From the NCBI GenBank assembly GCA_020722015.1, contig DYLQ01000008.1, positions 1 through 64,000 on the forward strand: a DNA stretch of 64,000 nucleotides. Reading direction: 5' to 3'. Of the stretch, positions 1 to 64,000 are shown piece by piece. The position numbers and the translations under genes were made by a program. The DNA is from Thermotoga sp. GTDB lineage: Bacteria; Thermotogota; Thermotogae; Mesoaciditogales; Mesoaciditogaceae. The notes below the pieces were generated by a model, which was not told the DNA's origin, ran no database searches, and worked only from the letters and a program-made list of their open reading frames with translations. How positions within the stretch are numbered: the stretch's first letter is position 1; each line of letters opens with the position of its first letter.

Positions 1-145
1 TAAAAAACGAAGTCATTTGACTTCAGCAATTGCCTTTCGGTGTCTGGTCCTCGCTACGCTGCGGAGGCCACCTGCAAGCCAATTTACTCTCCGTCAAATT
101 TTAAATTTATACGTTGATTTTAAAAAAGATTTAGTATATACCGAA
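1..145 (-). repeat. dispersed ~130-nt intergenic element, copy A (candidate small RNA)
   Basis: Read on the minus strand, this segment repeats the sequence at about 26230-26357 on the plus strand. Both copies share TATACTAAATCTTTTT near the 5' end, then AATTTGACGGAGAG, then GCGAGGACCAGACACCGAAA, and end in a small hairpin followed by T's. This copy carries about 13 extra bases (around GTGGCCTCCGCAG) in its middle. The TATACT motif could be a -10 box and the last 24 bases look like a terminator, so the element could be a self-contained small RNA. It could equally be a REP/MITE-like repeat. It lies downstream of the ABC operon terminator. Confidence 0.55.
2..24 (-). terminator. intrinsic terminator ending repeat copy A
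   Basis: On the minus strand GAAGTC-AAAT-GACTTC forms a six-pair hairpin followed by GTTTTTT. The second copy (26334-26355) keeps the stem with one G-U pair (GAAGTC/GATTTC), which suggests the hairpin is maintained. Confidence 0.55.
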
Positions 146-162
146 TCTTTTTCAAAATAATC

Positions 163-192
163 AAAAACGAGATCCCCGATGAACTCGGGGAT
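163..192 (-). terminator. terminator of the PadR/ABC operon
   Basis: On the minus strand ATCCCCGA-GTTCA-TCGGGGAT is a perfect eight-pair stem, followed by CTCGTTTTTG. It lies 25 bases after the permease stop codon. The same palindrome (22 of 24 bases) occurs at 55790-55813, so this hairpin may itself be a small REP-like repeat. Confidence 0.75.
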
Positions 193-216
193 GATGGGTA
201 AAGCCATCCGATCGCT

Positions 217-1308
217 CTAATCTTGGGTTAATTTTTGGAACGTAAATGTCGCGGCAAGAGACGTTACAACTGCAAAGCCGATAAGCACGACGACATCAAC
301 CCATATGAAATTCCAGCCGACGTTTAAAGTTATAACATTTCTGAGCGCATCCGCAGCATACGTAAGAGGGAAAATGTAAGCGATGTATTGCATAACATGG
401 GGCATTTGCTGAATCGGAAAGAAAACGCCAGAGAAAAACATCATAGGGAAGGTTATCGTCGTCATCGTTATCATGGCCGTTTCTTGTTCTTTCATCGCGG
501 CTGTTAACATGACACCTACACCTATGAAACTGAAAGTGCCAAGTAAAAGTAAGAAAATTGTCCATAGCAAAGATATCTCGTTAAAATGTACACCAAAGAA
601 TAACCACGCGATTACCAGAATTATCATAGCCGTTACGAACCCTCTTATGGTCTGCGAAAGCACTTTTCCTATGACGATGCTGCCACGGCTTATAGGTGTA
701 ACCATTACGCCATCCAAAGTACCAAGTTCTCTTTCTCGAGTTATGGCAGATGCGAGTCCTGTCATGACGCTCATTATCGCTATCATGGCCATTAGTCCGG
801 GAACAGTGAAATCGTAGTAATTAAACGGTGTTCCATCTGCGTTGATGAGATTGGATTGCACATTTTGCTTGACGTTACTGGCACCTTCTTGTCCAAACAT
901 GCCAACAAGCATCTGTCCCATCATTATACCTGCTTGAGGATTTGCTGGACTTGGTATGACATCCATTGTTACAGGCCGATTGAGTGCTATCGATAAAGAG
1001 AAGTCTTTCGGTATCACAGCACCAACCATTATTTTTCCACTTGCCAATGCATCAATGAGATCTTGTTTGGAGTTGTAGAAGATCATCTTGTTCGTTGAAG
1101 ATGCAGGCAAAGATTTTTCCACTTTAGCGTTGAAGATAAGATCTTGAGAGTATATTCCTATATTTCCTGAGTAAGATCCGCCTGTCTTCGGGAATATAAA
1201 TCCCAACATGAGCATCATTATGATCGGCATCAAAACCGAAAACACAACCCTTGTTTTTCCTCTTAAAAATGTCTTTAAATCTTTCCATGCTATATCCCAT
1301 ATTCTCAT
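217..1308 (-). CDS. ABC-2 type transporter permease
   Basis: Membrane half of an ABC exporter of the DrrB/NodJ/YhgE-like ABC-2 class. There is one N-terminal membrane segment (about residues 20-40, VVFSVLMPIIMMLMLGFIF), an extracytoplasmic region of about 130 residues, then five hydrophobic segments. The family signature TRERELGTLDGVMVTPISR is present near residue 190. I prefer the ATG at 1308, which has AAGGAG eight bases upstream; a GTG at 1317 is the alternative. It follows the ATPase gene directly and is cotranscribed with the PadR gene. The substrate is unknown; PadR control suggests drugs or another toxic compound (inference). Confidence 0.9.
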   Translation of the reverse strand: MRIWDIAWKDLKTFLRGKTRVVFSVLMPIIMMLMLGFIFPKTGGSYSGNIGIYSQDLIFNAKVEKSLPASSTNKMIFYNSKQDLIDALASGKIMVGAVIPKDFSLSIALNRPVTMDVIPSPANPQAGIMMGQMLVGMFGQEGASNVKQNVQSNLINADGTPFNYYDFTVPGLMAMIAIMSVMTGLASAITRERELGTLDGVMVTPISRGSIVIGKVLSQTIRGFVTAMIILVIAWLFFGVHFNEISLLWTIFLLLLGTFSFIGVGVMLTAAMKEQETAMITMTTITFPMMFFSGVFFPIQQMPHVMQYIAYIFPLTYAADALRNVITLNVGWNFIWVDVVVLIGFAVVTSLAATFTFQKLTQD

Positions 1309-1313
1309 TCGTT

Positions 1314-2258
1314 TCACTCCTTAACGTTTGCCATTTCACTTTTTTCTGGTGTGTTTCCTTCGGATATTTCGACGTATATATCCTCAAGAGAAGGCTCAAG
1401 CGATTTGAAACTTCTCACCTGAACGTTTAATCTTGCTATATCTTTCATAAACCGATTCAGATCTTCCACCTGTACTTTTATGTATCCACCTTCTTGTTCG
1501 ATGATCTTTCCGTTGATGTCATTTGGAGAGAGTGTTTTATCGGTTTCCATTTCGACTATTTCCGCTTTTTTGAAATGTTTCTTGATCTCGTTGAGGGTGC
1601 CTATTGAAACTATCTTACCTTTTCTCATTATTGCCACTTTGTCGACGTTCATAAGTTCGACATCGTGAAGCACGTGGGTCGTGTAAACTATGGTTCTTCC
1701 TTCTTCTCTCAAACCAACTATGAAATCCCTTATGTGTTTTGTCGATACAGGATCGAGTCCAAGAGTGGGTTCGTCTAAAAATATTATCTTTGGATCCGGA
1801 ACAAGTGCCCTTGCAAGGTTTATCTTCTGCTTCATTCCGGTACTCATCTTGGATATAAGCATGTCCTTGAAATTCCATATGTCAAAAAGTTTCAGGAATT
1901 TTTCAGATCTTTCCTCTATAACGGTGTCTTTCATACCGTAAAGTCTTCCAAAAAATCTTATGTTTTCCATAGCGGTAAGATTGTCATAAAGTATTATCTT
2001 TTCAGCCACAAGTCCTATGTTTTTTCTGACATTTGTCGGATCTTTTAAGACGTTGTATCCCGTGACCTCTATATGTCCACTCGTAGGAACTGCCAAATTC
2101 GTTAAAATTCTTATCGTCGTGCTTTTTCCAGCACCGTTTTGTCCCAAAAGCGCGAAAAGTTCTCCGTAACCTACTTCAAAAGAAATATCATCGACAGCCT
2201 TGACGTTTTTGAAGTATTTCTTCAAATTTTTCACGATAATTGCTTTGTTCTCACTCAT
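1314..2258 (-). CDS. ABC transporter ATP-binding protein
   Basis: Energy-coupling ATPase partner of the permease downstream. It has Walker A GQNGAGKST (about residues 39-47), the ABC signature-like MSTGMKQKINLARAL, Walker B KIIFLDEPTLGLDP and the H-loop YTTHVLHDVE. About 90 further residues follow the ATPase domain, as in DrrA/CcmA-like exporters. ATG at 2258 with AAGGAGG seven bases upstream is the better start; a TTG lies two codons earlier. The gene overlaps the end of the PadR gene by a few bases, so the three genes are translated in series. Confidence 0.93.
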   Translation of the reverse strand: MSENKAIIVKNLKKYFKNVKAVDDISFEVGYGELFALLGQNGAGKSTTIRILTNLAVPTSGHIEVTGYNVLKDPTNVRKNIGLVAEKIILYDNLTAMENIRFFGRLYGMKDTVIEERSEKFLKLFDIWNFKDMLISKMSTGMKQKINLARALVPDPKIIFLDEPTLGLDPVSTKHIRDFIVGLREEGRTIVYTTHVLHDVELMNVDKVAIMRKGKIVSIGTLNEIKKHFKKAEIVEMETDKTLSPNDINGKIIEQEGGYIKVQVEDLNRFMKDIARLNVQVRSFKSLEPSLEDIYVEISEGNTPEKSEMANVKE

Positions 2259-2715
2259 TGACAAACCTCCTTAAAATTTCTTCAGATTCAACTACAAACT
2301 TTAAACTTTCTTTTAAATTCACTTTCGAATTGAAATCTTTGTTTGAAAGATCGTACAGCACATAAAGCAATTTTTTGACAACAGTTTTTATCTCCTCAGG
2401 CATCGAAGGATTTTTTTCACCGACAACGATGCCTATTTTACGCATCATCATTTTGATGGTATCTGTATTCTCTCTTAATTGTTTTACAAAATCATTCCCT
2501 TCGGGAGTTAGACTGTATATCTTTCTCCTTCCGATCACCTTCTGATCTATTAATTTTTTGTCAAGCAGATCACTTAATTGAGGATAAACTGTACCAGCAG
2601 ATGCCGGCATGCCTTTTTCTTTTGCATATTTCAAAAAGTCGTATCCCGTACCTGCTTTGTTTTCAGCCAAAAAGTTCAAAAGCATCATCTTTAACATAGG
2701 ATAAGAAGTTTTCAA
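2251..2715 (-). CDS. PadR family transcriptional regulator
   Basis: Winged-helix repressor of 154 residues. The N-terminal 80 residues hold the PadR DNA-binding domain (MLLNFLAENKAGTGYDFLKY, then SAGTVYPQLSDLLDKKLI), followed by a helical C-terminal region likely used for dimerisation. It starts at TTG 2715 behind AGGAGG. It is the first gene of the operon with the ABC-2 exporter; PadR proteins commonly repress their own operon and an adjacent pump, and release on binding the pump substrate. A palindromic AT-rich site overlaps the promoter just upstream. Confidence 0.92.
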   Translation of the reverse strand: MKTSYPMLKMMLLNFLAENKAGTGYDFLKYAKEKGMPASAGTVYPQLSDLLDKKLIDQKVIGRRKIYSLTPEGNDFVKQLRENTDTIKMMMRKIGIVVGEKNPSMPEEIKTVVKKLLYVLYDLSNKDFNSKVNLKESLKFVVESEEILRRFVNE

Positions 2716-2737
2716 ACCAAACCTCCTCTATCTATTA

Positions 2738-2783
2738 AGATATATCTATATAGATTATAGACCTTCTTGTATTTAAATTTGAA
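2738..2783 (-). promoter_or_regulatory. promoter with PadR-operator-like palindromes
   Basis: On the minus strand TATAAT occupies 2754-2759, with a weak TTCAAA about 18 bases upstream. Overlapping and just downstream of the -10 are two perfect palindromes, ATCTATATAGAT (2744-2755) and AGATATATCT (2738-2747). Their position would let a bound PadR dimer block RNA polymerase; that this is the operator is inference. Confidence 0.55.
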
Positions 2784-2872
2784 CAAATGTAAATTAAGTT
2801 TAAATTGCGATTGTGCGTACTGATCTGTTTCGTGGGCAATTATTCATTGCATAGAATGGCAGTAATTAAATT

Positions 2873-4384
2873 TTAAATCAAAGATTTTTGATTTTCGGCA
2901 AATATTTTTTTGTAAAGATCTGAACCATAACTTGTCTGCAAAGGCTCTCCTTCTTTGAGCTTAAAAGGCCTGCTTCCGTCTGTACTCCTTTCGGCCCTCA
3001 GAAAAAGTGCATTATCCATTTTTTGTTTGTAAAAACCATGAGATAATTCGTACATGTGTGTTACGAAAAAGACTTTGATGTTTTTTTCGACAAGTGCCAA
3101 GACTATTTGTTTTGCTATTTCAGATCCTTCTCTTTCATTTGTCGCGGCGAACGATTCGTTGAAAAGTACCATTGAGTTGGATTGGACCAAGTTTGCGATC
3201 TCATCCATCCTTTTTAATTCCTCATCGAACTTACCGCTATCCATTTTTTTATCTTCTTCACGTTTGTAGTGCGTGAATATCCCACTTGAAATGTTTGCCG
3301 TAAATCTTTGTGCCGGTACAAAGATCCCTGCTTGCATCATTAATTGCGCAATGCCTACGCTTCTGAGAAAAGTTGACTTTCCTCCTTGATTTGCACCGGT
3401 TATAAAGACGAGATCTTTTCCATTGGCGTTGATTTCATTTCCAACAATCCTTTCTTCTTTGATGATGGCAAGGGAAATATCGTAGAGATTTTCAAAATCA
3501 TGTACCCGTTCGTTCATCGGCCTCGGCTCAGGAAAACAAATCGGTTCTCCGATTTTGACGATTCGATCGTGAAGATTAAGCACTCCAACGTAAAAGGCCA
3601 ATTCTGTGCGCATCATTTTGAAGAAACTCAAAATATGATCCGTAGACTGAGCAAGAGCGTTCGCAACGGAATTTATTGCCTTGTCCTTTATCTGTCCAAG
3701 GGCTTCGGCACCCCTTTCGTCCCTGTCACTTATCGCAAATGTGTAAGATTCTTCCTTTTTTGAAAAGACTCGATCCAAAAAGTTCCCCCTTTTTTCATCA
3801 GACTTTAAAATCAAATAATCTTTTCCCTTGTTTCCCGTACCCAAACTCACACCGATAAGCATACCATTTTTGAATTCAAGATCTCTGAGATGCTCCTCAA
3901 TAGTTTCAAAATATTCGTCGTTAAGTTCAACCTGAATCATCTTGAAAAAACGTTTGAAACCTTCGGATTCGAATTTGGAAGACTCCTCATCCGCGATCTT
4001 TTTCAATTTTTTCAAAGTGCCGATGAAAAGGTGTAAAAGGTCTATTGAACTGTGCAATATGGCATCCGGATATTTGCTGAAAAAACCAAAATACGTTTTT
4101 TTCTCCTGTCCTATTCCTTCAATGGCTATTGAGTAAAGGTTCCTTACCGTTGCTGAATTTTTCAAGCAATCTTTGATCACATCCTGACGGTAGAGAATCG
4201 TATCCACGTAATTAAGGCTTGAAAGTAAAACCTTTTTTGAAATGTCAAAGATAAACTCATCGCCATTTGACATGACGTTGAATATGGTGTTCAATTCGAG
4301 ATCCTGGACGAGATAATCCGTAAATGAAGGAAGTGAATGTTCCGAATCGAAATCGCGATTTCTGAAAAGTAAAAAAGCTTTCAT
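2873..4384 (-). CDS. MutS-like ATPase, second of a pair
   Basis: A 503-residue protein with a helical core (roughly 60-310) and a C-terminal MutS-type ABC ATPase domain: Walker A TGANQGGKST (329-338), Walker B SMVLFNES (404-411), and FVTHMYE. The Walker B aspartate is Asn (NE instead of DE), as in the upstream paralogue. The mismatch-recognition and connector domains of true MutS (800+ residues) are absent, so it is not a mismatch-repair MutS. Its ATG overlaps the stop of the upstream paralogue (ATGA), implying coupled translation and perhaps a heterodimer. It is under the riboswitch at 5920-5990. Function unknown. Confidence 0.85.
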   Translation of the reverse strand: MKAFLLFRNRDFDSEHSLPSFTDYLVQDLELNTIFNVMSNGDEFIFDISKKVLLSSLNYVDTILYRQDVIKDCLKNSATVRNLYSIAIEGIGQEKKTYFGFFSKYPDAILHSSIDLLHLFIGTLKKLKKIADEESSKFESEGFKRFFKMIQVELNDEYFETIEEHLRDLEFKNGMLIGVSLGTGNKGKDYLILKSDEKRGNFLDRVFSKKEESYTFAISDRDERGAEALGQIKDKAINSVANALAQSTDHILSFFKMMRTELAFYVGVLNLHDRIVKIGEPICFPEPRPMNERVHDFENLYDISLAIIKEERIVGNEINANGKDLVFITGANQGGKSTFLRSVGIAQLMMQAGIFVPAQRFTANISSGIFTHYKREEDKKMDSGKFDEELKRMDEIANLVQSNSMVLFNESFAATNEREGSEIAKQIVLALVEKNIKVFFVTHMYELSHGFYKQKMDNALFLRAERSTDGSRPFKLKEGEPLQTSYGSDLYKKIFAENQKSLI

Positions 4385-5904
4385 GATTTTATCCTTTCTT
4401 TTAAAGATTTGTAAGTCAAACGATACTTCTCAGCTATGGATATGGCATAAGACAATCCATCCGATGGCTTTCTCAAAACCTTGTAAATTCTTACAGATGG
4501 ATTGTTTGGATCTACGGTTCCAACCATACTTACAACTTTTTCATTCATACAGGTTATCTCGTCTATGAATGTAACCCATACGGCCAAAAGATCAAGATCG
4601 TATATAATCGCCATTACCTTTTTGCTCAAGTAAAGCGCATCTTCCAAAGTCGTTGAAGAAAACATCTCGTTCATTATGATTATACTTTTAGAGGTCGCTT
4701 TTTTCAGAATAAGGTTTATCCTGAACAGATCATCTTCGAGTTTCCCGCGGAGATTGTTTATATTTTCTTCTCTTTCAAAGTGCGTAAAGATTTCATCGAA
4801 TAAAAAAAGTTTGGCTTCATTTCCAGGTACGGGGCAACCGATGCTTGCAAGATAATGAAGTTGTCCGAAAGTTCGCGCAAATGTCGTTTTACCGCCTTGG
4901 TTTGGCCCCGTCACAGCGAAAATGCGTTCGTTACCTTTAAGATAAAAATCGTTGGTTACGACTGGCTTTTGATCGTCTGCCAATTTATCGGCAAGCGAAA
5001 GGTCGAAGGTTTTGTTGGCGTAAATCTCCTTGTCCTGTGTGATCTGTGGAATACAAAATTCAAGTCCGTTCCTTTTGAATTTGGATATGTATTCGATGTA
5101 AGAGATGTAAAATTGAATTTCTCTGTCAAAATCGGAGATCATTTCGTTCATGAAATTCGAATTATCAGTGTAATATCTGTCAAGCTTTTCAAAAATATCT
5201 GGATAAAGTAACGCAACAAAATCAAGTATTTTGGCCTCAACGTGGTTCATGTCCGGAAATTCGTTGAATGTAACTGTGTAATCTTTGACGGATCCCTGCC
5301 TGAATTTTTCAAATATTTCCTCTATTTCCTGGCCATAATCTTTTTCGGAGTGATCTCTTTTTACCTTGATCGCATTCCCTTTGACAAACAAAGTATATTT
5401 TATCTGTAGAAGTTCATTTTTTAACGTCTCGGTTTGAGCGATAAGAGACTTAAAATCGTTTGAATCGACGTAATTTTTCAAAAGCTTAAAAAAAGATGTA
5501 AAACCTCTCGATTTCAGTTCAACGGAAAGTGCTTTTTCAAGTTTTTTCACTGCATCACAATAAATTTCAACTCCGTCCAAAAACCATCTTTCTTTCTGGT
5601 ATTTGTATGACAGTTTATCCGATTGCTCAAAAGATCTTCTCACCATACGCATTTTATCTTCGAATTTCAATATGTTTTCAAACAAGTCCTCGTTTTCAAG
5701 ATCTCGCATCACTTCCTGCCTGTATTCTATCGAATCTATATCTTCAAGTTTCGTGTAGAAATATGGTTTCAAGTTGTATTCTTCCTTTTTGGATGTAACG
5801 GAATTCACAATCTGATCGATGTTAAGATCCACAAAAAAATCTGGAATCAGAGCGTTTTTCGCCTTTATTTTGTCATTTTCATTCAAGAAAAGTATGCTGA
5901 ACAT
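4381..5904 (-). CDS. MutS-like ATPase, first of a pair, fluoride-riboswitch controlled
   Basis: A 507-residue protein with a long helical region (60-290) and a C-terminal MutS-family ATPase: Walker A TGPNQGGKTT (332-341), FDEIFTHFEREE (about 369-380), and Walker B SIIIMNEMFSSTT with Asn where MutS has Asp. It lacks MutS domains I-II. The real start is ATG 5904, seven bases after AAGGAGG; the upstream in-frame ATG at 5943 lies inside the riboswitch terminator and is not a start. It is first gene of a two-gene operon. The role in fluoride stress is inferred from the riboswitch only. Confidence 0.87.
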   Translation of the reverse strand: MFSILFLNENDKIKAKNALIPDFFVDLNIDQIVNSVTSKKEEYNLKPYFYTKLEDIDSIEYRQEVMRDLENEDLFENILKFEDKMRMVRRSFEQSDKLSYKYQKERWFLDGVEIYCDAVKKLEKALSVELKSRGFTSFFKLLKNYVDSNDFKSLIAQTETLKNELLQIKYTLFVKGNAIKVKRDHSEKDYGQEIEEIFEKFRQGSVKDYTVTFNEFPDMNHVEAKILDFVALLYPDIFEKLDRYYTDNSNFMNEMISDFDREIQFYISYIEYISKFKRNGLEFCIPQITQDKEIYANKTFDLSLADKLADDQKPVVTNDFYLKGNERIFAVTGPNQGGKTTFARTFGQLHYLASIGCPVPGNEAKLFLFDEIFTHFEREENINNLRGKLEDDLFRINLILKKATSKSIIIMNEMFSSTTLEDALYLSKKVMAIIYDLDLLAVWVTFIDEITCMNEKVVSMVGTVDPNNPSVRIYKVLRKPSDGLSYAISIAEKYRLTYKSLKERIKS

Positions 5905-5919
5905 CTCAAAAACCTCCTT

Positions 5920-5990
5920 AAAAAACAAAATGGCTTCCATCAATAGAAGCCATCAGCCTTCAAGGCGATAAGGGAGCCTCATCCCGTTCC
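5920..5990 (-). ncRNA. fluoride (crcB-type) riboswitch with terminator platform
   Basis: On the minus strand the aptamer runs from about 5985 to 5943: GGGATGAGGCTCCC (stem GGG/CCC, eight-base loop ATGAGGCT), a joining TTATC, hairpin GCC-TTGAA-GGC, then TGATGGCTTCTAT. This follows the Thermotoga petrophila fluoride aptamer layout (GGCGAUGGUGUUCGCC, small hairpin, GAUGRC-type tail). Loop bases GAGGC can pair with GCTTC to form the pseudoknot. GCTTC also lies in the terminator stem ATGGCTTC/GAAGCCAT (5930-5953) followed by TTTGTTTTTT, so ligand binding should prevent termination and switch the MutS-like genes on. No ligand test is possible here. Confidence 0.8.
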
Positions 5991-5991
5991 T

Positions 5992-5997
5992 ATTATA
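5992..5997 (-). promoter_or_regulatory. -10 box of the mutS-like operon
   Basis: TATAAT on the minus strand, ending about seven bases before the first aptamer base. No good -35 is visible (TTTTTC at 6015-6020, 17-base spacer). Confidence 0.6.
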
Positions 5998-6052
5998 GCA
6001 CTTTCAAAAAGCACGAAAAAAATAATTCATATCTTTTTAAACAAACATCGTG

Positions 6053-6058
6053 TATAAT
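6053..6058 (+). promoter_or_regulatory. -10 box of the FHL-like operon
   Basis: TATAAT about ten bases before the plus-strand aptamer stem. The -35 is weak. It lies only 55 bases from the divergent -10, so the two transcription units share one regulatory region. Confidence 0.6.
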
Positions 6059-6062
6059 ATTG

Positions 6063-6132
6063 GCGGTGGCAGTGGAGTTTGCCCAAACAGCTTAACAGCC
6101 GATGACTCCTACCTATTTTCAGGTGGGAGGTG
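6063..6132 (+). ncRNA. fluoride (crcB-type) riboswitch with RBS-sequestering platform
   Basis: Aptamer at about 6068-6113: stem GGCA/TGCC closing loop GTGGAGTT, linker CAAAC, hairpin GCT-TAAC-AGC, then CGATGACTCCTACC. Layout and tail match the fluoride aptamer, with loop GGAGT able to pair perfectly with ACTCC as the pseudoknot. The same CTCCTACCT can instead pair with AGGTGGGAG (6121-6129), burying the ribosome binding site GGGAGG of the TTG start at 6137. Ligand binding should therefore free the site and switch translation on. There is no T-run, so control is likely translational, unlike the divergent copy. Confidence 0.85.
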
Positions 6133-6136
6133 TATT

Positions 6137-7075
6137 TTGTTAGCGTTAAGTGTAATCCAGCTTGTTTATGTACTTGCGTTGGCTCCTCTTATTGCAGGGA
6201 TAATATCTACAATCGAAGAGCGTATTGAATCCAAAAGAGGGCCGAGTATCTTTCAGCCCTACTATGATCTTCTAAAACTTTTCCGAAAGGAAAATGTTAT
6301 TCCCGCAAAATCTTCGCCAATCTTCAGGATAGGTCCTTACGTTACTTTCAGCCTTTACATGCTTTTGACTCTTGTCCTTCCGATAATAACGGCATTCCCT
6401 TTGCAATTTGGACCTGTTGTGGATTTCATAGGAGGGGGGCTTACATTCGGTGCAGCGGCAACTTTTAAAAAGCTCATGGCTTTGGACAGCAGAAGTAATT
6501 ACGCACACCTTGGCACATCAAGATCGGCCAGCATCGGGGCACTATCTGAGCCTATAACCGTTTTGATCTTCATAATGTTGGGTGTCATTTCCAAAACAAA
6601 CAATCCTTACATTATAAACAACGTACTTCAAACTTCCATGACATGGTATCTCTCACTTGTCCATTGGTTCGTCGCAGCGGCATTTTTCATGGTTTTACTT
6701 GTCGAAACTGGGAAACTACCCATAGAATCTCATTCGACTGCTGAGCTCGGTGCGATAGATCAATCGATGGAGATCGAATATTCCGGATCCGATCTTGCAT
6801 TTTTCAAGTGGGGCGGATATGCAAAACAATTCCTTTTGATGAGCGTGTTTTTAAACGTTTACACGGTGCCTTTCTGGGTACCCATGAAAATGAACTTCGA
6901 TTCCGTATTCATCTACATGGGAATTCAACTTTTAAAGTTGGTGGGTCTTGCCATAGTCTTTGCTTTCTTCGAAGAAAGTGTCTCCAAATTCAGACTTCTC
7001 AAAAACTTTGATTACATTGCCGTAGCCTTTTCGATGGCGTTTTTAAGTTTTCTTGTCTTCAGCATCTCGGGGTGA
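6137..7075 (+). CDS. FHL/complex-I-like membrane subunit, HyfC/NuoH type
   Basis: Membrane anchor subunit homologous to HyfC/HycD and complex I NuoH, about 312 residues with eight hydrophobic segments. Family motifs are ESKRGPSIFQPYYDLLKLFRKE (about residues 28-49) and VETGKLPIESHSTAE...MEIEYSGSDLAFF. The start is TTG 6137 with GGGAGG six bases upstream; the longer frame from GTG 6050 runs through the riboswitch and is rejected. In the family this subunit connects the antiporter-like subunits to the hydrophilic arm. It is first gene of a seven-gene operon. Confidence 0.87.
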   Translation: MLALSVIQLVYVLALAPLIAGIISTIEERIESKRGPSIFQPYYDLLKLFRKENVIPAKSSPIFRIGPYVTFSLYMLLTLVLPIITAFPLQFGPVVDFIGGGLTFGAAATFKKLMALDSRSNYAHLGTSRSASIGALSEPITVLIFIMLGVISKTNNPYIINNVLQTSMTWYLSLVHWFVAAAFFMVLLVETGKLPIESHSTAELGAIDQSMEIEYSGSDLAFFKWGGYAKQFLLMSVFLNVYTVPFWVPMKMNFDSVFIYMGIQLLKLVGLAIVFAFFEESVSKFRLLKNFDYIAVAFSMAFLSFLVFSISG

Positions 7076-7079
7076 TTAT

Positions 7080-7715
7080 ATGAATGATTTTTTCATGTTA
7101 ATAGGTTTTTCGGAAATATTGCTTGTGATTTTCATGCAATGGGAAGTGTATGTTGCAAAGATAATTAAGACCTTTTCGATAAGCTCATATGCTGTATCGG
7201 TTTTCTTGCTTTATCTGAGTTTTGTCCAGCATTCGTATCTTGTCCTTATTTTAGCCATATTGACGGCCGTGATAAGAGGATTTTTTATACCTAATTTCAT
7301 TCTGAAAAGGCTTGCAAGAGATCCGTGGAGAGAAAGAGAATCAAAGCCCATTATGGGAACGGCATCTTCGATAATAATCTCTCTTGTGATAGCGATCTTC
7401 GCTTATGTGCTTTACGAGGCAACGATGTTGAATTTCATAGGAGTATTGTCGGGAGCCATTCCGATTGCACTTGTCTTTCAAGGCGCTTTTCTTGTGATCT
7501 CGAGGAGAAACGCCTTTATCCAACTTGTAGGATATATGGTTATGGAAAATGCGGCCTTTTTGTTCACGGGATATCTCTTTCCCGATCTTCCTTTCAGCGT
7601 AGAAGCTGGAACGGTGCTTGATCTTATAGGAGTCGTTATGATTTCGGGAATAATAATGAGGATGAGAGAAAATTCTCCGAAAAAATCAGACGATATCGAT
7701 GAATTGAGGGGATAA
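7080..7715 (+). CDS. FHL-like membrane subunit, HyfE type
   Basis: About 211 residues, strongly hydrophobic with about seven membrane segments, matching HyfE/HycC-type small subunits (NuoK-like part plus extension), including the segment FIPNFILKRLARDPWRERESKPIMGTAS. The start is ATG 7080 behind GGGGTGAT. It is placed between the HyfC-like and HyfF-like genes exactly as in hyf operons. Likely part of the proton-path portion of the membrane arm (family knowledge). Confidence 0.8.
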   Translation: MNDFFMLIGFSEILLVIFMQWEVYVAKIIKTFSISSYAVSVFLLYLSFVQHSYLVLILAILTAVIRGFFIPNFILKRLARDPWRERESKPIMGTASSIIISLVIAIFAYVLYEATMLNFIGVLSGAIPIALVFQGAFLVISRRNAFIQLVGYMVMENAAFLFTGYLFPDLPFSVEAGTVLDLIGVVMISGIIMRMRENSPKKSDDIDELRG

Positions 7716-7717
7716 AT

Positions 7718-9076
7718 ATGGATTTAGTTTACATCTTACCGATGGCAGCAAGTTTGATAGGCGCTTTGCTGTGTCTTGTGAGAATTGAAAAATTTGAAGA
7801 GATAGTTTCAATAATTGTTTCGGTTTGCACGTCAATTTTTGCCGTTTTAATTCTTTTTTCGCCAAATGTCTCAAATTATTTTTTGTTTTTAGATGGCATT
7901 TCAAAGATCATGATTTTGACCATTTCCATCGTTTATGTTATGACCGTTATTTTTTCGACAACTTTTTTTAAGTACATAGATGAACCGCTCTTTCAAAAGA
8001 GATTTTACTATCTGCTTCTCAATCTCTTTGCGTTTTCGATGTTTTTTTCTGTATCGGTAAACAATTTCGGACTTGTGTGGGTTGGGATAGAGGCGACAAC
8101 GGTTACAAGTGCGCTTTTGGTGGCAACGGAAAATGACGAATCATCGATAGAGGCAACGTGGAGGTACATAATAATAGTATCAAGCGGCCTTGTCATTTCT
8201 TTCATAGCCAACATATTGATATATTCCGCAACCGGTACACTTGATATATCCAAATTGTTATCGATGAACTCGTTTTCTGCGTTACTCCCCCTCGGTTCGA
8301 TGATGGCCTTGGTGGGATACGGTACAAAAGCCGGCATTTTTCCCATGCACACATGGCTTCCGGATGTTCACGGCAAAGCCCCGGCTCCGGTAAGCGCGAT
8401 CTTTTCCGGAGTACTGCTCCCTGTAGCACTTTACGCGATGATCAGAGTTATTCAATTTACACCGATAGAGTATGTTAAGACCTTTGCCCTTATATTGGGA
8501 TTTTTAACCGTGATAATCGCTGCAAGCCTTATGGCAGTTCAAACGAATTACAAGAGGCTGTTTGCCTATTCGACAATGGAAAATATGGGGATGGCTTTAA
8601 TCGGAATATCTTTAGGTGGTTATGCGCTCTTAGGTGTTATCATCTTGATACTTTCACATGCGTTTGCGAAATCTTCGACTTTCTTTTTAAGCGGCAATTT
8701 ATTATCAAGGTATAAAACGTTGAAGATCGACGAAGTCAAAGGAGTGGCCGGGCGCATGCCGATCACCGCTTACACTCTTCTTTTCAGTTCAATGGCAATA
8801 ACCGGGATGCCTCCTTTTGGAACTTTTTTCGGAGAGATCATGATAATTTTCGTTTTGCTTTCTGCTGTACACATAGGGTGGGTGTTGTTGCTTATGGCTT
8901 TTTTGGCGCTTGCTTTCATTTCGATGAATTTCAAGGTGGGCAAAATGCTTTTTTCGGATTCGGAAGGAGATAACATGGAGAGAAAGAGAGTCGGTACCAT
9001 CATCCCCGTGATTGATACGATACTGTCTTTGGCCATTGTTTTTTTCATTCCGCTTATAAGTAAGGTGATAAAATGA
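7718..9076 (+). CDS. FHL-like antiporter subunit, HyfF/NuoN type
   Basis: A 452-residue Mrp/NuoN-family subunit with about 13 membrane segments. Ion-translocation residues look kept: acidic residue in VWVGIEATTVTSALLVATEN, and lysine/histidine in GYGTKAGIFPMHTWLPDVHGKAPAPVSAIFSG. Starts at ATG 7718, two bases after the previous stop, and overlaps the next gene by four bases. In relatives this subunit moves protons (or Na+) driven by redox chemistry in the hydrophilic arm, which here seems inactive. Confidence 0.88.
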   Translation: MDLVYILPMAASLIGALLCLVRIEKFEEIVSIIVSVCTSIFAVLILFSPNVSNYFLFLDGISKIMILTISIVYVMTVIFSTTFFKYIDEPLFQKRFYYLLLNLFAFSMFFSVSVNNFGLVWVGIEATTVTSALLVATENDESSIEATWRYIIIVSSGLVISFIANILIYSATGTLDISKLLSMNSFSALLPLGSMMALVGYGTKAGIFPMHTWLPDVHGKAPAPVSAIFSGVLLPVALYAMIRVIQFTPIEYVKTFALILGFLTVIIAASLMAVQTNYKRLFAYSTMENMGMALIGISLGGYALLGVIILILSHAFAKSSTFFLSGNLLSRYKTLKIDEVKGVAGRMPITAYTLLFSSMAITGMPPFGTFFGEIMIIFVLLSAVHIGWVLLLMAFLALAFISMNFKVGKMLFSDSEGDNMERKRVGTIIPVIDTILSLAIVFFIPLISKVIK

Positions 9077-10287
9077 AGATATTGCTCGGGGTTTTTCGTA
9101 AAGATATAAATTATTATGTAGTTCAGGACAATGGGATCGTTTTAACGGAAACAGATCCTGCCGATACGTACCTTCCCAATTATGCTTCAGTCAAATTGCG
9201 CGATATGATGATAAATTCGGATCAATCAGTCAAAGACGGTGACGGTGTCTTCGATTTCAGATATGGTCCTGTCACGAGCGGAGTCGGAGAAGCCGGCATT
9301 TATCATCTTTACACTTACGGAGAAAGAATCCTTTCGGTTAGCATCGATCTGTCTTATAAACACAGAAATATACAAAATCGTATGGTAGGTCTCGATCTCA
9401 AGTCAGGTTTAAAGATGGCGGAAAGCATCTGCGGTAATTTCGCTTTTTCTCATTCTTTGGCATTTTCGAAAGCCGTTGAGTCTGCAATTGGTGTTAACGT
9501 AGATTCAAAAAGTCAAAGGCTCAGAATAATTGCCCTTGAGCTCGAAAGAATCTACAATCATCTTTACGTTATTTATCAACTTGCACAAACCGCCTCTCAA
9601 AAAGTTTTGACATCGCATTTGAGCTATCTTTTTGAAGAAAGTTTAAGGTTAAACAAAAAAATCAGTGGATCGAGATATCTCAAAAATTTCAACGATATCG
9701 GCGGAATTAAAAATTTTGACGAAAAAACTTTGCAAGATTTAAAGACTGATGTTCAAAAAATAGTCAATGAATTCAAAGATCTTTACGAATGGGCACTTGA
9801 AAGCGGGAATTTTTTGGATAGACTTTATTCAACGGCAATTTTAAAATCGTCGGATGCGATGAGTTTAGGGATAACCGGACCGACATTGAGAGCCTCAGGC
9901 ATAAGGGAAGACTTAAGATACAACGATCCGGCGTACGAAAATTTGAACATTCCCATAAAAGAAGAAGGAGATGCGCTTTCAAGAATGGAAGTAAGAGCTG
10001 AAGAGATCTTTGAAAGTCAAAGGATAATCTTTAATCAGATAGAAAATTTCGATGCGGAGATTAACGCAGAAACAACCGAAAAAGGTTTTGGATATTGCGA
10101 ATCGCCAAGCGGTACGATGGTATATAAAATTGATTTGGAAAGTCAAAACATTTCAGATGTGTATATCGCAACTCCGTCTCTTTTTGCTTTCAAAGGAATT
10201 GCAAACTCGCTGGTAGGCAACATCTTTACGGACTTTCAGTTTGCAGTTGAATCTTTCGGAGTAAATTTTGCGGATGCCGCACTTTGA
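9073..10287 (+). CDS. degenerate hydrogenase-3/4-like large subunit (HycE/NuoD type) without Ni ligands
   Basis: A 404-residue homologue of HycE/HyfG/NuoD. Recognisable blocks are GPVTSGVGEAGIYHLYTYGE (65-84), HRNIQ, AESICGNFAFSHSLAFSKAVE (116-136), ALELERIYNHLYVIYQLA and GYCESPSGTM. Group 4 NiFe hydrogenases have CGxC at the third block; here it is C120-G-N-F123. The C-terminal DPCxxC is absent: the end reads FAVESFGVNFADAAL. Three of four Ni-binding cysteines are therefore missing. The N-terminal NuoC-like domain of HycE is also lacking. The protein probably keeps a structural or coupling role (inference). Confidence 0.82.
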   Translation: MKILLGVFRKDINYYVVQDNGIVLTETDPADTYLPNYASVKLRDMMINSDQSVKDGDGVFDFRYGPVTSGVGEAGIYHLYTYGERILSVSIDLSYKHRNIQNRMVGLDLKSGLKMAESICGNFAFSHSLAFSKAVESAIGVNVDSKSQRLRIIALELERIYNHLYVIYQLAQTASQKVLTSHLSYLFEESLRLNKKISGSRYLKNFNDIGGIKNFDEKTLQDLKTDVQKIVNEFKDLYEWALESGNFLDRLYSTAILKSSDAMSLGITGPTLRASGIREDLRYNDPAYENLNIPIKEEGDALSRMEVRAEEIFESQRIIFNQIENFDAEINAETTEKGFGYCESPSGTMVYKIDLESQNISDVYIATPSLFAFKGIANSLVGNIFTDFQFAVESFGVNFADAAL

Positions 10288-10297
10288 GGTGATAAGA

Positions 10298-10735
10298 ATG
10301 AAATGGTGGCCCACAAAAGGAATGAAAAGATTTTTGACGGAAATGGACAATTATCCATCAAAGGCGACGGTAAAATCGATGAATATTTTCAAAAGATCGA
10401 TACACATCTACACGATAGATGTCGGCAATTCGAATTTGCTCAATTTTGAAATAAAAGCACTTCAAAGCGCTCAGTATAACACTCACAGGTTTGGAATATA
10501 TTTTGCCGATTCGCCGAGGCATGCCGATCTTCTTATCGTACTTGGAAGCCCTACAAAAAATATGATTGAGCCTTTGATGAACACCATAGAACAAATGCCC
10601 AAGCCATTTGGAATTTTAATTGTCGAAGAAAACGATGAGATGGATCTGGAGCTGCCGAATGTCGTTGGACGGCTGAAAAATCCAGAGCCTTCCGATATTT
10701 TAGGCGCAATTTTGAAGATCATGGAAAGGAATTGA
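10298..10735 (+). CDS. degenerate hydrogenase-like small subunit (HycG/NuoB type) without cysteines
   Basis: A 145-residue homologue of HycG/HyfI/NuoB. The framework is clear: SIHIYTIDVGNSNLLNFEIKAL aligns with the SIHIYHVDCGSCNGCDIE-type motif, and RFGIYFADSPRHADLLIVLGSPTKNM with the following conserved block. Every cysteine that would bind the proximal 4Fe-4S cluster is replaced, and the whole protein contains no cysteine. It cannot carry an Fe-S cluster. Start ATG 10298 has GAGGTGATAAGA upstream; the longer frame from 10268 overlaps the previous gene and lacks a site. Confidence 0.82.
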   Translation: MKWWPTKGMKRFLTEMDNYPSKATVKSMNIFKRSIHIYTIDVGNSNLLNFEIKALQSAQYNTHRFGIYFADSPRHADLLIVLGSPTKNMIEPLMNTIEQMPKPFGILIVEENDEMDLELPNVVGRLKNPEPSDILGAILKIMERN

Positions 10736-12624
10736 TGATCATGTGCTTTGCATACACGGCACTTATTCTTTATTTTTTCGGAGTAGTTTTTTCTTTTAAA
10801 AGATGGATTTCCTACACGTTAGCGTCGATTGGCGCTGCCTTTGCGCTGGTAGGCGGTATAGTCGGAACTTTTTATCCTTTCACGCTCGGAAATATGGAGC
10901 TTTTGCCAAAGATATACATGTCGCTCGGAGTCAACCACACATCGGGAATTTTCATGACCATAGCCGCAATATCATGGATAGCGATATCCATATATTCGAT
11001 CGATTACGGTAAATTTTACTCAAAAGATATGGGACTGTGGTTAAATCTTTCATTTTTGGGAATGATGATCATTTTGATGGCCGGAGACGGTCTTACCTTT
11101 ATAACGGGATGGGAGATAATGACAGTTTCATCTTATCTTCTCATTCTCAAACACAAAGGTGCTTTCAAAGAAGCCTTTGAATTCTTGGCATTCGGAGAGT
11201 TATCGACTGTCAGTTTGATAATAGCCTTTGCATCTTTATTTTTAAAGAACGGAAATTTTTCATTCACACAAAACTCTGGTACTGTGATATTTCTGATCAT
11301 GTCAACATTTGCCTTCGCTGTCAAAATGGGTATATTTCCGTTTCACACATGGCTTATAGGTGCGCATGCAAAAGCGCCATCAAACGTTTCGGCACTTTTA
11401 AGTGCTCCTCTTACTTTGATGGGAGTTTACGGTATTTTCATGGCACTTTCCATAATGCCGAATTTGCATCTGTACAATTTTCAGTGGTGGGGAATACTCG
11501 CCATCATTTTCGGTGCCATGTCCGCTTTTTGGGGCGCTCTTCACGCCGTTGCGACAAAGCAATTGAAAACTCTGCCTGCTTATTCGACGATTGAGAATAA
11601 CGGAATGATTTTAGCCGCAATAGGAATATCCGTGATGGCAAGTGCGGATCCTAATCTCGCGATCATGTCTGAATTCGCTTTGATAACCGCAATTATGCTT
11701 GCCATATCACATACGTTTTCGAAATCTTTACTTTTCCTTTCCGTAGGCCATGTAAAGGAAGCTTTGAATGAAGACAACATAGACGATCTGCGTGGCGCAT
11801 GGAGCGCCGTCGGAAAGATCCCCGCGTTGGGAATATTGATCTCAGGCCTTTCTTTCAGCGCATTTCCGCCGCTTGCAGGCTTTGTAGGTGAATGGATGCT
11901 GTTGGAATCTTTCTTCCAATCTTACAAGTTTTCTGATATTATCACTCGCCTTGTGGCAACTTTTGCAGGCATATTTGTCGCTTTGGCAATAGGCATGGCG
12001 GCATTTTCAATGGTAAAGCTTGCCGGATACACAGCCTTGGGATACGATCACGGAAAAAAAGCCAAACGTATGCCATCTACCTTGATGAAGGTATCAGAGC
12101 TTTTTCTCGCAATTCTTGTCTTCGGATTTGGAATTTTTGCCACTTTTGTTTTAAGATACTTTGGGTATTCGCAATTCACATCCGGACTGTTTGGCGTACC
12201 GTCTCCGTTTTTGATGATTTCATCTGTACCGATCTTCGGAGTGGTTTCTCCGATGTTCTTTGCAATTGTAACTTCTGTTCTGTTTCTTTTTCCACTGGCT
12301 TTTTATCTTACAAAAAATAAGGTAAGGCGCGTTAATTCCTGGAACGGAGGATTGCCGATTGAAGAAGGCGAGTATTTTACGGCTCAAGCTTATTCGTCGA
12401 TAATAGAGATCGTATTCAAGAAAATATACATCACAAAAGAAAAACGTTCGGCCGATGAGGCTCACATAGAATTTGTCGATGTGATAAGTGTATTTTACGA
12501 TGCCCTAAAAGGCACAATTTTGAAAATCGAAAATGTGCTTTCGAATACACTGATGAATGGAAACATCAACGCGTACGTGGCATACATATTTGCCGTATTG
12601 GTTTTGATCTTCATATTGAGGTGA
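10735..12624 (+). CDS. FHL-like antiporter subunit, HyfB/NuoL type
   Basis: About 629 residues, about 16 membrane segments, member of the NuoL/HyfB/MrpA family. Conserved ion-path residues are visible in TGWEIMTVSSYLLILKHKG (Glu) and AVKMGIFPFHTWLIGAHAKAPSNVSALLSAPLTLMGVYG (Lys/His). The C-terminal part (about 500-630) has NSWNGGLPIEEGEYFTAQAYSSIIEIVFK, typical of HyfB/HycC. Starts at ATG 10735 overlapping the previous stop. With the HyfF-like protein it gives the complex two antiporter-type channels. Confidence 0.88.
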   Translation: MIMCFAYTALILYFFGVVFSFKRWISYTLASIGAAFALVGGIVGTFYPFTLGNMELLPKIYMSLGVNHTSGIFMTIAAISWIAISIYSIDYGKFYSKDMGLWLNLSFLGMMIILMAGDGLTFITGWEIMTVSSYLLILKHKGAFKEAFEFLAFGELSTVSLIIAFASLFLKNGNFSFTQNSGTVIFLIMSTFAFAVKMGIFPFHTWLIGAHAKAPSNVSALLSAPLTLMGVYGIFMALSIMPNLHLYNFQWWGILAIIFGAMSAFWGALHAVATKQLKTLPAYSTIENNGMILAAIGISVMASADPNLAIMSEFALITAIMLAISHTFSKSLLFLSVGHVKEALNEDNIDDLRGAWSAVGKIPALGILISGLSFSAFPPLAGFVGEWMLLESFFQSYKFSDIITRLVATFAGIFVALAIGMAAFSMVKLAGYTALGYDHGKKAKRMPSTLMKVSELFLAILVFGFGIFATFVLRYFGYSQFTSGLFGVPSPFLMISSVPIFGVVSPMFFAIVTSVLFLFPLAFYLTKNKVRRVNSWNGGLPIEEGEYFTAQAYSSIIEIVFKKIYITKEKRSADEAHIEFVDVISVFYDALKGTILKIENVLSNTLMNGNINAYVAYIFAVLVLIFILR

Positions 12625-12629
12625 GATAA

Positions 12630-13265
12630 ATGAAAAAATCAGTTGAATCGGGATATTTACTCGGTAAAATAGATGAACTTCTCGACAGGGTGGGTTGTCC
12701 AATATGCGAACTTACATTTGAAAGTGTCGATGACAACATAGACACACTTTTTTATGAAAATGTCAACGATCCGTCGGAGAGGGAAAAATTTTCAGCCGGT
12801 CCGGGCTTTTGTCCCAAGCACTTAAAAATGGTTGAAGAACATTTGAAAATGCACCCGGAACTCGGCATACTTGGGGTATCGGTGCTTTACGGCACGCTTG
12901 ATGACGATTTGAAACGTGCGTTGAACGATGAATCTGTGAACTTTGGTGTAAGATGTCAATTATGCGATGATGAAGCGGATGCCGAAAAAAGATATTCAGA
13001 TCTTTTCATTCAGTACATTTCAAATGAAGACAGGATTAAAAAATACGAGAACTCGATATCAACTGTGTGTTTGAAACATACGCGCGATTTACTCAAGAAC
13101 TCGAATGTGAACTCTAATTTTAAGGGTATTCAGGAGATCAAAATAGAAAGAACCTTGAATTCATTGAAGGAATTCATAAGAAAAAATGACTACAGATATT
13201 CAAAAGAACCGGTTACGATCATGGAAGGTGAAGCATGGAAAGTGATATCCAAATTTTTGTATTGA
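12630..13265 (+). CDS. DUF6062 family protein, probable metal-binding
   Basis: A 211-residue soluble protein I recognise as DUF6062-like. It has two similar halves, each with a CxxC and a CxKH motif: VGCPICEL and GFCPKHLKM in the first, RCQLCDDE and TVCLKHTRDL in the second. This spacing suggests two zinc or metal sites. It lies five bases after the HyfB-like gene with its own GGTGAGAT site, so it belongs to the riboswitch-controlled operon. Function unknown. Confidence 0.75.
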   Translation: MKKSVESGYLLGKIDELLDRVGCPICELTFESVDDNIDTLFYENVNDPSEREKFSAGPGFCPKHLKMVEEHLKMHPELGILGVSVLYGTLDDDLKRALNDESVNFGVRCQLCDDEADAEKRYSDLFIQYISNEDRIKKYENSISTVCLKHTRDLLKNSNVNSNFKGIQEIKIERTLNSLKEFIRKNDYRYSKEPVTIMEGEAWKVISKFLY

Positions 13266-13290
13266 AAGTATTTCAATTTTGGTGTATAAT
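13262..13290 (+). promoter_or_regulatory. sigma-A type promoter
   Basis: TTGAAA (13262-13267), a 17-base spacer and TATAAT (13285-13290). It overlaps the last codon of the DUF6062 gene and drives the acidic-protein gene. Confidence 0.75.
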
Positions 13291-13322
13291 TCATTCTCGA
13301 TAAATTCAATTTGGAGGTAATC

Positions 13323-13706
13323 ATGTTAGATAAAGATTTGAAGGAAAAGATTGATGAAGTTTCTTCTTTTGTAAACGACAGCGAGATATATGACTATTCG
13401 AGTCCCGAAATTGTTTGGGATGATGAAATCGGCTATTCTATTGAGGAAGAAGATACTGTACTCGAAGATCTCGTCTGGGGAGGCATGACGGAATCAGAGG
13501 CAAAAACTATTCTAAAAGAGTACAAAGAGCGTCTTCAAAAAGCTTCTGGCATTGTCAAACAACTCATAAAGGATGGAACCATAACTTCCGAAGATGAAAT
13601 ATGGGACTACGTTGACGAAGAAGGAGACGAAGATTATTACGAAGATGAAGATGAAGAAGATGAAGAAGAGGAAGAAGAAGACGATGACGATGACGAAGAA
13701 AGATGA
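13323..13706 (+). CDS. small acidic protein with Asp/Glu tail
   Basis: A 127-residue protein of unknown function starting at ATG 13323, five bases after GGAGG. The first 95 residues are mixed helical. The last ~30 are almost only Asp and Glu, encoded by a GAA/GAT/GAC triplet run. RNA-polymerase delta-like proteins share the acidic tail, but I see no clear similarity in the N-terminal part. The 3' 70 bases overlap the convergent EamA gene, whose antisense frame reads the triplet run as serine. It has its own strong promoter. Confidence 0.72.
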   Translation: MLDKDLKEKIDEVSSFVNDSEIYDYSSPEIVWDDEIGYSIEEEDTVLEDLVWGGMTESEAKTILKEYKERLQKASGIVKQLIKDGTITSEDEIWDYVDEEGDEDYYEDEDEEDEEEEEEDDDDDEER

Positions 13707-14539
13707 AATAATTGAGCCCATATTGCGGCAAAAGTTATCATGACAAAACCGATGATCTCTGTTTTTGAGAAAGTTGATTTAAGCATTATAACGGAAAATA
13801 CGGTAGCCATGACAGGTTCTCCAGCGTAAATGAATGAAGATGAAACAGTTCCTATTTTCTTTTGATATTTTGCCTGTATGATGATGCCTATGATACTTGC
13901 CACAATTGCCATGTAAATGATAAAAGCAACGTCCGGAAGATTCCAACTGTCATGATAACTTGAGAAAGCGTAAAATGGGATATTTGCAACTGTTATGATC
14001 AAAAATTGGTAGAAGGTAAGTGTAATCTCCTTACCTTCATGTTTTTTTGTTAAAATTGTCATCAAAAGTACCTGAAACGCGAAAGAGATGGCACATAAAA
14101 AAGTTAAAAAGTCTCCGAAATTCATATCAAATTTACTTCCCGAAAGTTCTATCATGTATATACCTACTGAAGCGATTATCAAAGCGAGAATTGTATGAAA
14201 ACTGACTTTGGTCTTTTCGAATATAAATGACAAGATAACTGCAAACACAACGTACATGGACGTTATAAAACTACTTTTTGCAGGTGTTGTGTAAACAAGT
14301 CCCCATGTTTGAAAAACAAAACCGGCTCCCATAGATATACCGATCATAAGACCGGCTTTCCATATACTGAAAAAATCACGTTTTATGGATGGGAAAAATA
14401 TGATCAATATTACGACGTCAGCGATTAGGAATCTGACAAGATTAAGGGTGAAAGGAGAAATACTTTCAAGCATGATCTTTTCTATTGGAAAGGTTGTTCC
14501 CCAAACGATAACAAGTAAGGAAAGTAGAAATACCGCCAT
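13637..14539 (-). CDS. EamA/DMT family transporter with poly-serine tail
   Basis: Ten-segment drug/metabolite transporter of the EamA family (two repeats: VIVWGTTFPIEKIMLESISPFTLNLVRF and the second half from about residue 145), 300 residues from ATG 14539. The C-terminus after ...AAIWAQLFHL is a run of 20 serines, produced by reading through the antisense of the neighbouring gene's Asp/Glu tract. Upstream of ATG 14539 there is no good ribosome site; GGAGG at 14572-14576 sits eight bases before an in-frame ATA (14563), which would add MEKTQSKF. An AUA start is therefore possible. Substrate unknown. Confidence 0.85.
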   Translation of the reverse strand: MAVFLLSLLVIVWGTTFPIEKIMLESISPFTLNLVRFLIADVVILIIFFPSIKRDFFSIWKAGLMIGISMGAGFVFQTWGLVYTTPAKSSFITSMYVVFAVILSFIFEKTKVSFHTILALIIASVGIYMIELSGSKFDMNFGDFLTFLCAISFAFQVLLMTILTKKHEGKEITLTFYQFLIITVANIPFYAFSSYHDSWNLPDVAFIIYMAIVASIIGIIIQAKYQKKIGTVSSSFIYAGEPVMATVFSVIMLKSTFSKTEIIGFVMITFAAIWAQLFHLSSSSSSSSSSSSSSSSSSSS

Positions 14540-14639
14540 GAACTTTGATTGAGTCTTTTCTATGGTTTAATCCTCCATTTCACAGGTACATTCTTTGTTC
14601 AATTCAAAGATAATTTTACACCAAATGAATTTCTAAGTG

Positions 14640-14810
14640 AACTACCCTCAGCTTTAGCTGTGGACTTCCTGTTTCATTGACCTTCGCCCTTCATACTAAC
14701 AGGTTGATCATTCGTCTCAACGACAACGGACACGAAGAACTTTCCAGTCGGAGTTTTTGATACCGTATACTCTCGCTCTCTTTCTTTAAGAACTCTGTTT
14801 AATCTTTTTA
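14640..14810 (-). pseudogene. IS200/IS605 remnant: TnpB fragment and right-end hairpin
   Basis: Minus-strand frame ending at the stop 14674-14676 reads RLNRVLKERERE, then YTVSKTPTGKFFVSVVVE, then TNDQPVSMKGEGQ. The V-S-K-T-P-x-G-K-x-F-V-S block is typical of the TnpB (OrfB) N-terminal half. About 45 codons remain, without a start or the nuclease domain. Just beyond lies CCACAGCT-AA-AGCTGAGG (about 14650-14670), a hairpin like those at IS605 right ends. This is a decayed insertion element beside a tRNA cluster. Confidence 0.55.
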
Positions 14811-14868
14811 TTATAAAATGGTTCGTCTCGAATACAAATCATCGTGCATTTGATGCAGTCACTCTCAT

Positions 14869-14888
14869 CTCCCCATTGAAATGGGGAG
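14869..14888. terminator. hairpin, possible terminator
   Basis: CTCCCCATT-GA-AATGGGGAG is a perfect stem before the tRNA promoter. There is no clear T-run on either strand, so it may be a structural remnant of the insertion element rather than a terminator. Confidence 0.3.
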
Positions 14889-14933
14889 TCTTCCCGTTCT
14901 TGATCATAAATAGGATCTTTACCTTTCAAGCCC

Positions 14934-14962
14934 TTGACATATTTTGATTTGTTTGATATCAT
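14934..14962 (+). promoter_or_regulatory. promoter of the tRNA cluster
   Basis: TTGACA (14934-14939), 17-base spacer, TATCAT (14957-14962), eleven bases before the tRNA-Leu. Confidence 0.75.
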
Positions 14963-14972
14963 ATTGTGTGTG

Positions 14973-15061
14973 GCCGAGGTGGCGGAATTGGCAGACGCAA
15001 CGGACTTAAAATCCGTCGAAGGGATACCTTCGTGTCGGTTCGAGTCCGATCCTCGGCACCA
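14973..15061 (+). tRNA. tRNA-Leu (anticodon TAA)
   Basis: Acceptor GCCGAGG pairs with CCTCGGC, the anticodon loop CTTAAAA gives TAA, a long variable arm (about 12 bases) marks class II, and the T-loop GGTTCGAGTCC is normal. CCA is encoded (15059-15061). Confidence 0.96.
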
Positions 15062-15071
15062 ATTCTTACGA

Positions 15072-15148
<77 letters not shown>

Positions 15149-15152
15149 GATT

Positions 15153-15226
15153 GGCGGTGTAGCTCAGCTGGTCAGAGCATACGGTTCATACCCGTATTGT
15201 CCTGGGTTCGAATCCCAGTGCCGCCA
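15153..15226 (+). tRNA. tRNA-Met (CAT), elongator type
   Basis: Acceptor GGCGGTG/TGCCGCC, D-arm AGCTCAGCTGGTCAGAGC, anticodon loop TTCATAC, T-arm CTGGGTTCGAATCCCAG. No CCA encoded. The GGCGG acceptor is more like elongator Met than the lysidine-modified Ile tRNA, but this cannot be settled by eye. Confidence 0.88.
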
Positions 15227-15270
15227 GATGTATGAATGTTATCAACAACTTTCATGAAAGATCAGGCAAT

Positions 15271-15294
15271 AAAACCCCTCTTTTCAAAGAGGGG
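15271..15294 (-). terminator. intrinsic terminator
   Basis: CCCCTCTTT-TC-AAAGAGGGG stem with TTTTATTG following on the minus strand. It could end minus-strand transcription from the CLC gene through the pseudogene; on the plus strand it follows the tRNAs but lacks T's. Confidence 0.55.
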
Positions 15295-15356
15295 AATGAT
15301 TGCCAGATTTGTAGTTTCTTGGTATTCGCTGAAATTATACCTTAAAGAATTTGCGT

Positions 15357-15539
15357 TTAAAATGAAAAATTCAATCCTGTTGATAATTCAACAATTGGTA
15401 AAGATAACGGAAATGCATTTCCTATCGATCCAGTTGTTGGAATCGTTATCATCGTTAACCTTAAGGCTCCCTTGACGTATCCTTCGAAACCACTGACTAT
15501 CGGGAATATGTATCCACCGTTTATGCCAACTACCGGCAA
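15357..15539 (-). pseudogene. C-terminal fragment of an outer-membrane-like protein
   Basis: The minus-strand frame LPVVGINGGYIFPIVSGFEG...VELSTGLNFSF ends in an aromatic residue after alternating beta-strand-like sequence, like the last strands of an outer membrane barrel. Immediately upstream the frame meets a stop (TGA), so only the 3' end survives. A short open frame in this 446-base gap between the tRNAs and the CLC gene could also be chance; no other gene is visible here. Confidence 0.4.
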
Positions 15540-15671
15540 GAGACCTCATTGTAAAACACCATCCTTAATTTATTTATTAGATTATACCAGATCATTCAAC
15601 ATTTTCATATCACGTTTCATTTACGTTTACCTTGCCATATGCTTTGATCCATCTGCTGTTGCTATACGATC

Positions 15672-17462
15672 TTACTGACTGTTATCTCCGGATATGCCAA
15701 GGGTTTTTAACTTTGTTTTGTATACATCGAGGATATCCGTCATCGTTATTATCCCAAGAAAAGCTCCGTTGAGTACAACAGGCACCCATGTACTTTTGTT
15801 TGTATTCATTATTTCCCAGGCTTCCTCGAGGCTTGCATTTGGCTTAATTGACGGGACGCCTGTTTTCATGAAAGTTCTTACCGTTCCATCGTTTAATTGA
15901 TAAATATCGTACATGTAAATAGCACCGAGAAAATGTCCTTGGTTTGACACGGCAATGGACGAGACAGAATTTTGAGTCATCAAAGCTTTTGCCTCTTTTA
16001 CGTCTGCGTCCGGATGAATGGAAATGTTTTTGAAATTTTCTATATCCGTAACTTTGAGATTCGTCAGAATAGGCACGTTGTATTCACCGGCATGAGCGGG
16101 TGAATTTTTTCTGGTTGGAACCTGAGCTTTATATATGGTGTAGTTTCCGGACACAAGATAGGAAATTGAAACTGCTATCATCTCAGCAGGCAAAAGCTGA
16201 AGTCCTCCCGTCATTTCAACAACCATGAGTATAACCGAGACCGGGATTTTTGCCGTTGCTCCATAAAACGCTAACATTCCAACGATCACAAACGGTGCAA
16301 TTGTTGGCACTTGCAATGGAAAAAGGAAATGAAAAATGATGCCGACATCCGCTCCTATGAAAGCACCTGTGAAAATTCCCGGTGCAAATAATCCGCCGCT
16401 TCCGCCGGATCCAACGGTCATGGAAGTTGCGAGTATCTTGATGAACGGTATTGCGAAGATGATGATAAGTACCGGTATCCCAAATGTGGGAAGAGCATCG
16501 AACTTTTGTTCCATCAACATCTGAACCCAGCCATAACCGCTTGCCATGATCTCCGGAAAAAGCAAAGCTATCAATCCTGTTATCATAGCACCTATTGCCG
16601 GTTTAAAATATTTGTTTATACGCATCTTAGAAAACTTATCGTTTATATAATAAAAAGTCTTTGGATAAAGTATCGCCATAAAACCCGCAACCAAGCCAAG
16701 CACAGCATACATGGGCAATCTGATGGGATTAAATGGGGCCAAATAATATCCAAAAATAGGCGTAAAACCATAAAAAATACCGAAAATCGAATATCCGGTC
16801 GCAGAAGCGACAATGGCTGGATATATGACATCAGGTTCAAAATCTCTTTTGTAAAGTATTTCCGCGGCTATAAGAGCTCCGGCGATTGGAGATTTAAAGA
16901 TCGTTCCTATTCCGGCGCCTATACCTATTGCAACCATTTTTCTTCTATCTTCGGAGTTGAGCTTTAAGATATCGGCAACCATGGCACCAAGTCCAGCAGA
17001 TATCTGAGAACTCGGTCCTTCTCTTCCGGCACTTCCCCCCGATCCTATGACTAAAGCAGAGGCTATGAATTTTATAGGCGCTACGCGCCATCTTATCTTT
17101 CCCTGTTTTTGGTGATATGCTTCTATAGCTTTGCTATCCCCTTCAGCTTCAGGAGCAAACTTGTAAACCAAAAGTGAAGATATAAAAGCTCCCGCGATCA
17201 CAACGAGCGGAATAAGGTATATCCTGCCGACGGAATAACTAAGAAGTCCTCCATCGCTTATCGTATGCGGAATATTCATACCAAGTAAATATCCAAGGAA
17301 AAATTTTTCTGAAAGTTCAACTGCGTAGTAAAGTAAAGTTGCTGCAAATCCACTTAAGATCCCGATTATTATTCCGAGTATCAGCCATTTGCCAAAATAA
17401 GAAAATCCCGATATTCGCCTTGGGATGAGACTTTTTAGCTTTTTAAAAAAGTTAAGAGACAT
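15672..17462 (-). CDS. CLC family chloride/proton antiporter with CBS domains
   Basis: About 596 residues: an N-terminal CLC membrane domain with GSGGSAGREGPSSQISAGLG (about 140-160, gating Glu in GREGP) and TVGSGGSGGLFAPGIFTGAFIGA (about 355-377), then two CBS domains (about 470-590: TQNSVSSIAVSNQGHFLGAIY and NKSTWVPVVLNGAFLGIITMTDILDVY). GREGP marks an ordinary CLC rather than a fluoride-specific one. ATG 17462 has AAAGG nine bases upstream; ATG 17471 overlaps that site. It follows the DUF2344 gene by about 20 bases. Confidence 0.9.
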   Translation of the reverse strand: MSLNFFKKLKSLIPRRISGFSYFGKWLILGIIIGILSGFAATLLYYAVELSEKFFLGYLLGMNIPHTISDGGLLSYSVGRIYLIPLVVIAGAFISSLLVYKFAPEAEGDSKAIEAYHQKQGKIRWRVAPIKFIASALVIGSGGSAGREGPSSQISAGLGAMVADILKLNSEDRRKMVAIGIGAGIGTIFKSPIAGALIAAEILYKRDFEPDVIYPAIVASATGYSIFGIFYGFTPIFGYYLAPFNPIRLPMYAVLGLVAGFMAILYPKTFYYINDKFSKMRINKYFKPAIGAMITGLIALLFPEIMASGYGWVQMLMEQKFDALPTFGIPVLIIIFAIPFIKILATSMTVGSGGSGGLFAPGIFTGAFIGADVGIIFHFLFPLQVPTIAPFVIVGMLAFYGATAKIPVSVILMVVEMTGGLQLLPAEMIAVSISYLVSGNYTIYKAQVPTRKNSPAHAGEYNVPILTNLKVTDIENFKNISIHPDADVKEAKALMTQNSVSSIAVSNQGHFLGAIYMYDIYQLNDGTVRTFMKTGVPSIKPNASLEEAWEIMNTNKSTWVPVVLNGAFLGIITMTDILDVYKTKLKTLGISGDNSQ

Positions 17463-17482
17463 CAAAATCATCCTTTGTGATT

Positions 17483-17986
17483 TTAATCTTTGAAAATGGC
17501 ATTATTTCTGATGGTCAAATATTGTCCAAATTCACCGGGTTTCGGAGAATGAGAATTAAATGCGTTAAAAAAGCTAACTATCCAAATTTTCCCTTTATTT
17601 TCTACTTTCCATCCATCTTGTATTTCCGGCTCTTTTAAAAATATCAATTTAAAGAAGTATCCATCTACAGATTTGCCAAGCTCAAAATGCTCATCTACTT
17701 TATCAATTTTGAATATTTCGAATTCAGGTGGCGAGACCGAGTTAGCGGCTTTTAAGAAATCATGGTCTAAGATCTCATCTGTTGATAACAAGAAAAGGCC
17801 TGCTCTGTCTATTACTCCTGTTGGGAGGGCCTGACCGAAAGACAATTTCAGCCTTTGATGAAATCCCTCCGTCATTTTAAATCTTACGTCGGTTCTTCTC
17901 AAAACTCTTTCGATCATTCTTATCATTTCATGATTCGAAAGATATCTCAAAAGTCCGATTCTTTTGTAATGGAAAAGATATTTCAC
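17483..17986 (-). CDS. DUF2344 (TIGR03936) family protein
   Basis: A 167-residue protein beginning MKYLFHYKRIGLLRYLSNHEMIRMIERVLRRTDVRFKMTEGFHQRLKLSFGQALPTGVIDRAG, the typical start of the radical-SAM-linked DUF2344 family. In many bacteria it is fused to, or next to, the TIGR03960 radical SAM protein; here the two overlap by four bases. Biochemical role unknown; linkage to ribosomal protein L21/rne loci in other bacteria suggests RNA-related work (family knowledge). Confidence 0.88.
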   Translation of the reverse strand: MKYLFHYKRIGLLRYLSNHEMIRMIERVLRRTDVRFKMTEGFHQRLKLSFGQALPTGVIDRAGLFLLSTDEILDHDFLKAANSVSPPEFEIFKIDKVDEHFELGKSVDGYFFKLIFLKEPEIQDGWKVENKGKIWIVSFFNAFNSHSPKPGEFGQYLTIRNNAIFKD

Positions 17987-19743
17987 GAAATACCTTCCTG
18001 AATTACGTTATCAACGTTGAATTTTTGACATACACCGCATCCGGTACATCCATCTCTGCAATCCGGAGTTAATCTTTCTTTTATGGATTTCAGATGTTCT
18101 GACCATAAGAAGCCTTTCGAAATTCCAGAGTCTACAAAATCCCATGGAAATGGATCTTTGAAGGACTTTGCGCTCATGATCTTTTGAAGATCTATTTTCT
18201 TGTCTTCGAAAATTTTCATCCATTTGCCTGGATTGAACATCTCGTCCCAGTCTGCGAAAATGAGATCTTGCTTTTCTGCTTCTTCTACGACTTCTCCAAT
18301 TGCCTTACCGCCTCTTGAAAGTACACCTTCTATGATCGCCTTGTAAGGATCTGTGAAGTTGAGTTTTGCAAATCTTCTCGTCCAATTTAAAAGTTTAAAC
18401 CTTCTGAAAGCTTCATCCGGCATTATTTGGGCTTCAAATTGAAATGGCGTGTGTGCCTTTGGGACAAAGACCCCTATCGTTGCCGAAATCTCATGAAAAC
18501 CCATGCGTTTTATCTTATCGATTAGAATGCCTATGGCTTTAACGTCTTCGTCTGTTTCGGTTGGAAGGCCTATCATGAAGTAGAGCTTTATCTTTTTCCA
18601 ACCCTTTTCGATTGCCAATTTTGCCGCCGAAAATATATCGTCTTCGGTTATTCCCTTGTTTATGACATTTCTAAGCCTTTGAGTTCCCGCTTCCGGCGCG
18701 ATCGTAATTCCGCTTTTCCGGATCGTACCTATTGCTTCTGCAATCTCAACGGTAAGAGCATTGGCCCTTGTGGATGGAATTGAGAAAGAGGTATCTGTGA
18801 TCTTTTTCAAAAGATCGACAGTATCGTTTATTTGGCTGTGATCTGCACTACTTAAAGAAAGCAGACCGAGTTCTTCATAACCTGTTCTTTCTACGATCTT
18901 TTTTGATACGTCGTAAATTTCGGTCGCACTTCTCTCCCTTACCGGTCTGTATATCATACCTGCCTGACAGAATCTGCATCCATTCGTGCATCCTCTCATT
19001 ATCTCGACGACGCCTCTATCGTGTACTATTTCCGTGTATGGAATTATCTGATCTACAGGAGCCCAATCCATCTTCATTTCAGAAATGATCCTTTTTCTAA
19101 CCTTGTTGTTGTATCTGGGAACGTAAACACCTTCTATTTTACTTAAGAATTCAAGTTTTTCAGAGCGTGATCTTCCTTTTTTAATAGCGACAAGCATTTC
19201 CGTTGTTGCCTCTTCACCATCTCCGATGAGGAATGCATCCACGAAATCTTCAATAGGGGTAGGGTTAAAGGTGCATGGTCCGCCTGCTATGACTATCGGA
19301 TCTTCATCGGATCTGTGAGCGCTTTTTATGGGAATGTCACCCAGCCTTAGCGCTCTTAAGACGTTTGGATATGACATTTCATACTGAAGTGTAAACCCTA
19401 TGACGTCGAATGCTTTTACGGGAGTGTAAGTTTCATAGGAATAAAGTGGAATACCCTTATCGATCATGATTTTTTGCATGTCAGGCCATGGTAAGTAAGC
19501 GCGTTCGCATTTTGCAAAATCCGTTTTGTTGACGATATCGTATAGAATCTTTACTCCAAAATGAGACATCCCCACATCATAGAGATCAGGGAAAATAAGA
19601 CACATGGAAAGTTCGGCATCTTTTTTTACAGAATTATACTCGTTGCCTATGTACCTGCTTGGTTTCTCAACTTTATCAAGTATATCAACGAGTTTTTTAA
19701 GAACGTTCGAATCCTTTTTCACTCTTTGGCGCTCATCTCTCAC
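17983..19743 (-). CDS. B12-binding-type radical SAM protein (TIGR03960 family)
   Basis: A 586-residue protein. The N-terminal 200 residues resemble a B12-binding-like Rossmann domain (MCLIFPDLYDVGMSHFGVKILYDIVNK), followed by the radical SAM core with MRGCTNGCRFCQAGMIYRPVRERS (CxxxCxxC, about 252-258) and a C-terminal Cys cluster DCRDGCTGCGVCQKF near residue 570. It forms a translational pair with DUF2344. The start GTG 19743 overlaps the activase gene end. The reaction is unknown. Confidence 0.9.
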   Translation of the reverse strand: MRDERQRVKKDSNVLKKLVDILDKVEKPSRYIGNEYNSVKKDAELSMCLIFPDLYDVGMSHFGVKILYDIVNKTDFAKCERAYLPWPDMQKIMIDKGIPLYSYETYTPVKAFDVIGFTLQYEMSYPNVLRALRLGDIPIKSAHRSDEDPIVIAGGPCTFNPTPIEDFVDAFLIGDGEEATTEMLVAIKKGRSRSEKLEFLSKIEGVYVPRYNNKVRKRIISEMKMDWAPVDQIIPYTEIVHDRGVVEIMRGCTNGCRFCQAGMIYRPVRERSATEIYDVSKKIVERTGYEELGLLSLSSADHSQINDTVDLLKKITDTSFSIPSTRANALTVEIAEAIGTIRKSGITIAPEAGTQRLRNVINKGITEDDIFSAAKLAIEKGWKKIKLYFMIGLPTETDEDVKAIGILIDKIKRMGFHEISATIGVFVPKAHTPFQFEAQIMPDEAFRRFKLLNWTRRFAKLNFTDPYKAIIEGVLSRGGKAIGEVVEEAEKQDLIFADWDEMFNPGKWMKIFEDKKIDLQKIMSAKSFKDPFPWDFVDSGISKGFLWSEHLKSIKERLTPDCRDGCTGCGVCQKFNVDNVIQEGIS

Positions 19744-20779
19744 TGTTTATGATTTCTGATTTTCTGTCAACTCTTTCATTTTTTCTCACTTTAGATGTAA
19801 GCCTGTTGGACCACTTGCCACATCTGTCACCCCAGTAGGCTATGGTTTCACCGTTTTCTATAACTTCGTAAACTTCGCAGTTATTTGCGCAACCATCGCA
19901 GTAGAAGACGCGCGTTTTGTGTTCGAGTTCTGTCACTTTGAACCCTTTGAAGTTCGTTTTCTGACCTGTGATCTCAACTTCTCTCTTGGCAAGCATGGCG
20001 ACACCCCAAGCACCCATGAGTTTGTTGTTTTTAGGGACTATAACTTCTGTTCCAACGGCATTTTCAAAGGCTTTGACTATACCGATGTTTTCCGAAACTC
20101 CACCTTGAAAGACGAATTTCGGTAATAATTCTTTTCCCCTTGCAAGATTGTTGAGATAATTTCTCACGAGACTTTCCGAAAGTCCAGCTACTATATCTTC
20201 AGGAGTTGCTCCCATCTGTTGTTTGTGGATCATGTCCGACTCCGCAAAAACCGTACATCTTCCCGCTATTCTGACTGGATTTGTGGCTCTTAACGAATAA
20301 TCCCCGAACTTTTCTATGTCAATTCCGATTCTTTCAGCCTGGTGATCGAGAAAAGATCCCGTACCGGCGGCACAAACGGTATTCATGGCAAAATCAGTAA
20401 CGGCACCGTTTCTTATGAAAATTATCTTTGAATCTTGCCCTCCTATTTCGAAGATCGTGGATACATCCGGGACTTCGTGAATAGCAGCGTAAGCATGGGC
20501 AGATATTTCATTTTTTATGATATCGGCCCCCACAACAACTCCGGCAAGTTGCCTTCCGCTTCCCGTTGTTCCAACGGCTATGACCTCTATGTCACCAAAT
20601 TTTGAAGTGATGACGTTGTACGCCTCAATCATACCTGATTTTATCGTATCGATTGGATTTCCTTTTGTTCGAATGTACAGACCTTCCACTATCTCATCAT
20701 TTTCATCCACAAAAATGACCTTAGTCGTTACAGATCCAACATCTATTCCCAAAGCAACCTGTTTTGACAATTTTTTCAC
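19733..20779 (-). CDS. acyl-CoA dehydratase activase (BcrA/HgdC family)
   Basis: A 348-residue ASKHA-fold ATPase: phosphate loop LGIDVGSVTTKVIFVD (10-25), GTTGSGRQ, IFEIGGQDSKIIF, and NTVCAAGTGSFLDHQAERI with the bridging-cluster cysteine. C-terminal VFYCDGCANNCEVYE adds more cysteines. Family members use ATP hydrolysis to inject a low-potential electron into 2-hydroxyacyl-CoA dehydratases. Here it stands next to two dehydratase-related genes of the kind usually fused to it in large activase-like proteins. Substrate unknown. Confidence 0.88.
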   Translation of the reverse strand: MKKLSKQVALGIDVGSVTTKVIFVDENDEIVEGLYIRTKGNPIDTIKSGMIEAYNVITSKFGDIEVIAVGTTGSGRQLAGVVVGADIIKNEISAHAYAAIHEVPDVSTIFEIGGQDSKIIFIRNGAVTDFAMNTVCAAGTGSFLDHQAERIGIDIEKFGDYSLRATNPVRIAGRCTVFAESDMIHKQQMGATPEDIVAGLSESLVRNYLNNLARGKELLPKFVFQGGVSENIGIVKAFENAVGTEVIVPKNNKLMGAWGVAMLAKREVEITGQKTNFKGFKVTELEHKTRVFYCDGCANNCEVYEVIENGETIAYWGDRCGKWSNRLTSKVRKNERVDRKSEIINSER

Positions 20780-20783
20780 CTCT

Positions 20784-21938
20784 TTAATTTTTAACCGTTA
20801 CATGTGATTCTTTCTCTTCGTGCGTCTTAATTTGCCTTCTGCTTTTTATCATATCGACGAAAGCTTCAAGTCTTGTCACGAATCCTGCCTCCCCCGTTTG
20901 TTCATCGAAAGCAAGACTTAAGACCGGAATATCGTAATCTTCGCTAACTTTTGTGAGTATCTCCTTTGCCGCTGTTTCAGGCAAACATCCGAAAGGTTGA
21001 GCTTGAATGACCCCATCGTAACCGGCTTTTTTGTAGAGAATGGTGTTCATTATGCTTTCTTGACCATCCCCGCCTATGAAAAAGTCAAGATATCCCTTGT
21101 TAACCTCAAGCATGTGCGCTTTATGGGATTTTGCCTTTATGAGTCTGTCAAGAGTCCAATTTGTGACTCTCAAAGATCTGTCAACGTCAACTCCCATGTA
21201 CGCCAGTTTTTTCTCTATATCGAGATTGTTACTGTAATCCATGAGTATATAGGCTTCACCGACAAGACCTACCTTGGGAAGATCGTCGCGCTCAACGTGG
21301 GGATTTTTATCCATCTTTTCGATTTCTTCGTTCAGTATTTTTTTGATAGCCTTAACTTTATTAGGTGCATGCCTTATTCTCTCAATGGCTTTATCGAAAA
21401 TTCTCTCCGTAGATCCGGAGACTTTTTCTCTCGGAATAAGATGGTAAAGTTTTTTCTCAAGTTGTTCTGTCGCGTAAACCTTCCAGCCTGCTATCACAAA
21501 GGCTTTCACCACAATCCACGGAGCATGCCATCCAGTTAACTTTATGAGCTTCTTGAAGAATCTGGGAATTCCCTTGTAAAGCGGCGGATAAATGCCTTCG
21601 ACGTTTACGACTTCAAAATTGGTAAAGCCCTTGTCTTTTAAAATCTTGTAATACAACGGACTGTAATACCCAAATCTGCAAGGTCCATAGCTTTCAAGAG
21701 AAACCATTTTGAAATACCTGTCCGGATTTTTTTCAAGTACTCTTTCAAATTGCCCTAACAATATCTTAAATGGAAAACACATGTATTCCGGAGAATTGGA
21801 AACACCTTCTTTTATCGTTTCGTTATTTGTGGGTTCTGGCATTATGACATCATATCCGAGTATTTGAAAAAAACTTTCAAAGGCTGCGTACGTGTACCCC
21901 ATTCTCGGTACCGTGTAAGTTATTTTCTTGTGTGACAA
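20784..21938 (-). CDS. 2-hydroxyacyl-CoA dehydratase-related protein (COG3580/DUF2229 type)
   Basis: About 384 residues: TVPRMGYTYAAFESFFQILGYDVIMPEPTNNETIKEGVSNSPEYMCFPFKILLG, and near the C-terminus GVIQAQPFGCLPETAAKEIL and DIPVLSLAFDEQTGEAGFVTRLEAFVDMIK. These blocks match the HgdB-like domains that bind a 4Fe-4S cluster. I prefer TTG 21938, eight bases after GAGGTGAT; the ATGs upstream overlap that site. It shares its C-terminal block with the next gene upstream, so the two are paralogues. Confidence 0.78.
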   Translation of the reverse strand: MSHKKITYTVPRMGYTYAAFESFFQILGYDVIMPEPTNNETIKEGVSNSPEYMCFPFKILLGQFERVLEKNPDRYFKMVSLESYGPCRFGYYSPLYYKILKDKGFTNFEVVNVEGIYPPLYKGIPRFFKKLIKLTGWHAPWIVVKAFVIAGWKVYATEQLEKKLYHLIPREKVSGSTERIFDKAIERIRHAPNKVKAIKKILNEEIEKMDKNPHVERDDLPKVGLVGEAYILMDYSNNLDIEKKLAYMGVDVDRSLRVTNWTLDRLIKAKSHKAHMLEVNKGYLDFFIGGDGQESIMNTILYKKAGYDGVIQAQPFGCLPETAAKEILTKVSEDYDIPVLSLAFDEQTGEAGFVTRLEAFVDMIKSRRQIKTHEEKESHVTVKN

Positions 21939-22920
21939 GACCATCACCTCTTTTCACGCGTATCAAGTCGATGAAAGCCTCTATTCTCGTTGCAAGTCCA
22001 GCATCTCCGGTCTGCTCATCGACTATTATGTGCATAACGGGTTTTCCAACCTCTTTCGAATAAAGATCGAGGAGTTTTTGATATATAGAACTTATTCCGC
22101 AGTTAAAAGACGATATGCTTATAACTCCATCGACGTCAGGTGAATCTATGTAATACATTCCGCCCTTTGCGGCCGCATTTGCCTGATACCAGAAAAGGTC
22201 CTTTATCATGTATTTGGAGTAATGATTGTAAACTCTTGGATTCAACATATCGGTCGCGACTATGCCAACATTGAAATCTTCAAGTTTGGATATGATATCT
22301 CCATTTGTAAAGGTGTCATAAACATCGTACGGAAATCCAGCAAGAGCAACTGTATAGCGTTGTTTTGAGACCGGCTTTTTTATCAACGTTTCGAGATCAC
22401 GTATGTTTTTGACCACATCAAGAAAGGTATGACCGGATCTTAAAGATTTTGTGGCGAGCTTTTGGTACTCTATGCCAACTTTAACAGCTGACTTTATTTT
22501 TTCATCAGAATCTCCAAGTTGTCTTCCTATCTCTTCAAATGCCGTGATTATAGGCTTTTCTCCTTGTCGAGTGTAAAAAGTCGCCGTTAAAATTCTGTTT
22601 GCATCTCTTACGAATGCACTTTTCATCAAGTCTGGAAGGGCAGCCAACTTTGGACATGTGTATTTGTACTTTTCCTCGCTTGCAATTCTTGGGACAAAAA
22701 CGAGATCAACATCCTTTTTATCAAGCAGATATTTGACGTGCCCATGGAAAACCTTCACCGAAATACATATATCGTCAACGGAATGAGAAACGCCTAAGTT
22801 TATGATTTCTTTGTTCGTTGGAACTGACAATCTTAACTCGTGTCCAAGTGACGAAAAGAACCCATACCACATGGGATAATAAACGTAAAAATACAATGCC
22901 CTTGGAATTCCTATCTTCAA
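21877..22920 (-). CDS. 2-hydroxyacyl-CoA dehydratase-related protein (COG3581 type)
   Basis: A 347-residue paralogue of the following gene: MKIGIPRALYFYVYYPMWYGFFSSLGHELRLSVPTNKEIINLGVSHSVDDICISVKVFHGHV, then VDGVISISSFNCGISSIYQK and PVMHIIVDEQTGDAGLATRIEAFIDLIRVKRG. Start TTG 22920 has AGGTGG upstream. The three genes in order equal the domain order seen in single large proteins elsewhere. The 5' 50 bases and the leader are part of a 102-bp tandem duplication. Confidence 0.78.
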   Translation of the reverse strand: MKIGIPRALYFYVYYPMWYGFFSSLGHELRLSVPTNKEIINLGVSHSVDDICISVKVFHGHVKYLLDKKDVDLVFVPRIASEEKYKYTCPKLAALPDLMKSAFVRDANRILTATFYTRQGEKPIITAFEEIGRQLGDSDEKIKSAVKVGIEYQKLATKSLRSGHTFLDVVKNIRDLETLIKKPVSKQRYTVALAGFPYDVYDTFTNGDIISKLEDFNVGIVATDMLNPRVYNHYSKYMIKDLFWYQANAAAKGGMYYIDSPDVDGVISISSFNCGISSIYQKLLDLYSKEVGKPVMHIIVDEQTGDAGLATRIEAFIDLIRVKRGDGLVTQENNLHGTENGVHVRSL

Positions 22921-23075
22921 AGTCTACCACCTCTATTCACAAACATAAAATATTTTACCACAAAGCCAGTTAATGGGATAATAAACGTAAAAATACAATG
23001 CCCTTGGAATTCCTATCTTCAAAGTCTACCACCTCTATTCACAAACATAAAATATTTTACCACAAAGCCAGTTAA
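22871..23075. repeat. 102-bp exact tandem duplication
   Basis: 22871-22973 and 22973-23075 are identical by eye (unit period 102, sharing one A). The unit covers the first 17 codons of the COG3581-type gene, its TTG start, ribosome site and 50 bases of upstream sequence. Identity over the whole unit points to a recent event or an assembly artefact. Confidence 0.9.
22933..23022 (-). pseudogene. truncated duplicate start of the COG3581-type gene
   Basis: Outer duplicate copy: a TTG start with the same AGGTGG site encodes the first 16 residues of the gene (MKIGIPRALYFYVYYP), then runs into 13 foreign residues and stops at TAG just before the intact copy's ribosome site. If transcribed, it would be translated as a 29-residue leader peptide. 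Confidence 0.55.
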
Positions 23076-23081
23076 AATGAT

Positions 23082-23103
23082 AAAGGGCGCATATGCGCCC
23101 TTT
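23082..23103. terminator. bidirectional hairpin terminator
   Basis: AAAGGGCGCAT/ATGCGCCCTTT is a perfect palindrome with T-rich flanks on both strands. It ends the protease operon on the minus strand, 20 bases after the protease stop. Confidence 0.75.
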
Positions 23104-23123
23104 ATTCTACAAAATCAAACTCA

Positions 23124-24506
23124 TCAATGCCCGCTTTGAGCGGCCAAATTCCACAGATACATGAATTGTTCCAGAGACCCTCCGCCTATTTTACCGGTCT
23201 TCGGCACACCTATATCGTACTTTGATATGGTTTCGGAAGATGGGTTGGTTTGGTGCAGGGCATCTACGAGCAAGTTCCAATCTTCCATGTTGACGTACCC
23301 GTCACCGTTGAAGTCGGCTTGCGAGTAAGCGCTGTTGACCGTCTTGAAGATTGGAACGTAGAACCAATTTCCGTAAGATTCAAATTTCCATGCCGGCACA
23401 TTTCCGGATGCGTATTCTTGAGGTGTTACCCATGGCTGCAGCCAATAGCCGTTCATTCCCCAGCTTGTACCCCATGAGTTTCTCACTATCCAGACGTTGT
23501 AAGTTTGGCCGTTTGAGGCTTGATAATTGTTTATCCATCCTACGATTTGAACGGCATGTCCTCCGACATATGGGTTACTGGATGAGCCTGGATTTGTCGG
23601 AACGTAAACACCGCTCGTGTAATAATCGAAACTTGCAGGAACAAGGAACGAAACGCTTACAGATCCGTACTTCATTATCATCGTCTTTATCGCGTTTATG
23701 TACTGATTATAACTCACGTGGTAATAGTATGCCTCTTCGGGAGCACTCAAAAGCAAAAGTGTTCCTTGAGAGTATGTTAGATCATTTTGCCAGTTTGAGT
23801 TTTGAGGATCCCATTCAATCCAAGGAGAATTCTCGTAAGAGATGGTTGGAAAGTCCGTCGCCGGAGGCATTCCGTACCTTATGGCGTTGTACATCGCAAA
23901 GTACTGGTTACCGCCTGCATCTAAATTGGAATCCTGAATCACCCAACCGTTTGCCGCAATCAAAAGATTCCAATCGACATCATGGTATGCGGCAAACTGC
24001 GTCGAAAGGACGGGAATATTCGATGATGAAACCACGCCTTGCACCGCAAGAGCCGTCTCAAAGGTTTCTGTCGTCGAGAAAGCCCAACACGTTCCGTGGT
24101 ACCCCTGATCTTTAACGGGTGTAACGTAAGAAATGCCTGGATAATTCACGAATTGATCGCTAAGATCGTAAGCAGACGGAAGATTAGATGCATTCATCGT
24201 CAAAGGATTGAACATCGTGTAGGATCCCATAAGCATATCATCCGTTGTCGTAAGCTTTTTCGTGAGAAAAGCAGAGACAAAGTCTTTCGGTAAAGGTCTC
24301 CATCCGTTCATCACGGAGAGTTGACCTATCGTTTTTCCATCGAATCCGTTAAGACCGGCCACCCACGGAAGACCATTTTGAACATTTTGGGCGTTTATCT
24401 CGTTGACAACAGCCGTACTCAGTACGGTCTGTTCGTTCAAAGAAAGGCCAAACGCGAAGATCGCCATTATCATCAAAGATACAAGAACCAATGTCATCTT
24501 TTTCAT
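23124..24506 (-). CDS. secreted papain-family (C1A) cysteine protease with dockerin-like domain
   Basis: Preprotein of about 460 residues. Signal peptide MKKMTLVLVSLMIMAIFAFGLS, a propeptide-like stretch (GLNGFDGKTIGQLSVMNGWRPLP), then the catalytic domain with VKDQGYHGTCWAFSTTE (active Cys), GGHAVQIVGW (His) and IVRNSWGTSWGMNGYW (Asn). The C-terminal ~70 residues hold two EF-hand-like repeats, ADFNGDGYVNMEDWNLLVDAL and YDIGVPKTGKIGGGSLEQFMYLW, as in dockerins. ATG 24506 with GGGGTGATC is preferred over ATG 24524. It is translationally linked to the lipoprotein upstream. Confidence 0.85.
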   Translation of the reverse strand: MKKMTLVLVSLMIMAIFAFGLSLNEQTVLSTAVVNEINAQNVQNGLPWVAGLNGFDGKTIGQLSVMNGWRPLPKDFVSAFLTKKLTTTDDMLMGSYTMFNPLTMNASNLPSAYDLSDQFVNYPGISYVTPVKDQGYHGTCWAFSTTETFETALAVQGVVSSSNIPVLSTQFAAYHDVDWNLLIAANGWVIQDSNLDAGGNQYFAMYNAIRYGMPPATDFPTISYENSPWIEWDPQNSNWQNDLTYSQGTLLLLSAPEEAYYYHVSYNQYINAIKTMIMKYGSVSVSFLVPASFDYYTSGVYVPTNPGSSSNPYVGGHAVQIVGWINNYQASNGQTYNVWIVRNSWGTSWGMNGYWLQPWVTPQEYASGNVPAWKFESYGNWFYVPIFKTVNSAYSQADFNGDGYVNMEDWNLLVDALHQTNPSSETISKYDIGVPKTGKIGGGSLEQFMYLWNLAAQSGH

Positions 24507-24520
24507 ATCGATCACCCCGC

Positions 24521-26131
24521 TCATTTCTCTACGCTGCCAACGGTAACGATGGGTACGGATCTCAGTATCACAACGCCGTCGATATTTCTCAAAGAATTAT
24601 CTTTGAATACAGGATTGAGGTTACTGTATCCTTCGTATCCGAAGTATCCTTCGTAGACTATGCCGGCGTAGGCGTAAGATCCCGTGTAAGTTGCCGGTAC
24701 ACTGCACTGAATTTGAACTGCTACGTCGGTTGCCGACTGTGCAATCTGAGCTCCTGGCACAGGATTTACAAATCCCCTGTAAACAGTCAATATACCGGTT
24801 GTCGAATCGTATTTGTACGTCGAAAGATTAACCTTACCGGCAATCATATCTGGGAATGTGACGTTGTCAAGCTGAAGACCCGGTGCAAGTTGTACTGAGA
24901 ACTGCATGTACATGAGTCCGTTGTTGGTCGTTATATCCGTGTGATCGACGTTGTCGTTTACTATCTCATGCGTGCCGGATGCATACGCCGTAAGGTTTGG
25001 GGCATAGACTGAAGCCGTGAACATGCCTCCGGTTGCAACTGATGATGTGTTGTATCCGACGTACATCTGAGGCATATTGGCTGTGCCATACCTTTCGCTC
25101 AAAATAAATGGAGCTATGTTGAACGCACCGTAAGTTCCAAGCCAGTTAACGGGGTAAAGTCCTATGGCATAAGTTTTTCCAAATTGAAAAGCAGGAATAT
25201 TGTAAGCGTTGCCGCTAAGATCGTACACTTGCATGTTTGCAGGTCCGGTTGCGGAAACTATCATATCGGTATTGGTATTTGGATGTGGGATCAAATACCA
25301 TTGTTGAGCGGTAGAGGTTGCCGGAAGCACTACCCATTGGCCTGTCGAAGAGATGTTAAGTCTGTATCTTATTCCCGTTCCCAAAGGCCCGTAAAGATAA
25401 AATCTCACAAGCAATGCGCCAAGCTTTTGATCGGAAGCCCAACTTATCATGGCGTATCTTCCCTGTGGATGGGAACCTATGCCATAAAATCCACCTTCGG
25501 TTCTGTCTGAGACTGCTATGTATACGGTAGGTCCGGCAGTCAAGACTTCGAAGTTGTAAGTGGCTGGCGGCACATAAGAATTGGCGATTTTAACCATGAA
25601 GGTGTAATTTCCGTCCGCTAAATCAGTCAAAGTTGCGCTTGTGGCGGTTGTGGTTATCCATGTCGCACCGTTCGTTATTGAATAAAGATAAGTATGTGGT
25701 TTGTTATCGAGTGATTCCCAACTTACGTTAACTTTATCCGTCGCGTAAGTCGTTGCCGAATTCGTTATTTGCAAAGATGTAACGTTAAAAGTTGTGGTAT
25801 CCTTGCCGGTTCCACCAAGATTTGTTTTTCCAACGATTTGAGCCGTCCAAACTCCCGCAGTTGCAACAGAAGTTGTGAAGGAAGTTTGATTAGAGTTACT
25901 AAGCAACGTTATCGGTCCAACCCCTGATGCAGACAACGTCAGCGTATAGGTAAGTCCATTTTCACCTGACCATGCAAAGTTTATCGGTTGACCGACCGGA
26001 TATGCCGACGTGTTGATGGATGTAGGCGCTGTGAATCTAACAGTCGGCGGCATGAGAAAACATCCGCTCAAAATGACTGCGATCACGAGCGCAGAAATAG
26101 ATAGCAAAACAATCTTACCCCTTACTTTCAA
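24521..26131 (-). CDS. lipoprotein with Ig-like domains and a possible cohesin-like domain
   Basis: A 536-residue protein with lipoprotein signal ending VILSGC (lipobox). Residues 30-200 read as two Ig/fibronectin-like beta sandwiches. The C-terminal third (MPQMYVGYNTSSVATGGMFTASVYAPNLTA...GLMYMQFSVQLAPGLQLDNVTFPDM...GILTVYRGFV) has the strand pattern of cohesin/CBM-type sandwiches. The next gene ends in a dockerin-like domain, so this lipoprotein might hold the protease at the surface (inference). It starts at TTG 26131 behind AAGGGG and has a strong promoter. Confidence 0.7.
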   Translation of the reverse strand: MKVRGKIVLLSISALVIAVILSGCFLMPPTVRFTAPTSINTSAYPVGQPINFAWSGENGLTYTLTLSASGVGPITLLSNSNQTSFTTSVATAGVWTAQIVGKTNLGGTGKDTTTFNVTSLQITNSATTYATDKVNVSWESLDNKPHTYLYSITNGATWITTTATSATLTDLADGNYTFMVKIANSYVPPATYNFEVLTAGPTVYIAVSDRTEGGFYGIGSHPQGRYAMISWASDQKLGALLVRFYLYGPLGTGIRYRLNISSTGQWVVLPATSTAQQWYLIPHPNTNTDMIVSATGPANMQVYDLSGNAYNIPAFQFGKTYAIGLYPVNWLGTYGAFNIAPFILSERYGTANMPQMYVGYNTSSVATGGMFTASVYAPNLTAYASGTHEIVNDNVDHTDITTNNGLMYMQFSVQLAPGLQLDNVTFPDMIAGKVNLSTYKYDSTTGILTVYRGFVNPVPGAQIAQSATDVAVQIQCSVPATYTGSYAYAGIVYEGYFGYEGYSNLNPVFKDNSLRNIDGVVILRSVPIVTVGSVEK

Positions 26132-26162
26132 TTACTTCATCCCCTTTCTTGAATATGTAAAA

Positions 26163-26191
26163 ATTATACTTCAATTTTCTTTGTATGTCAA
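26163..26191 (-). promoter_or_regulatory. strong promoter of the lipoprotein-protease operon
   Basis: On the minus strand TTGACA (26186-26191), exactly 17 bases, TATAAT (26163-26168). It is a near-consensus housekeeping promoter. Confidence 0.85.
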
Positions 26192-26229
26192 TTTAAAATA
26201 TGATAAACCAAAAAGTGAACAGCCGATAA

Positions 26230-26357
26230 TATATTATACTAAATCTTTTTCAGAATCGAAATATAATTAAATTTGACGGAGAGCAAATTGCCTTGCAGCG
26301 AAGCGAGGACCAGACACCGAAAGGCATTTGCTGAAGTCAAATGATTTCATTTTTAAA
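26230..26357 (+). repeat. dispersed ~125-nt intergenic element, copy B (candidate small RNA)
   Basis: Plus-strand copy of the element at 1-145. It shares TATACTAAATCTTTTT (possible -10 and start), AATTTGACGGAGAG, GCGAGGACCAGACACCGAAA and the end hairpin GAAGTC-AAAT-GATTTC followed by ATTTTTA. CCTTGC/GCGAGG and CAAATTGCC/GGCATTTG can form internal stems; the second stem differs in sequence but stays partly pairable in copy A. It faces the 3' end of mnmG. Confidence 0.55.
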
Positions 26358-26377
26358 GTTGGTTTAGTATATATTCG

Positions 26378-28213
26378 TTAATTTTTTATCTTTGAGCTTA
26401 GAAGAAACAAATCGCTTGGTGTTACTCCCTGAATCCTTGCGGCTTGGCCAAGTGTCATCGGTCTCATTTTGATGAGCTTTTGCTTTGATTCTGTGGATAT
26501 ACCGACGACTTTTGAAAAATCGAAATCTCGCGGTATCCTTATTTTTTCCAATTTATATAGTTTTTGGGCTTCATCCATCTCTTTGGATATGTATCCTTCG
26601 TAATGTATTTCTATCTCAACTTCTTTTATCACTTCTGCATCTGTGATCGGCAATGGATCGAATTCGATCACGTCTTTGTAAGATACACCGGAAATTTTTA
26701 AGAGTTCATAAATCGAAATGGTTTTTTCAATGTTGAGATTTTTAAAATCTTTTGATATTTTAACCTTTACCTTTTTAAACCTTTCGATGGCTTCTTTTAC
26801 GTCTTTTTCAATTTTAAGGACCCTTTCATAGAAAGCTTTATCGACTATGCCACTTTTATAACCGTACTTTGTGAGTCTTAAATGGGCATTGTCATCTCTT
26901 AAAAGTAATCTGTATTCAGCCCTTGACGTGAGCATCCTGTATGGTTCATCCACACCTTTGAAAACGAGATCGTCTATCATCACTCCCGTATAAGCCTCAT
27001 GCCGTCCCAGCACGATCTGATCTTCGCCTTTTAATTTCAATCCGGCATTCAATCCAGCCACCATTCCCTGGCCTGCGGCCTCCTCGTAACCGCTTGTACC
27101 GTTAACCTGGCCAGCGAAATAAAGGTTTTCAACCAACTTTGATTCGAGAGTTGGGAAAAGTTGTGTCGGATCGGCGTAATCATACTCGACCGCGTATGCT
27201 GGCCTTATTATCACGGCATGCTCAAAGCCAGGCAGTGTATGAAGCATCTTCACTTGGGCATCGTAAGGCAAAGAGGTGCTAAATCCGTTTATGTAGTATT
27301 CCATGGAATCTATTCCCTCTGGCTCGACGAATAACTGGTGAGAATCTCTATCTGGAAATTTCACAACCTTGTCTTCTATGGAAGGACAGTATCTCGGACC
27401 TACGGAATGAATGAGTTTAACGTCTCCGTACATGGGAGAAAAATGCAGATTTTCCCTTATTATGTCATGAGTTACGTTGTTCGTTCGTGTTATAAAACAA
27501 GGGTGATCCTTTGGTAAAATCTTTGGTTCATCGGAATACGAAAATGCAAGAGGCTCATCTTCAGTTTCCTGCTTTTCAAGGTTTGAAAAATCTATCGATG
27601 ATTTTAAAACTCTCGGTGGTGTGCCTGTTTTGAATCTTCTCATGTTTATACCGTATTTTCTAAGGCTTTCTGTTAAACCTTCTGCGGAAGGCTCTCCAAG
27701 TCGGCCTGCTGGCATTGAATTAGGCCCTATGAAGATTCTTCCTCCGAGAAAAGTGCCTGTGGTGATTATGGCTACCTTGCATTTGTAAAAGATGCCAAGA
27801 GATGTTCCCACACCTGCAACTTTGCCTTTTTCGACGATCAAATCCGTTGCAACACCTTGGCGCAAAGTCAAATTTTTCTGCTCCATGAGAGTTTGCTTTG
27901 CCGTTTTCGAGTAAAGGTATTTGTCTACCTGGGCTCTTAACGCTTGAACGGCAGGACCTTTTGACGTGTTTAAAACACGTATGTTTATCATGGCAACATC
28001 CGTTATCTTTGCCATTGCTCCTCCAAGTGCATCGACTTCTCTCGCTATTATTCCCTTTGCAGGACCTCCAACTGCAGGATTACACGGAGTCCATGCAACG
28101 TTGTCAAGATTTATACCTAAAAGCAGGGTTTTAAACCCCTGCTTTGCCGTTGCAAGGGCTGTTTCAACCCCTGCGTGTCCTGATCCTATTACGACTACAT
28201 CGTATTCTTCCAT
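26378..28213 (-). CDS. mnmG: tRNA uridine-34 5-carboxymethylaminomethyl modification enzyme MnmG
   Basis: A 611-residue flavoprotein (GidA). N-terminal FAD loop [20 protein letters not shown], GidA signatures [25 protein letters not shown] and [27 protein letters not shown], and the C-terminal MnmE/tRNA-binding part [22 protein letters not shown]. With MnmE it forms cmnm5U at the wobble position, using methylene-THF and glycine. ATG follows the metK stop immediately. It is last gene of the hfq-region operon. Confidence 0.97.
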
Positions 28214-29404
28214 TCAAACTTTCACCGCTGCCTTTAAATTGTGAATTTTGTCTGTCTTTTCCCACGAAAGATCAAGATCTTCTCTCCCAAAATGACCATA
28301 AGCGGCGAGTTTTTTGTAGATAGGTTTTCTAAGGTTCAGATTTTTTATTATGGCACCTGGCCTGAAATCAAAAATTTGGTTTACGATCTTCGTCAATTCC
28401 ATATCGGGAATCAATCCGGTTCCGTAAGTATCAATAAAGATGGAAACCGGCCTTGCAACACCGATGGCGTAAGCGACTTGAATCAAACATTTATGAGCGA
28501 GTTTAGCGGCAACTATGTTTTTTGCGACATACCTTGCCATGTAAGATGCAGATCTGTCAACTTTGGTTGGATCTTTTCCGCTGAAAGAACCGCCACCATG
28601 AGGTGCAACTCCTCCGTAAGTGTCAACGATTATCTTTCTACCCGTCAGTCCCGTATCACCCATAGGACCACCTATCACAAATCGTCCTGTTGGATTTATG
28701 TATATCTTAGTTTCTCTCGTGAAATAATCGTGATTAATTATCTTATTTATGACCTCTTCACGTATTCCGTTTTCAAGATCAAACTTCGAAACGTTTGGAT
28801 CATGTTGTGCAGATACCACAACGGCATCAATGGCAATAGGTCTACCATCATCGTCAAACTCAACCGTTACCTGAGTCTTACCATCGGGCCTTAGAAAATC
28901 AAGGGTTTTATCTTTCCTAACTTCCGAAAGCCTTCTTGCAAGTTTATGGGCAAGAGATATGCTCAAAGGCATATACTCTGGAGTTTCATCGCTTGCATAT
29001 CCAAACATTATTCCCTGATCTCCAGCGCCAAGTTTTTCAAGAGAATCGGAAACTTTCTCTCCCTCTTTTACCTCAAGAGCTTCGTCTACTCCCAGGGCTA
29101 TGTCTGGTGATTGCTCATCTATGGCCGTTACAACAGCGCAAGTTTCACCGTCAAAGCCGTATTTAGCCCTTGTATATCCTATGTCCAGTACGGTTTTGCG
29201 AACAACAGACGGAATGTCTATGTACGCTTTTGTCGTCATTTGCCCTCCAACCATGACTTGGCCTCTGATGACAAATGTCTCAACTGCAACTCTACTTTCC
29301 GGATCTTGCGCTATTGCTTCATCCAGAATCGCATCTGAAATCTGATCCGCAATCTTATCCGGATGTCCTTCCGTAACACTTTCGCTTGTGAAAAGTTTCT
29401 TCAC
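28214..29404 (-). CDS. metK: S-adenosylmethionine synthase
   Basis: A 396-residue enzyme making SAM from methionine and ATP. Signatures are [23 protein letters not shown] (N-terminal), [12 protein letters not shown] (ATP), [31 protein letters not shown] and [15 protein letters not shown]-type loop. Start GTG 29404 overlaps the upstream stop (GTGA) behind AAGGAGG. No SAM riboswitch precedes it, since it is internal to an operon. Confidence 0.97.
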
Positions 29405-29718
29405 TTTGGTTCCTCCTTCTTTGAAAGTTCTTCATATTCTTCTGGAGTTAAGAACTTACCTCCGTTTATCTCTGAAGATATAACGTTGTAATTTTCATCC
29501 AATTCAACATGAACACTCAAAAGATCGTCAGCCCTTTGACCGATAAGTTCTTTTTCTAAAATTATGGCCGGACCTTCATCATAATTGGATTGAAAATCAT
29601 ATCCCCTTCTCAATATCGTGCGAAATAAAGTGCCCTGTTTGCTTTGAGTGTACATGAAAATACCATCTTTTTCAAAGTAAAGAGGGCCTTTGCCTTTTGG
29701 CTTTTTTCTAAACCACAT
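29401..29718 (-). CDS. conserved hypothetical protein
   Basis: A 105-residue soluble protein of unknown function ([43 protein letters not shown]...). It has a basic N-terminus, a beta-rich middle and an acidic C-terminus ([15 protein letters not shown]). It overlaps hflX by 11 bases and metK by four, so it is a real operon member. I do not recognise a family. Confidence 0.75.
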
Positions 29719-30937
29719 TTTGAACCTCTGTTATCTTTGAAAAAATAACGGGATTGACCTTCAAGTTTGCATGTATTTTCCCATCATATGAATCAAACTT
29801 CATTATTCTTATTCCTTCCATTCCGATGATCCTCTGCCATTGAGATGCGTCAAATTCCGTTTCAATTCCGACGTAATCCTTGGTCAATTCTTCCCGAATT
29901 CTTGAAAGCAATTCACCAATGTAAAGATATTTCAAGGCTGAAACAAAAACTGTATCCGCATGTTCCTTCGATAAAATCGATAAGCGGTGCGAGTCGCAAA
30001 TATCGATTTTGTTTATGACCTTCAAAATGGGTATACATGTGGCATCTATTTCGGATAGCGTGTCTATCGATACTTGCATTTTCTTTTCGAAATCTCCATC
30101 TGATCCGTCGAGAACAAGCAAAATGAGATCGGCGTCTTTTATCTCGTCGAGAGTTGACTTAAAAGCCCTGATAAGTTGAGTTGGGAGTTTTGATATGAAG
30201 CCCACCGTATCGGAAAAAAGTACGTAAAGATTTTCTCCTATCCACACTTTTCTCGTTATCGGATCCAAAGTTGTGAAAAGTCTGTCTTCGCTCTTGATGT
30301 CAAATCCGCTCAACGATTTCAAAAGCATCGATTTTCCTGCATTCGTGTAACCTACTATCGACACTTTCGATATTATCGAAGAGACACGTTTACTTTTTTT
30401 GATCATTTTCTCTTTCGATATTTTTTCAAGTTCTGAAGTTAACATGGAAATCTTTCTCTTTATAGTCCTTCTGTCTATTTCAAGTTTAGATTCTCCAGGT
30501 CCTACAGTTCCTATGCCGCCACCCAGACGTGACATGTTTTTAGACTTTATGAGATGAGAAAGATTGTATTCAAGGGTTGCAAGTTCTACCTCTATTTTTC
30601 CTTCCTGAGTTGTTGCACTTCTTGAGAAGTTCTTGAGTATAACCTGAGTTCTGTCTAAGACTTCAACTTTGAGGATTTCTTCAAGAGTTGTCCTTTGCAC
30701 GGAGCTCAATTCATCGTCAGTTACAACTCCATCTGCCCCATACATCTTTATGTAACGAGCGATTTCTTTCAATTTTCCGGTCCCAAAATAAGAAGGAAGA
30801 GGCGCATCTAACACCTGCCAGAAACTCATAACAGGTTCTATATCAATGCTTTTCAAAAGCAGAGCAAGCTCATCAAGGCTTTTTTCTACATTAAGCCGCT
30901 TTGAATAAATAGCACCCAATAATATCGCTCTTTTCAA
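29708..30937 (-). CDS. hflX: GTPase HflX
   Basis: A 409-residue ribosome-associated GTPase. The N-terminal HflX domain has GTGKLKEIARYIKMYGADGVVTDDELSSVQRTTLEEIL and RTQVILKNFSRSATTQEGKIEVELA; the G domain has VSIVGYTNAGKSMLLKSLSG (G1), FSDTVGFISKLPTQLIRAFKSTLDEI (G3) and VINKID (G4). Family members split stalled ribosomes after heat stress. Starts at TTG 30937 overlapping the hfq stop. The miaA-hfq-hflX order is the widespread bacterial arrangement. Confidence 0.95.
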   Translation of the reverse strand: MKRAILLGAIYSKRLNVEKSLDELALLLKSIDIEPVMSFWQVLDAPLPSYFGTGKLKEIARYIKMYGADGVVTDDELSSVQRTTLEEILKVEVLDRTQVILKNFSRSATTQEGKIEVELATLEYNLSHLIKSKNMSRLGGGIGTVGPGESKLEIDRRTIKRKISMLTSELEKISKEKMIKKSKRVSSIISKVSIVGYTNAGKSMLLKSLSGFDIKSEDRLFTTLDPITRKVWIGENLYVLFSDTVGFISKLPTQLIRAFKSTLDEIKDADLILLVLDGSDGDFEKKMQVSIDTLSEIDATCIPILKVINKIDICDSHRLSILSKEHADTVFVSALKYLYIGELLSRIREELTKDYVGIETEFDASQWQRIIGMEGIRIMKFDSYDGKIHANLKVNPVIFSKITEVQNVV

Positions 30938-31200
30938 CTCTTTTCTTCTTTCTCCTCCTCTTCCAAAAATTCGTTGCCGATAGCCTCGCCAAGTTCAACA
31001 TATTCAGAGGGAATTATGGTGCTTATGGCATGCTTGTAGACCATGTTTTGTTGTTTTCCACTTTCAATGAGCACCGTGTAATTATCAAAGGATCTGACAA
31101 GTCCTTTGACTTGAAATCCATTCACGAGGTAAACTTTGGCCTCGATCTTCCGTTTTCTTAAATAGTTCAACAATCTGTCCTGCAAATTTTGTTTTTCCAC
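30934..31200 (-). CDS. hfq: RNA chaperone Hfq
   Basis: About 88 residues: Sm1 motif NLQDRLLNYLRKRKIEAKVYLVNGFQVKGLVRSFDNYTVLIES and Sm2 motif QQNMVYKHAISTIIPSE (YKHA), then an acidic tail FLEEEEKEEKS. It binds U-rich small RNAs and mRNAs as a hexamer. GTG 31200 has GGGGGG seven bases upstream and lies just after the miaA stop; ATG 31215 would overlap miaA. Confidence 0.95.
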   Translation of the reverse strand: MEKQNLQDRLLNYLRKRKIEAKVYLVNGFQVKGLVRSFDNYTVLIESGKQQNMVYKHAISTIIPSEYVELGEAIGNEFLEEEEKEEKS

Positions 31201-31202
31201 AG

Positions 31203-32111
31203 TTAGGCCCCCCATTCAATGATTTTAAGCACCTTGTTCAAAGATAATTCCTCTCCATTTGAAAGATTTATCCATATCGCATCTTCATATCTTCTGAACC
31301 ATGTCAATTGCCTTTTAGCATAATGACGTGTGGCAAGCTTGACCTTTTCAACACATTCGCTAAGACTTATCTCTCCTTCAAGATATTGTACCACTTCTTT
31401 GTATCCTATAGATCTCATGGCTTTCAAATCTTTAGAATATCCCATTTTCAGCAGTTTTTGAACCTCTTCGACAAATCCGTGTTCAAACATTTTTTCAACT
31501 CTTTCGTTTATTTTTCTGTAAAGATCGTTTCTTTCCATGTAAAGCACAAAGCACGTGAATCTTTCATCCTCAGATCTTTCTTTCCAAAGTTCGGATATGG
31601 GTCTGCCGGTAAGTGTGTAAACCTCAATTGCCCTTACAATCCTTGTTATATCATTTGCATCGAATTTTTCAAAGGCAACGGGATCAACCTTTGAAAGTAT
31701 CTTTCTTAACGATCCTTTACTTTCCTTTTCTATTCTCAAAAGAGATTCTCTTATCTTTTTGTTTTTGGAGGGTCCTTCAAAGATACCATATTTCAAGGCT
31801 TCAAAATAAAAACCAGTACCGCCTTCGAGAATTGGGTATTTCCCTCTCGATACGATTTCATCTATTATCTTTATCACTTCATCTCTGAATTGTTTGACAT
31901 CGAAATCTTCATCGGGGTCTACGATGTCCAACATGTGGTACGGGATTTCTTTTCTTGCTTCCGGGCTGACCTTTGAAGTTCCTATATCCATGCATTTGTA
32001 AATTTGCATCGAATCAACGGAGATTATCTCTCCATCGATGATCTTTGCCAATTTAATCGCAAAATTGCTCTTGCCGACGGCAGTAGGTCCCATTATCAGA
32101 GGTATCTTCAA
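31203..32111 (-). CDS. miaA: tRNA dimethylallyltransferase MiaA
   Basis: A 302-residue enzyme transferring dimethylallyl to A37 of tRNAs reading UNN codons. P-loop MGPTAVGKSNFAIKLA (7-22), DSMQIYKCMDIGTSK, YHMLDIVDPDEDFDVKQF, GGTGFYFEALKYG, and near the C-terminus TRHYAKRQLTWFRR. Overlaps the methyltransferase stop by four bases. Confidence 0.96.
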   Translation of the reverse strand: MKIPLIMGPTAVGKSNFAIKLAKIIDGEIISVDSMQIYKCMDIGTSKVSPEARKEIPYHMLDIVDPDEDFDVKQFRDEVIKIIDEIVSRGKYPILEGGTGFYFEALKYGIFEGPSKNKKIRESLLRIEKESKGSLRKILSKVDPVAFEKFDANDITRIVRAIEVYTLTGRPISELWKERSEDERFTCFVLYMERNDLYRKINERVEKMFEHGFVEEVQKLLKMGYSKDLKAMRSIGYKEVVQYLEGEISLSECVEKVKLATRHYAKRQLTWFRRYEDAIWINLSNGEELSLNKVLKIIEWGA

Positions 32112-32860
32112 AGTTCTATCACTCCGTAACCGATGTTGCTTTTTAAACTCCCAATAACTCTGTCAAATCTATATTTTTCAAAGATCGAGTCATTCCATCT
32201 TGCCTTGACGACAATCCTTTTTGTTGCCATACCCTTCATTATTTCTAAATCTTCGCTTGTTATTCCAGAGTAATCCGCAAAAGGTCTTAAGCTGTTCATG
32301 GCAGTAGATTTTAATTCCGGATGTTCAAACATGGGATCAACGTAAATACAATCAAATTTTTCTTCTGTATTTCTTATGAATTCCTTATAATCACCTTCGA
32401 GTATCTCAATGCTTTTGGAAGCGTCTGCTATCCAGTCCGGCAGGTTTTCTGCTTTTAGGCCATATTCGACGATCATCTTTATTATCTTTGAACTTTCAAG
32501 ACATTTAACCTTTCCTTCAGGCAAATAGTGGGCTATCAAAATAGCCTCGCTTCCGAGCCCTAAGGTGCAATCTAACACTTTTTCATTTCCACAAAGCGAA
32601 AGCGATTCGATAAGGTAATCCCTTTGACCGAGTTCAAAATTTGATTTTCTCAAAACGGCCAAAGATGGATGAAAGAAAAGACGTTTACCATCTTTCATGG
32701 CCGATATGCCATCTCTTTCGACTATTATGACAACTTCATCTTTTATAGGCTTAAAATGGCGTCTTGGAACATACCTGCATTCTAACTGAACGGAAAGTGA
32801 TTTTGCTCTATTTACCTGTTGTTGATCTGGCTTATGGGCCGTTGTTACCACCATTCGCAA
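32108..32860 (-). CDS. class I SAM-dependent methyltransferase (RsmJ-like)
   Basis: About 250 residues. SAM-binding motif KVLDCTLGLGSEAILIAHYL (about 94-113), acidic loop LESSKI, and motif IV CIYVDPMFEHPELKS, where DPMF resembles RsmJ (16S rRNA m2G1516). N-terminal 60 residues (PRRHFKPIKDEVVIIVERDGISA) look like an accessory domain. Substrate not proven. The first codons overlap the end of the FtsB-like gene; ATG 32854 may be the start rather than TTG 32860. Confidence 0.75.
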   Translation of the reverse strand: MRMVVTTAHKPDQQQVNRAKSLSVQLECRYVPRRHFKPIKDEVVIIVERDGISAMKDGKRLFFHPSLAVLRKSNFELGQRDYLIESLSLCGNEKVLDCTLGLGSEAILIAHYLPEGKVKCLESSKIIKMIVEYGLKAENLPDWIADASKSIEILEGDYKEFIRNTEEKFDCIYVDPMFEHPELKSTAMNSLRPFADYSGITSEDLEIMKGMATKRIVVKARWNDSIFEKYRFDRVIGSLKSNIGYGVIEL

Positions 32861-33047
32861 TTTGAGATTGCAGCTCCTTCATGGTTTTTTGAATGTAATC
32901 CAGTTCATTTTTTGTGCTTTGATATTTTTTGAGGATGATTTCATACTCGTTTTTCGCTTTCACGTAAGAAATGTAAGATGTTACATCGAAATAAACGAGC
33001 CATCCCGCAATTATCAAAAGTACAACGATAAAAATCTTTTTTTTCAT
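32832..33047 (-). CDS. small FtsB/DivIC-like membrane protein
   Basis: 71 residues: one N-terminal membrane helix (KIFIVVLLIIAGWLVYFDV), then a coiled-coil region (YVKAKNEYEIILKKYQSTKNELDYIQKTMKELQSQIA). This architecture fits FtsB/FtsL/DivIC cell-division proteins, which are too variable for certainty. It lies four bases after the lipoprotein gene. Confidence 0.65.
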   Translation of the reverse strand: MKKKIFIVVLLIIAGWLVYFDVTSYISYVKAKNEYEIILKKYQSTKNELDYIQKTMKELQSQIANGGNNGP

Positions 33048-33050
33048 GGA

Positions 33051-33959
33051 TCAGTCGGTTGGCGTTACGGTTATGTTGCCTGTATAAATGGTAACGTTAT
33101 GCTGAAGATTTGTAACTGTCGCACTTGGAAGAAAAGTTTCCGTTGCGCTTTGAATGGAAAAAGATGCCGTGTATCCATTCGATGTCGGTGCCGCAAATGG
33201 ATAAAGTGTGAAGTCGTAGGCATCCGTTAGTGTATTCCAATATCCTTGAGCCGTAAAACTGTAAGTTTTGTTGGCAGGAGCTAAAGAATCGTAGATCTGC
33301 GCAAATCTGTAAGCCGGATATACGTTATCTGTGTAAAGTTCCGGATCACTTAGCGGAACATTGGAAGCTTTGTAAATGATGTTAAACGTTATGAGATTTG
33401 ACATATCAAAACCCATTGCGGTGAGATTCAACACAGAGGTTGTAGATGTTGAAAGGTTTGAAAGATTCCATAAGATCAGCGCTGCTTTGTTCTGACCCTG
33501 ATTAATCGTTAAAGGTGCTTGTTGCATTGATTGTGTGCTGTAACTGTAGAACGGAACCGTTATCGTTGTTGCAACGGGTACAACATATTGAACGCCGTTT
33601 CCAAGCACAATCGTCGCTTGTGGACCTATATTTATGGATAAAGAGTTGATAGAAAAAGGCCCGTTTCCATTGAAAGCCATGTTTTGAAGTCCCGGAATCG
33701 GTGTTGCCGTGTAAAAACTGCCCGTCGCATTCAAAGAAGGAACAAGATCCAGCTTCTGATTGTAAGATGGAGAACCTATACTGTTATTGTTGGCATTTAT
33801 GGATTTAACGAATATGTAAACATGAGAGATCGATGAAAAAGGCGTCGCTTGTATGTATGAATTAAACGAAATCGTTGTGTGCATCGGAAAACAACCAGAA
33901 AGTATCAAAGCAAGAGTACCCACTGAAATTATGATAAAAAAGAAGAGACTTTTTTTCAC
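33051..33959 (-). CDS. lipoprotein of unknown function
   Basis: About 302 residues with signal MKKSLFFFIIISVGTLALILSGC (lipobox LSGC). The mature part is Ser/Thr/Asn-rich and beta-predicted, with blocks such as HVYIFVKSINANNNSIG and SLSINIGPQATIVLGNG that resemble DUF4382-type surface proteins, without certainty. GTG 33959 is the start, right behind AGGTGATCGAT as in the protease gene; the longer frame to 33998 runs into prfA. Confidence 0.7.
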   Translation of the reverse strand: MKKSLFFFIIISVGTLALILSGCFPMHTTISFNSYIQATPFSSISHVYIFVKSINANNNSIGSPSYNQKLDLVPSLNATGSFYTATPIPGLQNMAFNGNGPFSINSLSINIGPQATIVLGNGVQYVVPVATTITVPFYSYSTQSMQQAPLTINQGQNKAALILWNLSNLSTSTTSVLNLTAMGFDMSNLITFNIIYKASNVPLSDPELYTDNVYPAYRFAQIYDSLAPANKTYSFTAQGYWNTLTDAYDFTLYPFAAPTSNGYTASFSIQSATETFLPSATVTNLQHNVTIYTGNITVTPTD

Positions 33960-33964
33960 ATCGA

Positions 33965-35017
33965 TCACCTTTCCTCCGCCATCATTTGCATTTCCCATTC
34001 CGTTAAAGATTTCACTATATCGTCTAAATCTCCGTTCATAACTTCTTCAAGTCTGTGATCCGTAAAACCATTTCTGTGATCTGTTACCCTATTTTGAGGA
34101 AAATTGTAAGTTCTTATCTTTTCACTTCTCTCACCCATTCCTATCTGAGCCCTTCTCATATCGGACATTTTATCTGCTTCTTCACGCTTTTTCATCTCAA
34201 AAAGTTTGGCCCTTAGTATTTTCATTGCTATGACCCTATTTTGAATTTGAGATCTCTCCGATTCACATACCACAACAGTTCCAGTTGGAATATGTGTTAT
34301 CCTCACAGCAGATTCGGTTCTGTTTACGTGCTGACCGCCGGCTCCCGATGATCTGAAAGTATCCACCCTTAAATCTTCAGTATTTATCTGGACATCAACC
34401 TCTGTGGCTTCCGGAAGTACAGCAACGGTTGCCGTTGACGTGTGAATTCTTCCCGACGCTTCGGTGATCGGAACTCTTTGAACTCTGTGGACACCGCTTT
34501 CGTATTTGAAAAGTTTGTATGCACCTTTTCCGGACACGGAGAATGTAACTTCTTTGAAACCACCGAGTTCAGTTTCGTGTGAATCAAGAATCTCAGATGT
34601 GAGTTTGTGTTTTTCCGCGTATTTTAAATACATTCTCAATAAATCTCCTGCAAAAATGGCACTTTCTTGTCCTCCAACACCACCTCTTATTTCGATTATA
34701 ACGTTTCTTCCAATATCTGAGTCAAGAGATTCTATGAATTCATCTGTCATGTTTTCCAATCGTTCGAGTTCAAACTGCTTGTAAGAGATCTCTTTGACGA
34801 TCTCATCGTGAATATCATCGGAATCAAGAGATTGCAATTCTTCGATCTCATTTTTTGTCTTTAAATAACTTTCATAAATCTTTGCTGGTTCTTCAACTTC
34901 TGAAAGTGCTTTTGAATATTTTATAACCATTTCCGGAGACTTTATAACTTCAGAATCGGAAAGTGCTTTGTTGAGTTCTTGATATTTGTCATAAAATTTT
35001 TTCAAAGTTTCTATCAT
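33965..35017 (-). CDS. prfA: peptide chain release factor 1
   Basis: A 350-residue factor terminating at UAA/UAG. GGQ loop FRSSGAGGQHVNRTESAVRITHIPTG (about 225-250) and stop-codon tripeptide region RVPITEASGRIHTS (P-I-T in the PxT position, marking RF1). Preceded by GAAGGAAGG and a TATAAT with extended -10. Confidence 0.95.
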   Translation of the reverse strand: MIETLKKFYDKYQELNKALSDSEVIKSPEMVIKYSKALSEVEEPAKIYESYLKTKNEIEELQSLDSDDIHDEIVKEISYKQFELERLENMTDEFIESLDSDIGRNVIIEIRGGVGGQESAIFAGDLLRMYLKYAEKHKLTSEILDSHETELGGFKEVTFSVSGKGAYKLFKYESGVHRVQRVPITEASGRIHTSTATVAVLPEATEVDVQINTEDLRVDTFRSSGAGGQHVNRTESAVRITHIPTGTVVVCESERSQIQNRVIAMKILRAKLFEMKKREEADKMSDMRRAQIGMGERSEKIRTYNFPQNRVTDHRNGFTDHRLEEVMNGDLDDIVKSLTEWEMQMMAEER

Positions 35018-35040
35018 GAAAAATACCTTCCTTCAGTTAG

Positions 35041-35046
35041 ATTATA
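35041..35046 (-). promoter_or_regulatory. extended -10 promoter of the prfA operon
   Basis: On the minus strand TGATATAAT: a consensus -10 with an upstream TG. No good -35. It lies 24 bases before the prfA start and likely drives the operon down to mnmG. Confidence 0.6.
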
Positions 35047-35159
35047 TCATACAAGGTGTAAAATAAGATTGATCACGTCGATGTAGCAAACGGCATAAAG
35101 AAGGCAAATCGTTGTGTATTCATAATTTTAACGGATGATCTTGGCGACGGGGGCAAACT

Positions 35160-35828
35160 TTGAAAAAGACATTTTTAGTTCCGCTTTTTCTGACAATCAT
35201 AACCATTCTGCTTGTGGTGTACGAAATCGTTTCCTACAGAGATTGGCAAACGTCTTTTTTAATTTTAAACCTTTTTCTTGCATGGATTCCGTTTTTACTT
35301 TCGCTTTTGATTTTCTTTCTTTACAACTCTCGCATAAAGCCCATTATCAAGCATTTTTTCATGATTCTTTGTGGTGTCGTCTGGTTTCTTTTTTACCCAA
35401 ACATTCCTTACCTTTTGACGGATATGATTCACATTCAAACGAATGATTATATGGTGTTGAGAAATCATGTTTTTGTTTACAACTTTGACTTTCTTCCGTG
35501 GTTTGAGCTGGCTCAATTCATTCTGACTGTTTTTATCGGAATAATCATCGGCTTTCTTTCACTTTACATGATCCACAGAATTTTTGCCGACAGAAGTAGA
35601 ATCGCATCTTGGATATTCGTCATCTTTATTTCTATTACCTGTGGGTTTGGTGTTTATGTTGGAAGGTTTTTAAGACTGAACAGTTGGGAAATTTTAAAAA
35701 TATTTGCAACTTTCAAGGATTTGAATCTCTTTGAAATCATTGAGTTTTCGTTTTTATTTGGAGCCGTCTGGTTTTTGATATACCTTTCCCTCTATGAGAT
35801 CGTTAAAAACCGTCAAAACTGCAAGTAA
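35160..35828 (+). CDS. DUF1361 membrane protein
   Basis: A 222-residue integral membrane protein with six to seven hydrophobic segments. The family motif WFLFYPNIPYLLTDMIHIQ (about 80-98) and FLPWFELAQFILTVFIG identify DUF1361. It starts at TTG 35160 behind a GGGGG run. Function unknown. It is divergent from prfA. Confidence 0.8.
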   Translation: MKKTFLVPLFLTIITILLVVYEIVSYRDWQTSFLILNLFLAWIPFLLSLLIFFLYNSRIKPIIKHFFMILCGVVWFLFYPNIPYLLTDMIHIQTNDYMVLRNHVFVYNFDFLPWFELAQFILTVFIGIIIGFLSLYMIHRIFADRSRIASWIFVIFISITCGFGVYVGRFLRLNSWEILKIFATFKDLNLFEIIEFSFLFGAVWFLIYLSLYEIVKNRQNCK

Positions 35829-35844
35829 AGTGAAGGTAATACTT

Positions 35845-35871
35845 TTGATTTAAACAAGTATGTGTTAAAAT
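35845..35871 (+). promoter_or_regulatory. possible promoter of dnaX
   Basis: TGTTAAAAT (extended -10 at 35866-35871) with TTGATT 15 bases upstream; spacing is short. Confidence 0.4.
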
Positions 35872-35891
35872 AAAATCGGAGAGTGAATCAA

Positions 35892-37286
35892 ATGGACACG
35901 CTTTATTTGAAGTACAGGCCTAAAAAGTTTGAAGAGATCCTCTGGCAGGATCATGTGAAATTGTTAATTTCAAACGCAGTTAAAAGCGGAAAAATCTCAC
36001 ACTCCTATCTTTTCAGTGGCCCGCGTGGAACCGGAAAAACATCGGTTGCAAGGATTCTTGCCAAAAGTGTGAATTGCGAGCATCCCGTCGATGGATATGA
36101 ACCATGCAATACCTGTGACTCCTGTGTTGAAATAGATACCGGAAGAACTCTTGATGTGATAGAGATGGATGCGGCATCAAACAGGGGCATAGATGAGATA
36201 AGATCGATAAGGGATCGCGTTTCTTACATGCCTTCAAAACTCAAATACAAAGTTTACATAATAGACGAGGTTCACATGCTTACGAGAGAGGCTTTCAACG
36301 CGCTTTTGAAAACGCTTGAAGAGCCCCCAGAAAAAACGATTTTCATACTCGCAACGACGGAAATCCAAAAAGTTCCAGAGACGATCATATCAAGATGCCA
36401 GGTTCTTGAGTTCAGAAGAATCCCTCCGAATCTTATAAGTTCAAAACTTGAAGAGGTATGTAAGGCAGAAAATATCGAGTACGAAATTAAGGCTTTAGAT
36501 CACATTTCAAAAGAGGCATCCGGCGGAATGAGAGATGCGTTGAGTATGTTTGAGGAAATTGCAAGGTTTTCCAATGAAAAGGTAACTTTAGAAAGTACCC
36601 TTTTTGTGCTTGGCAACAGTCCAATTGAAACGGTTGAGAGTTATATAACGTCGATTCTTGATGGAAATGTCGATGCCTTGATCCACGTTGTTGATTCAAT
36701 AAGGAATCAGGGAACAGATGTGATGAATTTTCTCAGAAGTGTGGTAGAATATTCTTCGGATAAAATAAAAGAAAACGGTTTGATTTCTATTGGAAAATTC
36801 GCTGTGGATCTTATTCAGATTTTGAGGTATGAAGAAAAGCAATTCGATCTTTTTAAGATAATGAGTGCATTTGAAGCTTTAAAGTATAAAAATCTCGAAA
36901 ATGTAGCACAGCCTTTAACAAGCAAAACGCAACAGGCCGAAAAAGTTGAGAAGGTTGAAAAAGAGGCAAAAACAGATCTCGAAAGATTAATTGAGTTTTA
37001 TGTTCAAAAAGATCTTTCTGTTTGTGTTTCTCTTTCCAAGTCAGATTTAAGAGATCTCGGAGACAGAATACTTGTCATATCTTATACTCCTTTGCAAAAC
37101 GAGATTTTGAAAGAAAAAGATAAGATGATAACCGACGATTTCAAAAATATAACCTCAAGAAGCGTTAGATTCGCTTTTGCCTATTCCAAGGTTTCGATAG
37201 ATTCAATGAATGAGAAATTAAGAGAACCTATTATAAAAGTATTGAGTTTATTTGGTGGGAAAATTCTTCCAGAAGGAGGAGAATAA
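35892..37286 (+). CDS. dnaX: DNA polymerase III subunit gamma/tau
   Basis: About 464 residues. Clamp-loader ATPase with YRPKKFEEILWQDHV, Walker A FSGPRGTGKTSVARILAK, four-Cys zinc site (NCEHP...CNTCDSC), Walker B YIIDEVHML and sensor SRCQVLEF. The C-terminal part is short, so only a gamma-like form is expected. ATG 35892 is preferred (GGAGAG nine bases upstream). The gene is followed directly by ybaB, a common pairing. Confidence 0.95.
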   Translation: MDTLYLKYRPKKFEEILWQDHVKLLISNAVKSGKISHSYLFSGPRGTGKTSVARILAKSVNCEHPVDGYEPCNTCDSCVEIDTGRTLDVIEMDAASNRGIDEIRSIRDRVSYMPSKLKYKVYIIDEVHMLTREAFNALLKTLEEPPEKTIFILATTEIQKVPETIISRCQVLEFRRIPPNLISSKLEEVCKAENIEYEIKALDHISKEASGGMRDALSMFEEIARFSNEKVTLESTLFVLGNSPIETVESYITSILDGNVDALIHVVDSIRNQGTDVMNFLRSVVEYSSDKIKENGLISIGKFAVDLIQILRYEEKQFDLFKIMSAFEALKYKNLENVAQPLTSKTQQAEKVEKVEKEAKTDLERLIEFYVQKDLSVCVSLSKSDLRDLGDRILVISYTPLQNEILKEKDKMITDDFKNITSRSVRFAFAYSKVSIDSMNEKLREPIIKVLSLFGGKILPEGGE

Positions 37287-37606
37287 TGGCCAAGAATTTC
37301 GGCTTTCCAAATATGGGAAACATAGTAAAGCAAGCGCAGGAAATGCAGAGAAAGATGGCGCAAGTTCAAGAGAACCTTAAAAATATAGAGATAAGTGCAA
37401 CGGTCGGTGGTGGAGCGATAACCATAAAGGGTAATTGCGATTATGAGGTCAAAGATGTAAGTATTTCCAATGATTTACTTGCCGATTCGGAAATGCTCAA
37501 AGATCTTCTCATAAGCGCTTTCAACGAATTTTCAAATCAGGTGAAAGCACGTTCGGAAGAAGAGATGAAATCTGTCACTGGTGGTATGAAAATACCTGGA
37601 TTTTAA
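37286..37606 (+). CDS. YbaB/EbfC family nucleoid-associated protein
   Basis: A 106-residue DNA-binding protein: MGNIVKQAQEMQRKMAQVQENLKNIEISATVGGGAITIKGNCDYEVKDVSI and LLISAFNEFSNQVKARSEEEM are the family pattern. Its ATG overlaps the dnaX stop, with AGGAGGAG upstream. Confidence 0.93.
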   Translation: MAKNFGFPNMGNIVKQAQEMQRKMAQVQENLKNIEISATVGGGAITIKGNCDYEVKDVSISNDLLADSEMLKDLLISAFNEFSNQVKARSEEEMKSVTGGMKIPGF

Positions 37607-37658
37607 TAAGATCTGATTAAAATCTAATAAAATCTAAATTGTCAAGGAGGTTGTTAAA

Positions 37659-38663
37659 ATGTCAGAAGTAAAAGTTGGAATTAACGGATTTGGAAGAATA
37701 GGCAGACAAATTTTAAGGGTTATTCTGGAGCAAAAAAGGCCCATCAACGTTGTTGCCGTGAACGATATAACCGATACAAAGACTCTTGCTCACCTTTTCA
37801 AGTACGATTCGAACTACGGAACTTACAAGGGCACGGTTTCTTACACGGATACCGCTATAATAATTGATGGAAAAGAGATAAAGGTTTTTGCAGAAAGAGA
37901 TCCTTCAAAACTTCCTTGGAAAGCACTCGGAGTTAGACTCGCAGTTGAATCGACTGGACTTTTTGCAAGTAAAGACAAGGCAATGGCTCACGTTCATGCA
38001 GGAGCAGAAAAAGTCATAATTTCTGCACCCGCAGATGGTGCAGATTCAACGATAAATCCACATGTTAACGATGAAGCTCTAAAAAAAGAACATGTTGTCA
38101 TATCAACTGGATCTTGCACGACCAATTCGCTTTCTCCGCTTGTCAAGGTACTTGAAGATAACTTCGGGATAATCAAAGGGTTCATGACGACTGTTCACGG
38201 ATATACAAACGATCAGAGAATTCTTGACCTTCCGCACAAGGATCTCAGACGTGCAAGAGCCGCTGCCATGAACACGATACCAACGACAACGGGCGCGGCA
38301 AAGGCAATTCACCTTGTTATTCCGTCTGTTAAGGGAAAATTAGACGGTATGGCATTGAGAGTGCCTGTTTCGACAGGATCTATAACCGACTTGAAAGTTA
38401 TATTGAAAAAGCCGACTACTGTCGAAGAGGTCAACGCTGCTTTCAAAAAAGCTGCAGAAGGACCTATGGGTAAGGCTTTGCTTTACTGTACAGATGAAAT
38501 AGTTTCCCGCGACATAATAGGAGAAACACATTCTTGCGTTTACGATTCTTTGCTTACGAAGGTTAACGGGGAACTCGTTAACGTCTTCGGATGGTACGAT
38601 AATGAATACGGATACACAAATAGGGCCGTTGATTTAATAGAAATGGTTCAGAACCTTCTTTGA
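37659..38663 (+). CDS. gap: glyceraldehyde-3-phosphate dehydrogenase, type I
   Basis: A 334-residue NAD-dependent enzyme: [16 protein letters not shown] (dinucleotide fold), catalytic [17 protein letters not shown] (Cys), [37 protein letters not shown], and C-terminal [16 protein letters not shown]. It is followed by pgk-tpi, giving three consecutive steps of lower glycolysis in one operon. AAGGAGG upstream. Confidence 0.97.
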
Positions 38664-38677
38664 CGACGGTGATTTTT

Positions 38678-39880
38678 ATGAGCAAATTGACCGTTCGAGA
38701 TGTTGATTTAAAAAATAAACGCGTTTTGATGCGCGTGGATTTCAACGTTCCAATGGAAAATGGCGTCATAACGGATGACACTCGTATAAAAGCGGAATTG
38801 CCGACAATTCAGTATGTCATAGAAAAAGGAGGAAAGGTCATCCTCCTTTCTCATCTGGGTAGACCAAAAGGCGGGCCTGATCCCCAATTTTCTTTGGAAC
38901 CCGTTTCCAAAAGGCTCGAAGAACTGCTCGGCAGAAAGGTAACATTTTGCCACGACACGATAGGTCCAAGGGCTGAGGGTCTTGTCAACGCTATGAAGCC
39001 AGGGGATGTCGTACTCATGGAAAACACAAGATTTTTCCCCGGCGAGGAAAAAAACGATCCGGAACTTTCAAAATCCTTCGCTAAATTAGGAGACATCCAT
39101 GTTAACGATGCATTCGGAACTGCCCATAGGGCTCACGCTTCAAATGTTGGAGTTGCAAAGTACCTTCCATCCGTTGCGGGATTTTTGATGGAAAAAGAGA
39201 TCAACATGCTCTCAAAGGTCACGTATTCTCCGGATAAACCTTACGTTGTCGTACTTGGCGGAGCCAAAGTGTCGGATAAAATAGGTGTGATAGACAATCT
39301 TTTAAAAAAGGCGGACAAGATTCTGATCGGCGGAGCCATGATGTTCACGTTTTTAAAGGCTCAAGGCTATAAAATAGGCGCTTCAAAATGTGAAGATGAT
39401 AAGCTTGATGTTGCCAAAGAAATTCTTTCGAATGCCAAGAAGTTAAAAGTTGATTTCGTCCTTCCCACAGATGCCGTCTGCGCAAGAGAATTGAAAAACG
39501 GCACTGAAAAGAAAACGGTTAACTTGTCCGATGGGATTCCGGATGGATGGATGGGTCTCGACATAGGACCTGAGACTGTAAAACTTTTTAAATCGAAATT
39601 GAGTGGTGCAAAAACAGTTGTCTGGAACGGGCCTATGGGTGTTTTTGAGATAGACGACTTTGCCGTCGGAACAAAGGAAATAGCCGAGACTCTTGCAAAC
39701 ATGAAGCAGGCAACAACCGTTGTTGGTGGTGGAGACAGCGCTTCTGCGATGGACAAGTTCGGCCTTTCCGAGAAAGTATCCCATGTTTCAACCGGCGGCG
39801 GAGCTTCCCTTGAATTCTTGGAAGGAAAAGAATTACCGGGCATAGCATCGATATCAGACGCAAAAAAAAACGTCCGCTGA
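38678..39880 (+). CDS. pgk: phosphoglycerate kinase
   Basis: A 400-residue kinase: [84 protein letters not shown] and [20 protein letters not shown] 38678 has GGTGAT upstream. The frame ends ISDAKKNVR-stop. Just before the stop is an A9 tract, where a -1 slip would join the frame to triosephosphate isomerase, so two products (PGK and PGK-TPI) are expected, as in Thermotoga maritima. Confidence 0.96.
39861..39873 (+). promoter_or_regulatory. programmed -1 frameshift site, pgk-tpi
   Basis: The sequence C-AAAAAAAAA-CGT contains A-AAA-AAC, a classic -1 slippery heptamer, 5-6 bases before the pgk frame leaves tpi. In zero frame it reads AAA AAA AAC GTC CGC TGA; in -1 frame it reads AAA AAA AAA CGT CCG CTG into [13 protein letters not shown]. 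No clear stimulatory stem or nearby Shine-Dalgarno is visible by eye. Confidence 0.75.
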
Positions 39881-40632
39881 TAGTTGCCGGTAACTGGAAA
39901 ATGAACAAAGTGCCTTCTGAGGCACGAGTTTTTGCAAGAGAATTGCTTAAGAATTTAAAATTCAACGGAGACACAAAGGTATGGGTTTTCCCATCTTTTG
40001 TGTCTCTTTCTGTTGTCAAAGAGATCTTCACAGGTTCTCAATTTGTGGTCGGTGCTCAAAATGCGCATTCTCAAAAGTCCGGCGCTTTCACGGGTGAGGT
40101 AAGCATTCCCATGCTCAAAGATATGGGTATCGATCATGTTATAATAGGTCACTCTGAGAGAAGACATGTATTTGGAGAGACAGATCAATTCATAAATGAA
40201 AAGGTCAAGGCCGCGCTTTCAGAAGGCATGACCGTTGTTTTATGTGTGGGTGAAATGCTTGATGAAAGAAAGAACGGTAAGACCTTTGACGTTTTGAAAG
40301 ATCAATTGACCAAAGATCTCGAAGGAGTTACGATCGAAGATTCAAGCAAACTTGTGATAGCGTACGAACCTGTCTGGGCCATAGGGACAGGAGTCGTCGC
40401 TCAGCCTTATCAGGCCCAAGAAGCAATGGCTTACGTAAGAGAAAGACTTGAAGAGATGTATTCCAAAGACAAAGCGGATAAGATATCTTGTCTTTACGGT
40501 GGAAGTATGAACAAAGAAAATTGCCAAGAACTTTTCCTTCTTCCAGATGTAGATGGAGGACTTATAGGAGGAGCATCTCTTAAGTTAGACGAATTCATCG
40601 AAATTTACAAAACGGCTTCGAAATTCTGTTGA
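39871..40632 (+). CDS. tpiA: triosephosphate isomerase, expressed as a PGK-TPI fusion
   Basis: TPI domain: N-terminal [13 protein letters not shown] (substrate-binding Asn, Lys), [30 protein letters not shown] (catalytic His), [16 protein letters not shown] (catalytic Glu) and [10 protein letters not shown]. The essential first strand lies before any ATG; the first ATG in frame (39901) is inside the NWKMN motif, and no start codon exists between it and the pgk coding region. The domain is therefore reached by -1 frameshifting from pgk. A stand-alone product from 39901 would lack the catalytic lysine. Confidence 0.9.
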
Positions 40633-40669
40633 AGATGATCTAAGATCACCTTCTTGGGGGAAATGAATT

Positions 40670-41845
40670 GTGGATGGTTTGTTGACATATGTTTTGGTAG
40701 GATTATCGGTCATAGTAGGGCTGATCTTGGGATGGTTTTACATGCAAACTTATACCGTCTCTGGTTATATCATGAATTTTGAAGGTCAACCGATAGAAAA
40801 TGCCAAGGTAGTTTTCACCGGTAATAGTTCTCCTGTTTACACGAACAACAAAGGTTACTGGATAAAAAACGGGCTTAAGGGTAAAGTTACGGTCAGCGTT
40901 GTAATGGCTGGATGGAAATTCACCCCATCCGTCACGGTAGACGGAGAAAGAAATAACCTTAATTTTTTTGGGGTTCAGCAGAGGGTGATTGCGATTTTCC
41001 CCGTTGGTCAAAAGCCGAGAGAGATTTTGATAGATTTTCAAAATGACAAAGGATACGTAACCGTCTCAGGAGAAAATTCCGTCGATGTTTTTGATCTTAA
41101 AAATTACAACATTCTTTCTAAAATAAACGTTGGAATGAACCCTTGGGGAATTGCCCTTGATAAAAACAACGGCAAGATATACGTTTCGAATTTTGGTGGG
41201 AATACCGTTACCGTCATCGATGAAAAAACAGATAAAGTTTTGTCGAACATAAAGGTTGGCAATGAACCTTTGGGAATAGCGGTCGACGAAAAAACGAACA
41301 GAATATACGTCACAAATAACCTTGACAACACCGTAAGCATAATAGACGGAACAACGAACCGGGTAATAGGGACCGTGAATGTCGGTAGAAGCCCATCAGA
41401 TGTTGTTGTTGATGAAAGTAACGGTACGATTTACGTTGCCAATTCGGGAAGTAATACGATAAGCGTTTTAAGCAGTACAACGAACATGGTAGATAGCACT
41501 TTAAATGTTGGGATGAATCCTTCTGCCATGGCTATAAATTCTGAAAATGGTTTACTGTACGTGCTGAACACCTCGGATGGAACTATAAGTGTTATAGATA
41601 AATTCAATGTCGCAAAAACCATAAATGTTACCAAAGGCATCGATGGGATAGCCTTTGATCCATCTGTAAACGCAATTTATGCCGCTGATGCGAATGGTAA
41701 TTCCATTGTCTTCATAGATGCACAAACGGATTTGGTGATCAAAAAATTATCCGTTGGCACGGAGCCTTTTGGAATATCAATAAGTCCAGATGGTAAGATA
41801 TACGTTTCAAATTATGGAAACGGAACTGTTAGCGTTATAGATTGA
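40670..41845 (+). CDS. membrane-anchored YVTN beta-propeller repeat protein
   Basis: A 391-residue protein: N-terminal membrane anchor (YVLVGLSVIVGLILGWFY), a carboxypeptidase-regulatory-like domain (residues 35-100, VSGYIMNFEGQPIENAKVVF), then about seven repeats of about 42 residues with the YVTN pattern (GKIYVSNFGGNTVTVID, NRIYVTNNLDNTVSIID, GTIYVANSGSNTISVLS, ...). This predicts one seven-bladed propeller outside the membrane. GTG 40670 lies ten bases after GGGGG. Function unknown; cell-surface binding is likely. Confidence 0.82.
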   Translation: MDGLLTYVLVGLSVIVGLILGWFYMQTYTVSGYIMNFEGQPIENAKVVFTGNSSPVYTNNKGYWIKNGLKGKVTVSVVMAGWKFTPSVTVDGERNNLNFFGVQQRVIAIFPVGQKPREILIDFQNDKGYVTVSGENSVDVFDLKNYNILSKINVGMNPWGIALDKNNGKIYVSNFGGNTVTVIDEKTDKVLSNIKVGNEPLGIAVDEKTNRIYVTNNLDNTVSIIDGTTNRVIGTVNVGRSPSDVVVDESNGTIYVANSGSNTISVLSSTTNMVDSTLNVGMNPSAMAINSENGLLYVLNTSDGTISVIDKFNVAKTINVTKGIDGIAFDPSVNAIYAADANGNSIVFIDAQTDLVIKKLSVGTEPFGISISPDGKIYVSNYGNGTVSVID

Positions 41846-41871
41846 TCGATATCACGAAGGGAGGCTGATTA

Positions 41872-43146
41872 ATGCTTGATATAAAGTTGATACGCGATAA
41901 TCCGGAAAAAGTGAAAATGCTCCTTGGTAGAAGAGGTGTGGCAGAATCTGAAATCGATGATATTTTGAAGATCGATGGAGAAATAAGGAAGATACTTACA
42001 AATCTCAATTCAATGCGTGCCGAAAGGAATGCAATATCCAAGGAGATAGCCAAATTCAAATCTGCAAAGGATGAAAACGGGGTTAATCGCATTCTTGAAC
42101 GTGGAAAATCACTTTCGGATGAGATAAAGATCGAAGAAGACAAACTTTCAGCGCTTCAATCTAAACTCAACGAGGCCATGCTCCTTATTCCTAACATTCC
42201 TTACGAGAAAGTTCCAATTGGAAAAGACGAGCATGACAACGTTGAAATAAGAAGATGGGGAGAACAAACGAAATTCAGTTTTGAACCCCAAACGCATTGG
42301 GACCTTGGTCCCAAAAGAGGGTTGATGGATTTTGAAAGGGCTTCCAAAATATCCGGATCTCGTTTTACGATATTGAAAGGTGATGCCGCCCTTATGGAAA
42401 GAGCCCTTATTTCGTTTATGATAGATCTTCACACTTCAAAACATGGATATACAGAAATTCTTCCTCCGCATCTCGTCTTAAGACAAACCATGGTGAACAC
42501 GGGAAAACTTCCAAAATTTGAGGAAGAATCTTATTCCACAACTCTTGACGATCTTTTCCTGATTCCGACGGCAGAAGTGCCTTTGTCTGCTATGCACGAA
42601 GATGAGATAATAGATGAAAAGAATCTTCCGCTTAAATACGTCGCGTATACGCCATGTTACAGAAGAGAAGCGGGAAGTTACGGCAAAGACGTAAGGGGAA
42701 TGGTAAGACAGCATCAATTTGACAAAGTTGAACTTGTGAAATATACCAAACCTGAAAATTCTTACGATGAGCTTGAAAGTTTGACCCATGATGCCGAAGA
42801 GGTACTCCAATATCTTGAACTTCCTTACAGGGTTATCGAACTTTGTACGGGAGACATAGGTTTTGTATCATCAAGAACTTACGATATAGAAGTATGGTTA
42901 CCGTCGTACAAAGATTACAAAGAAATATCTTCTTGCAGTAATGTGACTGATTTTCAGGCAAGGCGTTCTAACGTAAGGATAAAGCGTTCCAACGGTGCAC
43001 TTGAATTTGCTCACACGCTTAACGGCTCAGGCCTTGCAGTCGGAAGAACTTTAGTCGCTATCTTTGAGAATTACCAAACCAAAGATGAGAAAATAGAGGT
43101 TCCGAAAGTTTTAAGACCTTACATGGGAGGAAAAACGGAGATATAA
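41872..43146 (+). CDS. serS: serine--tRNA ligase
   Basis: A 424-residue class II synthetase: N-terminal coiled-coil arm (about 30-100), motif 2 [30 protein letters not shown] and motif 3 [20 protein letters not shown], with [10 protein letters not shown]. Starts at ATG 41872 behind GGGAGG. Confidence 0.97.
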
Positions 43147-43824
43147 GTGTCAGAAATATTTTTCGGGAAAATAACAGGTAACATCGTTGAATTCGATGAT
43201 CATGAGATAAATCACATGAAGGTCATGAAGGTTAAGCGCGCTTCTGAAATACTTTTTACAGACGGAGAAGGCAAACTTTTTCGTGGCAAAATGCTTGAAA
43301 AAGGCATGGCAAGTGTTGAAGATGTGGTGGAGGTTAGATCGCAGCAGAAGATAAAGATCGATCTTATACTTTCTCCAGTTAAATGGGAAAAAATGCGTTT
43401 TATCTTTGAAAAAGCAACAGAATTGGAAGTATCGACGATTGTACTTTCTAACATGGACAGAACTACCAGAAAAGAAACGGAGTCAAAATTGAAAAAGGTA
43501 TCTATGGTCGTCAGAGATGCCGTTAAACAAAGTGGCAATCTTTACATGCCAAAAGTGATGGACATAGGTGATTTTAAAATTTCAGAAAGCGCTTGCAAAC
43601 TCCGCTTCGATCTTGATGCGGATAAAAGGTTAACAGATGTTGGAAATTCAGATGAATTTGTGTTGCTTTTCGGTCCAGAGGGAGGATTTACAGAAAGAGA
43701 AAAAAAGAAGTACGCTTCCATGGGTTTCGAAAAGATAAAGCTCACGGATAGAACTTTGAGAGTTGAAACGGCAGTGATAGTAGCTTTAAGCGGAATAAGA
43801 ATTTTAAAGGGGGCGTTATCATGA
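43147..43824 (+). CDS. rsmE: 16S rRNA (uracil-1498-N3)-methyltransferase RsmE
   Basis: A 225-residue SPOUT methyltransferase: HHxMKVMKVK-type N-terminal PUA-like part (EINHMKVMKVKRASEILFTDGEGKL), KWEKMRFIFEKATELEVSTIVLSNMDRT, DAVKQSGNLYMPKVMD, LLFGPEGGFTEREKKKYASMGFEKIKLTDRTLRVETAVIVAL (knot). GTG start directly after the serS stop. Confidence 0.93.
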   Translation: MSEIFFGKITGNIVEFDDHEINHMKVMKVKRASEILFTDGEGKLFRGKMLEKGMASVEDVVEVRSQQKIKIDLILSPVKWEKMRFIFEKATELEVSTIVLSNMDRTTRKETESKLKKVSMVVRDAVKQSGNLYMPKVMDIGDFKISESACKLRFDLDADKRLTDVGNSDEFVLLFGPEGGFTEREKKKYASMGFEKIKLTDRTLRVETAVIVALSGIRILKGALS

Positions 43825-44198
43825 TGTACAGTTACACTTACATTGAAAAAGAAATTTTGAAGTCTTACAGGGATAAGCTAAATGAATCAAAAAAGCCTTC
43901 TGAGATTCAAGAAATATTTTCCAAGAGTGTCTTAACTTTGCTTTCGAAGATAACCGAAGAACTCGGAGATTATGAAATCAACGACTTGAAACTCGATCCT
44001 GTTAAGGATCAAAAATATGAAATGTCAGAAAAAATGAAGAAAGATCCGCGTATTTCTTATCTCATGAAGGAAAGCGATTTGCCGTCCATAATCGAGAGAA
44101 TGGCTAAAGAAGCTGCTAACAGATATTCGAAACTCGTAAACGATGATGACAGAGCAGGCACTTTCAAACTTTCACCAAAACGCACAAAACAAATTTAG
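43821..44198 (+). CDS. hypothetical helical protein
   Basis: A 125-residue, charged, mostly helical protein (MMYSYTYIEKEILKSYRDKLNESKKPSEIQEIFSKSVLTLLSKITEELGDYEIND...). It overlaps the rsmE stop (ATGA) behind AAAGGGGG and is followed by a terminator, so it is a genuine gene. No family recognised. Confidence 0.75.
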   Translation: MMYSYTYIEKEILKSYRDKLNESKKPSEIQEIFSKSVLTLLSKITEELGDYEINDLKLDPVKDQKYEMSEKMKKDPRISYLMKESDLPSIIERMAKEAANRYSKLVNDDDRAGTFKLSPKRTKQI

Positions 44199-44220
44199 AG
44201 AGCCTTTCAGGCTCTCTTTT
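44197..44220 (+). terminator. intrinsic terminator of the serS-rsmE operon
   Basis: AGAGAGCC-TTTCA-GGCTCTCT followed by TTTTG. The left arm begins in the last codons of the hypothetical gene. Confidence 0.85.
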
Positions 44221-44392
44221 GATAATTAGATCTTTCAAATTCTCTTTTTATGTTGATCTCAAGTTCAAAAAGATCTATTTTTTTATGCTGGCTGAAAATC
44301 TCAAACGCTGCTTTGATTATTAACAGTCTTGGATATTTCAAAAGCAAAATTTTTATGGGATCAACACGGCCTTCAACTGTTTTGAAACTCAT
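44207..44392 (-). CDS. possible small protein
   Basis: A 61-residue minus-strand frame, MSFKTVEGRVDPIKILLLKYPRLLIIKAAFEIFSQHKKIDLFELEINIKREFERSNYQKRA, with GGGG about eight bases before its ATG. Amphipathic helical composition, no family recognised. It ends inside the terminator shared with the convergent operon. It may be real or chance. Confidence 0.4.
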   Translation of the reverse strand: MSFKTVEGRVDPIKILLLKYPRLLIIKAAFEIFSQHKKIDLFELEINIKREFERSNYQKRA

Positions 44393-44399
44393 CCGCTTC

Positions 44400-44527
44400 A
44401 CCCCTTCATCGTTCTTCCGGCATAGACACAGATACCAAATCCTCTATGGATTAACGTAGTCTACGACTTAAGCTAATCAACCAGGGCTTTTACAAGCTTC
44501 CTCTTCAAGGATGGGTTGTTGACCTGC
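44400..44527. other. intergenic stretch without a recognisable gene
   Basis: Between the small minus-strand frame and the tRNA promoter I see no credible gene. The stretch contains GAGGATTTGG-type and CTTCCTCTTCAAGG sequence that might be insertion-element debris, which I cannot establish. Confidence 0.4.
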
Positions 44528-44563
44528 TTGACTTTCATTAGCAAATGTTTTATAATTGCTAAT
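44528..44563 (+). promoter_or_regulatory. tRNA promoter with inverted repeat around the -10
   Basis: TTGACT (44528-44533), 17-base spacer, TATAAT (44551-44556). Inverted arms ATTAGCAA (44537-44544) and TTGCTAAT (44556-44563) flank the -10 with 11 bases between them, a possible operator or a chance palindrome. Confidence 0.7.
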
Positions 44564-44569
44564 GTTCTC

Positions 44570-44645
44570 GGGCTCATAGCTCAGCAGGTAGAGCTCCCGG
44601 CCCATAACCGGGCGGTCGATGGTTCGAATCCACCTGAGCCCACCA
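44570..44645 (+). tRNA. tRNA with CAT anticodon (Ile2 or Met)
   Basis: Acceptor GGGCTCA/TGAGCCC, D-arm AGCTCAGCAGGTAGAGC, anticodon arm CCCGG-CCCATAA-CCGGG, T-arm GATGGTTCGAATCCACC, encoded CCA. The GGGC acceptor and CCGG anticodon stem resemble the lysidine-modified tRNA-Ile2; a second elongator Met tRNA is the alternative. Confidence 0.9.
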
Positions 44646-44706
44646 AAATGAAAAATGTTACACACATAAAACTATATCACTTTTTAACATTTTTGTCAAG
44701 TAAACG

Positions 44707-44726
44707 AATCCCTGAAAAACAGGGAT
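44707..44726 (+). terminator. hairpin between two tRNA genes
   Basis: AATCCCTG-AAAA-CAGGGATT stem followed by TAATTG; it may end transcription of the first tRNA or be a processing signal. Confidence 0.4.
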
Positions 44727-44734
44727 TTAATTGT

Positions 44735-44823
44735 GGAGAGATGGCCGAGTGGTCAAAGGCGTACGCCTGGAGAGCGTATGAGCTTAATAGGCTCCGTGGG
44801 TTCAAATCCCACTCTCTCCGCCA
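44735..44823 (+). tRNA. tRNA-Ser (anticodon GGA)
   Basis: Acceptor GGAGAGA/TCTCTCC, G discriminator typical of Ser, anticodon loop CTGGAGA (GGA), a long variable arm (GAGCTTAATAGGCTC) and T-arm GTGGGTTCAAATCCCAC. CCA encoded. Confidence 0.95.
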
Positions 44824-44864
44824 GCTTTTTAATAGACCTCATTGGAAAAGGGGTTGTTTGTTTT

Positions 44865-44892
44865 TTGAAATAAATGAAATCTGTGATAAAAT
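44865..44892 (+). promoter_or_regulatory. promoter of the rplU operon
   Basis: TTGAAA (44865-44870), 16-base spacer, TGATAAAAT extended -10 (TAAAAT 44887-44892). A leader of about 80 bases follows, with CCAC...GTGG and TTTTTT just before AGGAGGTG; a weak attenuator or L21-leader function is possible but unproven. Confidence 0.65.
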
Positions 44893-44977
44893 ATTTCGAG
44901 ACACATGTTCCGGGTATCAAGATGGCAAAGGCCACACCTTGGAGCAGTGGGTTTTTTGAAAAAAAGGAGGTGTTAAG

Positions 44978-45292
44978 ATGTATGCCATACTCGAAATTGG
45001 GGGCAAGCAGTATAAACTCTCAGAAGGTGAATCTTTTAAAACCGAACTTGTCAAAGGAGCGACAGCCGGAGAGCAAATAGTAATTGATAAAATTCTTGCC
45101 GTAAAAGATGATAAAGACTTAAGAGTTGGATCTCCTTATCTTGAAGGTGCAAAGGTGACAGCAACTCTTTTGGAAAATGGCAGATACAAAAAGGTCATAA
45201 CTGTCAAGTTCAGGAGAAGAAGAGGGTACCGGCGTGTGAAGAATCACAGACAATGGTATTCTATGCTCAAAGTTGATAAAATCGAAGCATGA
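44978..45292 (+). CDS. rplU: 50S ribosomal protein L21
   Basis: 104 residues, MYAILEIGGKQYKLSEGESFKTELV at the start and VKFRRRRGYRRVKNHRQWYSMLKVDKI at the end, both L21 signatures. Strong AAAGGAGGTG site. First gene of rplU-prp-rpmA. Confidence 0.97.
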   Translation: MYAILEIGGKQYKLSEGESFKTELVKGATAGEQIVIDKILAVKDDKDLRVGSPYLEGAKVTATLLENGRYKKVITVKFRRRRGYRRVKNHRQWYSMLKVDKIEA

Positions 45293-45603
45293 CGCGTTGT
45301 GAATTTTTGATCGGTAAAGGTATTTTTTACGGATTTAAAATAACAGGTCATGTAGGTTTTGATGTTAAGGGGAAAGATGTTGTTTGTGCTGCGATAAGTG
45401 CTGTATCCCAATCAACTTTGATGGGTTTGAATGAGGTGATGAAAATAGACGTCAATTACGAAGTAAAAAATGGTTTGATAAGATGCGATTTGAAAGATAA
45501 CAACGAATGTGCCCAGTTTATGATGAAAACCTTATATCAGACACTTGTCCAGATCTCAAAACAGTATCCCCAAAATGTATCGATCTCTGAAGTGGAGGTT
45601 TAA
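45289..45603 (+). CDS. ribosomal-processing cysteine protease Prp
   Basis: 104 residues: [30 protein letters not shown], with the catalytic His (GHV) and Cys (VVCAAIS) of Prp. In Firmicutes and relatives Prp removes the N-terminal extension of L27, whose gene follows two bases later with the matching cleavage motif. Overlaps rplU by four bases. Confidence 0.92.
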
Positions 45604-45605
45604 AA

Positions 45606-45878
45606 ATGAAGATAGAAATTCAACTTTTTGCCACTAAAAGTACTGGAGTGGGGAAAAACGGAAGAGACAGCAATCCTAAATATCTTGGGACAAAAGTTGG
45701 AGATGGCCAGATCGTTAAAGGTGGGAATATAATCGTCAGGCAGCGTGGAACAAGGATATGGCCGGGTGAAAATGTTGGTCGCGGAAAAGATTTCACGCTT
45801 TTCGCACTTAGAGATGGGAAAGTTCATTTCAAAGTTCGAAATGGAAGAAAATATGCAAATGTGCAGGAGATCAATTGA
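45606..45878 (+). CDS. rpmA: 50S ribosomal protein L27 (precursor)
   Basis: 90 residues. The N-terminus [22 protein letters not shown] carries the Prp-type extension (xLQxFA, cut after QLFA expected), then the L27 body [42 protein letters not shown]. The mature N-terminus reaches the peptidyl transferase centre. Confidence 0.95.
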
Positions 45879-46459
45879 TGAGTAAGACCAAACAAATATC
45901 TGTAATTGGAATTTTTTCTGCTCTTGCGACTGTTTTGATGCTTTTGGAAATTCCAATTCCACAGCTTGTTGGGTTTAAATATGATGGCAGTGAAATTGCC
46001 GCGTTGATGGTTGGATTCATGATAGGTCCATGGGCCGGTATTTTGGTCGAAATCATCAAAGACCTACTTTATTTTGCCATAAGAGGTACAGATGTAGTGG
46101 GTATAGTCATGGATCTTGCAGCAGGCATCATTTTCGTGGGAATATCTTCGATGATTTACATCAGACGAAAGACGAAAATGAGAGCCATCACGTCTTTGAT
46201 CATTGCAAGTACGCTTACAACCGTCGGAATGGCTGGGTTAAATCTGTTGGTTTATCCGCCTTACTTGCATGTTTCTTACACTTTTATACTTCAGAATTAC
46301 CTTTGGATCATAGTCTTGTTCAATCTTTTAAAAACCGTAGCTGATAGTGTCGTGGTTTTTGTGGTTTACAAAAAAATATCAACTTTTTTCAAAATTGAAA
46401 ATTGGGAAAAGAGAAGAATTGTGGAGGAGAAATATGAGCCAAAAAACTTACCTCGCTAA
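45878..46459 (+). CDS. ECF transporter S component (RibU-like, riboflavin)
   Basis: 193 residues with six hydrophobic segments. [35 protein letters not shown] resembles the substrate-binding segment of RibU riboflavin S-components. It needs the shared EcfAAT module, which is not in the window. Starts at ATG 45878, overlapping the rpmA stop by one base, behind AGGAGA. Confidence 0.8.
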
Positions 46460-46874
46460 GGCAAGTGAAGTAAATAGAAAATGGTATGTTGTCGATGCCA
46501 CAGATAAACCCGTCGGTCGTCTGGCAGTTGATATAGCAAAAGTTCTGATGGGTAAAAACAAACCAACTTATACTCCCCATGTTGATACCGGAGATTTTGT
46601 CATCGTCATAAATGCCGAAAAAGTGCTTCTAACCGGTAAAAAATTGGAAGACAAGATTTACAGAAGACATTCCGGTTATCCGGGGAACCTGAAAGAGATG
46701 AAGGCAAAAGAAATGATCTCAAATCATCCTGAAAGGTTGATCGAGTTAACGGTAAAAGGTATGATACCCAAAAATGTCCTCGGAAGGCATATGTTAAAAA
46801 AACTAAAAGTTTATCGTGGTTCCGAACATCCGCACATCGCTCAAAGGCCGCAGCCTTTGTCAGTTGAACTTTGA
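46434..46874 (+). CDS. rplM: 50S ribosomal protein L13
   Basis: 146 residues: [61 protein letters not shown] and [34 protein letters not shown] 46434 behind GGAGGAG lies within the last codons of the ECF gene (26-base overlap); a longer frame from 46347 is rejected. Confidence 0.96.
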
Positions 46875-46891
46875 AAGGAAGAGTGAATTAG

Positions 46892-47296
46892 ATGCCAGGA
46901 AATGCCGATTTCTATGGAACTGGGAGAAGGAAAACCGCAATTGCAAGAGTTTACCTAAAACTGGGAAGCGGAAAGATAAAGATAAATGAAAAAGATTATC
47001 AGTCTTTTAAAGAATACTTAAAAAGCGGTGTACTTGAAATTCAAACGAATTTACCCTTCACCGTTACAAACACTCTGAATCAGTTTGATGTCTTTTGTAG
47101 GGTAAATGGCGGCGGACTTGAAGGACAATCAGGCGCATTGCAACTCGGAATAGCAAGAGCGTTGTTGAATTTCAATGAGAATCTGAGATCTCCTCTTCGC
47201 GCAAATAATCTGCTTACAAGAGATCCAAGAATGGTTGAACGTAAAAAATACGGAAAAAGGAAAGCAAGAAAGAGTCCTCAGTACTCGAAGCGTTGA
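46892..47296 (+). CDS. rpsI: 30S ribosomal protein S9
   Basis: 134 residues: FYGTGRRKTAIARVYLKLGSGKIKINEKDYQ, NGGGLEGQSGALQLGIARALL and the basic C-terminal tail RKKYGKRKARKSPQYSKR that contacts P-site tRNA. Standard rplM-rpsI order. Confidence 0.97.
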   Translation: MPGNADFYGTGRRKTAIARVYLKLGSGKIKINEKDYQSFKEYLKSGVLEIQTNLPFTVTNTLNQFDVFCRVNGGGLEGQSGALQLGIARALLNFNENLRSPLRANNLLTRDPRMVERKKYGKRKARKSPQYSKR

Positions 47297-47304
47297 TAAA
47301 ATAA

Positions 47305-49002
47305 GTGAAAAGTTTAGAAGATTTCAAAGCGCAGTGCGACATAGTAAAAGTTGTGTCGCACTATATTGTGCTTGAGAAAGCAGGTTCAAGTTATAAAGGG
47401 CTCTGTCCCTTTCATGAAGAAAAAACGCCTTCTTTTTATGTTAATCCAACCAAGGGTTTTTTTCATTGCTTTGGATGTGGTGCAAGCGGTGATGTTATAG
47501 AATTTGTAAAAAAAATAGAGAATATTTCTTTTCAGGAGGCAGTTCAAAAAGTTGCCGATATGTGTAACATAGATTCTCCTTTGATTTATTCCGACAAAGA
47601 ATTTTCAGAATACACTCAGTTCATGGAACAGTTGGTAAAATCTTACGCAGAAGTGCTTTTTTCATCAAAAGGAAAAGCGGCGTTGGATTATCTCGTAAAG
47701 GACAGAAAGTTGGATATCGAAATTTTAAAAAAGTTTGAAATAGGTTACGCACCTAAGAACTCAAATGTCGTTATTTCTGTTGCAGCCAAAACCGGTTTTG
47801 ATATTGCAAATTTGCTTAATTATGGTTTGATATCGAGAAATGTAAACGGATCGATTTACGAATTTTTCAGAGACAGAATAATTTTCCCCATCAAGAACAA
47901 TTCCGCGAAAATCGTGGCTTTGGGCGGTAGGGTTATAGGAGAAGGAGATCCGAAATACATAAATTCATCCGAAAACAAATATTTTTCGAAATCGAAGATC
48001 CTTTATCTTTTCGATAGAGCAAAGGCCCATATCAAGGAAAATGATTTTACGGTAATTTGCGAAGGCTACATGGATGCCATATCTTTTCACAGAAACGGAT
48101 TTGAAAATGCCTGTGCCGTTTTGGGAGTCGGCCTTACGCAGGTGCACTTGGAAAGCATAAAATCGCTGACAAAAAATGTACTGCTTGTCCTTGACAGTGA
48201 TAAAGCAGGAATGAATGCCATGGAAAAACTTTCAAAGACGCTTTCAAAGTATGATCTTAACGTTAAAGTTCTAACTTTTACGGATGCAAAAGATCCTGAT
48301 GAATATTTTAGAATGCACGATAAAAAGGAATTCAAAGCTTTTTTGTCGAATGCCGTTAATTACTGGGATTTTTACGTTAGAATGATTCTTGGAGATACAT
48401 CTGACGTGTCAAAGGCAATCAAAAGATTTGCCGATGCAACGAAATGGATAGATTCATCCATCCTGCGAACCAATCTTGTAAGAATAGTTTCCAAGAATTT
48501 GATGATAGAGGAAAAATCATTGTTGTACGAGTTAAAGGTGGAGTCAGAAAGAAAATCGAACAATAATCCTCAAATGGATGTCAAAATATCGCGAATGAAT
48601 TTTGAAGATTGGATCGTTTATTTGCTTTTCGTAAATGAAGATATACGAAACAAAATCTTGAAAAATGTGAATTCGGATTATCTTTCTGGATTTTCAAGGA
48701 AGATATTTAACTTTGTATCTGAAGGGCGCATTTATCCCCAGCAAATCCTCGAATTGTTGGATGCAAATGAAGGTCAAAGATTCTTTAAAATAGTAACGAA
48801 GGATGTGAAAATAGATAATTTCGATACGGCTTTGAAAGTTGTGATTGAAAAGATAAATGAAAGGAAGATAAGATCCGATATTTCAAAATTAGAAGAGGAG
48901 ATGAAATCAACGAAGGATCCGGAAAGGCAAAGAAATCTCCAGAAAAAAATGCTTTCTCTTTACGCCGTTTTAAAAGGGAAGCGAGGTGATGTAAATGGCT
49001 GA
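47305..49002 (+). CDS. dnaG: DNA primase
   Basis: 565 residues: N-terminal zinc ribbon [34 protein letters not shown], then the TOPRIM core ([27 protein letters not shown] and LVLDSDKAG, with EGYMD Glu and DSD Asp), and a helical C-terminal region for helicase contact. GTG 47305 start with a weak ribosome site; possibly coupled to rpsI. Confidence 0.96.
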
Positions 49003-50167
49003 AGATAACGAAACTTTGGCAAAGAAAAAGATAGATGCCCTGATCGTAAAAGGGAAAAAAGGCGGATACGTAACATATACGGATATAGACAGTGCCATAC
49101 CAACGGACGAAGATTTTGATTCAAGCCTTCTTGAAAAGATATACGAGATGCTTGAAAAAGAAAATATCGAGATACATGACGATAGCGATGAGACAGTTGA
49201 AGAGCCGGATACTTACGTTGATACGGAAAGTTCTGAGGTGAAGAAATATCTCTTTTATCTTGATGGGCAACAACCTTCTATATACGATAGCGCTAATTTG
49301 AAAGATCCTGTTAAACTTTACCTCAAAGAAATCGGCAGAATATCACTTTTGTCTCCGAGTGAAGAAAGAAAACTCGCCAGAAAAGCTGCTGCCGGTGATC
49401 AAAAGGCAAAACAAAAATTATCCGCTGCGAATCTCAGATTGGTTGTAAGTATAGCAAAGAAATACATGGGCAGAGGCCTTTCTTTTCTTGATCTGATTCA
49501 GGAAGGAAACATAGGCCTTTTGCGTGCCGTTGATAAATTCGACTGGAAAAAAGGATATAAGTTTTCGACTTACGCAACGTGGTGGATAAGACAAGCGATA
49601 ACGCGTGCAATAGCAGATCAGGCAAGAACTATAAGGGTACCAGTTCACATGGTTGAGACGATAAACAAGATGAACAAGGTTATAAGGAATTACATGCAAG
49701 AATACGGAACCTATCCCAGCATAGACGATCTTGCAAGAGAAATGGGAAAATCTAAAGAAAAGATAAATGAAATACTCAAAGCCGCAAGAGAAACCATTTC
49801 ACTTGAGTCGACCGTTGGGAATGATGATGAATCGACTGTGGGCGATTTCGTAGAGGATCCAAATGTGATGTCTCCAGAGGATGCAGCCGAACAGATGATA
49901 TTGCACGAACAAATCGACAAGGTGCTTAACACTTTGAGCCCGAGAGAGGCTATGGTTTTGAAGATGAGATACGGATTGATAGACGGAAAAGCAAAGACGC
50001 TCGAAGAGGTTGGACAATACTTCAACGTTACACGTGAAAGGATAAGACAAATAGAAGTAAAGGCGCTAAGAAAATTAAGACATCCGAGCAGAAGCAAACA
50101 TTTGAAGGTTTTCATGGGAATGGAAGAAGATCAAACGGATTTCAATCAAAATAGTCAGGAAAAATAG
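48995..50167 (+). CDS. rpoD: RNA polymerase primary sigma factor
   Basis: 390 residues: region 1.1-like N-terminus (1-75), region 1.2 [25 protein letters not shown], region 2 [57 protein letters not shown], region 4 [31 protein letters not shown]. It overlaps dnaG by eight bases, behind GAGGTGAT; dnaG-rpoD is the classic pairing. Confidence 0.97.
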
Positions 50168-50168
50168 A

Positions 50169-50188
50169 AGGTGGGGGTATCCCCACCT
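50169..50188. terminator. bidirectional terminator between convergent operons
   Basis: AGGTGGGG-GTAT-CCCCACCT stem with TGCTTTAT on the plus side and TCTATTTTT on the minus side. It ends both rpoD and the nucleotidyltransferase operon. Confidence 0.85.
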
Positions 50189-50191
50189 GCT

Positions 50192-51262
50192 TTATCCGAG
50201 CTTTATTGAACTGTAATCTCCTATGACAAGATTATGAACTTTTGGTTTTTTCTCAATACTTGATACGGTCGCATTTTTTCCTATTATGCTTGAGTCTATT
50301 CTGACATCGACATTCCTTACAATTGAATTTTCAAGTAAAATCGAATTTTCTATCTCTGCATTTTCTATCATGACGTTTTGACCTATTGAAGTGTAAGGAC
50401 CTATGTAGGCATTTGTTATCGTGGAATTTTTATCTATTGAAACAGGTCCGCGTATTGTAGAATTGATTATCTCAACACCTTCTTCAATTATGACGTGGCC
50501 TTCTATCTTTGAACCGCCATTTACAGATCCGTTCTTTCTTGAATGTCTGACATTTTCGAGAATTCTTCTGTTAGCCTCAAGCAGATCTTCGGGCCTTCCG
50601 GTGTCTTTCCACCATCCGTATATCACATGACCGTGAACTTTGTAATTTTTCTCTATCAAATACTGGATTGCGTCCGTTATCTCGAGTTCTCCTCTCCATG
50701 ATGGCTTTATATTCGTAATTCCTTCAAAAATCGATGAGTCAAAGAGATAAACGCCTGTTATGGCAAGATTAGAGGGTGGATTCTGTGGCTTTTCAACAAC
50801 TTTCAGCACAGAATCGCCATTTACTACTGCCACTCCAAATCTCGATGGATCATCGACGGGTGTGAGCAGAATTGATGCGTTAAGCTTATTTTGTTCGAAA
50901 TCTCTTGTGAAATTGACGAGATCTTCCTGAATCATGTTATCACCCAAATACATCAAAAAAGCCTCTCCGTCGAGAAAGTCCCTTGCAACACTAACGGCAT
51001 CGGCAAGTCCTTTGGGATTTGTCTGAATTATGTAAGACAGTTTCACTCCGAACTTTGATCCGTCTCCGAGTGCATCTTGAAAAGCTGAGACGTTCTCGGT
51101 GTTAACTATCATTCCTATGTCCGATATCCCAATCTCTTTTATCTTCTCTATGCTGTAAAGTATAACCGGTTTGTTTGCCACGGGAATTAACTGCTTGGCA
51201 CTCGTAAATGTCAGTGGTCTTAGCCTTGTTCCCTTTCCCGCACAAAGTATAATGGCCTTCAT
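50192..51262 (-). CDS. glucose-1-phosphate thymidylyltransferase (long, RmlA-like)
   Basis: A 356-residue nucleotide-sugar enzyme: nucleotidyl loop LCAGKGTRLRPLTFTSAKQLIPVANKP, MYLGDNMIQEDL, WRGELEITDAIQYLIE and WKDTGRPEDLLEANRRIL, then a C-terminal left-handed hexapeptide helix (about 250-350, many I/V-xx-N/S repeats). The long form with a hexapeptide domain is common in thermophiles and archaea. It makes dTDP- or UDP-glucose for surface sugars. Specificity unproven. Confidence 0.88.
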   Translation of the reverse strand: MKAIILCAGKGTRLRPLTFTSAKQLIPVANKPVILYSIEKIKEIGISDIGMIVNTENVSAFQDALGDGSKFGVKLSYIIQTNPKGLADAVSVARDFLDGEAFLMYLGDNMIQEDLVNFTRDFEQNKLNASILLTPVDDPSRFGVAVVNGDSVLKVVEKPQNPPSNLAITGVYLFDSSIFEGITNIKPSWRGELEITDAIQYLIEKNYKVHGHVIYGWWKDTGRPEDLLEANRRILENVRHSRKNGSVNGGSKIEGHVIIEEGVEIINSTIRGPVSIDKNSTITNAYIGPYTSIGQNVMIENAEIENSILLENSIVRNVDVRIDSSIIGKNATVSSIEKKPKVHNLVIGDYSSIKLG

Positions 51263-51264
51263 TT

Positions 51265-52617
51265 TTATGATTTGGCGCAGTTCAACTTTGCATAAGCATC
51301 AAGTGCTGCACTGATTATGGGATAAACGACTGGTGATGCCGTCACAAGCGGATGTGTTCCGATCTGCAAGGCGACAAGGTCTACTATTGACATACCACTT
51401 TGAATTGCCGTTCCGACGACGTTTATCATTTCACCGACTGATTTGCCTCCCATCATCTGACATCCTATCAAAACTCCGCTGCTTTTTGAGAAGATCAATT
51501 TGGTCTTAACCTTACTCGCATCGGGTATCGTCCCGGGGTGTCTGTCAACGGAATTCGAAATTCCTATCTCGACATCAAAGCCATTGAATTTTGCATCTAC
51601 TTCATCTATGCCAGCGGCGGCGAAGATCGTGCCTCCAACGGACGTTGAAAATAGGTTCAGATCCCCCTTGACCTGGCGAACCAATCTTATGTCAAAAAGA
51701 TTTGCACCGGCAACTCTCGCATCAAAAGCCGCAACAGATGCAAGCATCAACCTATTGGCTCGTCTTGTAAAGAAATCTTTGTGCTCAGCGCAATCTCCTG
51801 TGGCAAAGATATCGTCGACGCTTGTTCTCATGTACTCATCTGTCCATATTCCACCAGTTATGCCTATTGAAAGCCCGGCATTTTTGGCAAGAGTCGTTTC
51901 TGCCCTGTATCCTATCGAAAGGATTACGAGATCTGCATCTATTTTTTCTCCTGATTCAAGTACAACACCTTCAACGGTGTCCTTCCCGAGTATCTCTTTG
52001 ACTTTGCTCGAAGTTTTAACTTTTATTCCTTCTTTATCCATTATCTTCCTTGCTTCTTCCGAAAATTCTGGATCGAACGCGACAGGTAACACCCTATCGA
52101 GTGCCTCGACGACTGTAACATCTTTTCCGGCCTTACGAATTTCGTCACTTACCTCCATCCCTATGAAGCCAGCTCCGACGATGACGACTTTCTTGGTGTT
52201 GATAAGAGAATCTTTTAACTTTTTGATTTCATTGACATCTTTTGGAACCGTCATGACATTTTTAAGATCAACTCCTGGCAGTCTTGGGACGATTGGCATA
52301 GATCCGGTTGCAATGACGAGTTTATCGTATTCGAAGTTCTTTTCCGATTCGGTGAAAACAGTTTTTGATTTTGGATCTATCCTGTTAACTTTATCTACGA
52401 GTATTTGAGCACCAGCATCCTCAACGGATTTCGTGGACATTATGTTGCTATCGACAGAGCTTAAAGTGCTTATCGTGTAAGGAATTCCACATGGAACGAG
52501 CGTTTCTTTTTCCTTTTTGATCATCAGTATCTTTTTGTCAGGATAGGTTGAAAGTGCAGTTGCAACCAATCCAAGTCCTGCTGCTCCACCGCCAATAACA
52601 ATTACATCGTACTTCAT
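51265..52617 (-). CDS. FAD-dependent disulfide reductase / NADH oxidase-like protein
   Basis: 450 residues: N-terminal FAD loop VIVIGGGAAGLGLVATALS, the redox-active Cys in TLVPCGIPYTI (about residue 43), NAD loop VVIVGAGFIGMEVSDEIRKAGKDVTVVE, FATGDCAEHKDFFTRRANRLMLASVAAFDARVAGAN, and the dimerisation domain. This matches the single-Cys group with CoA-disulfide reductase, NADH oxidase and NADH peroxidase; the exact activity cannot be told. ATG behind AGGAGATG. Confidence 0.85.
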   Translation of the reverse strand: MKYDVIVIGGGAAGLGLVATALSTYPDKKILMIKKEKETLVPCGIPYTISTLSSVDSNIMSTKSVEDAGAQILVDKVNRIDPKSKTVFTESEKNFEYDKLVIATGSMPIVPRLPGVDLKNVMTVPKDVNEIKKLKDSLINTKKVVIVGAGFIGMEVSDEIRKAGKDVTVVEALDRVLPVAFDPEFSEEARKIMDKEGIKVKTSSKVKEILGKDTVEGVVLESGEKIDADLVILSIGYRAETTLAKNAGLSIGITGGIWTDEYMRTSVDDIFATGDCAEHKDFFTRRANRLMLASVAAFDARVAGANLFDIRLVRQVKGDLNLFSTSVGGTIFAAAGIDEVDAKFNGFDVEIGISNSVDRHPGTIPDASKVKTKLIFSKSSGVLIGCQMMGGKSVGEMINVVGTAIQSGMSIVDLVALQIGTHPLVTASPVVYPIISAALDAYAKLNCAKS

Positions 52618-52640
52618 TCAGAACATCTCCTTCTAAAAAT

Positions 52641-54473
52641 TTATTGTAAGATCAGTAAAACAAGTCCTACCAAAAGTAATATCCCTCCGATTATGGTTAT
52701 TTCTTTGAGATAAGTGTAATGACTTCTGTCTATTACGACATTTGTTTGGGCTGACATGGTCTGACCATAACTTTGAACGGTTGCCGAAACTCTGTAAACT
52801 CCGTTTGGCATCGGATTACCGTTCAAGGCATTTCCATCCCATGTCACACTCGATCTCCCGTAAGGTGCATTGTAATTTCTGTACCATACGGCAACATCGT
52901 TAGAGGCATAGATGGTTATTTGAACGTATCCCACTCTGCTGAGTGTAACGTAAAAATTCGTCGTGTCCTCGAACCAGTCCCCATTTGGACTGAAAGGATT
53001 CGGAGATGCATTTAAAGATATCTCTAAAGGTTTTAATTCAAGAGAAATAGGAATTTCTGTAACTTTTTGAAACGCGAAATTAAGATTTGCTTTGTAAGTT
53101 AAATACTGTGGATTTGAAAATTCCACATCATGTGATCCGACAGGCACAAATAAGCCCTTATCCGTTTTATCTATTTGTCCGTAATCTTGACCGTCTATTT
53201 TGATTTTAACGGGATAAACGTTCGAATCGACTTTGAGCATTCCGGCCTGAGACAAATTCACGGAAAGATAATTATCGCCGGGATTCAGATTGTAATTCAT
53301 CTTTTGCTGGATATACCATTCCTTTGAAAAGGTAAGCACATGGTACCCCGCAGGAATTCCGGTTATGTAAGTGTATCCCGAATATCCCGTACCACCGGCG
53401 TAAGTTCCGTCGATGTAAATTTGGACGTAAGGTTGAGAATACACGTAAAGATTTCCAGTCAAAGGTACGAGATTAACGTTAAGATACGTTGTCTGATTTG
53501 CATTAACTAAGACAGAATCGTTGTAATAACTTTCATATCCGCTCAAACTCACCGAAACAAAATGGTAGCCGGTACTTACCGTCAAAGTCTGATCTCCGCT
53601 CCCGACAAATTGGTTATCAACGTAAACGTTGGCATTTGATGGCATAACGTCAATGGAAAGTACACCTGTCATGTTTTGCTGGATAGGAACAAGAGGTATG
53701 TTCACCGACTTATTCTCTCCTATTCCGACAAACACATTTCCCTTCCATGTTTGATAGCCATTCATGGAAAGCGTTATATCATGGTATCCGGCAGAAACCT
53801 GAAATACAGCCGGTGTGATCGACGAATAAGTGTTATCTATGATAACCTTTGCCCCTAGTGGTACGCTTTGAACATTCAAAGTTGTTTTGACGCCCGCATT
53901 GAGATAAAAATATGTCCATGCCGTCCATCTGTCAGTGTCAGGAATTACAACGATCGATTTGACAAGGCTTTCTTTGAATTTTGTAAAACTTTCCTTTTGA
54001 GAACTGCTTAAGCTTTGAAATGGATTATCTTTTGAAACCTTCGGCTGTTGTAAAATGTCTAAGGGTTTGGATGACAGAATGAATTGAACGAATTCTATGC
54101 CCGATCTTGTGCCGGAAGCCGTGAAATTGTAATCAGATATCGAAGGTATTTTGTAAGTTCCTGGATTGAAAAAATTCTTTTTCTGATAGTAATTGGGAAA
54201 TATCTGGGTTACCGTTCCGTACTGCGGCATGTCTATTATGTATAAATAACCTGCTTTTGCGATCTTAACCGTGAAAGAGATTTTTTCACCGTTTCTGTAT
54301 TCGCTTCCCATTGATTTGTTCATAGAAACGGTTAAGATGTTGTTAGGTTCTATGGTTATAAGTTTGGCAGCCGCAAGTGCTTCAACTTCCGGAGGAATTT
54401 TTTGTTGTTCTGCCATCATGATACCCCCTATCATGACAGCGAAAATCAAAACGATAAAAAAGGCCCTTTTCAT
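52641..54473 (-). CDS. PEGA-domain surface protein (DUF4384, FlgD-like C-terminus)
   Basis: About 610 residues: signal MKRAFFIVLIFAVMIGGIMMA, a DUF4384-like domain (LTVSMNKSMGSEYRNGEKISFTVKIAKAGYLYIIDMPQYG), then four PEGA repeats (LNVQSVPLGAKVIIDN, LSIDVMPSNANVYVDN, LYVYSQPYVQIYIDGT, LKVDSNVYPVKIKIDG), a FlgD Ig-like domain (NASPNPFSPNGDWFEDT...WDGNALNGNPMPNGVYRV) and a C-terminal membrane helix. ATG 54473 behind GAGGTGGGG. Probably envelope-associated; function unknown. Confidence 0.82.
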   Translation of the reverse strand: MKRAFFIVLIFAVMIGGIMMAEQQKIPPEVEALAAAKLITIEPNNILTVSMNKSMGSEYRNGEKISFTVKIAKAGYLYIIDMPQYGTVTQIFPNYYQKKNFFNPGTYKIPSISDYNFTASGTRSGIEFVQFILSSKPLDILQQPKVSKDNPFQSLSSSQKESFTKFKESLVKSIVVIPDTDRWTAWTYFYLNAGVKTTLNVQSVPLGAKVIIDNTYSSITPAVFQVSAGYHDITLSMNGYQTWKGNVFVGIGENKSVNIPLVPIQQNMTGVLSIDVMPSNANVYVDNQFVGSGDQTLTVSTGYHFVSVSLSGYESYYNDSVLVNANQTTYLNVNLVPLTGNLYVYSQPYVQIYIDGTYAGGTGYSGYTYITGIPAGYHVLTFSKEWYIQQKMNYNLNPGDNYLSVNLSQAGMLKVDSNVYPVKIKIDGQDYGQIDKTDKGLFVPVGSHDVEFSNPQYLTYKANLNFAFQKVTEIPISLELKPLEISLNASPNPFSPNGDWFEDTTNFYVTLSRVGYVQITIYASNDVAVWYRNYNAPYGRSSVTWDGNALNGNPMPNGVYRVSATVQSYGQTMSAQTNVVIDRSHYTYLKEITIIGGILLLVGLVLLILQ

Positions 54474-54498
54474 ATACCCCACCTCACAGTTAAAAAAT

Positions 54499-55725
54499 TC
54501 ACGCTCCGTACTTCTCAAGCCTCATGGCATTGGCCATCAGCAAATTCATGATATTTTTTGCCTCAATTGTACCAAGACTTCCCGTTGCACAGGTTTTTTC
54601 GTTGAATCTGTCTGAAAGACCATACCTTGAATATTTAGAGTGAATCAAAAGTGGTACCGGATGCCAGCTGTGACCGCCAACCAGCGAAGGTGTAGAATGA
54701 TCTCCTGTGACTGCCAGCACATCAGGTTTTAAAGACATGATCTGTGGAATTGCCCTATCGACTATCTCTATAACACTTACTTTTGCAAGAAAATTCGAAT
54801 CCTCTCCGTAAGAGTCCGTATGTTTGACGTGAAAGTAAAAGAAGTCATATTTATCGTAGTTGTCCTTCAAAACTTTTATCTCTGCCTGCAAACTTCCCGC
54901 TTCATCGTCAACGTGAGGAACTTCTAAAATATCCATTCCAACAAGTTTTGCAAGTCCTTTGTACATGGGATATGTTGCTATTGCCGCGCTTCTCATCTTG
55001 TAAATTTGAGGGAATTTCGGCATCGCAGGATGTTTTGAAAAACCTCTCAACAGGCATCCCGTGATTTTCCCGTTGCCTTTAAGAATCGTTGCCACTTGTT
55101 TTATAAACTTGTTGACGATATCGGCTGTTTTACGAGATTCATCGCTGGTTGCAGATGTGTAAAGCATTTTTTCTCCGTCTTTTTGAGGATCGGCATCTGT
55201 CAGAGCATCTCCAAGGCCGTCTCCCGTCAATTTTAAAACGAATCTGTGTTCAACTCCTGGGAAAACCTGAACTTTAACTCCATCTATATCTTTTATCTTT
55301 GAATTTATAAGTTGACATGCCTTTACATTTTCTTCCGTTGCCGGTCTTCCGGCTCGTCTATCGACGACCGTTTCTCCATCGATAGTGGCAAAATTTCCAC
55401 GTGCGACTACATCTTTCTCAGATACTTCGATTCCTATTCCAAGAGCCTCGAGTATGCCTCTACCTATTTGATATTTTATCGGATCGTATCCGAAAATTCC
55501 AAGATGGCCTGGCCCGCTTCCCGGCGTTATTCCTTGAAGCACAGGCAGACTTAATCCAAGATCTGACGATTTTGCGAGCATATCAAGATTTGGTGTATCG
55601 GCAGCCTCAAGTTCCGTCATACCGCCGAGATTTGGTGCGCCGCCAAGTCCATCCATCACAAGCAAAATTATTTTTGTGTCATTCTTCACAACTAATTTAC
55701 TGACAAATTCTTGTAAGTCATCCAT
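54499..55725 (-). CDS. apgM: 2,3-bisphosphoglycerate-independent phosphoglycerate mutase, archaeal type
   Basis: 408 residues in the alkaline-phosphatase superfamily: IILLVMDGLGGAPNLGGMTELEAADTPNLDMLAKSSDLGLSLPVLQGITPGSGPGHLGIFGYDP (metal and phosphoserine residues), VVARGNFATIDG, DRRAGR, and AVTGDHSTPSLVGGHSWHPVPLLIHS. It interconverts 3- and 2-phosphoglycerate, the step after pgk. ATG 55725 behind GGAGG. First gene of its operon. Confidence 0.93.
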   Translation of the reverse strand: MDDLQEFVSKLVVKNDTKIILLVMDGLGGAPNLGGMTELEAADTPNLDMLAKSSDLGLSLPVLQGITPGSGPGHLGIFGYDPIKYQIGRGILEALGIGIEVSEKDVVARGNFATIDGETVVDRRAGRPATEENVKACQLINSKIKDIDGVKVQVFPGVEHRFVLKLTGDGLGDALTDADPQKDGEKMLYTSATSDESRKTADIVNKFIKQVATILKGNGKITGCLLRGFSKHPAMPKFPQIYKMRSAAIATYPMYKGLAKLVGMDILEVPHVDDEAGSLQAEIKVLKDNYDKYDFFYFHVKHTDSYGEDSNFLAKVSVIEIVDRAIPQIMSLKPDVLAVTGDHSTPSLVGGHSWHPVPLLIHSKYSRYGLSDRFNEKTCATGSLGTIEAKNIMNLLMANAMRLEKYGA

Positions 55726-55751
55726 TTTAGGCCTCCGTAGACTTTTTCTTA

Positions 55752-55775
55752 ATTATAGCATATTTCATGCTAAGC
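55752..55775 (-). promoter_or_regulatory. promoter of the apgM operon with palindrome
   Basis: TATAAT (55752-55757, minus strand) overlapping the inverted repeat TAGCAT-GAAAT-ATGCTA. The -35 is weak (TTGGCT, 15-base spacing). Confidence 0.5.
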
Positions 55776-55789
55776 CAATTTTTGGTCTG

Positions 55790-55813
55790 TCATCACCGAG
55801 TTCGTCGGGGATC
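55790..55813. repeat. REP-like palindrome, second copy
   Basis: TCATCACCGAGTTCGTCGGGGATC-type palindrome (24 bases by position); 22 of 24 bases match the minus-strand sequence at 171-194. Here the stem has one mismatch and no T-run. Confidence 0.55.
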
Positions 55814-55839
55814 GCATTCGGTCTTTGTTGAGCGACTTC

Positions 55840-56925
55840 TTAATCAGGCCATATCATCTCATCGATGGCCTTCAAATCCATCGATTTTAATTGATTTTTT
55901 AAAGATTTGTGCCCGCGACTGAAGAAATCCGTTTGCATTCCATTTTCTATTTCCATCTGACATTCAATCAAACCTCCCATAAGATCTGCTGCCCTTGCTA
56001 TCTTTCCTTCGATTCCACCGTCAAAAGGCTTAAGCATCAAAGGAATATAATGTTCCGCTATTTTTTCCGGCAAAAGCGGAAGAAGCATCTTGTGGACCAT
56101 TTTTGATTCAACTTCCTCAACTGCCGATTCAAATCCTTCGACACGTCTTTTTGTCGGAGAAATGATATCTCCCGTCAAAGCCTCTGGGACATCGTGAAAA
56201 ATGGCCCTTTCAATCGTATTAAGCACATTAGCACCTTCCGTCTCTTCAGCCATAAGGTAGGATACGAAGGTAACGAAAAATGTGTGACCTGATACAGTCG
56301 TCGGCACTGTTCTTGGATGCTGATTCCATCTTATGGAGTAAATAAGAGTTCTTATTTGTGAAAGATAAGCGCGTAATTCGTCGCTCCTCAAAACGTTTCT
56401 GAACGATTCCAAGTCAACGCGTTCCATGTTGTCTTTTATCGATTCAAAAGGTTCTTTAAAATATTCCGGGAAAAACCTCAGATTTATCCCAGCTTCTGTG
56501 AAGGCTGCGTAAAGATCTGCGGCGTTTACTATGCTTCCTTCAATCGATCGATCTCTTGAGTTTATCATGGCATCTTCAAATCGGCCTTTAAATCGATCCG
56601 GTACATGTTTTATAACTTCTTCAATTGAATTTTTATACAATTTATCCCAGGCAACAGGTGACAAAGATTGAATCATCCTTTTGGTTGAAAGAGAGATATC
56701 AGAGATTATACATTTCGGCATATCTTTCAGTAAAATGCGGGTTATCAATTTTTCCATGTCAACTTCATTGCCTCTTTCAATCTCGATCATGGCAAGCAGA
56801 TGGGCAATATGAAGCACAAATCCACTGTTTGAAGCTTCACTTATGGAATCAAAAGTTGGTTTGTTGTTCCATCTTCTCATGGAAAACATGACTTTCACAA
56901 GATCGATGAGATCTTGAATCATCAT
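55840..56925 (-). CDS. tandem HD-domain hydrolase (YfbR-like)
   Basis: About 361 residues made of two similar HD domains. The second (about 190-320) has VSGHTFFVTFVSYLMAEE, ERAIFHDVPEALTGDIISPTKR and ARAADLMGGLIEC, with His, HD and Asp metal ligands as in YfbR/5'-nucleotidase-type proteins. The first (about 30-160) keeps the fold (HIAHLLAMIEIE, SLSTKRM, VNAADLYAAF) but has LLKDMPKC, KD instead of HD, so it is probably inactive. GAGGAGG precedes adjacent ATGs at 56925 and 56922. Substrate unknown. Confidence 0.83.
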   Translation of the reverse strand: MMIQDLIDLVKVMFSMRRWNNKPTFDSISEASNSGFVLHIAHLLAMIEIERGNEVDMEKLITRILLKDMPKCIISDISLSTKRMIQSLSPVAWDKLYKNSIEEVIKHVPDRFKGRFEDAMINSRDRSIEGSIVNAADLYAAFTEAGINLRFFPEYFKEPFESIKDNMERVDLESFRNVLRSDELRAYLSQIRTLIYSIRWNQHPRTVPTTVSGHTFFVTFVSYLMAEETEGANVLNTIERAIFHDVPEALTGDIISPTKRRVEGFESAVEEVESKMVHKMLLPLLPEKIAEHYIPLMLKPFDGGIEGKIARAADLMGGLIECQMEIENGMQTDFFSRGHKSLKNQLKSMDLKAIDEMIWPD

Positions 56926-56933
56926 AGACCTCC

Positions 56934-57845
56934 TCACAAAGAATTTATGAACTCGTCGAGAGCCAATTCCATTTTTTTGTATCCTTCTTTTACAGATGAA
57001 TTGAAATTTTGGACTGAATTAAGATCGAATTCGTTGATTTTTGAGAAGGCAATGGCGAGAGCCGTCTCTTCCCCATCACAAACGTTATTCGAAAGTGACT
57101 TGAAATACCTAAGGGCCTTTTTCCCGACATGCAAAAATGGCCTTTCGAAGGCTATAGCCGTGAGGCTCGTGTAAAATTTTTCGGATAAAACGAATTTTGC
57201 ATTTTTAACCGTGTTAATGATGTCATCTATTTCGAAAACCAACGCAACGTCATCTGCCTTGATCTTTTGGGCAAATTTTACCGCAATTTTTGAATCTCTT
57301 GGATCTTCAACGATTATCCTTGAATCCATGTGCATGAACCATTTTTGATCCGGAGTATATTTCAAAATCCCCTCTTGCGAAGGTGAGAAAACGGCAAATT
57401 TACCCTTTTCATATTCAGCCTTTTCCAAAAGATACACGTTTGCCACATCAACGCCTGCTGTTATCCTCGAAGGTGACCACAAAGATGCCCATTTTGCTGC
57501 GACTTCATCTGTTACAAAACCACTCACCATGGAACTCATGAGTTCTGTCGATATATGATCTAAAAGGCTTTTTTTCATTTCTTCTAAATTTACACCGAAA
57601 AAAAGCACAGGTTTTCCAAACTCCAATGCCAAGTCTATTATGGCAACTTCTTCAAAAAAATTCTCTAATTTGCCTGAAACTATCAATCCATCATAAAATG
57701 GCATAATGGGTATCATCTGAAAAGAAAATTTCGGATATGCACACACAATCCCTTTTTCCGTCAAGATATGCTTTACTTTTCTGTAAGTCAATCTTTGACC
57801 GTAGGTTTTATCGCTTTGCCCCGCTATCACCATCACTTTTTTCAT
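56934..57845 (-). CDS. polysaccharide pyruvyl transferase (CsaB)-like protein
   Basis: About 303 residues. Two Rossmann-like halves: MKKVMVIAGQSDKTYGQRLTYRKVKHIL..., and a C-terminal KNAKFVLSEKFYTSLTAIAFERPFLHVG, similar to the RLHxxIxAxxxxxP block of CsaB/pyruvyl transferases. The match is partial and the assignment tentative. ATG 57845 is preferred; the longer frame runs into the upstream peptidase gene, with which it overlaps by 38 bases. Confidence 0.55.
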   Translation of the reverse strand: MKKVMVIAGQSDKTYGQRLTYRKVKHILTEKGIVCAYPKFSFQMIPIMPFYDGLIVSGKLENFFEEVAIIDLALEFGKPVLFFGVNLEEMKKSLLDHISTELMSSMVSGFVTDEVAAKWASLWSPSRITAGVDVANVYLLEKAEYEKGKFAVFSPSQEGILKYTPDQKWFMHMDSRIIVEDPRDSKIAVKFAQKIKADDVALVFEIDDIINTVKNAKFVLSEKFYTSLTAIAFERPFLHVGKKALRYFKSLSNNVCDGEETALAIAFSKINEFDLNSVQNFNSSVKEGYKKMELALDEFINSL

Positions 57846-58743
57846 CTGATTCTCCCTTTTCTTCGTTAGACCAATAGTCCTTTCCGTAAATATCTTCAAG
57901 ACGTTTCGTATCATCATCATCGTTTTCTCGCTTTTTCGGATAAAAGAAATTTTTTAAAAAGATGTAAATGAAAAATATGGGAATGCATATCCATATTCCC
58001 CAAAAGGCTATTAAATTAAACAAAAGATAATAGAAAGTAGAACTCCTCCATTTTGAATAGAAAAGATCGAATTTTTCTCCCAAAGATTCGGAAAAAGCCG
58101 TTTTCCAGTTGGAAGTTATTTCCACATTTTGAAGTATTTTAGGAAGTGATTTCTCAAAGTCTATCTTTTTGTTCATCTCAACGAAAAGAGAATGAACCTC
58201 TGCGTAATACTCTTCTAAATCAGTGGTGTCGGTAGGATAATCTTTGTATTCGAGCGGATTCACAGATTGAAAAAGAAAAGGGTTGTAATCCAAAGAGGCC
58301 GGATAGAACCCCATTTTACCGCCGTACCATGTTGCAAGACCTTCCATCACCCACAAAGGCATTTGCTTTCCATATTTCTCCATCCATGAGAATTGAAAAA
58401 CATGCATCAGTTCATGGGCAACGGTGCCTTTAACTTCGGAAAGAGGAGATCGCATGGCAATCGTTACCTGAAAGAAAGTCGGGTAATCTGTGGCATTTCC
58501 CATCTCAAGGCCAAGATTGGCGCTTGTAATGATCATGTAAATCGGTTTTTGAGGATAAATTCCCCACATCTTTTCAAGCGACAACATGAACTCTGTGTTC
58601 CACGAATTAACCTGATCGTTTATTTCTTTATTTCCTGATTGATTTAAAATGTAAACAGATGAAAAGCCGGTCGATACGAAAACCTCAAATATCAACAACA
58701 CCCATTTTAGCAAAGAGAACGAGTTCCGAATAAATAAAGTCAT
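57808..58743 (-). CDS. membrane-anchored MA-clan (gluzincin) peptidase
   Basis: 311 residues: N-terminal signal/anchor (SLLKWVLLIFEVFVSTGFS), zinc motif GTVAHELMHVFQFSW (HExxH, about 126-130) followed by LPLWVMEGLATWYGGKMG (third ligand Glu in EGLA), and a C-terminal membrane helix (YLLFNLIAFWGIWICIPIFFIYIFL) before a charged tail. It fits the peptidase-MA-like family. ATG 58743 has GGAG six bases upstream and overlaps the prfB end by 59 bases. Confidence 0.8.
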   Translation of the reverse strand: MTLFIRNSFSLLKWVLLIFEVFVSTGFSSVYILNQSGNKEINDQVNSWNTEFMLSLEKMWGIYPQKPIYMIITSANLGLEMGNATDYPTFFQVTIAMRSPLSEVKGTVAHELMHVFQFSWMEKYGKQMPLWVMEGLATWYGGKMGFYPASLDYNPFLFQSVNPLEYKDYPTDTTDLEEYYAEVHSLFVEMNKKIDFEKSLPKILQNVEITSNWKTAFSESLGEKFDLFYSKWRSSTFYYLLFNLIAFWGIWICIPIFFIYIFLKNFFYPKKRENDDDDTKRLEDIYGKDYWSNEEKGESDEKSDGDSGAKR

Positions 58744-59797
58744 CTATTTCTCCATCCATCACCGCTTGTATATTTCCGGATTCATGATCGGTGCGATGAT
58801 CTTTAACCATAGTGTAAGGCTGAAAGACGTAAGACCTTATTTGACTTCCCCAACTTATTTCTTTCAAAGTACCCTGAATTTTTTGCAATTCAGCCTGCCT
58901 TTTTTCGAGTTCGAGTTGGTACAATCTGGACTTTAATATTCTCATAGCGGTATCTTTGTTTTGAAATTGAGATCTCTCATTTTGACATGTAACCACTATC
59001 CCGCTTGGAATGTGCGTTATTCTGACGGCAGAATCGGTTCTGTTTACATGTTGCCCTCCAGCTCCTGAGGCTCTGTACGTGTCTATTCTTAAATCTTCAT
59101 CTTTTATTTCAATCTCAACATCTTCTTTGAGTTCTGGCAAAACGTTTAACGATGCAAAAGATGTATGTCTTCTCTTTGATGCATCGAAAGGAGATATTCT
59201 AACAAGCCTGTGGACGCCTCTTTCGTATTTCAAAAATCCGTAAGCGTAATCTCCCTTTATCATTATCATGGCACTGTTTATGCCTGCCTCTTCTCCTGGT
59301 TGAATGTCTATTTCTTCTACCTCAAATCCTTTACGCTCTGCCCATCTTGTGTACATTCTTAAAAGCATCTGCGCCCAATCATGAGATTCTGTTCCGCCGG
59401 CTCCCGGGTGAATGGAAAGATAACAATTCAAATCATCAAACTTTCCATTGAGCATCATCACGAGTTCAAATTTTTCAACGGTATTTTTTGCCATATCGAC
59501 AACCTCTTCAAGATGTTGGATGAATTCTTCATCTTCATTGGCAAGCTCAAGGCCGACTGCCATTTCTTCCATGTTTGATTTCATTTGTTCAAACATCCTG
59601 TATTTTTCTTTGAGGGCATTCAATTGTTTCAATATATCCTGAGCTTTCCTTGAATCATTCCAAAAGTCATCTAAAGAGGTTTTAGCTTCAAGAGACTCTA
59701 TCTCCGCTTTAACCTTTTTATCATCAAAAATTTTGGAAAGTTCTGTGAATCTCTTTTCAGCGTCATCTATTTTAACTTTTAGATCGTAATTTATCAT
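58685..59797 (-). CDS. prfB: peptide chain release factor 2
   Basis: 370 residues in one uninterrupted frame from MINYDLKVKIDDAEKRFTELSKIFDD; the in-frame UGA programmed frameshift of many bacterial prfB genes is absent. GGQ loop YRASGAGGQHVNRTDSAVRITHIPSG and recognition tripeptide VRISPFDASKRRHTSFAS (SPF, RF2). Directly downstream of secA. Confidence 0.95.
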   Translation of the reverse strand: MINYDLKVKIDDAEKRFTELSKIFDDKKVKAEIESLEAKTSLDDFWNDSRKAQDILKQLNALKEKYRMFEQMKSNMEEMAVGLELANEDEEFIQHLEEVVDMAKNTVEKFELVMMLNGKFDDLNCYLSIHPGAGGTESHDWAQMLLRMYTRWAERKGFEVEEIDIQPGEEAGINSAMIMIKGDYAYGFLKYERGVHRLVRISPFDASKRRHTSFASLNVLPELKEDVEIEIKDEDLRIDTYRASGAGGQHVNRTDSAVRITHIPSGIVVTCQNERSQFQNKDTAMRILKSRLYQLELEKRQAELQKIQGTLKEISWGSQIRSYVFQPYTMVKDHRTDHESGNIQAVMDGEIDDFIYSELVLFAKMGVVDI

Positions 59798-59806
59798 GTG
59801 ATCACC

Positions 59807-62275
59807 TCATCTTTTAACGCGCATTCTTTTCTTTTTTGACTGATCGACTTTTTCTTGCTCTTTTCCACTTGCAAGTGTGAAGTCCGAATGCTGAGTTTGA
59901 AGCACGGAGAAAGATTTTTTCGCCCGTTCCTTCTCTTTTTGTTCATCTACCATGACGATCCTGAAGACTATCGCAGAGATATCATCGTACATGCCGTCGA
60001 CCATTTCTTCAAAACGTTCGTAACTTTCTCTCTTGAATTCAATTACAGGGTCTTTTTGACCATAGGCGCGAAGATTTACAGATTCTTTTAAAAGGTCTAT
60101 TTCTTGGAGGTGTAAACGCCATCTCTCATCTATGACCTTCAACATGACATACTTGAGAATCTGTGGGAAGCGATCTTCGCCTATTTCAGAGACCTTTTTG
60201 TCGTAATTTTCTTTTACATCTTTCATGATCGCGGATTTGAGTTCTTGCAAATCTTCTTTTGACTTTCCGTCCAAAGAAAAGAAAGGAAAGATCGCCTGTA
60301 ATTCATTTAAAAGGGTATCCCAGTTCCACGCATCCATATCTCTTCCGGGAAGGTAATTTTCTATCCTTCTGTCAACGACATCCTCAAAAATATCCATGAG
60401 ATGTTCTTCAACGTCAGTTCCTTCAAGAATCCAATTTCTATGAGAATAAACAGCATTTCTTTGTCTGTCAAGCACGGAATCGAGTTCAAGCAAATGTTTT
60501 CTTATTGAAAAATGTATACCCTCGACCTTTTTCTGAGCCTGTTCTATCAAACTGGAAAGCATTGAATGTTCTATTGGTTCTCCTTGAGCAATTTTCAAGG
60601 TGTTCATAAGAGACTTCATTCTGTCTCCGCCGAAGATCCTAAGCAAATTATCTTCCGTTGAGAGATAAAATCTCGATTCCCCCGGATCTCCTTGACGGCC
60701 GGAACGTCCTCTCAATTGGTTGTCTATACGGCGTGAATCATGTCTTTCGGTTCCGAGTATGAAAAGTCCTCCCAATTCATTGACACCTTCGCCTAATTTT
60801 ATGTCAACTCCGCGTCCTGCCATGTTTGTGGCAACCGTAACGGCACCCTTCTGACCGGCGCCGGCTATTATTTGAGCTTCTTTTTCGTGATTTTTGGCAT
60901 TTAAGATCTCGTGCGGTATACCTTTGCTTTTCAACAAAGCGCTAAGTTTTTCATTTTTCTCTATTGAGGTTGTGCCTATGAGAATAGGTTGACCTTTTTC
61001 ATGCCTTTTTGCAACTTCTTCAACGATGGCGTTGTATTTTTCAACTTCCGTTCTATATATGAGATCATTTTCATCTTTTCTTATCATGGGTTTGTTTGTC
61101 GGTATGATGACAACTTTCATTTTGTATATCTGATCGAATTCTTCGCGTTCGGTGTAAGCCGTTCCGGTCATACCGGCAATTTTGTTGTACATGAGGAAGT
61201 AATTTTGAAGTGTTATCGTCGCGTAAGTTATCGCTTCTTCCTTTACCTGAACATTTTCTTTCGCTTCAATGGCCTGATGAAGTCCCTCGCTGTACCTTCT
61301 TCCCTCCAAAATTCTTCCGGTGAATTCATCGACTATGACGACTTCATTCCCCCTCACGATGTAATCAACATCTTTTTTGTAGAGTTGTAAGGCTCTTAGA
61401 GCATTGAGCATGTGAAAATTGTATTCTATGTTTGCCGGATCGTAAAGGTTTTCAACTCCAAGTAATGATTCGGTTTTCTTTATTCCTTCCTCAGTCAGAG
61501 AAACCGTTTTTTGCTTTTCGTCAATTTTGAAATCTTCATCTCTTTTGAGTTTTCTGGCAAGCGATGCGAATTGTTTGTAAAGTCTTGAAGAATTTTCAGC
61601 CGGTCCAGAAATTATCAAGGGAGTTCTTGCCTCATCTATCAAGATGCTGTCAACTTCGTCGACAATTGCGTAATTGTGCCCTCTTTGAACTCTTTGCTCC
61701 GGCAGGTAGGCAAGGTTATCTCTGAGGTAATCGAATCCCATATCTGTGTTAGTCCCGTAGGTTATATCGCAATTGTAAGCAACCCTTCTTTCATCTTGAT
61801 TCATTTCGGATTGAAGGAATCCAACTTTCAATCCCAAAAGTTCGTAAGCTGGCCTCATCCAATTGGCATCTCTTTTGGCAAGATAGTCGTTGACGGTTAC
61901 AACGTGCACACCTTTGCCTTCCAAAGCGTTAAGATATGCGGGCATAACGGCAACCAACGTTTTTCCTTCTCCGGTTTTCATTTCAGCCACCATGCCTTCG
62001 TGAAGTGCCAATGCCCCCATCAGTTGGACATCAAAAGGCCTCATTCCAAGCGTACGTTTAGATGCTTCCCTTGCAAGTGCGAAGGCCTCGGGTAAAAGAT
62101 CGTCTAAGGTCTCTCCCTTTGAAAGTCTTTCTTTTAATTCGGATGTTTTATTGGGGAAATCCGAATCCGAAAGAGATTTCATCTTTTCTTCGAATTCATT
62201 TACATTTTCAACGATTCTTGTGGCTCTCTTCAAAAATCTTTTGTTAGGGTCGAATATCTTATCGATGATGGACAT
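59807..62275 (-). CDS. secA: preprotein translocase ATPase SecA
   Basis: 822 residues: NBD1 with MKTGEGKTLVAVMPAYLNAL, VNDYLAKRDANWM, VDEVDSILIDEARTPLIISGP, the crosslinking domain, NBD2 with ATNMAGRGVDIKLGEGV and LGTERHDSRRIDNQLRGRSGRQGDPGESRFYLS, then the helical scaffold and wing. The C-terminus ends in basic residues without the zinc-binding Cys tail of E. coli SecA. ATG 62275 behind GGAGG is preferred over the longer frame to 62326. Confidence 0.97.
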   Translation of the reverse strand: MSIIDKIFDPNKRFLKRATRIVENVNEFEEKMKSLSDSDFPNKTSELKERLSKGETLDDLLPEAFALAREASKRTLGMRPFDVQLMGALALHEGMVAEMKTGEGKTLVAVMPAYLNALEGKGVHVVTVNDYLAKRDANWMRPAYELLGLKVGFLQSEMNQDERRVAYNCDITYGTNTDMGFDYLRDNLAYLPEQRVQRGHNYAIVDEVDSILIDEARTPLIISGPAENSSRLYKQFASLARKLKRDEDFKIDEKQKTVSLTEEGIKKTESLLGVENLYDPANIEYNFHMLNALRALQLYKKDVDYIVRGNEVVIVDEFTGRILEGRRYSEGLHQAIEAKENVQVKEEAITYATITLQNYFLMYNKIAGMTGTAYTEREEFDQIYKMKVVIIPTNKPMIRKDENDLIYRTEVEKYNAIVEEVAKRHEKGQPILIGTTSIEKNEKLSALLKSKGIPHEILNAKNHEKEAQIIAGAGQKGAVTVATNMAGRGVDIKLGEGVNELGGLFILGTERHDSRRIDNQLRGRSGRQGDPGESRFYLSTEDNLLRIFGGDRMKSLMNTLKIAQGEPIEHSMLSSLIEQAQKKVEGIHFSIRKHLLELDSVLDRQRNAVYSHRNWILEGTDVEEHLMDIFEDVVDRRIENYLPGRDMDAWNWDTLLNELQAIFPFFSLDGKSKEDLQELKSAIMKDVKENYDKKVSEIGEDRFPQILKYVMLKVIDERWRLHLQEIDLLKESVNLRAYGQKDPVIEFKRESYERFEEMVDGMYDDISAIVFRIVMVDEQKEKERAKKSFSVLQTQHSDFTLASGKEQEKVDQSKKKRMRVKR

Positions 62276-62276
62276 T

Positions 62277-63050
62277 TTATTCCTCCAGTTCAATCCATGC
62301 CGAATCGACGACATTCTCAACGTCAAAAGATCCGGTAAAATGTTTGTTTAATTCCATCAAAAATTCTATGTTTCCACTTCCTCCCTTTACGGGCGAAAAG
62401 GTAAGACCACCGATTTTGAATCCTTCACATTGAGCAAAATCAAGCATATCTTTTAGAACTTGAAGATGGATGCGCTTTGACCTCACAATTCCGTTTTTTA
62501 TCCCTTGAATACCGACTTCGAATTGAGGCTTCACAAGACATATAGCAGATCCGTCTTCACTCAAAATTTCTTTTATCACGGGCAAAATGTATTTCAAAGA
62601 TATGAATGAAAGATCACATGACACGAAATCTATCGGAAGGTCAAAATCATGCTTTTTCAAAAACCTTGCGTTGGTTTTTTCCATCTTGACGATCCTTGAA
62701 TCATTTATTTTTAACTCTCCCACTCCGACATCGACGGCATAAACACATTTTGCACCTTTCTCTATCATGACTTGTGTAAAACCGCCCGTCGAAGATCCAA
62801 GATCGCAACAAACCTTTCCGGACAGATCTATTTTGAATTCGTCAAGGCCTTTGATGAGTTTGTAAGCGCCGCGCGAGACGTAAGTTTTACCTTCTACCTC
62901 TATTTTTGAATTTTCATCTGTTACCTTTCCAGCTTTTGATACCATTTTACCATTTACCTTCACTCTTCCGAAAAGTATTCCATCTCTTGCGCTGCTTCGA
63001 GATGGAAAGAAACCCCGTGAAACAAGAATTTCATCTATTCTCTTCTTCAT
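62277..63050 (-). CDS. tlyA: TlyA family rRNA 2'-O-methyltransferase
   Basis: 257 residues: N-terminal S4 RNA-binding domain (KRIDEILVSRGFFPSRSSARDGILFGRVKVNGKMVSKAG) and an FtsJ-like domain with CCDLGSSTGGFTQVMIEKGAKCVYAVDVGVGEL and KPQFEVG. Family members methylate 16S and 23S rRNA. ATG 63050; it overlaps truA by 20 bases. Confidence 0.92.
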   Translation of the reverse strand: MKKRIDEILVSRGFFPSRSSARDGILFGRVKVNGKMVSKAGKVTDENSKIEVEGKTYVSRGAYKLIKGLDEFKIDLSGKVCCDLGSSTGGFTQVMIEKGAKCVYAVDVGVGELKINDSRIVKMEKTNARFLKKHDFDLPIDFVSCDLSFISLKYILPVIKEILSEDGSAICLVKPQFEVGIQGIKNGIVRSKRIHLQVLKDMLDFAQCEGFKIGGLTFSPVKGGSGNIEFLMELNKHFTGSFDVENVVDSAWIELEE

Positions 63051-63810
63051 AGACAGATCGAATCTGCTTTTGTTCAAAACAAACCTTGTAAAGATAAAGA
63101 CCATAAGCAGGCGCCGTTGCACCCGCTTTGCTTCTATCTTTTATCTCTAACAATTCTCTGATTTTTTCTGGTTGCCAATCACCGGTTCCGACTTTGACGA
63201 GTGTTCCAACCATATTTCTCACCATTCTTCGCAAGAAAGATCTTCCTTCAAATCTCAAAAGTATGTATTTGGAATGAGTCAACACCCTTACACTGTAAAT
63301 CGTCCTTACAGGTGTTCGATCATCATCTTTGTCCATGGATGCAAATGATGTAAAATCGTGAGTGCCTTCAAAATATCTTGCACCTTCTCTCATTTTGTCA
63401 ACGTCAAGGTGATAAGGAAACCACCACATCTTGTTTCTTAAGAAAACATTTCTTTCTTTGGTGTTGTATATGAAATAATGGTAGATCCTTTTCGTAGCGC
63501 CGCTTCTCGGATTAAATGAATCATCCTCAAACCACACCTTTACAACATGTATGTCATCTGGCAACAAAGAGTTGAATGCTTCTTTGAAATTATTTTCGTT
63601 CATGCTTTTATTTGTAAGTTCAAATGAACAGATTTGGTAATTCGCATGGACCCCGGTATCTGTCCTTCCGGCAAGATCGGTGCTTAGAGGACTTTTTAAA
63701 ATTTTTTCAAGCGCTATGTTGAATTCTCCTTGAACTGTTCTTACCGTAGGATGAAACTGAGATCCATGAAAATCAGTTCCATCATATTCTATGGCACAAA
63801 CAACTTTCAA
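63031..63810 (-). CDS. truA: tRNA pseudouridine(38-40) synthase TruA
   Basis: 259 residues: IEYDGTDFHGSQFHPTVRTVQGEFNIALEKIL, catalytic block DLAGRTDTGVHA (Asp in RTD), FNPRSGATKRIYHYFI, and RFEGRSFLRRMVRNMVGTLVKVG. TTG start at 63810 overlaps the gyrA stop behind GAGGG. Confidence 0.95.
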   Translation of the reverse strand: MKVVCAIEYDGTDFHGSQFHPTVRTVQGEFNIALEKILKSPLSTDLAGRTDTGVHANYQICSFELTNKSMNENNFKEAFNSLLPDDIHVVKVWFEDDSFNPRSGATKRIYHYFIYNTKERNVFLRNKMWWFPYHLDVDKMREGARYFEGTHDFTSFASMDKDDDRTPVRTIYSVRVLTHSKYILLRFEGRSFLRRMVRNMVGTLVKVGTGDWQPEKIRELLEIKDRSKAGATAPAYGLYLYKVCFEQKQIRSVYEEENR

Positions 63811-64000
63811 GAATCGATCCCTCTTAACGGTGCAAAGGTAACAACTTTATCGTCTTCATCTACATATATACATTTAAAACCTTGCGTGTTTCTGCTTGTT
63901 ATTGAAAGATCGGAAACCTTGAATCTTATGGCTTTTCCTTCTGCTGTAACGGCTATTATCTCATCCGATTCCACAACCTTTGCAGTCCCAACAACGAATC
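63807..64000 (-). CDS. gyrA: DNA gyrase subunit A, C-terminal end (partial)
   Basis: The minus-strand frame entering from the window edge reads FVVGTAKVVESDEIIAVTAEGKAIRFKVSDLS, then ITSRNTQGFKCIYVDEDDKVVTFAPLRGIDS-stop. This is a blade of the GyrA/ParC DNA-wrapping beta-propeller (R/S-x-N-T-Q-G...DEDDKVV is typical). ParC is the alternative. Only about 64 residues are in the window; the start lies beyond 64000. Confidence 0.85.
   Translation of the reverse strand, partial: FVVGTAKVVESDEIIAVTAEGKAIRFKVSDLSITSRNTQGFKCIYVDEDDKVVTFAPLRGIDS

Follow-up and report, generated by a model that had tools for sequence, protein, structure and literature searches.

Introduction

The crcB RNA was later shown to be a fluoride riboswitch. 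In the report that described its regulon, this RNA adjoined genes named mutS as well as formate hydrogen lyase genes, and the presence of mutS was read as a sign of DNA repair (Weinberg 2010, PMC2864571). We found no tested reason for the association between the crcB RNA and mutS in the open-licence literature, and in searches of that literature for work joining the fluoride riboswitch with MutS, or aminomutase reactivase with MutS, only the 2010 report was relevant.

In Escherichia coli MutS, the DE motif (residues 693 to 696) holds the water around Mg, and substitutions in it abolish ATPase activity (reviewed in PMC3848065). KamC (NF052383, annotated in NCBIfam as lysine 5,6-aminomutase reactivase) is a protein of about 500 residues with a MutS-type ATPase and no mismatch domains. 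On the side of fluoride resistance, the operon of Enterobacter cloacae FRM (ppaC uspA eno gpmA crcB orf5249) has been studied experimentally and gives resistance to high fluoride (PMC5533749).

Here, we analysed a stretch of 64,000 nucleotides from a Thermotoga sp. assembly (GCA_020722015.1, contig DYLQ01000008.1; the window), in which the same RNA precedes the same two kinds of genes as in the crcB regulon of Weinberg 2010 (PMC2864571). What was there named mutS is here a distinct two-gene family, A-B, with an altered ATP site and a place in fluoride islands. Within the open-licence literature, it appears to be new that this "mutS" forms a family of its own, consisting of paired proteins with changed catalytic residues.

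Results

Gene pair without mismatch-reading domains. The features of the locus are collected in Table 1. The first-pass annotation of the window had described two adjacent paralogues of about 505 residues with a MutS-type Walker A and without mismatch-reading domains, and this description stands. MutS_V is the sole Pfam domain above the cut-off (81 bits in B and 75 bits in A), MutS_I, MutS_II, MutS_IV and Smr gave no Pfam match in either protein of the window, and both sequences terminate after domain V. Among 44 A members, none reached any of these four models, and one reached MutS_III. Profile searches gave matches to MSH3/MutS, and in Foldseek, the best matches of the AF2 models were MutS, MSH and MutS2 for A (pLDDT 87) and MutS and MSH for B (pLDDT 85). 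With MutS_V, a Walker A motif and the lever-ATPase fold, A and B belong to the MutS-fold ABC ATPase superfamily. The PADLOC matches were weak (about 15 bits), and a role in anti-phage defence was rejected.

Table 1. Positions of the features discussed, numbered along the window
Feature	Position	Strand	Remarks
Gene B	2873-4384	-	503 aa, MutS III/V-type ATPase, paralogue of A
Switch His443 of B	3056-3058	-	H 89/90 in B
Walker B of B (FNE), Asn409-Glu410	3155-3160	-	N 89/91
Signature of B, Gly384-Lys385	3230-3235	-	G 88/88, K 87/88
Walker A of B, GANQGGKS, residues 330-337	3374-3397	-	alignment
ATGA overlap, A stop/B start	4381-4384	-	4 nt
Gene A	4381-5904	-	507 aa, MutS III/V-type ATPase, ATG 5904, SD AAGGAGG
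Phe446 of A at the switch-His position	4567-4569	-	F 95/95 in A
Walker B of A (MNE), Asn412-Glu413	4666-4671	-	N 95/95 (count biased, one scan pattern contained this Asn)
Signature of A, Gly387-Lys388 for MutS Ser-Thr	4741-4746	-	G 82/95, K 91/95
Walker A of A, GPNQGGKT, residues 333-340	4885-4908	-	invariant in alignment A6
Intrinsic terminator over 3' part/core of aptamer, A-B leader	5929-5954	-	11-pair stem then TTGTTTTTTA; fold z -2.8
Fluoride riboswitch aptamer directly before A	5937-5994	-	RF01734 25.5 bits, E 4e-4 for the 3.7 kb searched
Fluoride riboswitch of divergent membrane-complex operon	6059-6118	+	RF01734 40.3 bits
Terminator overlapping plus-strand aptamer	6106-6129	+	terminator search
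Hyf/complex-I-like operon (NuoH-, HyfE-, HyfF-, NuoD-, NuoB-, HyfB-like)	6137-12624	+	profile matches
DUF6062 gene, end of divergent operon	12630-13265	+	also present in other fluoride islands

Altered ATP sites. The residue replaced in the Walker B of A and B is the Mg-coordinating Asp, and the catalytic Glu next to it is retained; MutS1, MutS2 and KamC relatives have DE. The Asn proved to be fixed in the family alignment, as the first-pass annotation had asked to see, and the two B rows without it have a D in one case (L093) and are out of frame in the other (L167). The count for A is biased, as the scan relied on two peptide patterns and one included its Asn; the count for B is unbiased, and the relatives that came from the protein search carry no such bias. 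The earlier reading of the active site was correct as regards NE for DE but overlooked both the change of the signature from Ser-Thr to Gly-Lys and the loss of the switch His in A. In MutS1, the trans signature is Ser in 14/14 and Thr in 14/14 rows. Judged from the alignments, in both composite sites an acidic Mg ligand is thus gone and a conserved Lys has been acquired, and the two sites differ from each other at the switch position, where every A has Phe and nearly every B has His. The natural Asn412 and Asn409 match by position the Walker B substitution of E. coli MutS D693N (PDB 3k0s), which, unlike them, is a laboratory mutant of a mismatch-repair protein. Slowed hydrolysis by the Asn in A-B is plausible, by analogy with E. 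coli MutS, in which substitutions in this motif are reported to abolish ATPase activity (PMC3848065), while any effect on catalysis of the natural combination of Asn with Gly-Lys is one that we infer from the sequences.

Placement among MutS-type proteins. In a tree, all A proteins formed one clade and all B proteins another (100% bootstrap each), and the two clades were sisters. MutS1 and KamC lay in further clades, and MutS2, represented by one row, grouped with KamC in a tree whose long branches were flagged by the program. Domains, Walker B and tree rule out that A or B is an ordinary MutS1 or MutS2: MutS1 has MutS_I, MutS_II, MutS_IV and a DE Walker B, none of which is found in A-B, and MutS2 shares a similar lever and ATPase core but has Smr and the DE motif, both missing in A-B, which form a clade separate from the one MutS2 row. 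KamC resembles A-B in size, ATPase type and absence of mismatch domains, and it is the best, subthreshold, NCBIfam match of B. The scores of the pair against NF052383 were, however, 79.9 and 54.9 bits at a cut-off of 300, the similarity of B to KamC is limited to the ATPase domain, and KamC has a DE Walker B, a Ser signature and no fluoride RNA at its loci, in all three of which A-B differ. The source genome also encodes a separate KamC-like protein with a DE Walker B at C19. With scores far below the cut-off and a separate DE paralogue in the genome, the reading of A-B as KamC itself was rejected.

Riboswitches and terminators. A fluoride riboswitch lies on each strand of the intergenic region between A and the divergent operon. 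The minus-strand site before A missed the RF01734 gathering score of 34, whereas in the class, the orthologous sites that precede A mostly scored 36 to 51 bits, i.e., above it. Our own model R1, built from a set of 26 sites, gave the minus-strand site 42.9 bits, and since R1 was trained on this site, the independent evidence is the Rfam match and the same position in relatives. In the 26 aligned sites, the pseudoknot pairs 16-20/55-59 are paired in 100%, with double changes at three pairs. The pseudoknot is GGAGU/ACUCC in most sites, GAGGC/GCCUC in several before A and GAGGC/GCUUC in the minus-strand site. The Rfam consensus structure of RF01734, as printed, has no pseudoknot, which may be the reason for the low score of the GAGGC subtype. 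The minus-strand site has both the conserved pseudoknot and an expression platform, and covariation, control loci and recurring position rule out a chance origin; on these comparative grounds, we regard it as a genuine riboswitch. Read from the sequence, an aptamer with an overlapping terminator is at both sites the arrangement of a transcriptional on-switch. A third fluoride riboswitch of the genome, at C46 (L041, positions 3726-3782, plus strand), lies upstream of a three-gene operon whose first gene encodes a MoxR-type AAA ATPase and whose second and third proteins had no Pfam match at E 1e-4.

Conservation of the pair and of its riboswitch. The pair occurs in 17 of the 101 genomes of the class search (the source and 100 relatives), invariably in the order A then B, and 14 of these 17 carriers (13 besides the window) have a fluoride riboswitch directly before A. 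In the others, the riboswitch heads an enolase gene, behind which A is broken and B intact (G083), the contig ends within A (G009), or no fluoride riboswitch was found before A by the RF01734 and R1 searches (G097). Gene A is interrupted with B open at L043 8273-9835, L055 7806-9462 and L056 7124-8532; the breaks in A are an in-frame TAG in G006, a split frame in G060 and several stops in G083.

A wider scan with one genome per species gave at least 566 relatives, and 80 loci were kept among the matches listed. By their record titles, the kept loci span Bacillota, Chloroflexota, Acidobacteriota, Pseudomonadota, Desulfobacterales, Spirochaetota, Atribacterota, Nitrospirota, Bacteroidota, Actinomycetota and Planctomycetota as well as two archaeal bins. 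B directly follows A in 79/80 of them, the exception being a contig end, and the overlap of start and stop codons, from which equal synthesis had been proposed, is of 4 nt in 74/79 as in the window, in support of a cotranslated pair. Of the 76 kept loci that include upstream sequence, 52 have a fluoride riboswitch immediately before A and 6 others have one at the head of the operon (58/76). In the remaining 18, none was found at the promoter or operon head, although seven carry a site at another place in the locus. The Rfam model at gathering score confirms the riboswitch in 15/22 sampled kept loci, and no fluoride riboswitch match at E ≤ 0.01 was found at 36 loci of MutS1, MutS2 and KamC searched as controls. 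The proposed fluoride link of the pair was thereby extended from the window to the family, and the contrary outcome, homologues with DE and free of such a link, is the opposite of what was found, with the Asn fixed and the link conserved. As far as sequences go, the link between A-B and fluoride could hardly be made stronger by comparative genomics.

Fluoride islands and plasmids. Neighbouring genes were clustered, and the clusters were sampled against Pfam. In the 80 kept loci, the recurrent neighbours were enolase (18), MFS transporter (16), Fluc (12) and Na/H exchanger (10), together with Usp, CLC, DUF190-CBS, NuoH-type complexes, dynamin-like GTPases and DUF6062; the last two share one mixed cluster in 25 loci and were therefore not counted separately. 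Pyrophosphatase genes were also among the neighbours. Dynamin-like GTPases, DUF6062 and DUF190-CBS recur in fluoride islands (L134, L195, L156 and others), often near a fluoride riboswitch. A Burkholderia plasmid has A-B and their own riboswitch next to a dynamin-like gene, two genes for enolase and two for pyrophosphatase. The island of the Enterobacter plasmid pY546 (L193) begins antiporter-Usp-A-B-P-type ATPase, with the P-type ATPase gene and gene B split, and continues crcB-phosphoglycerate mutase-eno-Usp-DHHA2-domain protein. The E. cloacae FRM operon (PMC5533749) corresponds in gene set to one half of this island; the antiporter-Usp-MutS half is missing from the published FRM gene list, whereas pY546 has both halves. 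Since FRM resists fluoride with a published list that holds no mutS-like gene, resistance does not depend on the pair in every case. Close copies of the pair occur on 34 plasmid records, 20 of them predicted to be conjugative, with Klebsiella and Enterobacter among the hosts, and the pair was found in 1 of 5,426 E. coli genomes. Neither these islands, including the plasmids, nor the 2010 association between crcB RNA and mutS had entered the first-pass annotation.

Divergent operon and the rest of the genome. That A-B act with the divergent membrane complex did not hold as a general rule: the complex adjoins the pair in G001, G004, G007 and a minority of the other phyla, and enolase, Fluc, antiporter and dynamin-like genes adjoin it as often or oftener. 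The predicted start of the divergent operon is TTG 6137, preceded by the SD sequence GGGAGG. This fluoride-switched operon looks redox-dead, and a hydrogenase role is unlikely since Cys is absent from the NuoB-like subunit and limited to two unpaired residues in the NuoD-like subunit. Downstream of it, the acidic repeat tail of an ORF at 13311-13706 (plus strand) overlaps the poly-Ser tail of a transporter-like ORF at 13637-14539 (minus strand), and the repeat may lengthen both opposite ORFs artificially. No Fluc (CrcB) exporter was found in the 10 genomes of the source's family (the source and 9 others), all of which have fluoride riboswitches despite this. The CLC of the window, the only one in the genome, was rejected as a fluoride exporter since it has GREGP, compared to GREGT in 4/5 CLCs beside the pair elsewhere. 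The genome has one enolase only, located outside its fluoride operons.

Discussion

The altered ATP site, the lack of mismatch-reading parts, the fluoride riboswitch and the resistance islands together indicate that A-B are probably ATPases of fluoride defence and not mismatch-repair proteins. A heterodimer of A and B is likely, given the 4-nt overlap that recurs across the kept loci and the two sister clades. The reading that we favour, tentatively and at close to an even balance of belief and doubt, is that A-B form a fluoride-induced heterodimeric protein-remodelling or reactivase ATPase that acts on a fluoride-inhibited client. Fluoride entering the cell would bind the nascent leader RNA and prevent the terminator, and A-B would then be transcribed. 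Made together, the two proteins would assemble into a dimer of the MutS core type, with lever helices and an ABC-type ATPase, without a mismatch or DNA-clamp domain and with composite ATP sites that have Asn for Asp and a trans Gly-Lys. Such a dimer would be a remodelling ATPase of the KamC reactivase kind, gripping the fluoride-inhibited protein and using ATP to reset it; candidate clients are enolase, pyrophosphatase or another Mg-phosphate enzyme.

This reactivase reading draws on the parallel with KamC, on shared islands with enzymes that fluoride inhibits and on the lack of domains that read DNA. Against it, KamC keeps DE, resembles B in the ATPase domain only and sits in a separate clade; enolase adjoins the pair in under a quarter of loci and lies outside the fluoride operons of this genome; 18 loci lack a riboswitch at the promoter or operon head; the published operon of the resistant E. 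cloacae FRM holds no mutS-like gene (PMC5533749); and the apex of B is mildly positive.

The first alternative is that A-B act on DNA, as a fluoride-induced DNA clamp or damage-response ATPase. The MutS fold and the profile matches to MSH3/MutS fit this idea, as does the DNA-damaging stress proposed by Weinberg 2010 (PMC2864571), and the mildly positive charge of the modelled B apex (+5) makes nucleic-acid binding possible. However, the apex of A is approximately neutral and both proteins are acidic overall, there is no mismatch, connector or clamp domain, and the pair is found beside enolase, ion transport, Usp and dynamin-like genes, with no repair-gene cluster among the recurrent annotated neighbours. 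We consider an action on DNA unlikely.

Somewhat more doubtful still is the proposal that A-B are not motors but hydrolysis-poor nucleotide switches or scaffolds for membrane partners such as a dynamin-like GTPase, an antiporter or the divergent complex. The Asn at both Walker B motifs, the Gly-Lys signature, the Phe for the switch His in A and the frequent dynamin-like neighbours are what such proteins might show, and substitutions in the DE motif (693 to 696) of E. coli MutS do abolish its ATPase (PMC3848065). Set against this are the retained catalytic Glu and Walker A residues, the switch His kept in B and the absence of the divergent complex from most loci.

The same residues could be given a bolder meaning, in which Asn and the trans Lys make the ATP site less dependent on Mg and let it avoid trapping by ADP-magnesium-fluoride; the pair would then be a fluoride-proofed motor that keeps running where other ATPases stall and frees poisoned enzymes of fluoride-metal-phosphate. 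We hold this to be improbable. An action on stalled ribosomes like that of MutS2, when fluoride complexes trap translational GTPases, is the least probable reading. The best Foldseek matches of A do include ribosome-bound Bacillus subtilis MutS2 (7qv3) and the Thermus thermophilus MutS2 core, and an ABC-type ATPase gene does sit between the riboswitch and A in two Burkholderiaceae loci, but Pfam finds no Smr, the pair forms a clade apart from the one MutS2 row in the tree, and no recurrent translation genes were recognised nearby.

In conclusion, the "mutS" of the crcB regulon is, by comparative analysis, a dedicated two-protein family with coordinated active-site changes that is spread over many phyla and over plasmids of clinical enterobacteria, on which it is currently annotated as mismatch-repair MutS or as hypothetical. 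An old annotation puzzle thereby becomes a defined experiment. If the idea of reactivation is true, the repair of poisoned enzymes would join export as a route by which cells survive fluoride.

Follow-up and report, generated by a model that had tools for sequence, protein, structure and literature searches.

Introduction

Relatives of complex I are understood as redox-driven pumps, and in the large subunit of the group 4 [NiFe] hydrogenases the NiFe site is bound by two CxxC motifs. For the energy-converting hydrogenase-related (Ehr) complexes, which judging by sequence are the closest known kind to the complex described here, missing NiFe ligands are a known hallmark (PMC6349859, PMC10284858). 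In 2010 Weinberg et al. reported that mutS and formate hydrogen lyase genes are among those that follow the fluoride riboswitch RNA (PMC2864571), and a review from 2024 took the riboswitch-linked formate hydrogen lyase genes as a case of formate oxidation, with Na+/H+ antiporters as the second commonest class linked to the riboswitch (PMC11139923).

We analysed a stretch of 64,000 nt (the window) from a Thermotogota genome of 1.93 Mb, belonging to the genus Athalassotoga of the family Mesoaciditogaceae, whose members are acid-loving bacteria of hot springs; both neighbour classes from the 2010 list, mutS and formate hydrogen lyase-like genes, occur at the same locus. A natural, selected and cofactor-free version of a complex I relative would reveal the role of the arm and the membrane parts without electrons, a question that is usually tackled by mutation.

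The operon

The operon has the order hyfC, hyfE, hyfF, hycE, hycG, hyfB (6137-12624), followed by a DUF6062 gene (12630-13265), and neighbouring genes nearly abut or overlap by 4 nt (spacing about -4 to +5 nt).

6137..7075, + strand: HyfC/NuoH-like membrane subunit, TTG start (PF00146, E 3e-28; FHL HycD chain 7z0s_D, E 2e-34)
7080..7715, + strand: HyfE-like membrane subunit (hydrogenase 4 membrane subunit, E 2e-11, under the NCBIfam cut-off)
7718..9076, + strand: HyfF-like antiporter-type subunit (PF00361, E 9e-52; NF005042, 421 bits against a cut-off of 437)
9073..10287, + strand: HycE/NuoD-like large subunit without [NiFe] ligands (profile match to MbhL 6cfw_L, E 1.6e-56)
10298..10735, + strand: HycG/NuoB-like small subunit with zero Cys, likely ATG start at 10298 (profile match to MbhJ 6cfw_J, E 8e-14)
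10732..12624, + strand: HyfB-like antiporter-type subunit (PF00361, E 8e-33; FHL HycC 7z0s_C, E 1e-34)
12630..13265, + strand: DUF6062 protein (PF19538, E 2e-15)

Open reading frames and family searches agree with the six subunits and the gene order given in a first-pass annotation of this DNA. Taken alone, hyfE and hycG score below the curated cut-offs of the family searches, but the identity of hycG is secured by its profile match to the Pyrococcus hydrogenase subunit MbhJ and by its predicted fold (pLDDT 80), for which 6cfw_J was also the best Foldseek match. The HycE-like protein is without the N-terminal NuoC-like part that is present in most relatives. A family search of the open reading frames revealed no ferredoxin-type (HycB/HycF) or formate dehydrogenase gene within or adjoining the operon, as had been annotated, and no MrpE/F/G-like genes were seen in it. 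An acidic low-complexity tail with an Asp/Glu run at 13311-13706 overlaps a transporter-like reading frame on the opposite strand, 13637-14539(-), which ends in a serine run.

Fluoride riboswitches and their regulon

6059..6118, + strand: fluoride riboswitch aptamer RF01734, preceding the hyf-like operon (40.3 bits against a cut-off of 34, covariance model)
6106..6131, + strand: expression platform, a 9-bp hairpin CUCCUACCU/AGGUGGGAG in the MFE fold
5937..5994, - strand: second, divergent fluoride riboswitch (25.5 bits, E 5e-5), overlooked in the first-pass annotation
4381..5904, - strand: MutS domain V-type ATPase a, likely ATG start at 5904 (PF00488, E 1e-20)
2873..4384, - strand: MutS domain V-type ATPase b (PF00488, E 1e-22)

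The strand CUCCUACCU of the hairpin is part of the 3' strand of the aptamer, and AGGUGGGAG overlaps the Shine-Dalgarno sequence GGGAGGUG. An equivalent pairing that covers the Shine-Dalgarno sequence was found in other orthologues of the family, with a U-run of at least 6 as well in 5/8, and the riboswitch is predicted to be an ON switch that works via translation or attenuation. All eight family operons that could be tested, that is those whose contig extends far enough upstream, have a fluoride riboswitch 19-23 nt ahead of hyfC, above the curated cut-off in seven of them; the one in the window ends 18 nt before the gene. As there are just one to four riboswitch matches per 2 Mb genome, chance is no sensible explanation of this pairing. 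The fluoride control that had been put forward for the window is, as predicted from these RNA matches, shared family-wide.

After the second riboswitch comes a hairpin that resembles a terminator, GAUGGCUUC...GAAGCCAUU, with a U-run. This riboswitch precedes the pair of MutS-like genes (2873-5904(-)), which show a weak similarity to the KamC reactivase ATPase. A riboswitch was also found ahead of the orthologous MutS-like gene in five genomes (G010, G011, G012, G014 and G016), and in several other Thermotogota a fluoride riboswitch also precedes the orthologue of ATPase a, so that by its sequence context we count ATPase a as a member of the same fluoride regulon as the hyf-like operon. The loci with such MutS-type genes under fluoride riboswitches include L170, L172, L175-L177, L179 and L180.

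DUF6062 has two CxxC...CxxH sites (C23, C26, C61, H64 and C109, C112, C147, H150), both invariant. Its predicted model is all-helical and confident (pLDDT 85), and a structure search with it gave no match in the PDB. It is the first gene after fluoride riboswitches in several Thermotogota families (L163, L164, L166, L168, L171, L174, L178, L181, L182 and others), and it occurs without the complex, and also under a riboswitch of its own where the complex is elsewhere in the genome. DUF6062 is probably a gene of the fluoride regulon and not a subunit of the complex. The genes under fluoride riboswitches in Mesoaciditogaceae are, besides the complex, MutS-like ATPases, a MoxR/DUF58-type operon and DUF6062; all through the family, the MoxR-type AAA ATPase operon has a fluoride riboswitch ahead of it (L002 on contig C46 of the window's own genome; L057, L058, L065, L068, L070-L074). 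In other Thermotogota, antiporter-like transporters are found downstream of riboswitches of this class.

Loss of the redox centres

Alignment with relatives confirms that the HycE-like protein of the window has C-G-N-F for CGxC and no C-terminal DPCxxC, the two places reading ICGNF and ESFGVNFADAA, and only two scattered Cys are present in the protein. All HycE orthologues of the family have (C/S)GNF at the first place, and NF, then A or S, then Asp at the second. The HycG-like protein of the window is, as annotated, without any Cys. Where the first two N2 ligands should be, every family orthologue reads GNSN, apart from that of genome G016 (GNCN). The third and fourth ligands are still present in the sister genera, within KGC and GC, and have been lost in the window's genus. 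This leaves two HycG Cys in the sister genera and three candidate ligands in G016, fewer in each case than the normal four-Cys [4Fe-4S] site; that site and the [NiFe] ligands are absent in all family orthologues. The complex was described from the window as having no redox centres, which is strictly true of the window's genus, but the sister genera with their remaining HycG Cys do not fit such a strict wording.

Other changes found only in this clade are at near-invariant hydrogenase/Ehr positions of HycE (His to Thr68, Asp to Ala403) and in HyfC (Asp197Glu, Pro199His, His208Asp, Glu209Gln), where the clade-specific residues are E28, E197, H199, D208, Q209 and E280. The HycE His/Asp and the HyfC His/Glu are kept in 94-100% of relatives and replaced in the family. 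The altered loops of HycE and HyfC, placed by alignment, are what we take to be the lining of the cavity between cluster and membrane in complex I/FHL. With these residues replaced, one would not expect a quinone or hydrogenase site of the ordinary kind, and the first reading of the complex as something other than a hydrogenase is upheld by the loss of the NiFe and N2 ligands and of the nearby cavity residues.

An ordinary formate hydrogenlyase that shifts metabolism under fluoride would agree with the sequence family and with the published label (PMC2864571, PMC11139923), but a complex that has no NiFe ligands, N2 ligands, HycB/HycF or formate dehydrogenase is most improbably of that kind. 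At the window locus a formate hydrogenlyase is refuted by the missing ligands. The complex could also still be a redox enzyme whose electrons come from an unusual cofactor or from a subunit whose gene lies elsewhere. The two HycG Cys of the sister genera, the three of G016 and the two CxxC/CxxH sites of the DUF6062 protein speak for such an enzyme. We nevertheless consider it unlikely, as HycG of the window's genus is without N2 ligands, the cavity residues are gone, there is no electron-input subunit in the operon, and DUF6062 occurs without the complex or under a separate riboswitch.

The ion path

With transmembrane (TM) numbers assigned by homology, the antiporter-type subunits keep most residues of the ion path, in HyfF E125, K204, H211, K279, H314, K318 and E373, and in HyfB E128, K198, H205, K279, H327, K331 and E387. 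The TM5 Glu, TM7 Lys, TM11 His/Lys and TM12 Glu are present in every HyfF/HyfB orthologue, and HyfE keeps E156, E175 and D181. HyfF, like that of most relatives, has no TM8 Lys; in HyfB, where about 90% of relatives have this Lys, the position is Leu229 in 9/9 orthologues. The first-pass annotation stated that the charged membrane residues are retained, and this is right for the residues listed for HyfF and HyfB, but not for the TM8 Lys of HyfB. There are also clade-specific charge changes in HyfC, HyfE and HyfB.

Distribution and selection in the family

The complex is present in 9/10 genomes of Mesoaciditogaceae (Thermotogota). Athalassotoga saccharophila, of the same genus as the window, has neither the complex nor the MutS-like gene, and retains one fluoride riboswitch, ahead of a MoxR-type ATPase; strain NAS-01 of this species is an anaerobic thermoacidophile (PMC7163026). 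The dN/dS ratio is 0.03-0.16 for all six subunits, with 0.09-0.16 for HycE and about 0.10 for HycG (Nei-Gojobori, including an unsaturated pair), and since all six are under purifying selection the complex is in use and not decaying. In the HycE tree the stem branch of the family is very long, at 2.34 changes per column, and its sister group is uncertain. Such a branch could be that of a decaying remnant without function, but with the low dN/dS ratio and with the six genes and the riboswitch intact this is scarcely credible.

That HycE and HycG are under selection although they have no catalytic site means that the cap must have some role, and their retention suggests that it is structural or regulatory. 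One may think of a gated leak or a conformational sensor, in which the binding of a small ligand to the arm would open or close the membrane part, but no ligand site has been identified and we find it an improbable solution.

Relatives elsewhere

A scan of genome contigs gave at least 80 homologous loci, and 79 of those listed are at about 30% identity. Loss of the NiFe ligands is common among the matches listed, and most of them keep the four N2 Cys. Loss of N2 has arisen at least three times independently, including this family, the other losses being in Methanosarcina/Altiarchaeales/Micrarchaeota and in Candidate Phyla bacteria, and these others are without fluoride control. Our literature search found no description of an Ehr without N2 ligands. 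Among 399 genomes of Bacillota there was no complex of the same type; the best identity was 33%, and the legible motifs of the best loci keep the cluster Cys.

Two Ehr-like operons from Candidate Phyla (Magasanikbacteria and Daviesbacteria; L119 and L121) are without both NiFe and N2 ligands and lie beside genes for F-type ATP synthase. Such neighbours would fit a complex that couples ions and transfers no electrons, and by their sequence these operons likely encode another redox-free ion-coupling complex. The archaeal Ehr-like complexes (L096 and L149 from Methanosarcina; L130, L101 and L080) have Asp, Asn, Thr or other residues for the N2 Cys (GSDNSTE, GDDAC, GNPP). A Chloroflexi locus (L089) keeps the NiFe motifs and has GSDNSC/GDEAC/GDPP at the N2 ligands, with Asp for Cys at several positions.

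None of the 26 Ehr/Hyf-type homologous loci that were scanned has a fluoride riboswitch, which rules out a general link between Ehr and fluoride, and there is none near the Methanosarcina Ehr that also lacks the N2 Cys. The genes that could be read downstream of the riboswitches in the genomes of the homologues were CrcB, antiporter-like transporters, enolase, universal stress protein and dynamin-like GTPases, never Ehr. In the sample scanned, fluoride control is a trait of Mesoaciditogaceae. As homologues without N2 elsewhere have no riboswitch, the loss of ligands is independent of fluoride control; the idea that ligand-poor homologues are preceded by a fluoride riboswitch is true of every testable operon in the family, and of none examined outside it.

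Search for fluoride exporters in the family

Fluc/CrcB (PF02537) was found in 0/10 Mesoaciditogaceae genomes. The CLC-F proteins are recognised by the signatures GREGT/V and GNNLI/GMGLI or GEVTP (PMC11139923), and the single CLC of each of the 10 family genomes has GREGP and no CLC-F signature. CrcB is present in 43/93 other Thermotogota and absent in 50/93, and since about half of them are without it, its absence in the family proves little. The complex is nonetheless a candidate for the missing fluoride-coping function in a family where no Fluc or CLC-F was found, and a concrete one for acidic pH.

The complex itself might export fluoride, as F- or HF coupled to H+ or Na+, and so replace Fluc/CLC-F. 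This would fit with the riboswitch in all testable operons, with the missing Fluc/CrcB and CLC-F signatures and with the clade-specific charge changes in the membrane subunits. The conserved path is, however, that of H+/cation machines, A. saccharophila has neither the complex nor CrcB, and 50/93 other Thermotogota also do without CrcB, and we regard fluoride export as a minority possibility. A bolder version, to which we give even less credence, is that a complex I-type machine has turned into a redox-free and fluoride-induced primary F-/HF exporter, which would be a third kind of exporter and the first relative of complex I in full build without electron transfer.

A proposed function

Without electrons, such a complex is limited to the exchange, leakage or gating of ions. 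A Mrp-like exchanger is the most parsimonious of these, because the residues that it retains belong to H+/cation paths and because Na+/H+ antiporters are linked to the riboswitch in other bacteria (PMC11139923). We hypothesize, at about even chances, that the complex is an Ehr-derived, redox-free and Mrp-like secondary H+/cation exchanger that is induced by fluoride and restores pH or membrane energetics. Fluoride, entering as HF, would accumulate as F-, the riboswitch would free the ribosome site and the complex would be made. The membrane arm, built from HyfB, HyfF, HyfE and HyfC, would conduct ions and act as the secondary H+/cation exchanger, HycE and HycG would be its cap, with a structural or regulatory role, and the exchange of ions would restore cytoplasmic pH or membrane energetics. 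While the riboswitch, the operon, the loss of ligands, the largely conserved ion path and the selection are read from the sequence, we infer the assembly of the complex, the mode of exchange, the ion and the physiological benefit. Against the exchanger it can be said that the loss of the TM8 Lys in HyfB alters the channel, that a pure antiporter has no obvious need of HycE/HycG, which Mrp does without, and that A. saccharophila of the same genus lacks the complex. The findings also suggest that at least some of the riboswitch-tied "formate hydrogen lyase" genes known since 2010 are something other than a means of formate oxidation.

Comparison with known systems

The system had been called mechanistically new, a claim that is tempered by two earlier findings: the loss of NiFe ligands is known from Ehr, and the link of the riboswitch to formate hydrogen lyase genes was published in 2010. 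The Ehr complexes, found in many phyla, have the same set of subunits and likewise no NiFe ligands. In typical Ehr the four N2 Cys are present, as are the HycE His and Asp, the HyfC His/Glu and the HyfB TM8 Lys, and all of these are changed in the family. Ehr are presumed to couple a cytoplasmic redox reaction to ion transport; the complex of the window's genus appears to have no redox ligands left. A Mbx/Mbs-type complex in the same genome (contig C19) is also related to group 4 and has incomplete NiFe motifs, but its HycG-type subunit keeps the Cys motifs (L044) and it has no link to fluoride.

FHL/hydrogenase 4 has a homologous membrane arm and peripheral pair, and FHL chains are among the best structural sequence matches, but it has a NiFe site, FeS cluster ligands, HycB/HycF and FDH-H, all of which are missing here. 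Fluc, CLC-F and the riboswitch-controlled Na+/H+ antiporters share the riboswitch class, although the proteins are unrelated to the family complex. The multisubunit cation/H+ antiporter Mrp has homologous antiporter-type subunits and no redox centres, but MrpA-G include no homologues of NuoB/D/H, whereas the family complex has HyfC, HycE and HycG. The ion path of Mrp is marked by a TM5 Glu, a TM7 Lys and Lys/His in TM8 and TM12; HyfF and HyfB keep their TM5, TM7, TM11 and TM12 residues and have no TM8 Lys. The proposed exchanger would be functionally like Mrp, or like the riboswitch-controlled Na+/H+ antiporters of other bacteria.

Follow-up and report, generated by a model that had tools for sequence, protein, structure and literature searches.

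What does a cysteine protease with a dockerin-like C-terminus do in a genome without a cellulosome, and is the lipoprotein encoded next to it the partner of that dockerin? These questions are raised by a two-gene unit, lipoprotein then protease (positions 23124-26131), in the genome of a thermophilic member of Thermotogota (Mesoaciditogaceae). The window, that is, the whole stretch of DNA analysed, is 64,000 nucleotides long, and all features described below lie on its minus strand. According to the open reading frames, their translations and Pfam, the lipoprotein gene (24521..26131) starts with TTG and encodes 536 aa, and the papain-family protease gene (23124..24524) encodes 466 aa, its first 4 nt (ATGA) being shared with the end of the lipoprotein gene. 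A consensus scan predicted a sigma-70 type promoter matching TTGACA-17-TATAAT at 12/12 positions (26163..26191), which ends about 30 nt ahead of the lipoprotein start, as well as an intrinsic-terminator-like hairpin of 11 pairs 3' of the protease (23080..23105). A hairpin in the matching position is also visible in the related loci L054 and L055. With promoter match, overlap and hairpin taken together, the pair looks like one short operon. The closest named relatives of the window's genome are Athalassotoga saccharophila and Mesoaciditoga MAGs, the protease identity being 84-89% in L054-L056 among the matches listed; A. saccharophila itself has both genes (L055).

The protease begins with a predicted signal peptide without lipobox (residues ~1-27), followed by a putative pro-region (residues ~28-118; both at 24171..24524) that was delimited by a weak Pfam match and by alignment. 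The match to Propeptide_C1 (residues 35-77, E 0.0016) is weak and lies below the cut-off, suggesting a zymogen, and the structural alignment of the protease model with pro-cathepsin B begins at residue 94. The cathepsin-B-like catalytic domain (residues ~119-396, 23337..24170) is identified by Pfam (Peptidase_C1, PF00112, E 4.8e-24), alignment and structure. Its catalytic residues Gln140, Cys146, His323 and Asn349 are invariant in a 17-sequence alignment (A1), and the best structural match of the AlphaFold2 model (mean pLDDT 70.7) is cathepsin B (4i05, cathepsin B1; Z 22.1, rmsd 2.7, 235 residues). The protein thus has the Gln, Cys, His and Asn active site of papain family C1 on a papain fold.

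The C-terminus of the protease had been described in a first-pass annotation as two EF-hand-like dockerin repeats, the second one weaker. Both repeats, DFNGDGYVNMEDWNLL and IGVPKTGKIGGG, are present. The first has a predicted calcium loop at D404-D415 (DFNGDGYVNMED, 23280..23315), in which D404, D408 and D415 are invariant in 17 and 18 sequences and hence as conserved as the active site. The second is indeed the weaker: its loop at D437-S450 (23175..23216, alignment A7) is degenerate, with T443 and S450 where relatives have Asp, so that two acidic positions are missing in the window's genus. These positions are acidic in sister genera, and the two-residue insertion of the loop occurs in most relatives. 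In L060 the second loop is canonical (GDGKVNGND), suggesting that the second repeat is a real repeat that has decayed. The six frames of the window contain a single match to the EF-hand loop motif D-x-[DNS]-x-D-G-x-[IVL]-xxx-[DE], inside the protease gene, and 50 mononucleotide shuffles contain none; together with the conservation of the loop in relatives, this excludes a chance resemblance. The window's own dockerin scores below the cut-off of PF00404 (E 0.035; 14.7 against 22.9 bits), and it is the relatives that establish the homology. PF00404 is matched at E<=1 by 16 of the 17 members of the protease alignment (best 1.6e-8). Of five relatives searched singly, two pass the cut-off (23.9 and 25.3 bits), two fall below it (20.8 and 19.8 bits) and one has no match at E<=0.1. 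The best PDB match of the dockerin family profile is a cellulosomal dockerin (2y3n, 4.5e-8). The structural search did not recover the dockerin fold because the catalytic domain fills the match list. By homology, the assignment of the protease C-terminus as a dockerin is secure once the relatives are included.

The upstream gene had been called a lipoprotein, and its translation bears this out with the lipobox L21-S22-G23-C24 (26060..26071), which predicts lipid attachment at Cys24 and is present in 15/15 relatives checked. Behind it lie a predicted Ig/PKD-like beta-sandwich (residues ~25-120, 25772..26059), indicated by weak Pfam matches in family members and by structural comparison, a second, fn3/Y_Y_Y-like sandwich (residues ~121-200, 25532..25771; PF07495 Y_Y_Y in 6/17 members, best 1.6e-10), and a linker region (residues ~201-349, 25085..25531) that is all-beta in the AlphaFold2 model. 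The C-terminal domain (residues ~350-532, 24536..25084) has the fold of a cohesin. The Foldseek E-value ranking was unhelpful for this multi-domain model, which matched complement chains first and a cohesin only in row 7, and the fold was therefore decided by a domain-resolved structural comparison. In this comparison, cohesins fill the first 39 rows (Z 11.0-12.7, model residues 350-536), mostly scaffoldin cohesins together with a C. perfringens cohesin-like module, and residues 25-120 follow in row 40 with a match to 2c26 (Z 10.9). The mean pLDDT of the model is 77.7; values in the C-terminal domain are mostly 75-94, with lower blocks near residues 381-400 (45-64) and 491-530 (50-69). The Pfam model misses the window's own cohesin, there being no PF00963 match at E<=10 in the window's genome. 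The call was consequently impossible from the window sequence alone and was made from relatives and fold. PF00963 is matched at E<=1 by 4/17 lipoprotein members (best 7e-7), and L059 scores above the Pfam cut-off (30.0 against 24.1 bits; the same gene in G007, 33.9 bits). A PDB search with the profile of the 17 lipoproteins matched type II cohesins of scaffoldins (E 0.008, profile positions 355-473). In the family alignment N379, Y408, Q410, G453 and D511 are nearly invariant, and D518 and G519 invariant. The first-pass annotation had suggested a beta-sandwich compatible with a cohesin and had proposed structure prediction as the check; the predicted fold is a cohesin and not an unrelated domain. 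Fold and homology together identify residues 350-536, at the C-terminal end of the lipoprotein, as a cohesin, and binding of a dockerin by it is a prediction.

To see how constantly the two genes occur together, 103 genomes of the class were surveyed. The protease profile has matches in 32/103, which were sorted into dockerin-bearing and dockerin-less proteases with domain-built profiles. Dockerin-bearing proteases amount to 30 genes in 29/103 genomes. A contig end truncates four of them (G003, G020, G061 and G069), which were left out of the adjacency count, as were G021, the second G024 place and the second G066 place, which are remnants or partial matches. In G020, a cohesin sits at the end of another contig. 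In all 26 assessable dockerin-bearing genes, from 25 genomes, the cohesin lipoprotein is the next gene upstream, in the same orientation; with starts assigned by a simple rule, the intergenic distance ranges from -4 to +15 nt. The cohesin profile matches 27/103 genomes, in single copy except for two in G067. Counted by genome, 26 of the 103 have both genes, one the cohesin only, three the protease only and 73 neither; the three protease-only genomes all have the gene at a contig end, and in G055, the sole genome with the cohesin only, the lipoprotein gene is broken and a remnant of the protease comes after it. The gene neighbourhoods vary between families and the pair is kept, almost always as a single cohesin and a single dockerin in each genome. 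The idea that protease and lipoprotein form a complex, put forward from the window alone, is supported by this pairing. So is its placement outside cellulose degradation: by the family profiles, the window's genome (96% complete) has a single cohesin and a single dockerin, not the multi-cohesin scaffoldin and many dockerin enzymes that define a cellulosome.

The class also contains papains of the same family without a dockerin, seven in number (G001, G002, G003, G007, G024 and two in G083). All seven have a lipobox, and no cohesin was found in their fetched flanks. Among the dockerin-bearing proteases with an N-terminus, the lipobox is absent in 26/27; the exception, the second copy in L188, bears a dockerin and has a lipobox-like LLAC. 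The dockerin-less genes form one clade (support 100/99) with an intact papain domain, so the swap between lipobox and dockerin represents one evolutionary event and not seven. For the same reason, Fisher's test of lipobox against dockerin (p ~1.5e-6) is not counted as evidence. These papains (L189, L190-L194 and L197) resemble the protease of the pair in their homologous catalytic domain, with which they share one tree, and differ from it in having their own lipobox and neither a dockerin nor a cohesin neighbour. The swap suggests that the dockerin takes the role played elsewhere by lipidation and keeps the protease attached to the envelope.

A scan of 84,980 species extended the view beyond the class: 109 matches were confirmed, and the best 80 of them gave 79 loci. 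Within this set, dockerin-bearing family members are found at 15/79 loci, all of them in Thermotogota; three are cut at a contig end, and the other 12 loci (13 genes) have the cohesin upstream. No cohesin was detected at E 0.01 in the remaining 64 loci. Among the same best 80 of 109 matches, a dockerin-like tail occurs on papains without a detected adjoining cohesin in L071 (Planctomycetota) and in L079 and L089 (Phycisphaerae). Many loci of the scan come from genomes that are also among the 103, and the two sets are not independent.

We consider it very probable that the two genes encode a bicistronic, one-to-one and trans-anchored complex, in which one cohesin and one dockerin, with no cellulosome involved, keep the secreted cathepsin-B-like protease on the envelope. 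In this model, the lipoprotein would be exported and would receive its lipid at Cys24, with the Ig-like sandwiches serving as a stalk and the C-terminal cohesin as a socket. The protease would be exported by its ordinary signal peptide as a cathepsin-B-like zymogen and become active by a presumed activation step, and its dockerin, with calcium bound mainly in the first loop, would plug into the cohesin of its neighbour. A single binding mode is expected, as the two dockerin repeats are unequal. The active enzyme would thereby be kept on the envelope, probably as a scavenging or processing protease; both the envelope side and the substrate are conjectural here. The outer sheath of Thermotogota is the toga (PMC3387000). 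Several observations count against the trans-anchor model: the window's own cohesin and dockerin score under the Pfam cut-offs, so that their assignment leans on relatives and fold, and further points are the degenerate second loop, the weak dockerin-specific co-evolution described below, the LLAC of L188 and the cohesin-less L071, L079 and L089.

Some of these points would fit a different explanation, in which the EF-hand pair does no more than stabilise the thermophilic protease in a calcium-dependent way, the cohesin-like domain of the lipoprotein binds something else and the two genes are adjacent because they serve the same pathway. The decay of the second loop in the window's genus is in keeping with it, and other roles are possible for cohesin-like beta-sandwiches, as in TMEM132 (PMC6030884). 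It is also in keeping with the mirror-tree analysis, in which the correlation of dockerin and cohesin distances is 0.77 and falls to 0.17 with the catalytic domain held constant (reached by 10/2000 permutations), below the papain-cohesin correlation given the dockerin (0.59). Judged from these distances, the co-evolution of dockerin and cohesin is weak and not specific. However, a mere stabiliser leaves unexplained why two domain types known to interact share one operon in 26/26 cases, occur 1:1 per genome and have been duplicated together, and the dockerin-less paralogues have an intact papain domain and a lipobox in the place of the supposed stabiliser. We therefore regard this explanation as unlikely.

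A further alternative is that the lipoprotein is not an anchor, but an inhibitor or chaperone of the protease, with its Ig-like domains acting on the active site. Chagasin-type protease inhibitors have an Ig-fold and act on the active site in this way, and the adjacent, tightly spaced genes and the Ig-like N-terminal domains would suit such a role. However, the portion of the lipoprotein that is common to the different families is the C-terminal cohesin and not the Ig domains, no inhibitor family was matched by Pfam in the window proteins or the lipoprotein members, and the dockerin-less papains have no such cohesin partner, which makes an inhibitor or chaperone very improbable. Equally improbable is that the dockerin serves a larger, cellulosome-like multi-protein scaffold and has further cohesin partners besides the lipoprotein: other, larger Pfam cohesin proteins do occur in some genomes of the class (PF00963 at E<=0.01 in 16/103 genomes, some of these matches being the cohesin lipoprotein itself), but the lipoprotein carries one cohesin only, and the window's genome offers the dockerin no second one by either Pfam or the family profiles.

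The preferred reading, a protease anchored in trans by its own cohesin lipoprotein, has precedents in part. Dockerin-bearing peptidases are common in cellulosomes, with 71 dockerin-associated putative peptidases reported in B. cellulosolvens (PMC5590126) and 16 peptidase modules in R. flavefaciens (PMC2930009). The R. flavefaciens cysteine peptidase RflaF_05439 has an X-dockerin (PMC3573020) and reportedly binds ScaE, a surface cohesin (PMC5590126, PMC12484212). As a secreted cysteine peptidase captured through a C-terminal dockerin by a surface-anchoring cohesin, it resembles the protease described here, whereas it has an NlpC/P60 fold and an X-module and belongs to a large cellulosome, in contrast to the papain/cathepsin B fold, lipoprotein anchor and dedicated operon of the present pair. 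Similarly, the double dockerin of a C. thermocellum S8 protease has been proposed to attach this protease to the cell and not to a cellulase scaffold (Chen et al. 2024, per the review PMC12484212), but the enzyme is subtilisin-like and its host has a cellulosome and many cohesins. Non-cellulosomal cohesins and dockerins are reported from archaea and bacteria, the archaeal ones being verified to bind (PMC9012536); they were treated by Peer et al. 2009 (as cited in PMC2930009 and PMC9012536) and include modules of A. fulgidus (PMC6394049). These isolated modules are alike in occurring in organisms without cellulosomes, and their implications are called unclear in PMC9012536, whereas papain cargo, partner and operon are fixed here across seven families of one class. 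In the titles and opening parts of abstracts of the open literature, no description of such a protease-lipoprotein pair in Thermotogota was found; the survey of Peer et al. 2009 is outside this coverage and may contain an earlier listing. As dockerin proteases on cohesins are already known in cellulosomes, what we rate as new is the stand-alone operon with one enzyme, one partner and no multi-cohesin scaffold.

What isolated cohesins and dockerins do outside cellulosomes is for the most part unclear, and here the operon predicts the partner 1:1 in many members of the class, making binding, calcium dependence and specificity directly testable with two short recombinant domains. The field of designer cellulosomes is reported to be short of thermostable cohesin-dockerin pairs (PMC6394049), and the family provides about two dozen pairs from a thermophile-rich class. 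The lipidated sister clade offers a natural comparison for asking why an enzyme is anchored in trans or in cis. More tentatively, as a possibility that we do not yet favour, the pair may show a complete cohesin-dockerin system in its simplest form, a single operon encoding one lipid-anchored cohesin together with one enzyme that bears a dockerin. Such a unit would have been inherited or transferred as a whole through Thermotogota independently of the cellulosome and would be evolutionarily interchangeable with the protease's own lipid anchor, and so a general, calcium-controlled alternative to lipidation. Most main groups recur in both the papain and the cohesin tree, as is expected of a unit moving together, with G007, G011 and G059 on long, unsure branches, and L064/L188 has a tandem duplication of the whole pair.

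One contig of a Thermotogota relative carries two head-to-tail copies of the lipoprotein-protease pair (L064 3765-9608, with L188 on the same contig). The second copy is strongly divergent, with a lipobox-like LLAC in the signal peptide of its protease. In genome G055, a broken cohesin lipoprotein gene is followed by the start of a protease gene (L231 983-2154), and the two genes seem to have decayed jointly. Genome G021, which consists of one contig, carries a remnant of the protease gene with several stops (L198, ~5317-5664), and the search with the family cohesin profile, built from the pair's own domain, detected no cohesin of this family anywhere in that genome.

Dockerin-like C-termini are also present on papain-family proteins outside Thermotogota, one from Planctomycetota (L071 7710-9164) and two from Phycisphaerae (L079 2979-4874 and L089 2-2620), and no cohesin of the pair's family was found with the family profile in the flanks of these three loci. 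In genomes of family f10, a single dockerin-like EF-hand stretch (e.g. G086:C1:24708-24821) lies in open frames of ~900 aa, which have no match to the protease profile. In other genera of Thermotogota, Pfam cohesin domains over the cut-off occur in large open frames of ~1,200-1,650 aa, at loci L133, L134, L136-L140 and others.

Adjoining the pair, window positions 17983-22920 encode two tandem DUF2229/HGD-D paralogues with overlapping frames, a BcrAD/BadFG-type ATPase and a radical SAM protein. This block is kept in L054 and in Athalassotoga saccharophila (L055); the relatives' loci L058 and L061 also have it, there without the same radical SAM gene. Neighbourhood comparison showed that an extra gene between mnmG and the pair (L054 4658-6271, with DHH/CBS/DRTGG/DHHA2 domains; L055 4685-6289) is absent from the window. 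Beside the pair, a perfect 102-nt tandem duplication (window 22871-23074) takes in the leader of the following gene (21877-22920) together with its start. The unit is single-copy in L054 and L055, and the repeat may be a recent duplication or an assembly artefact.
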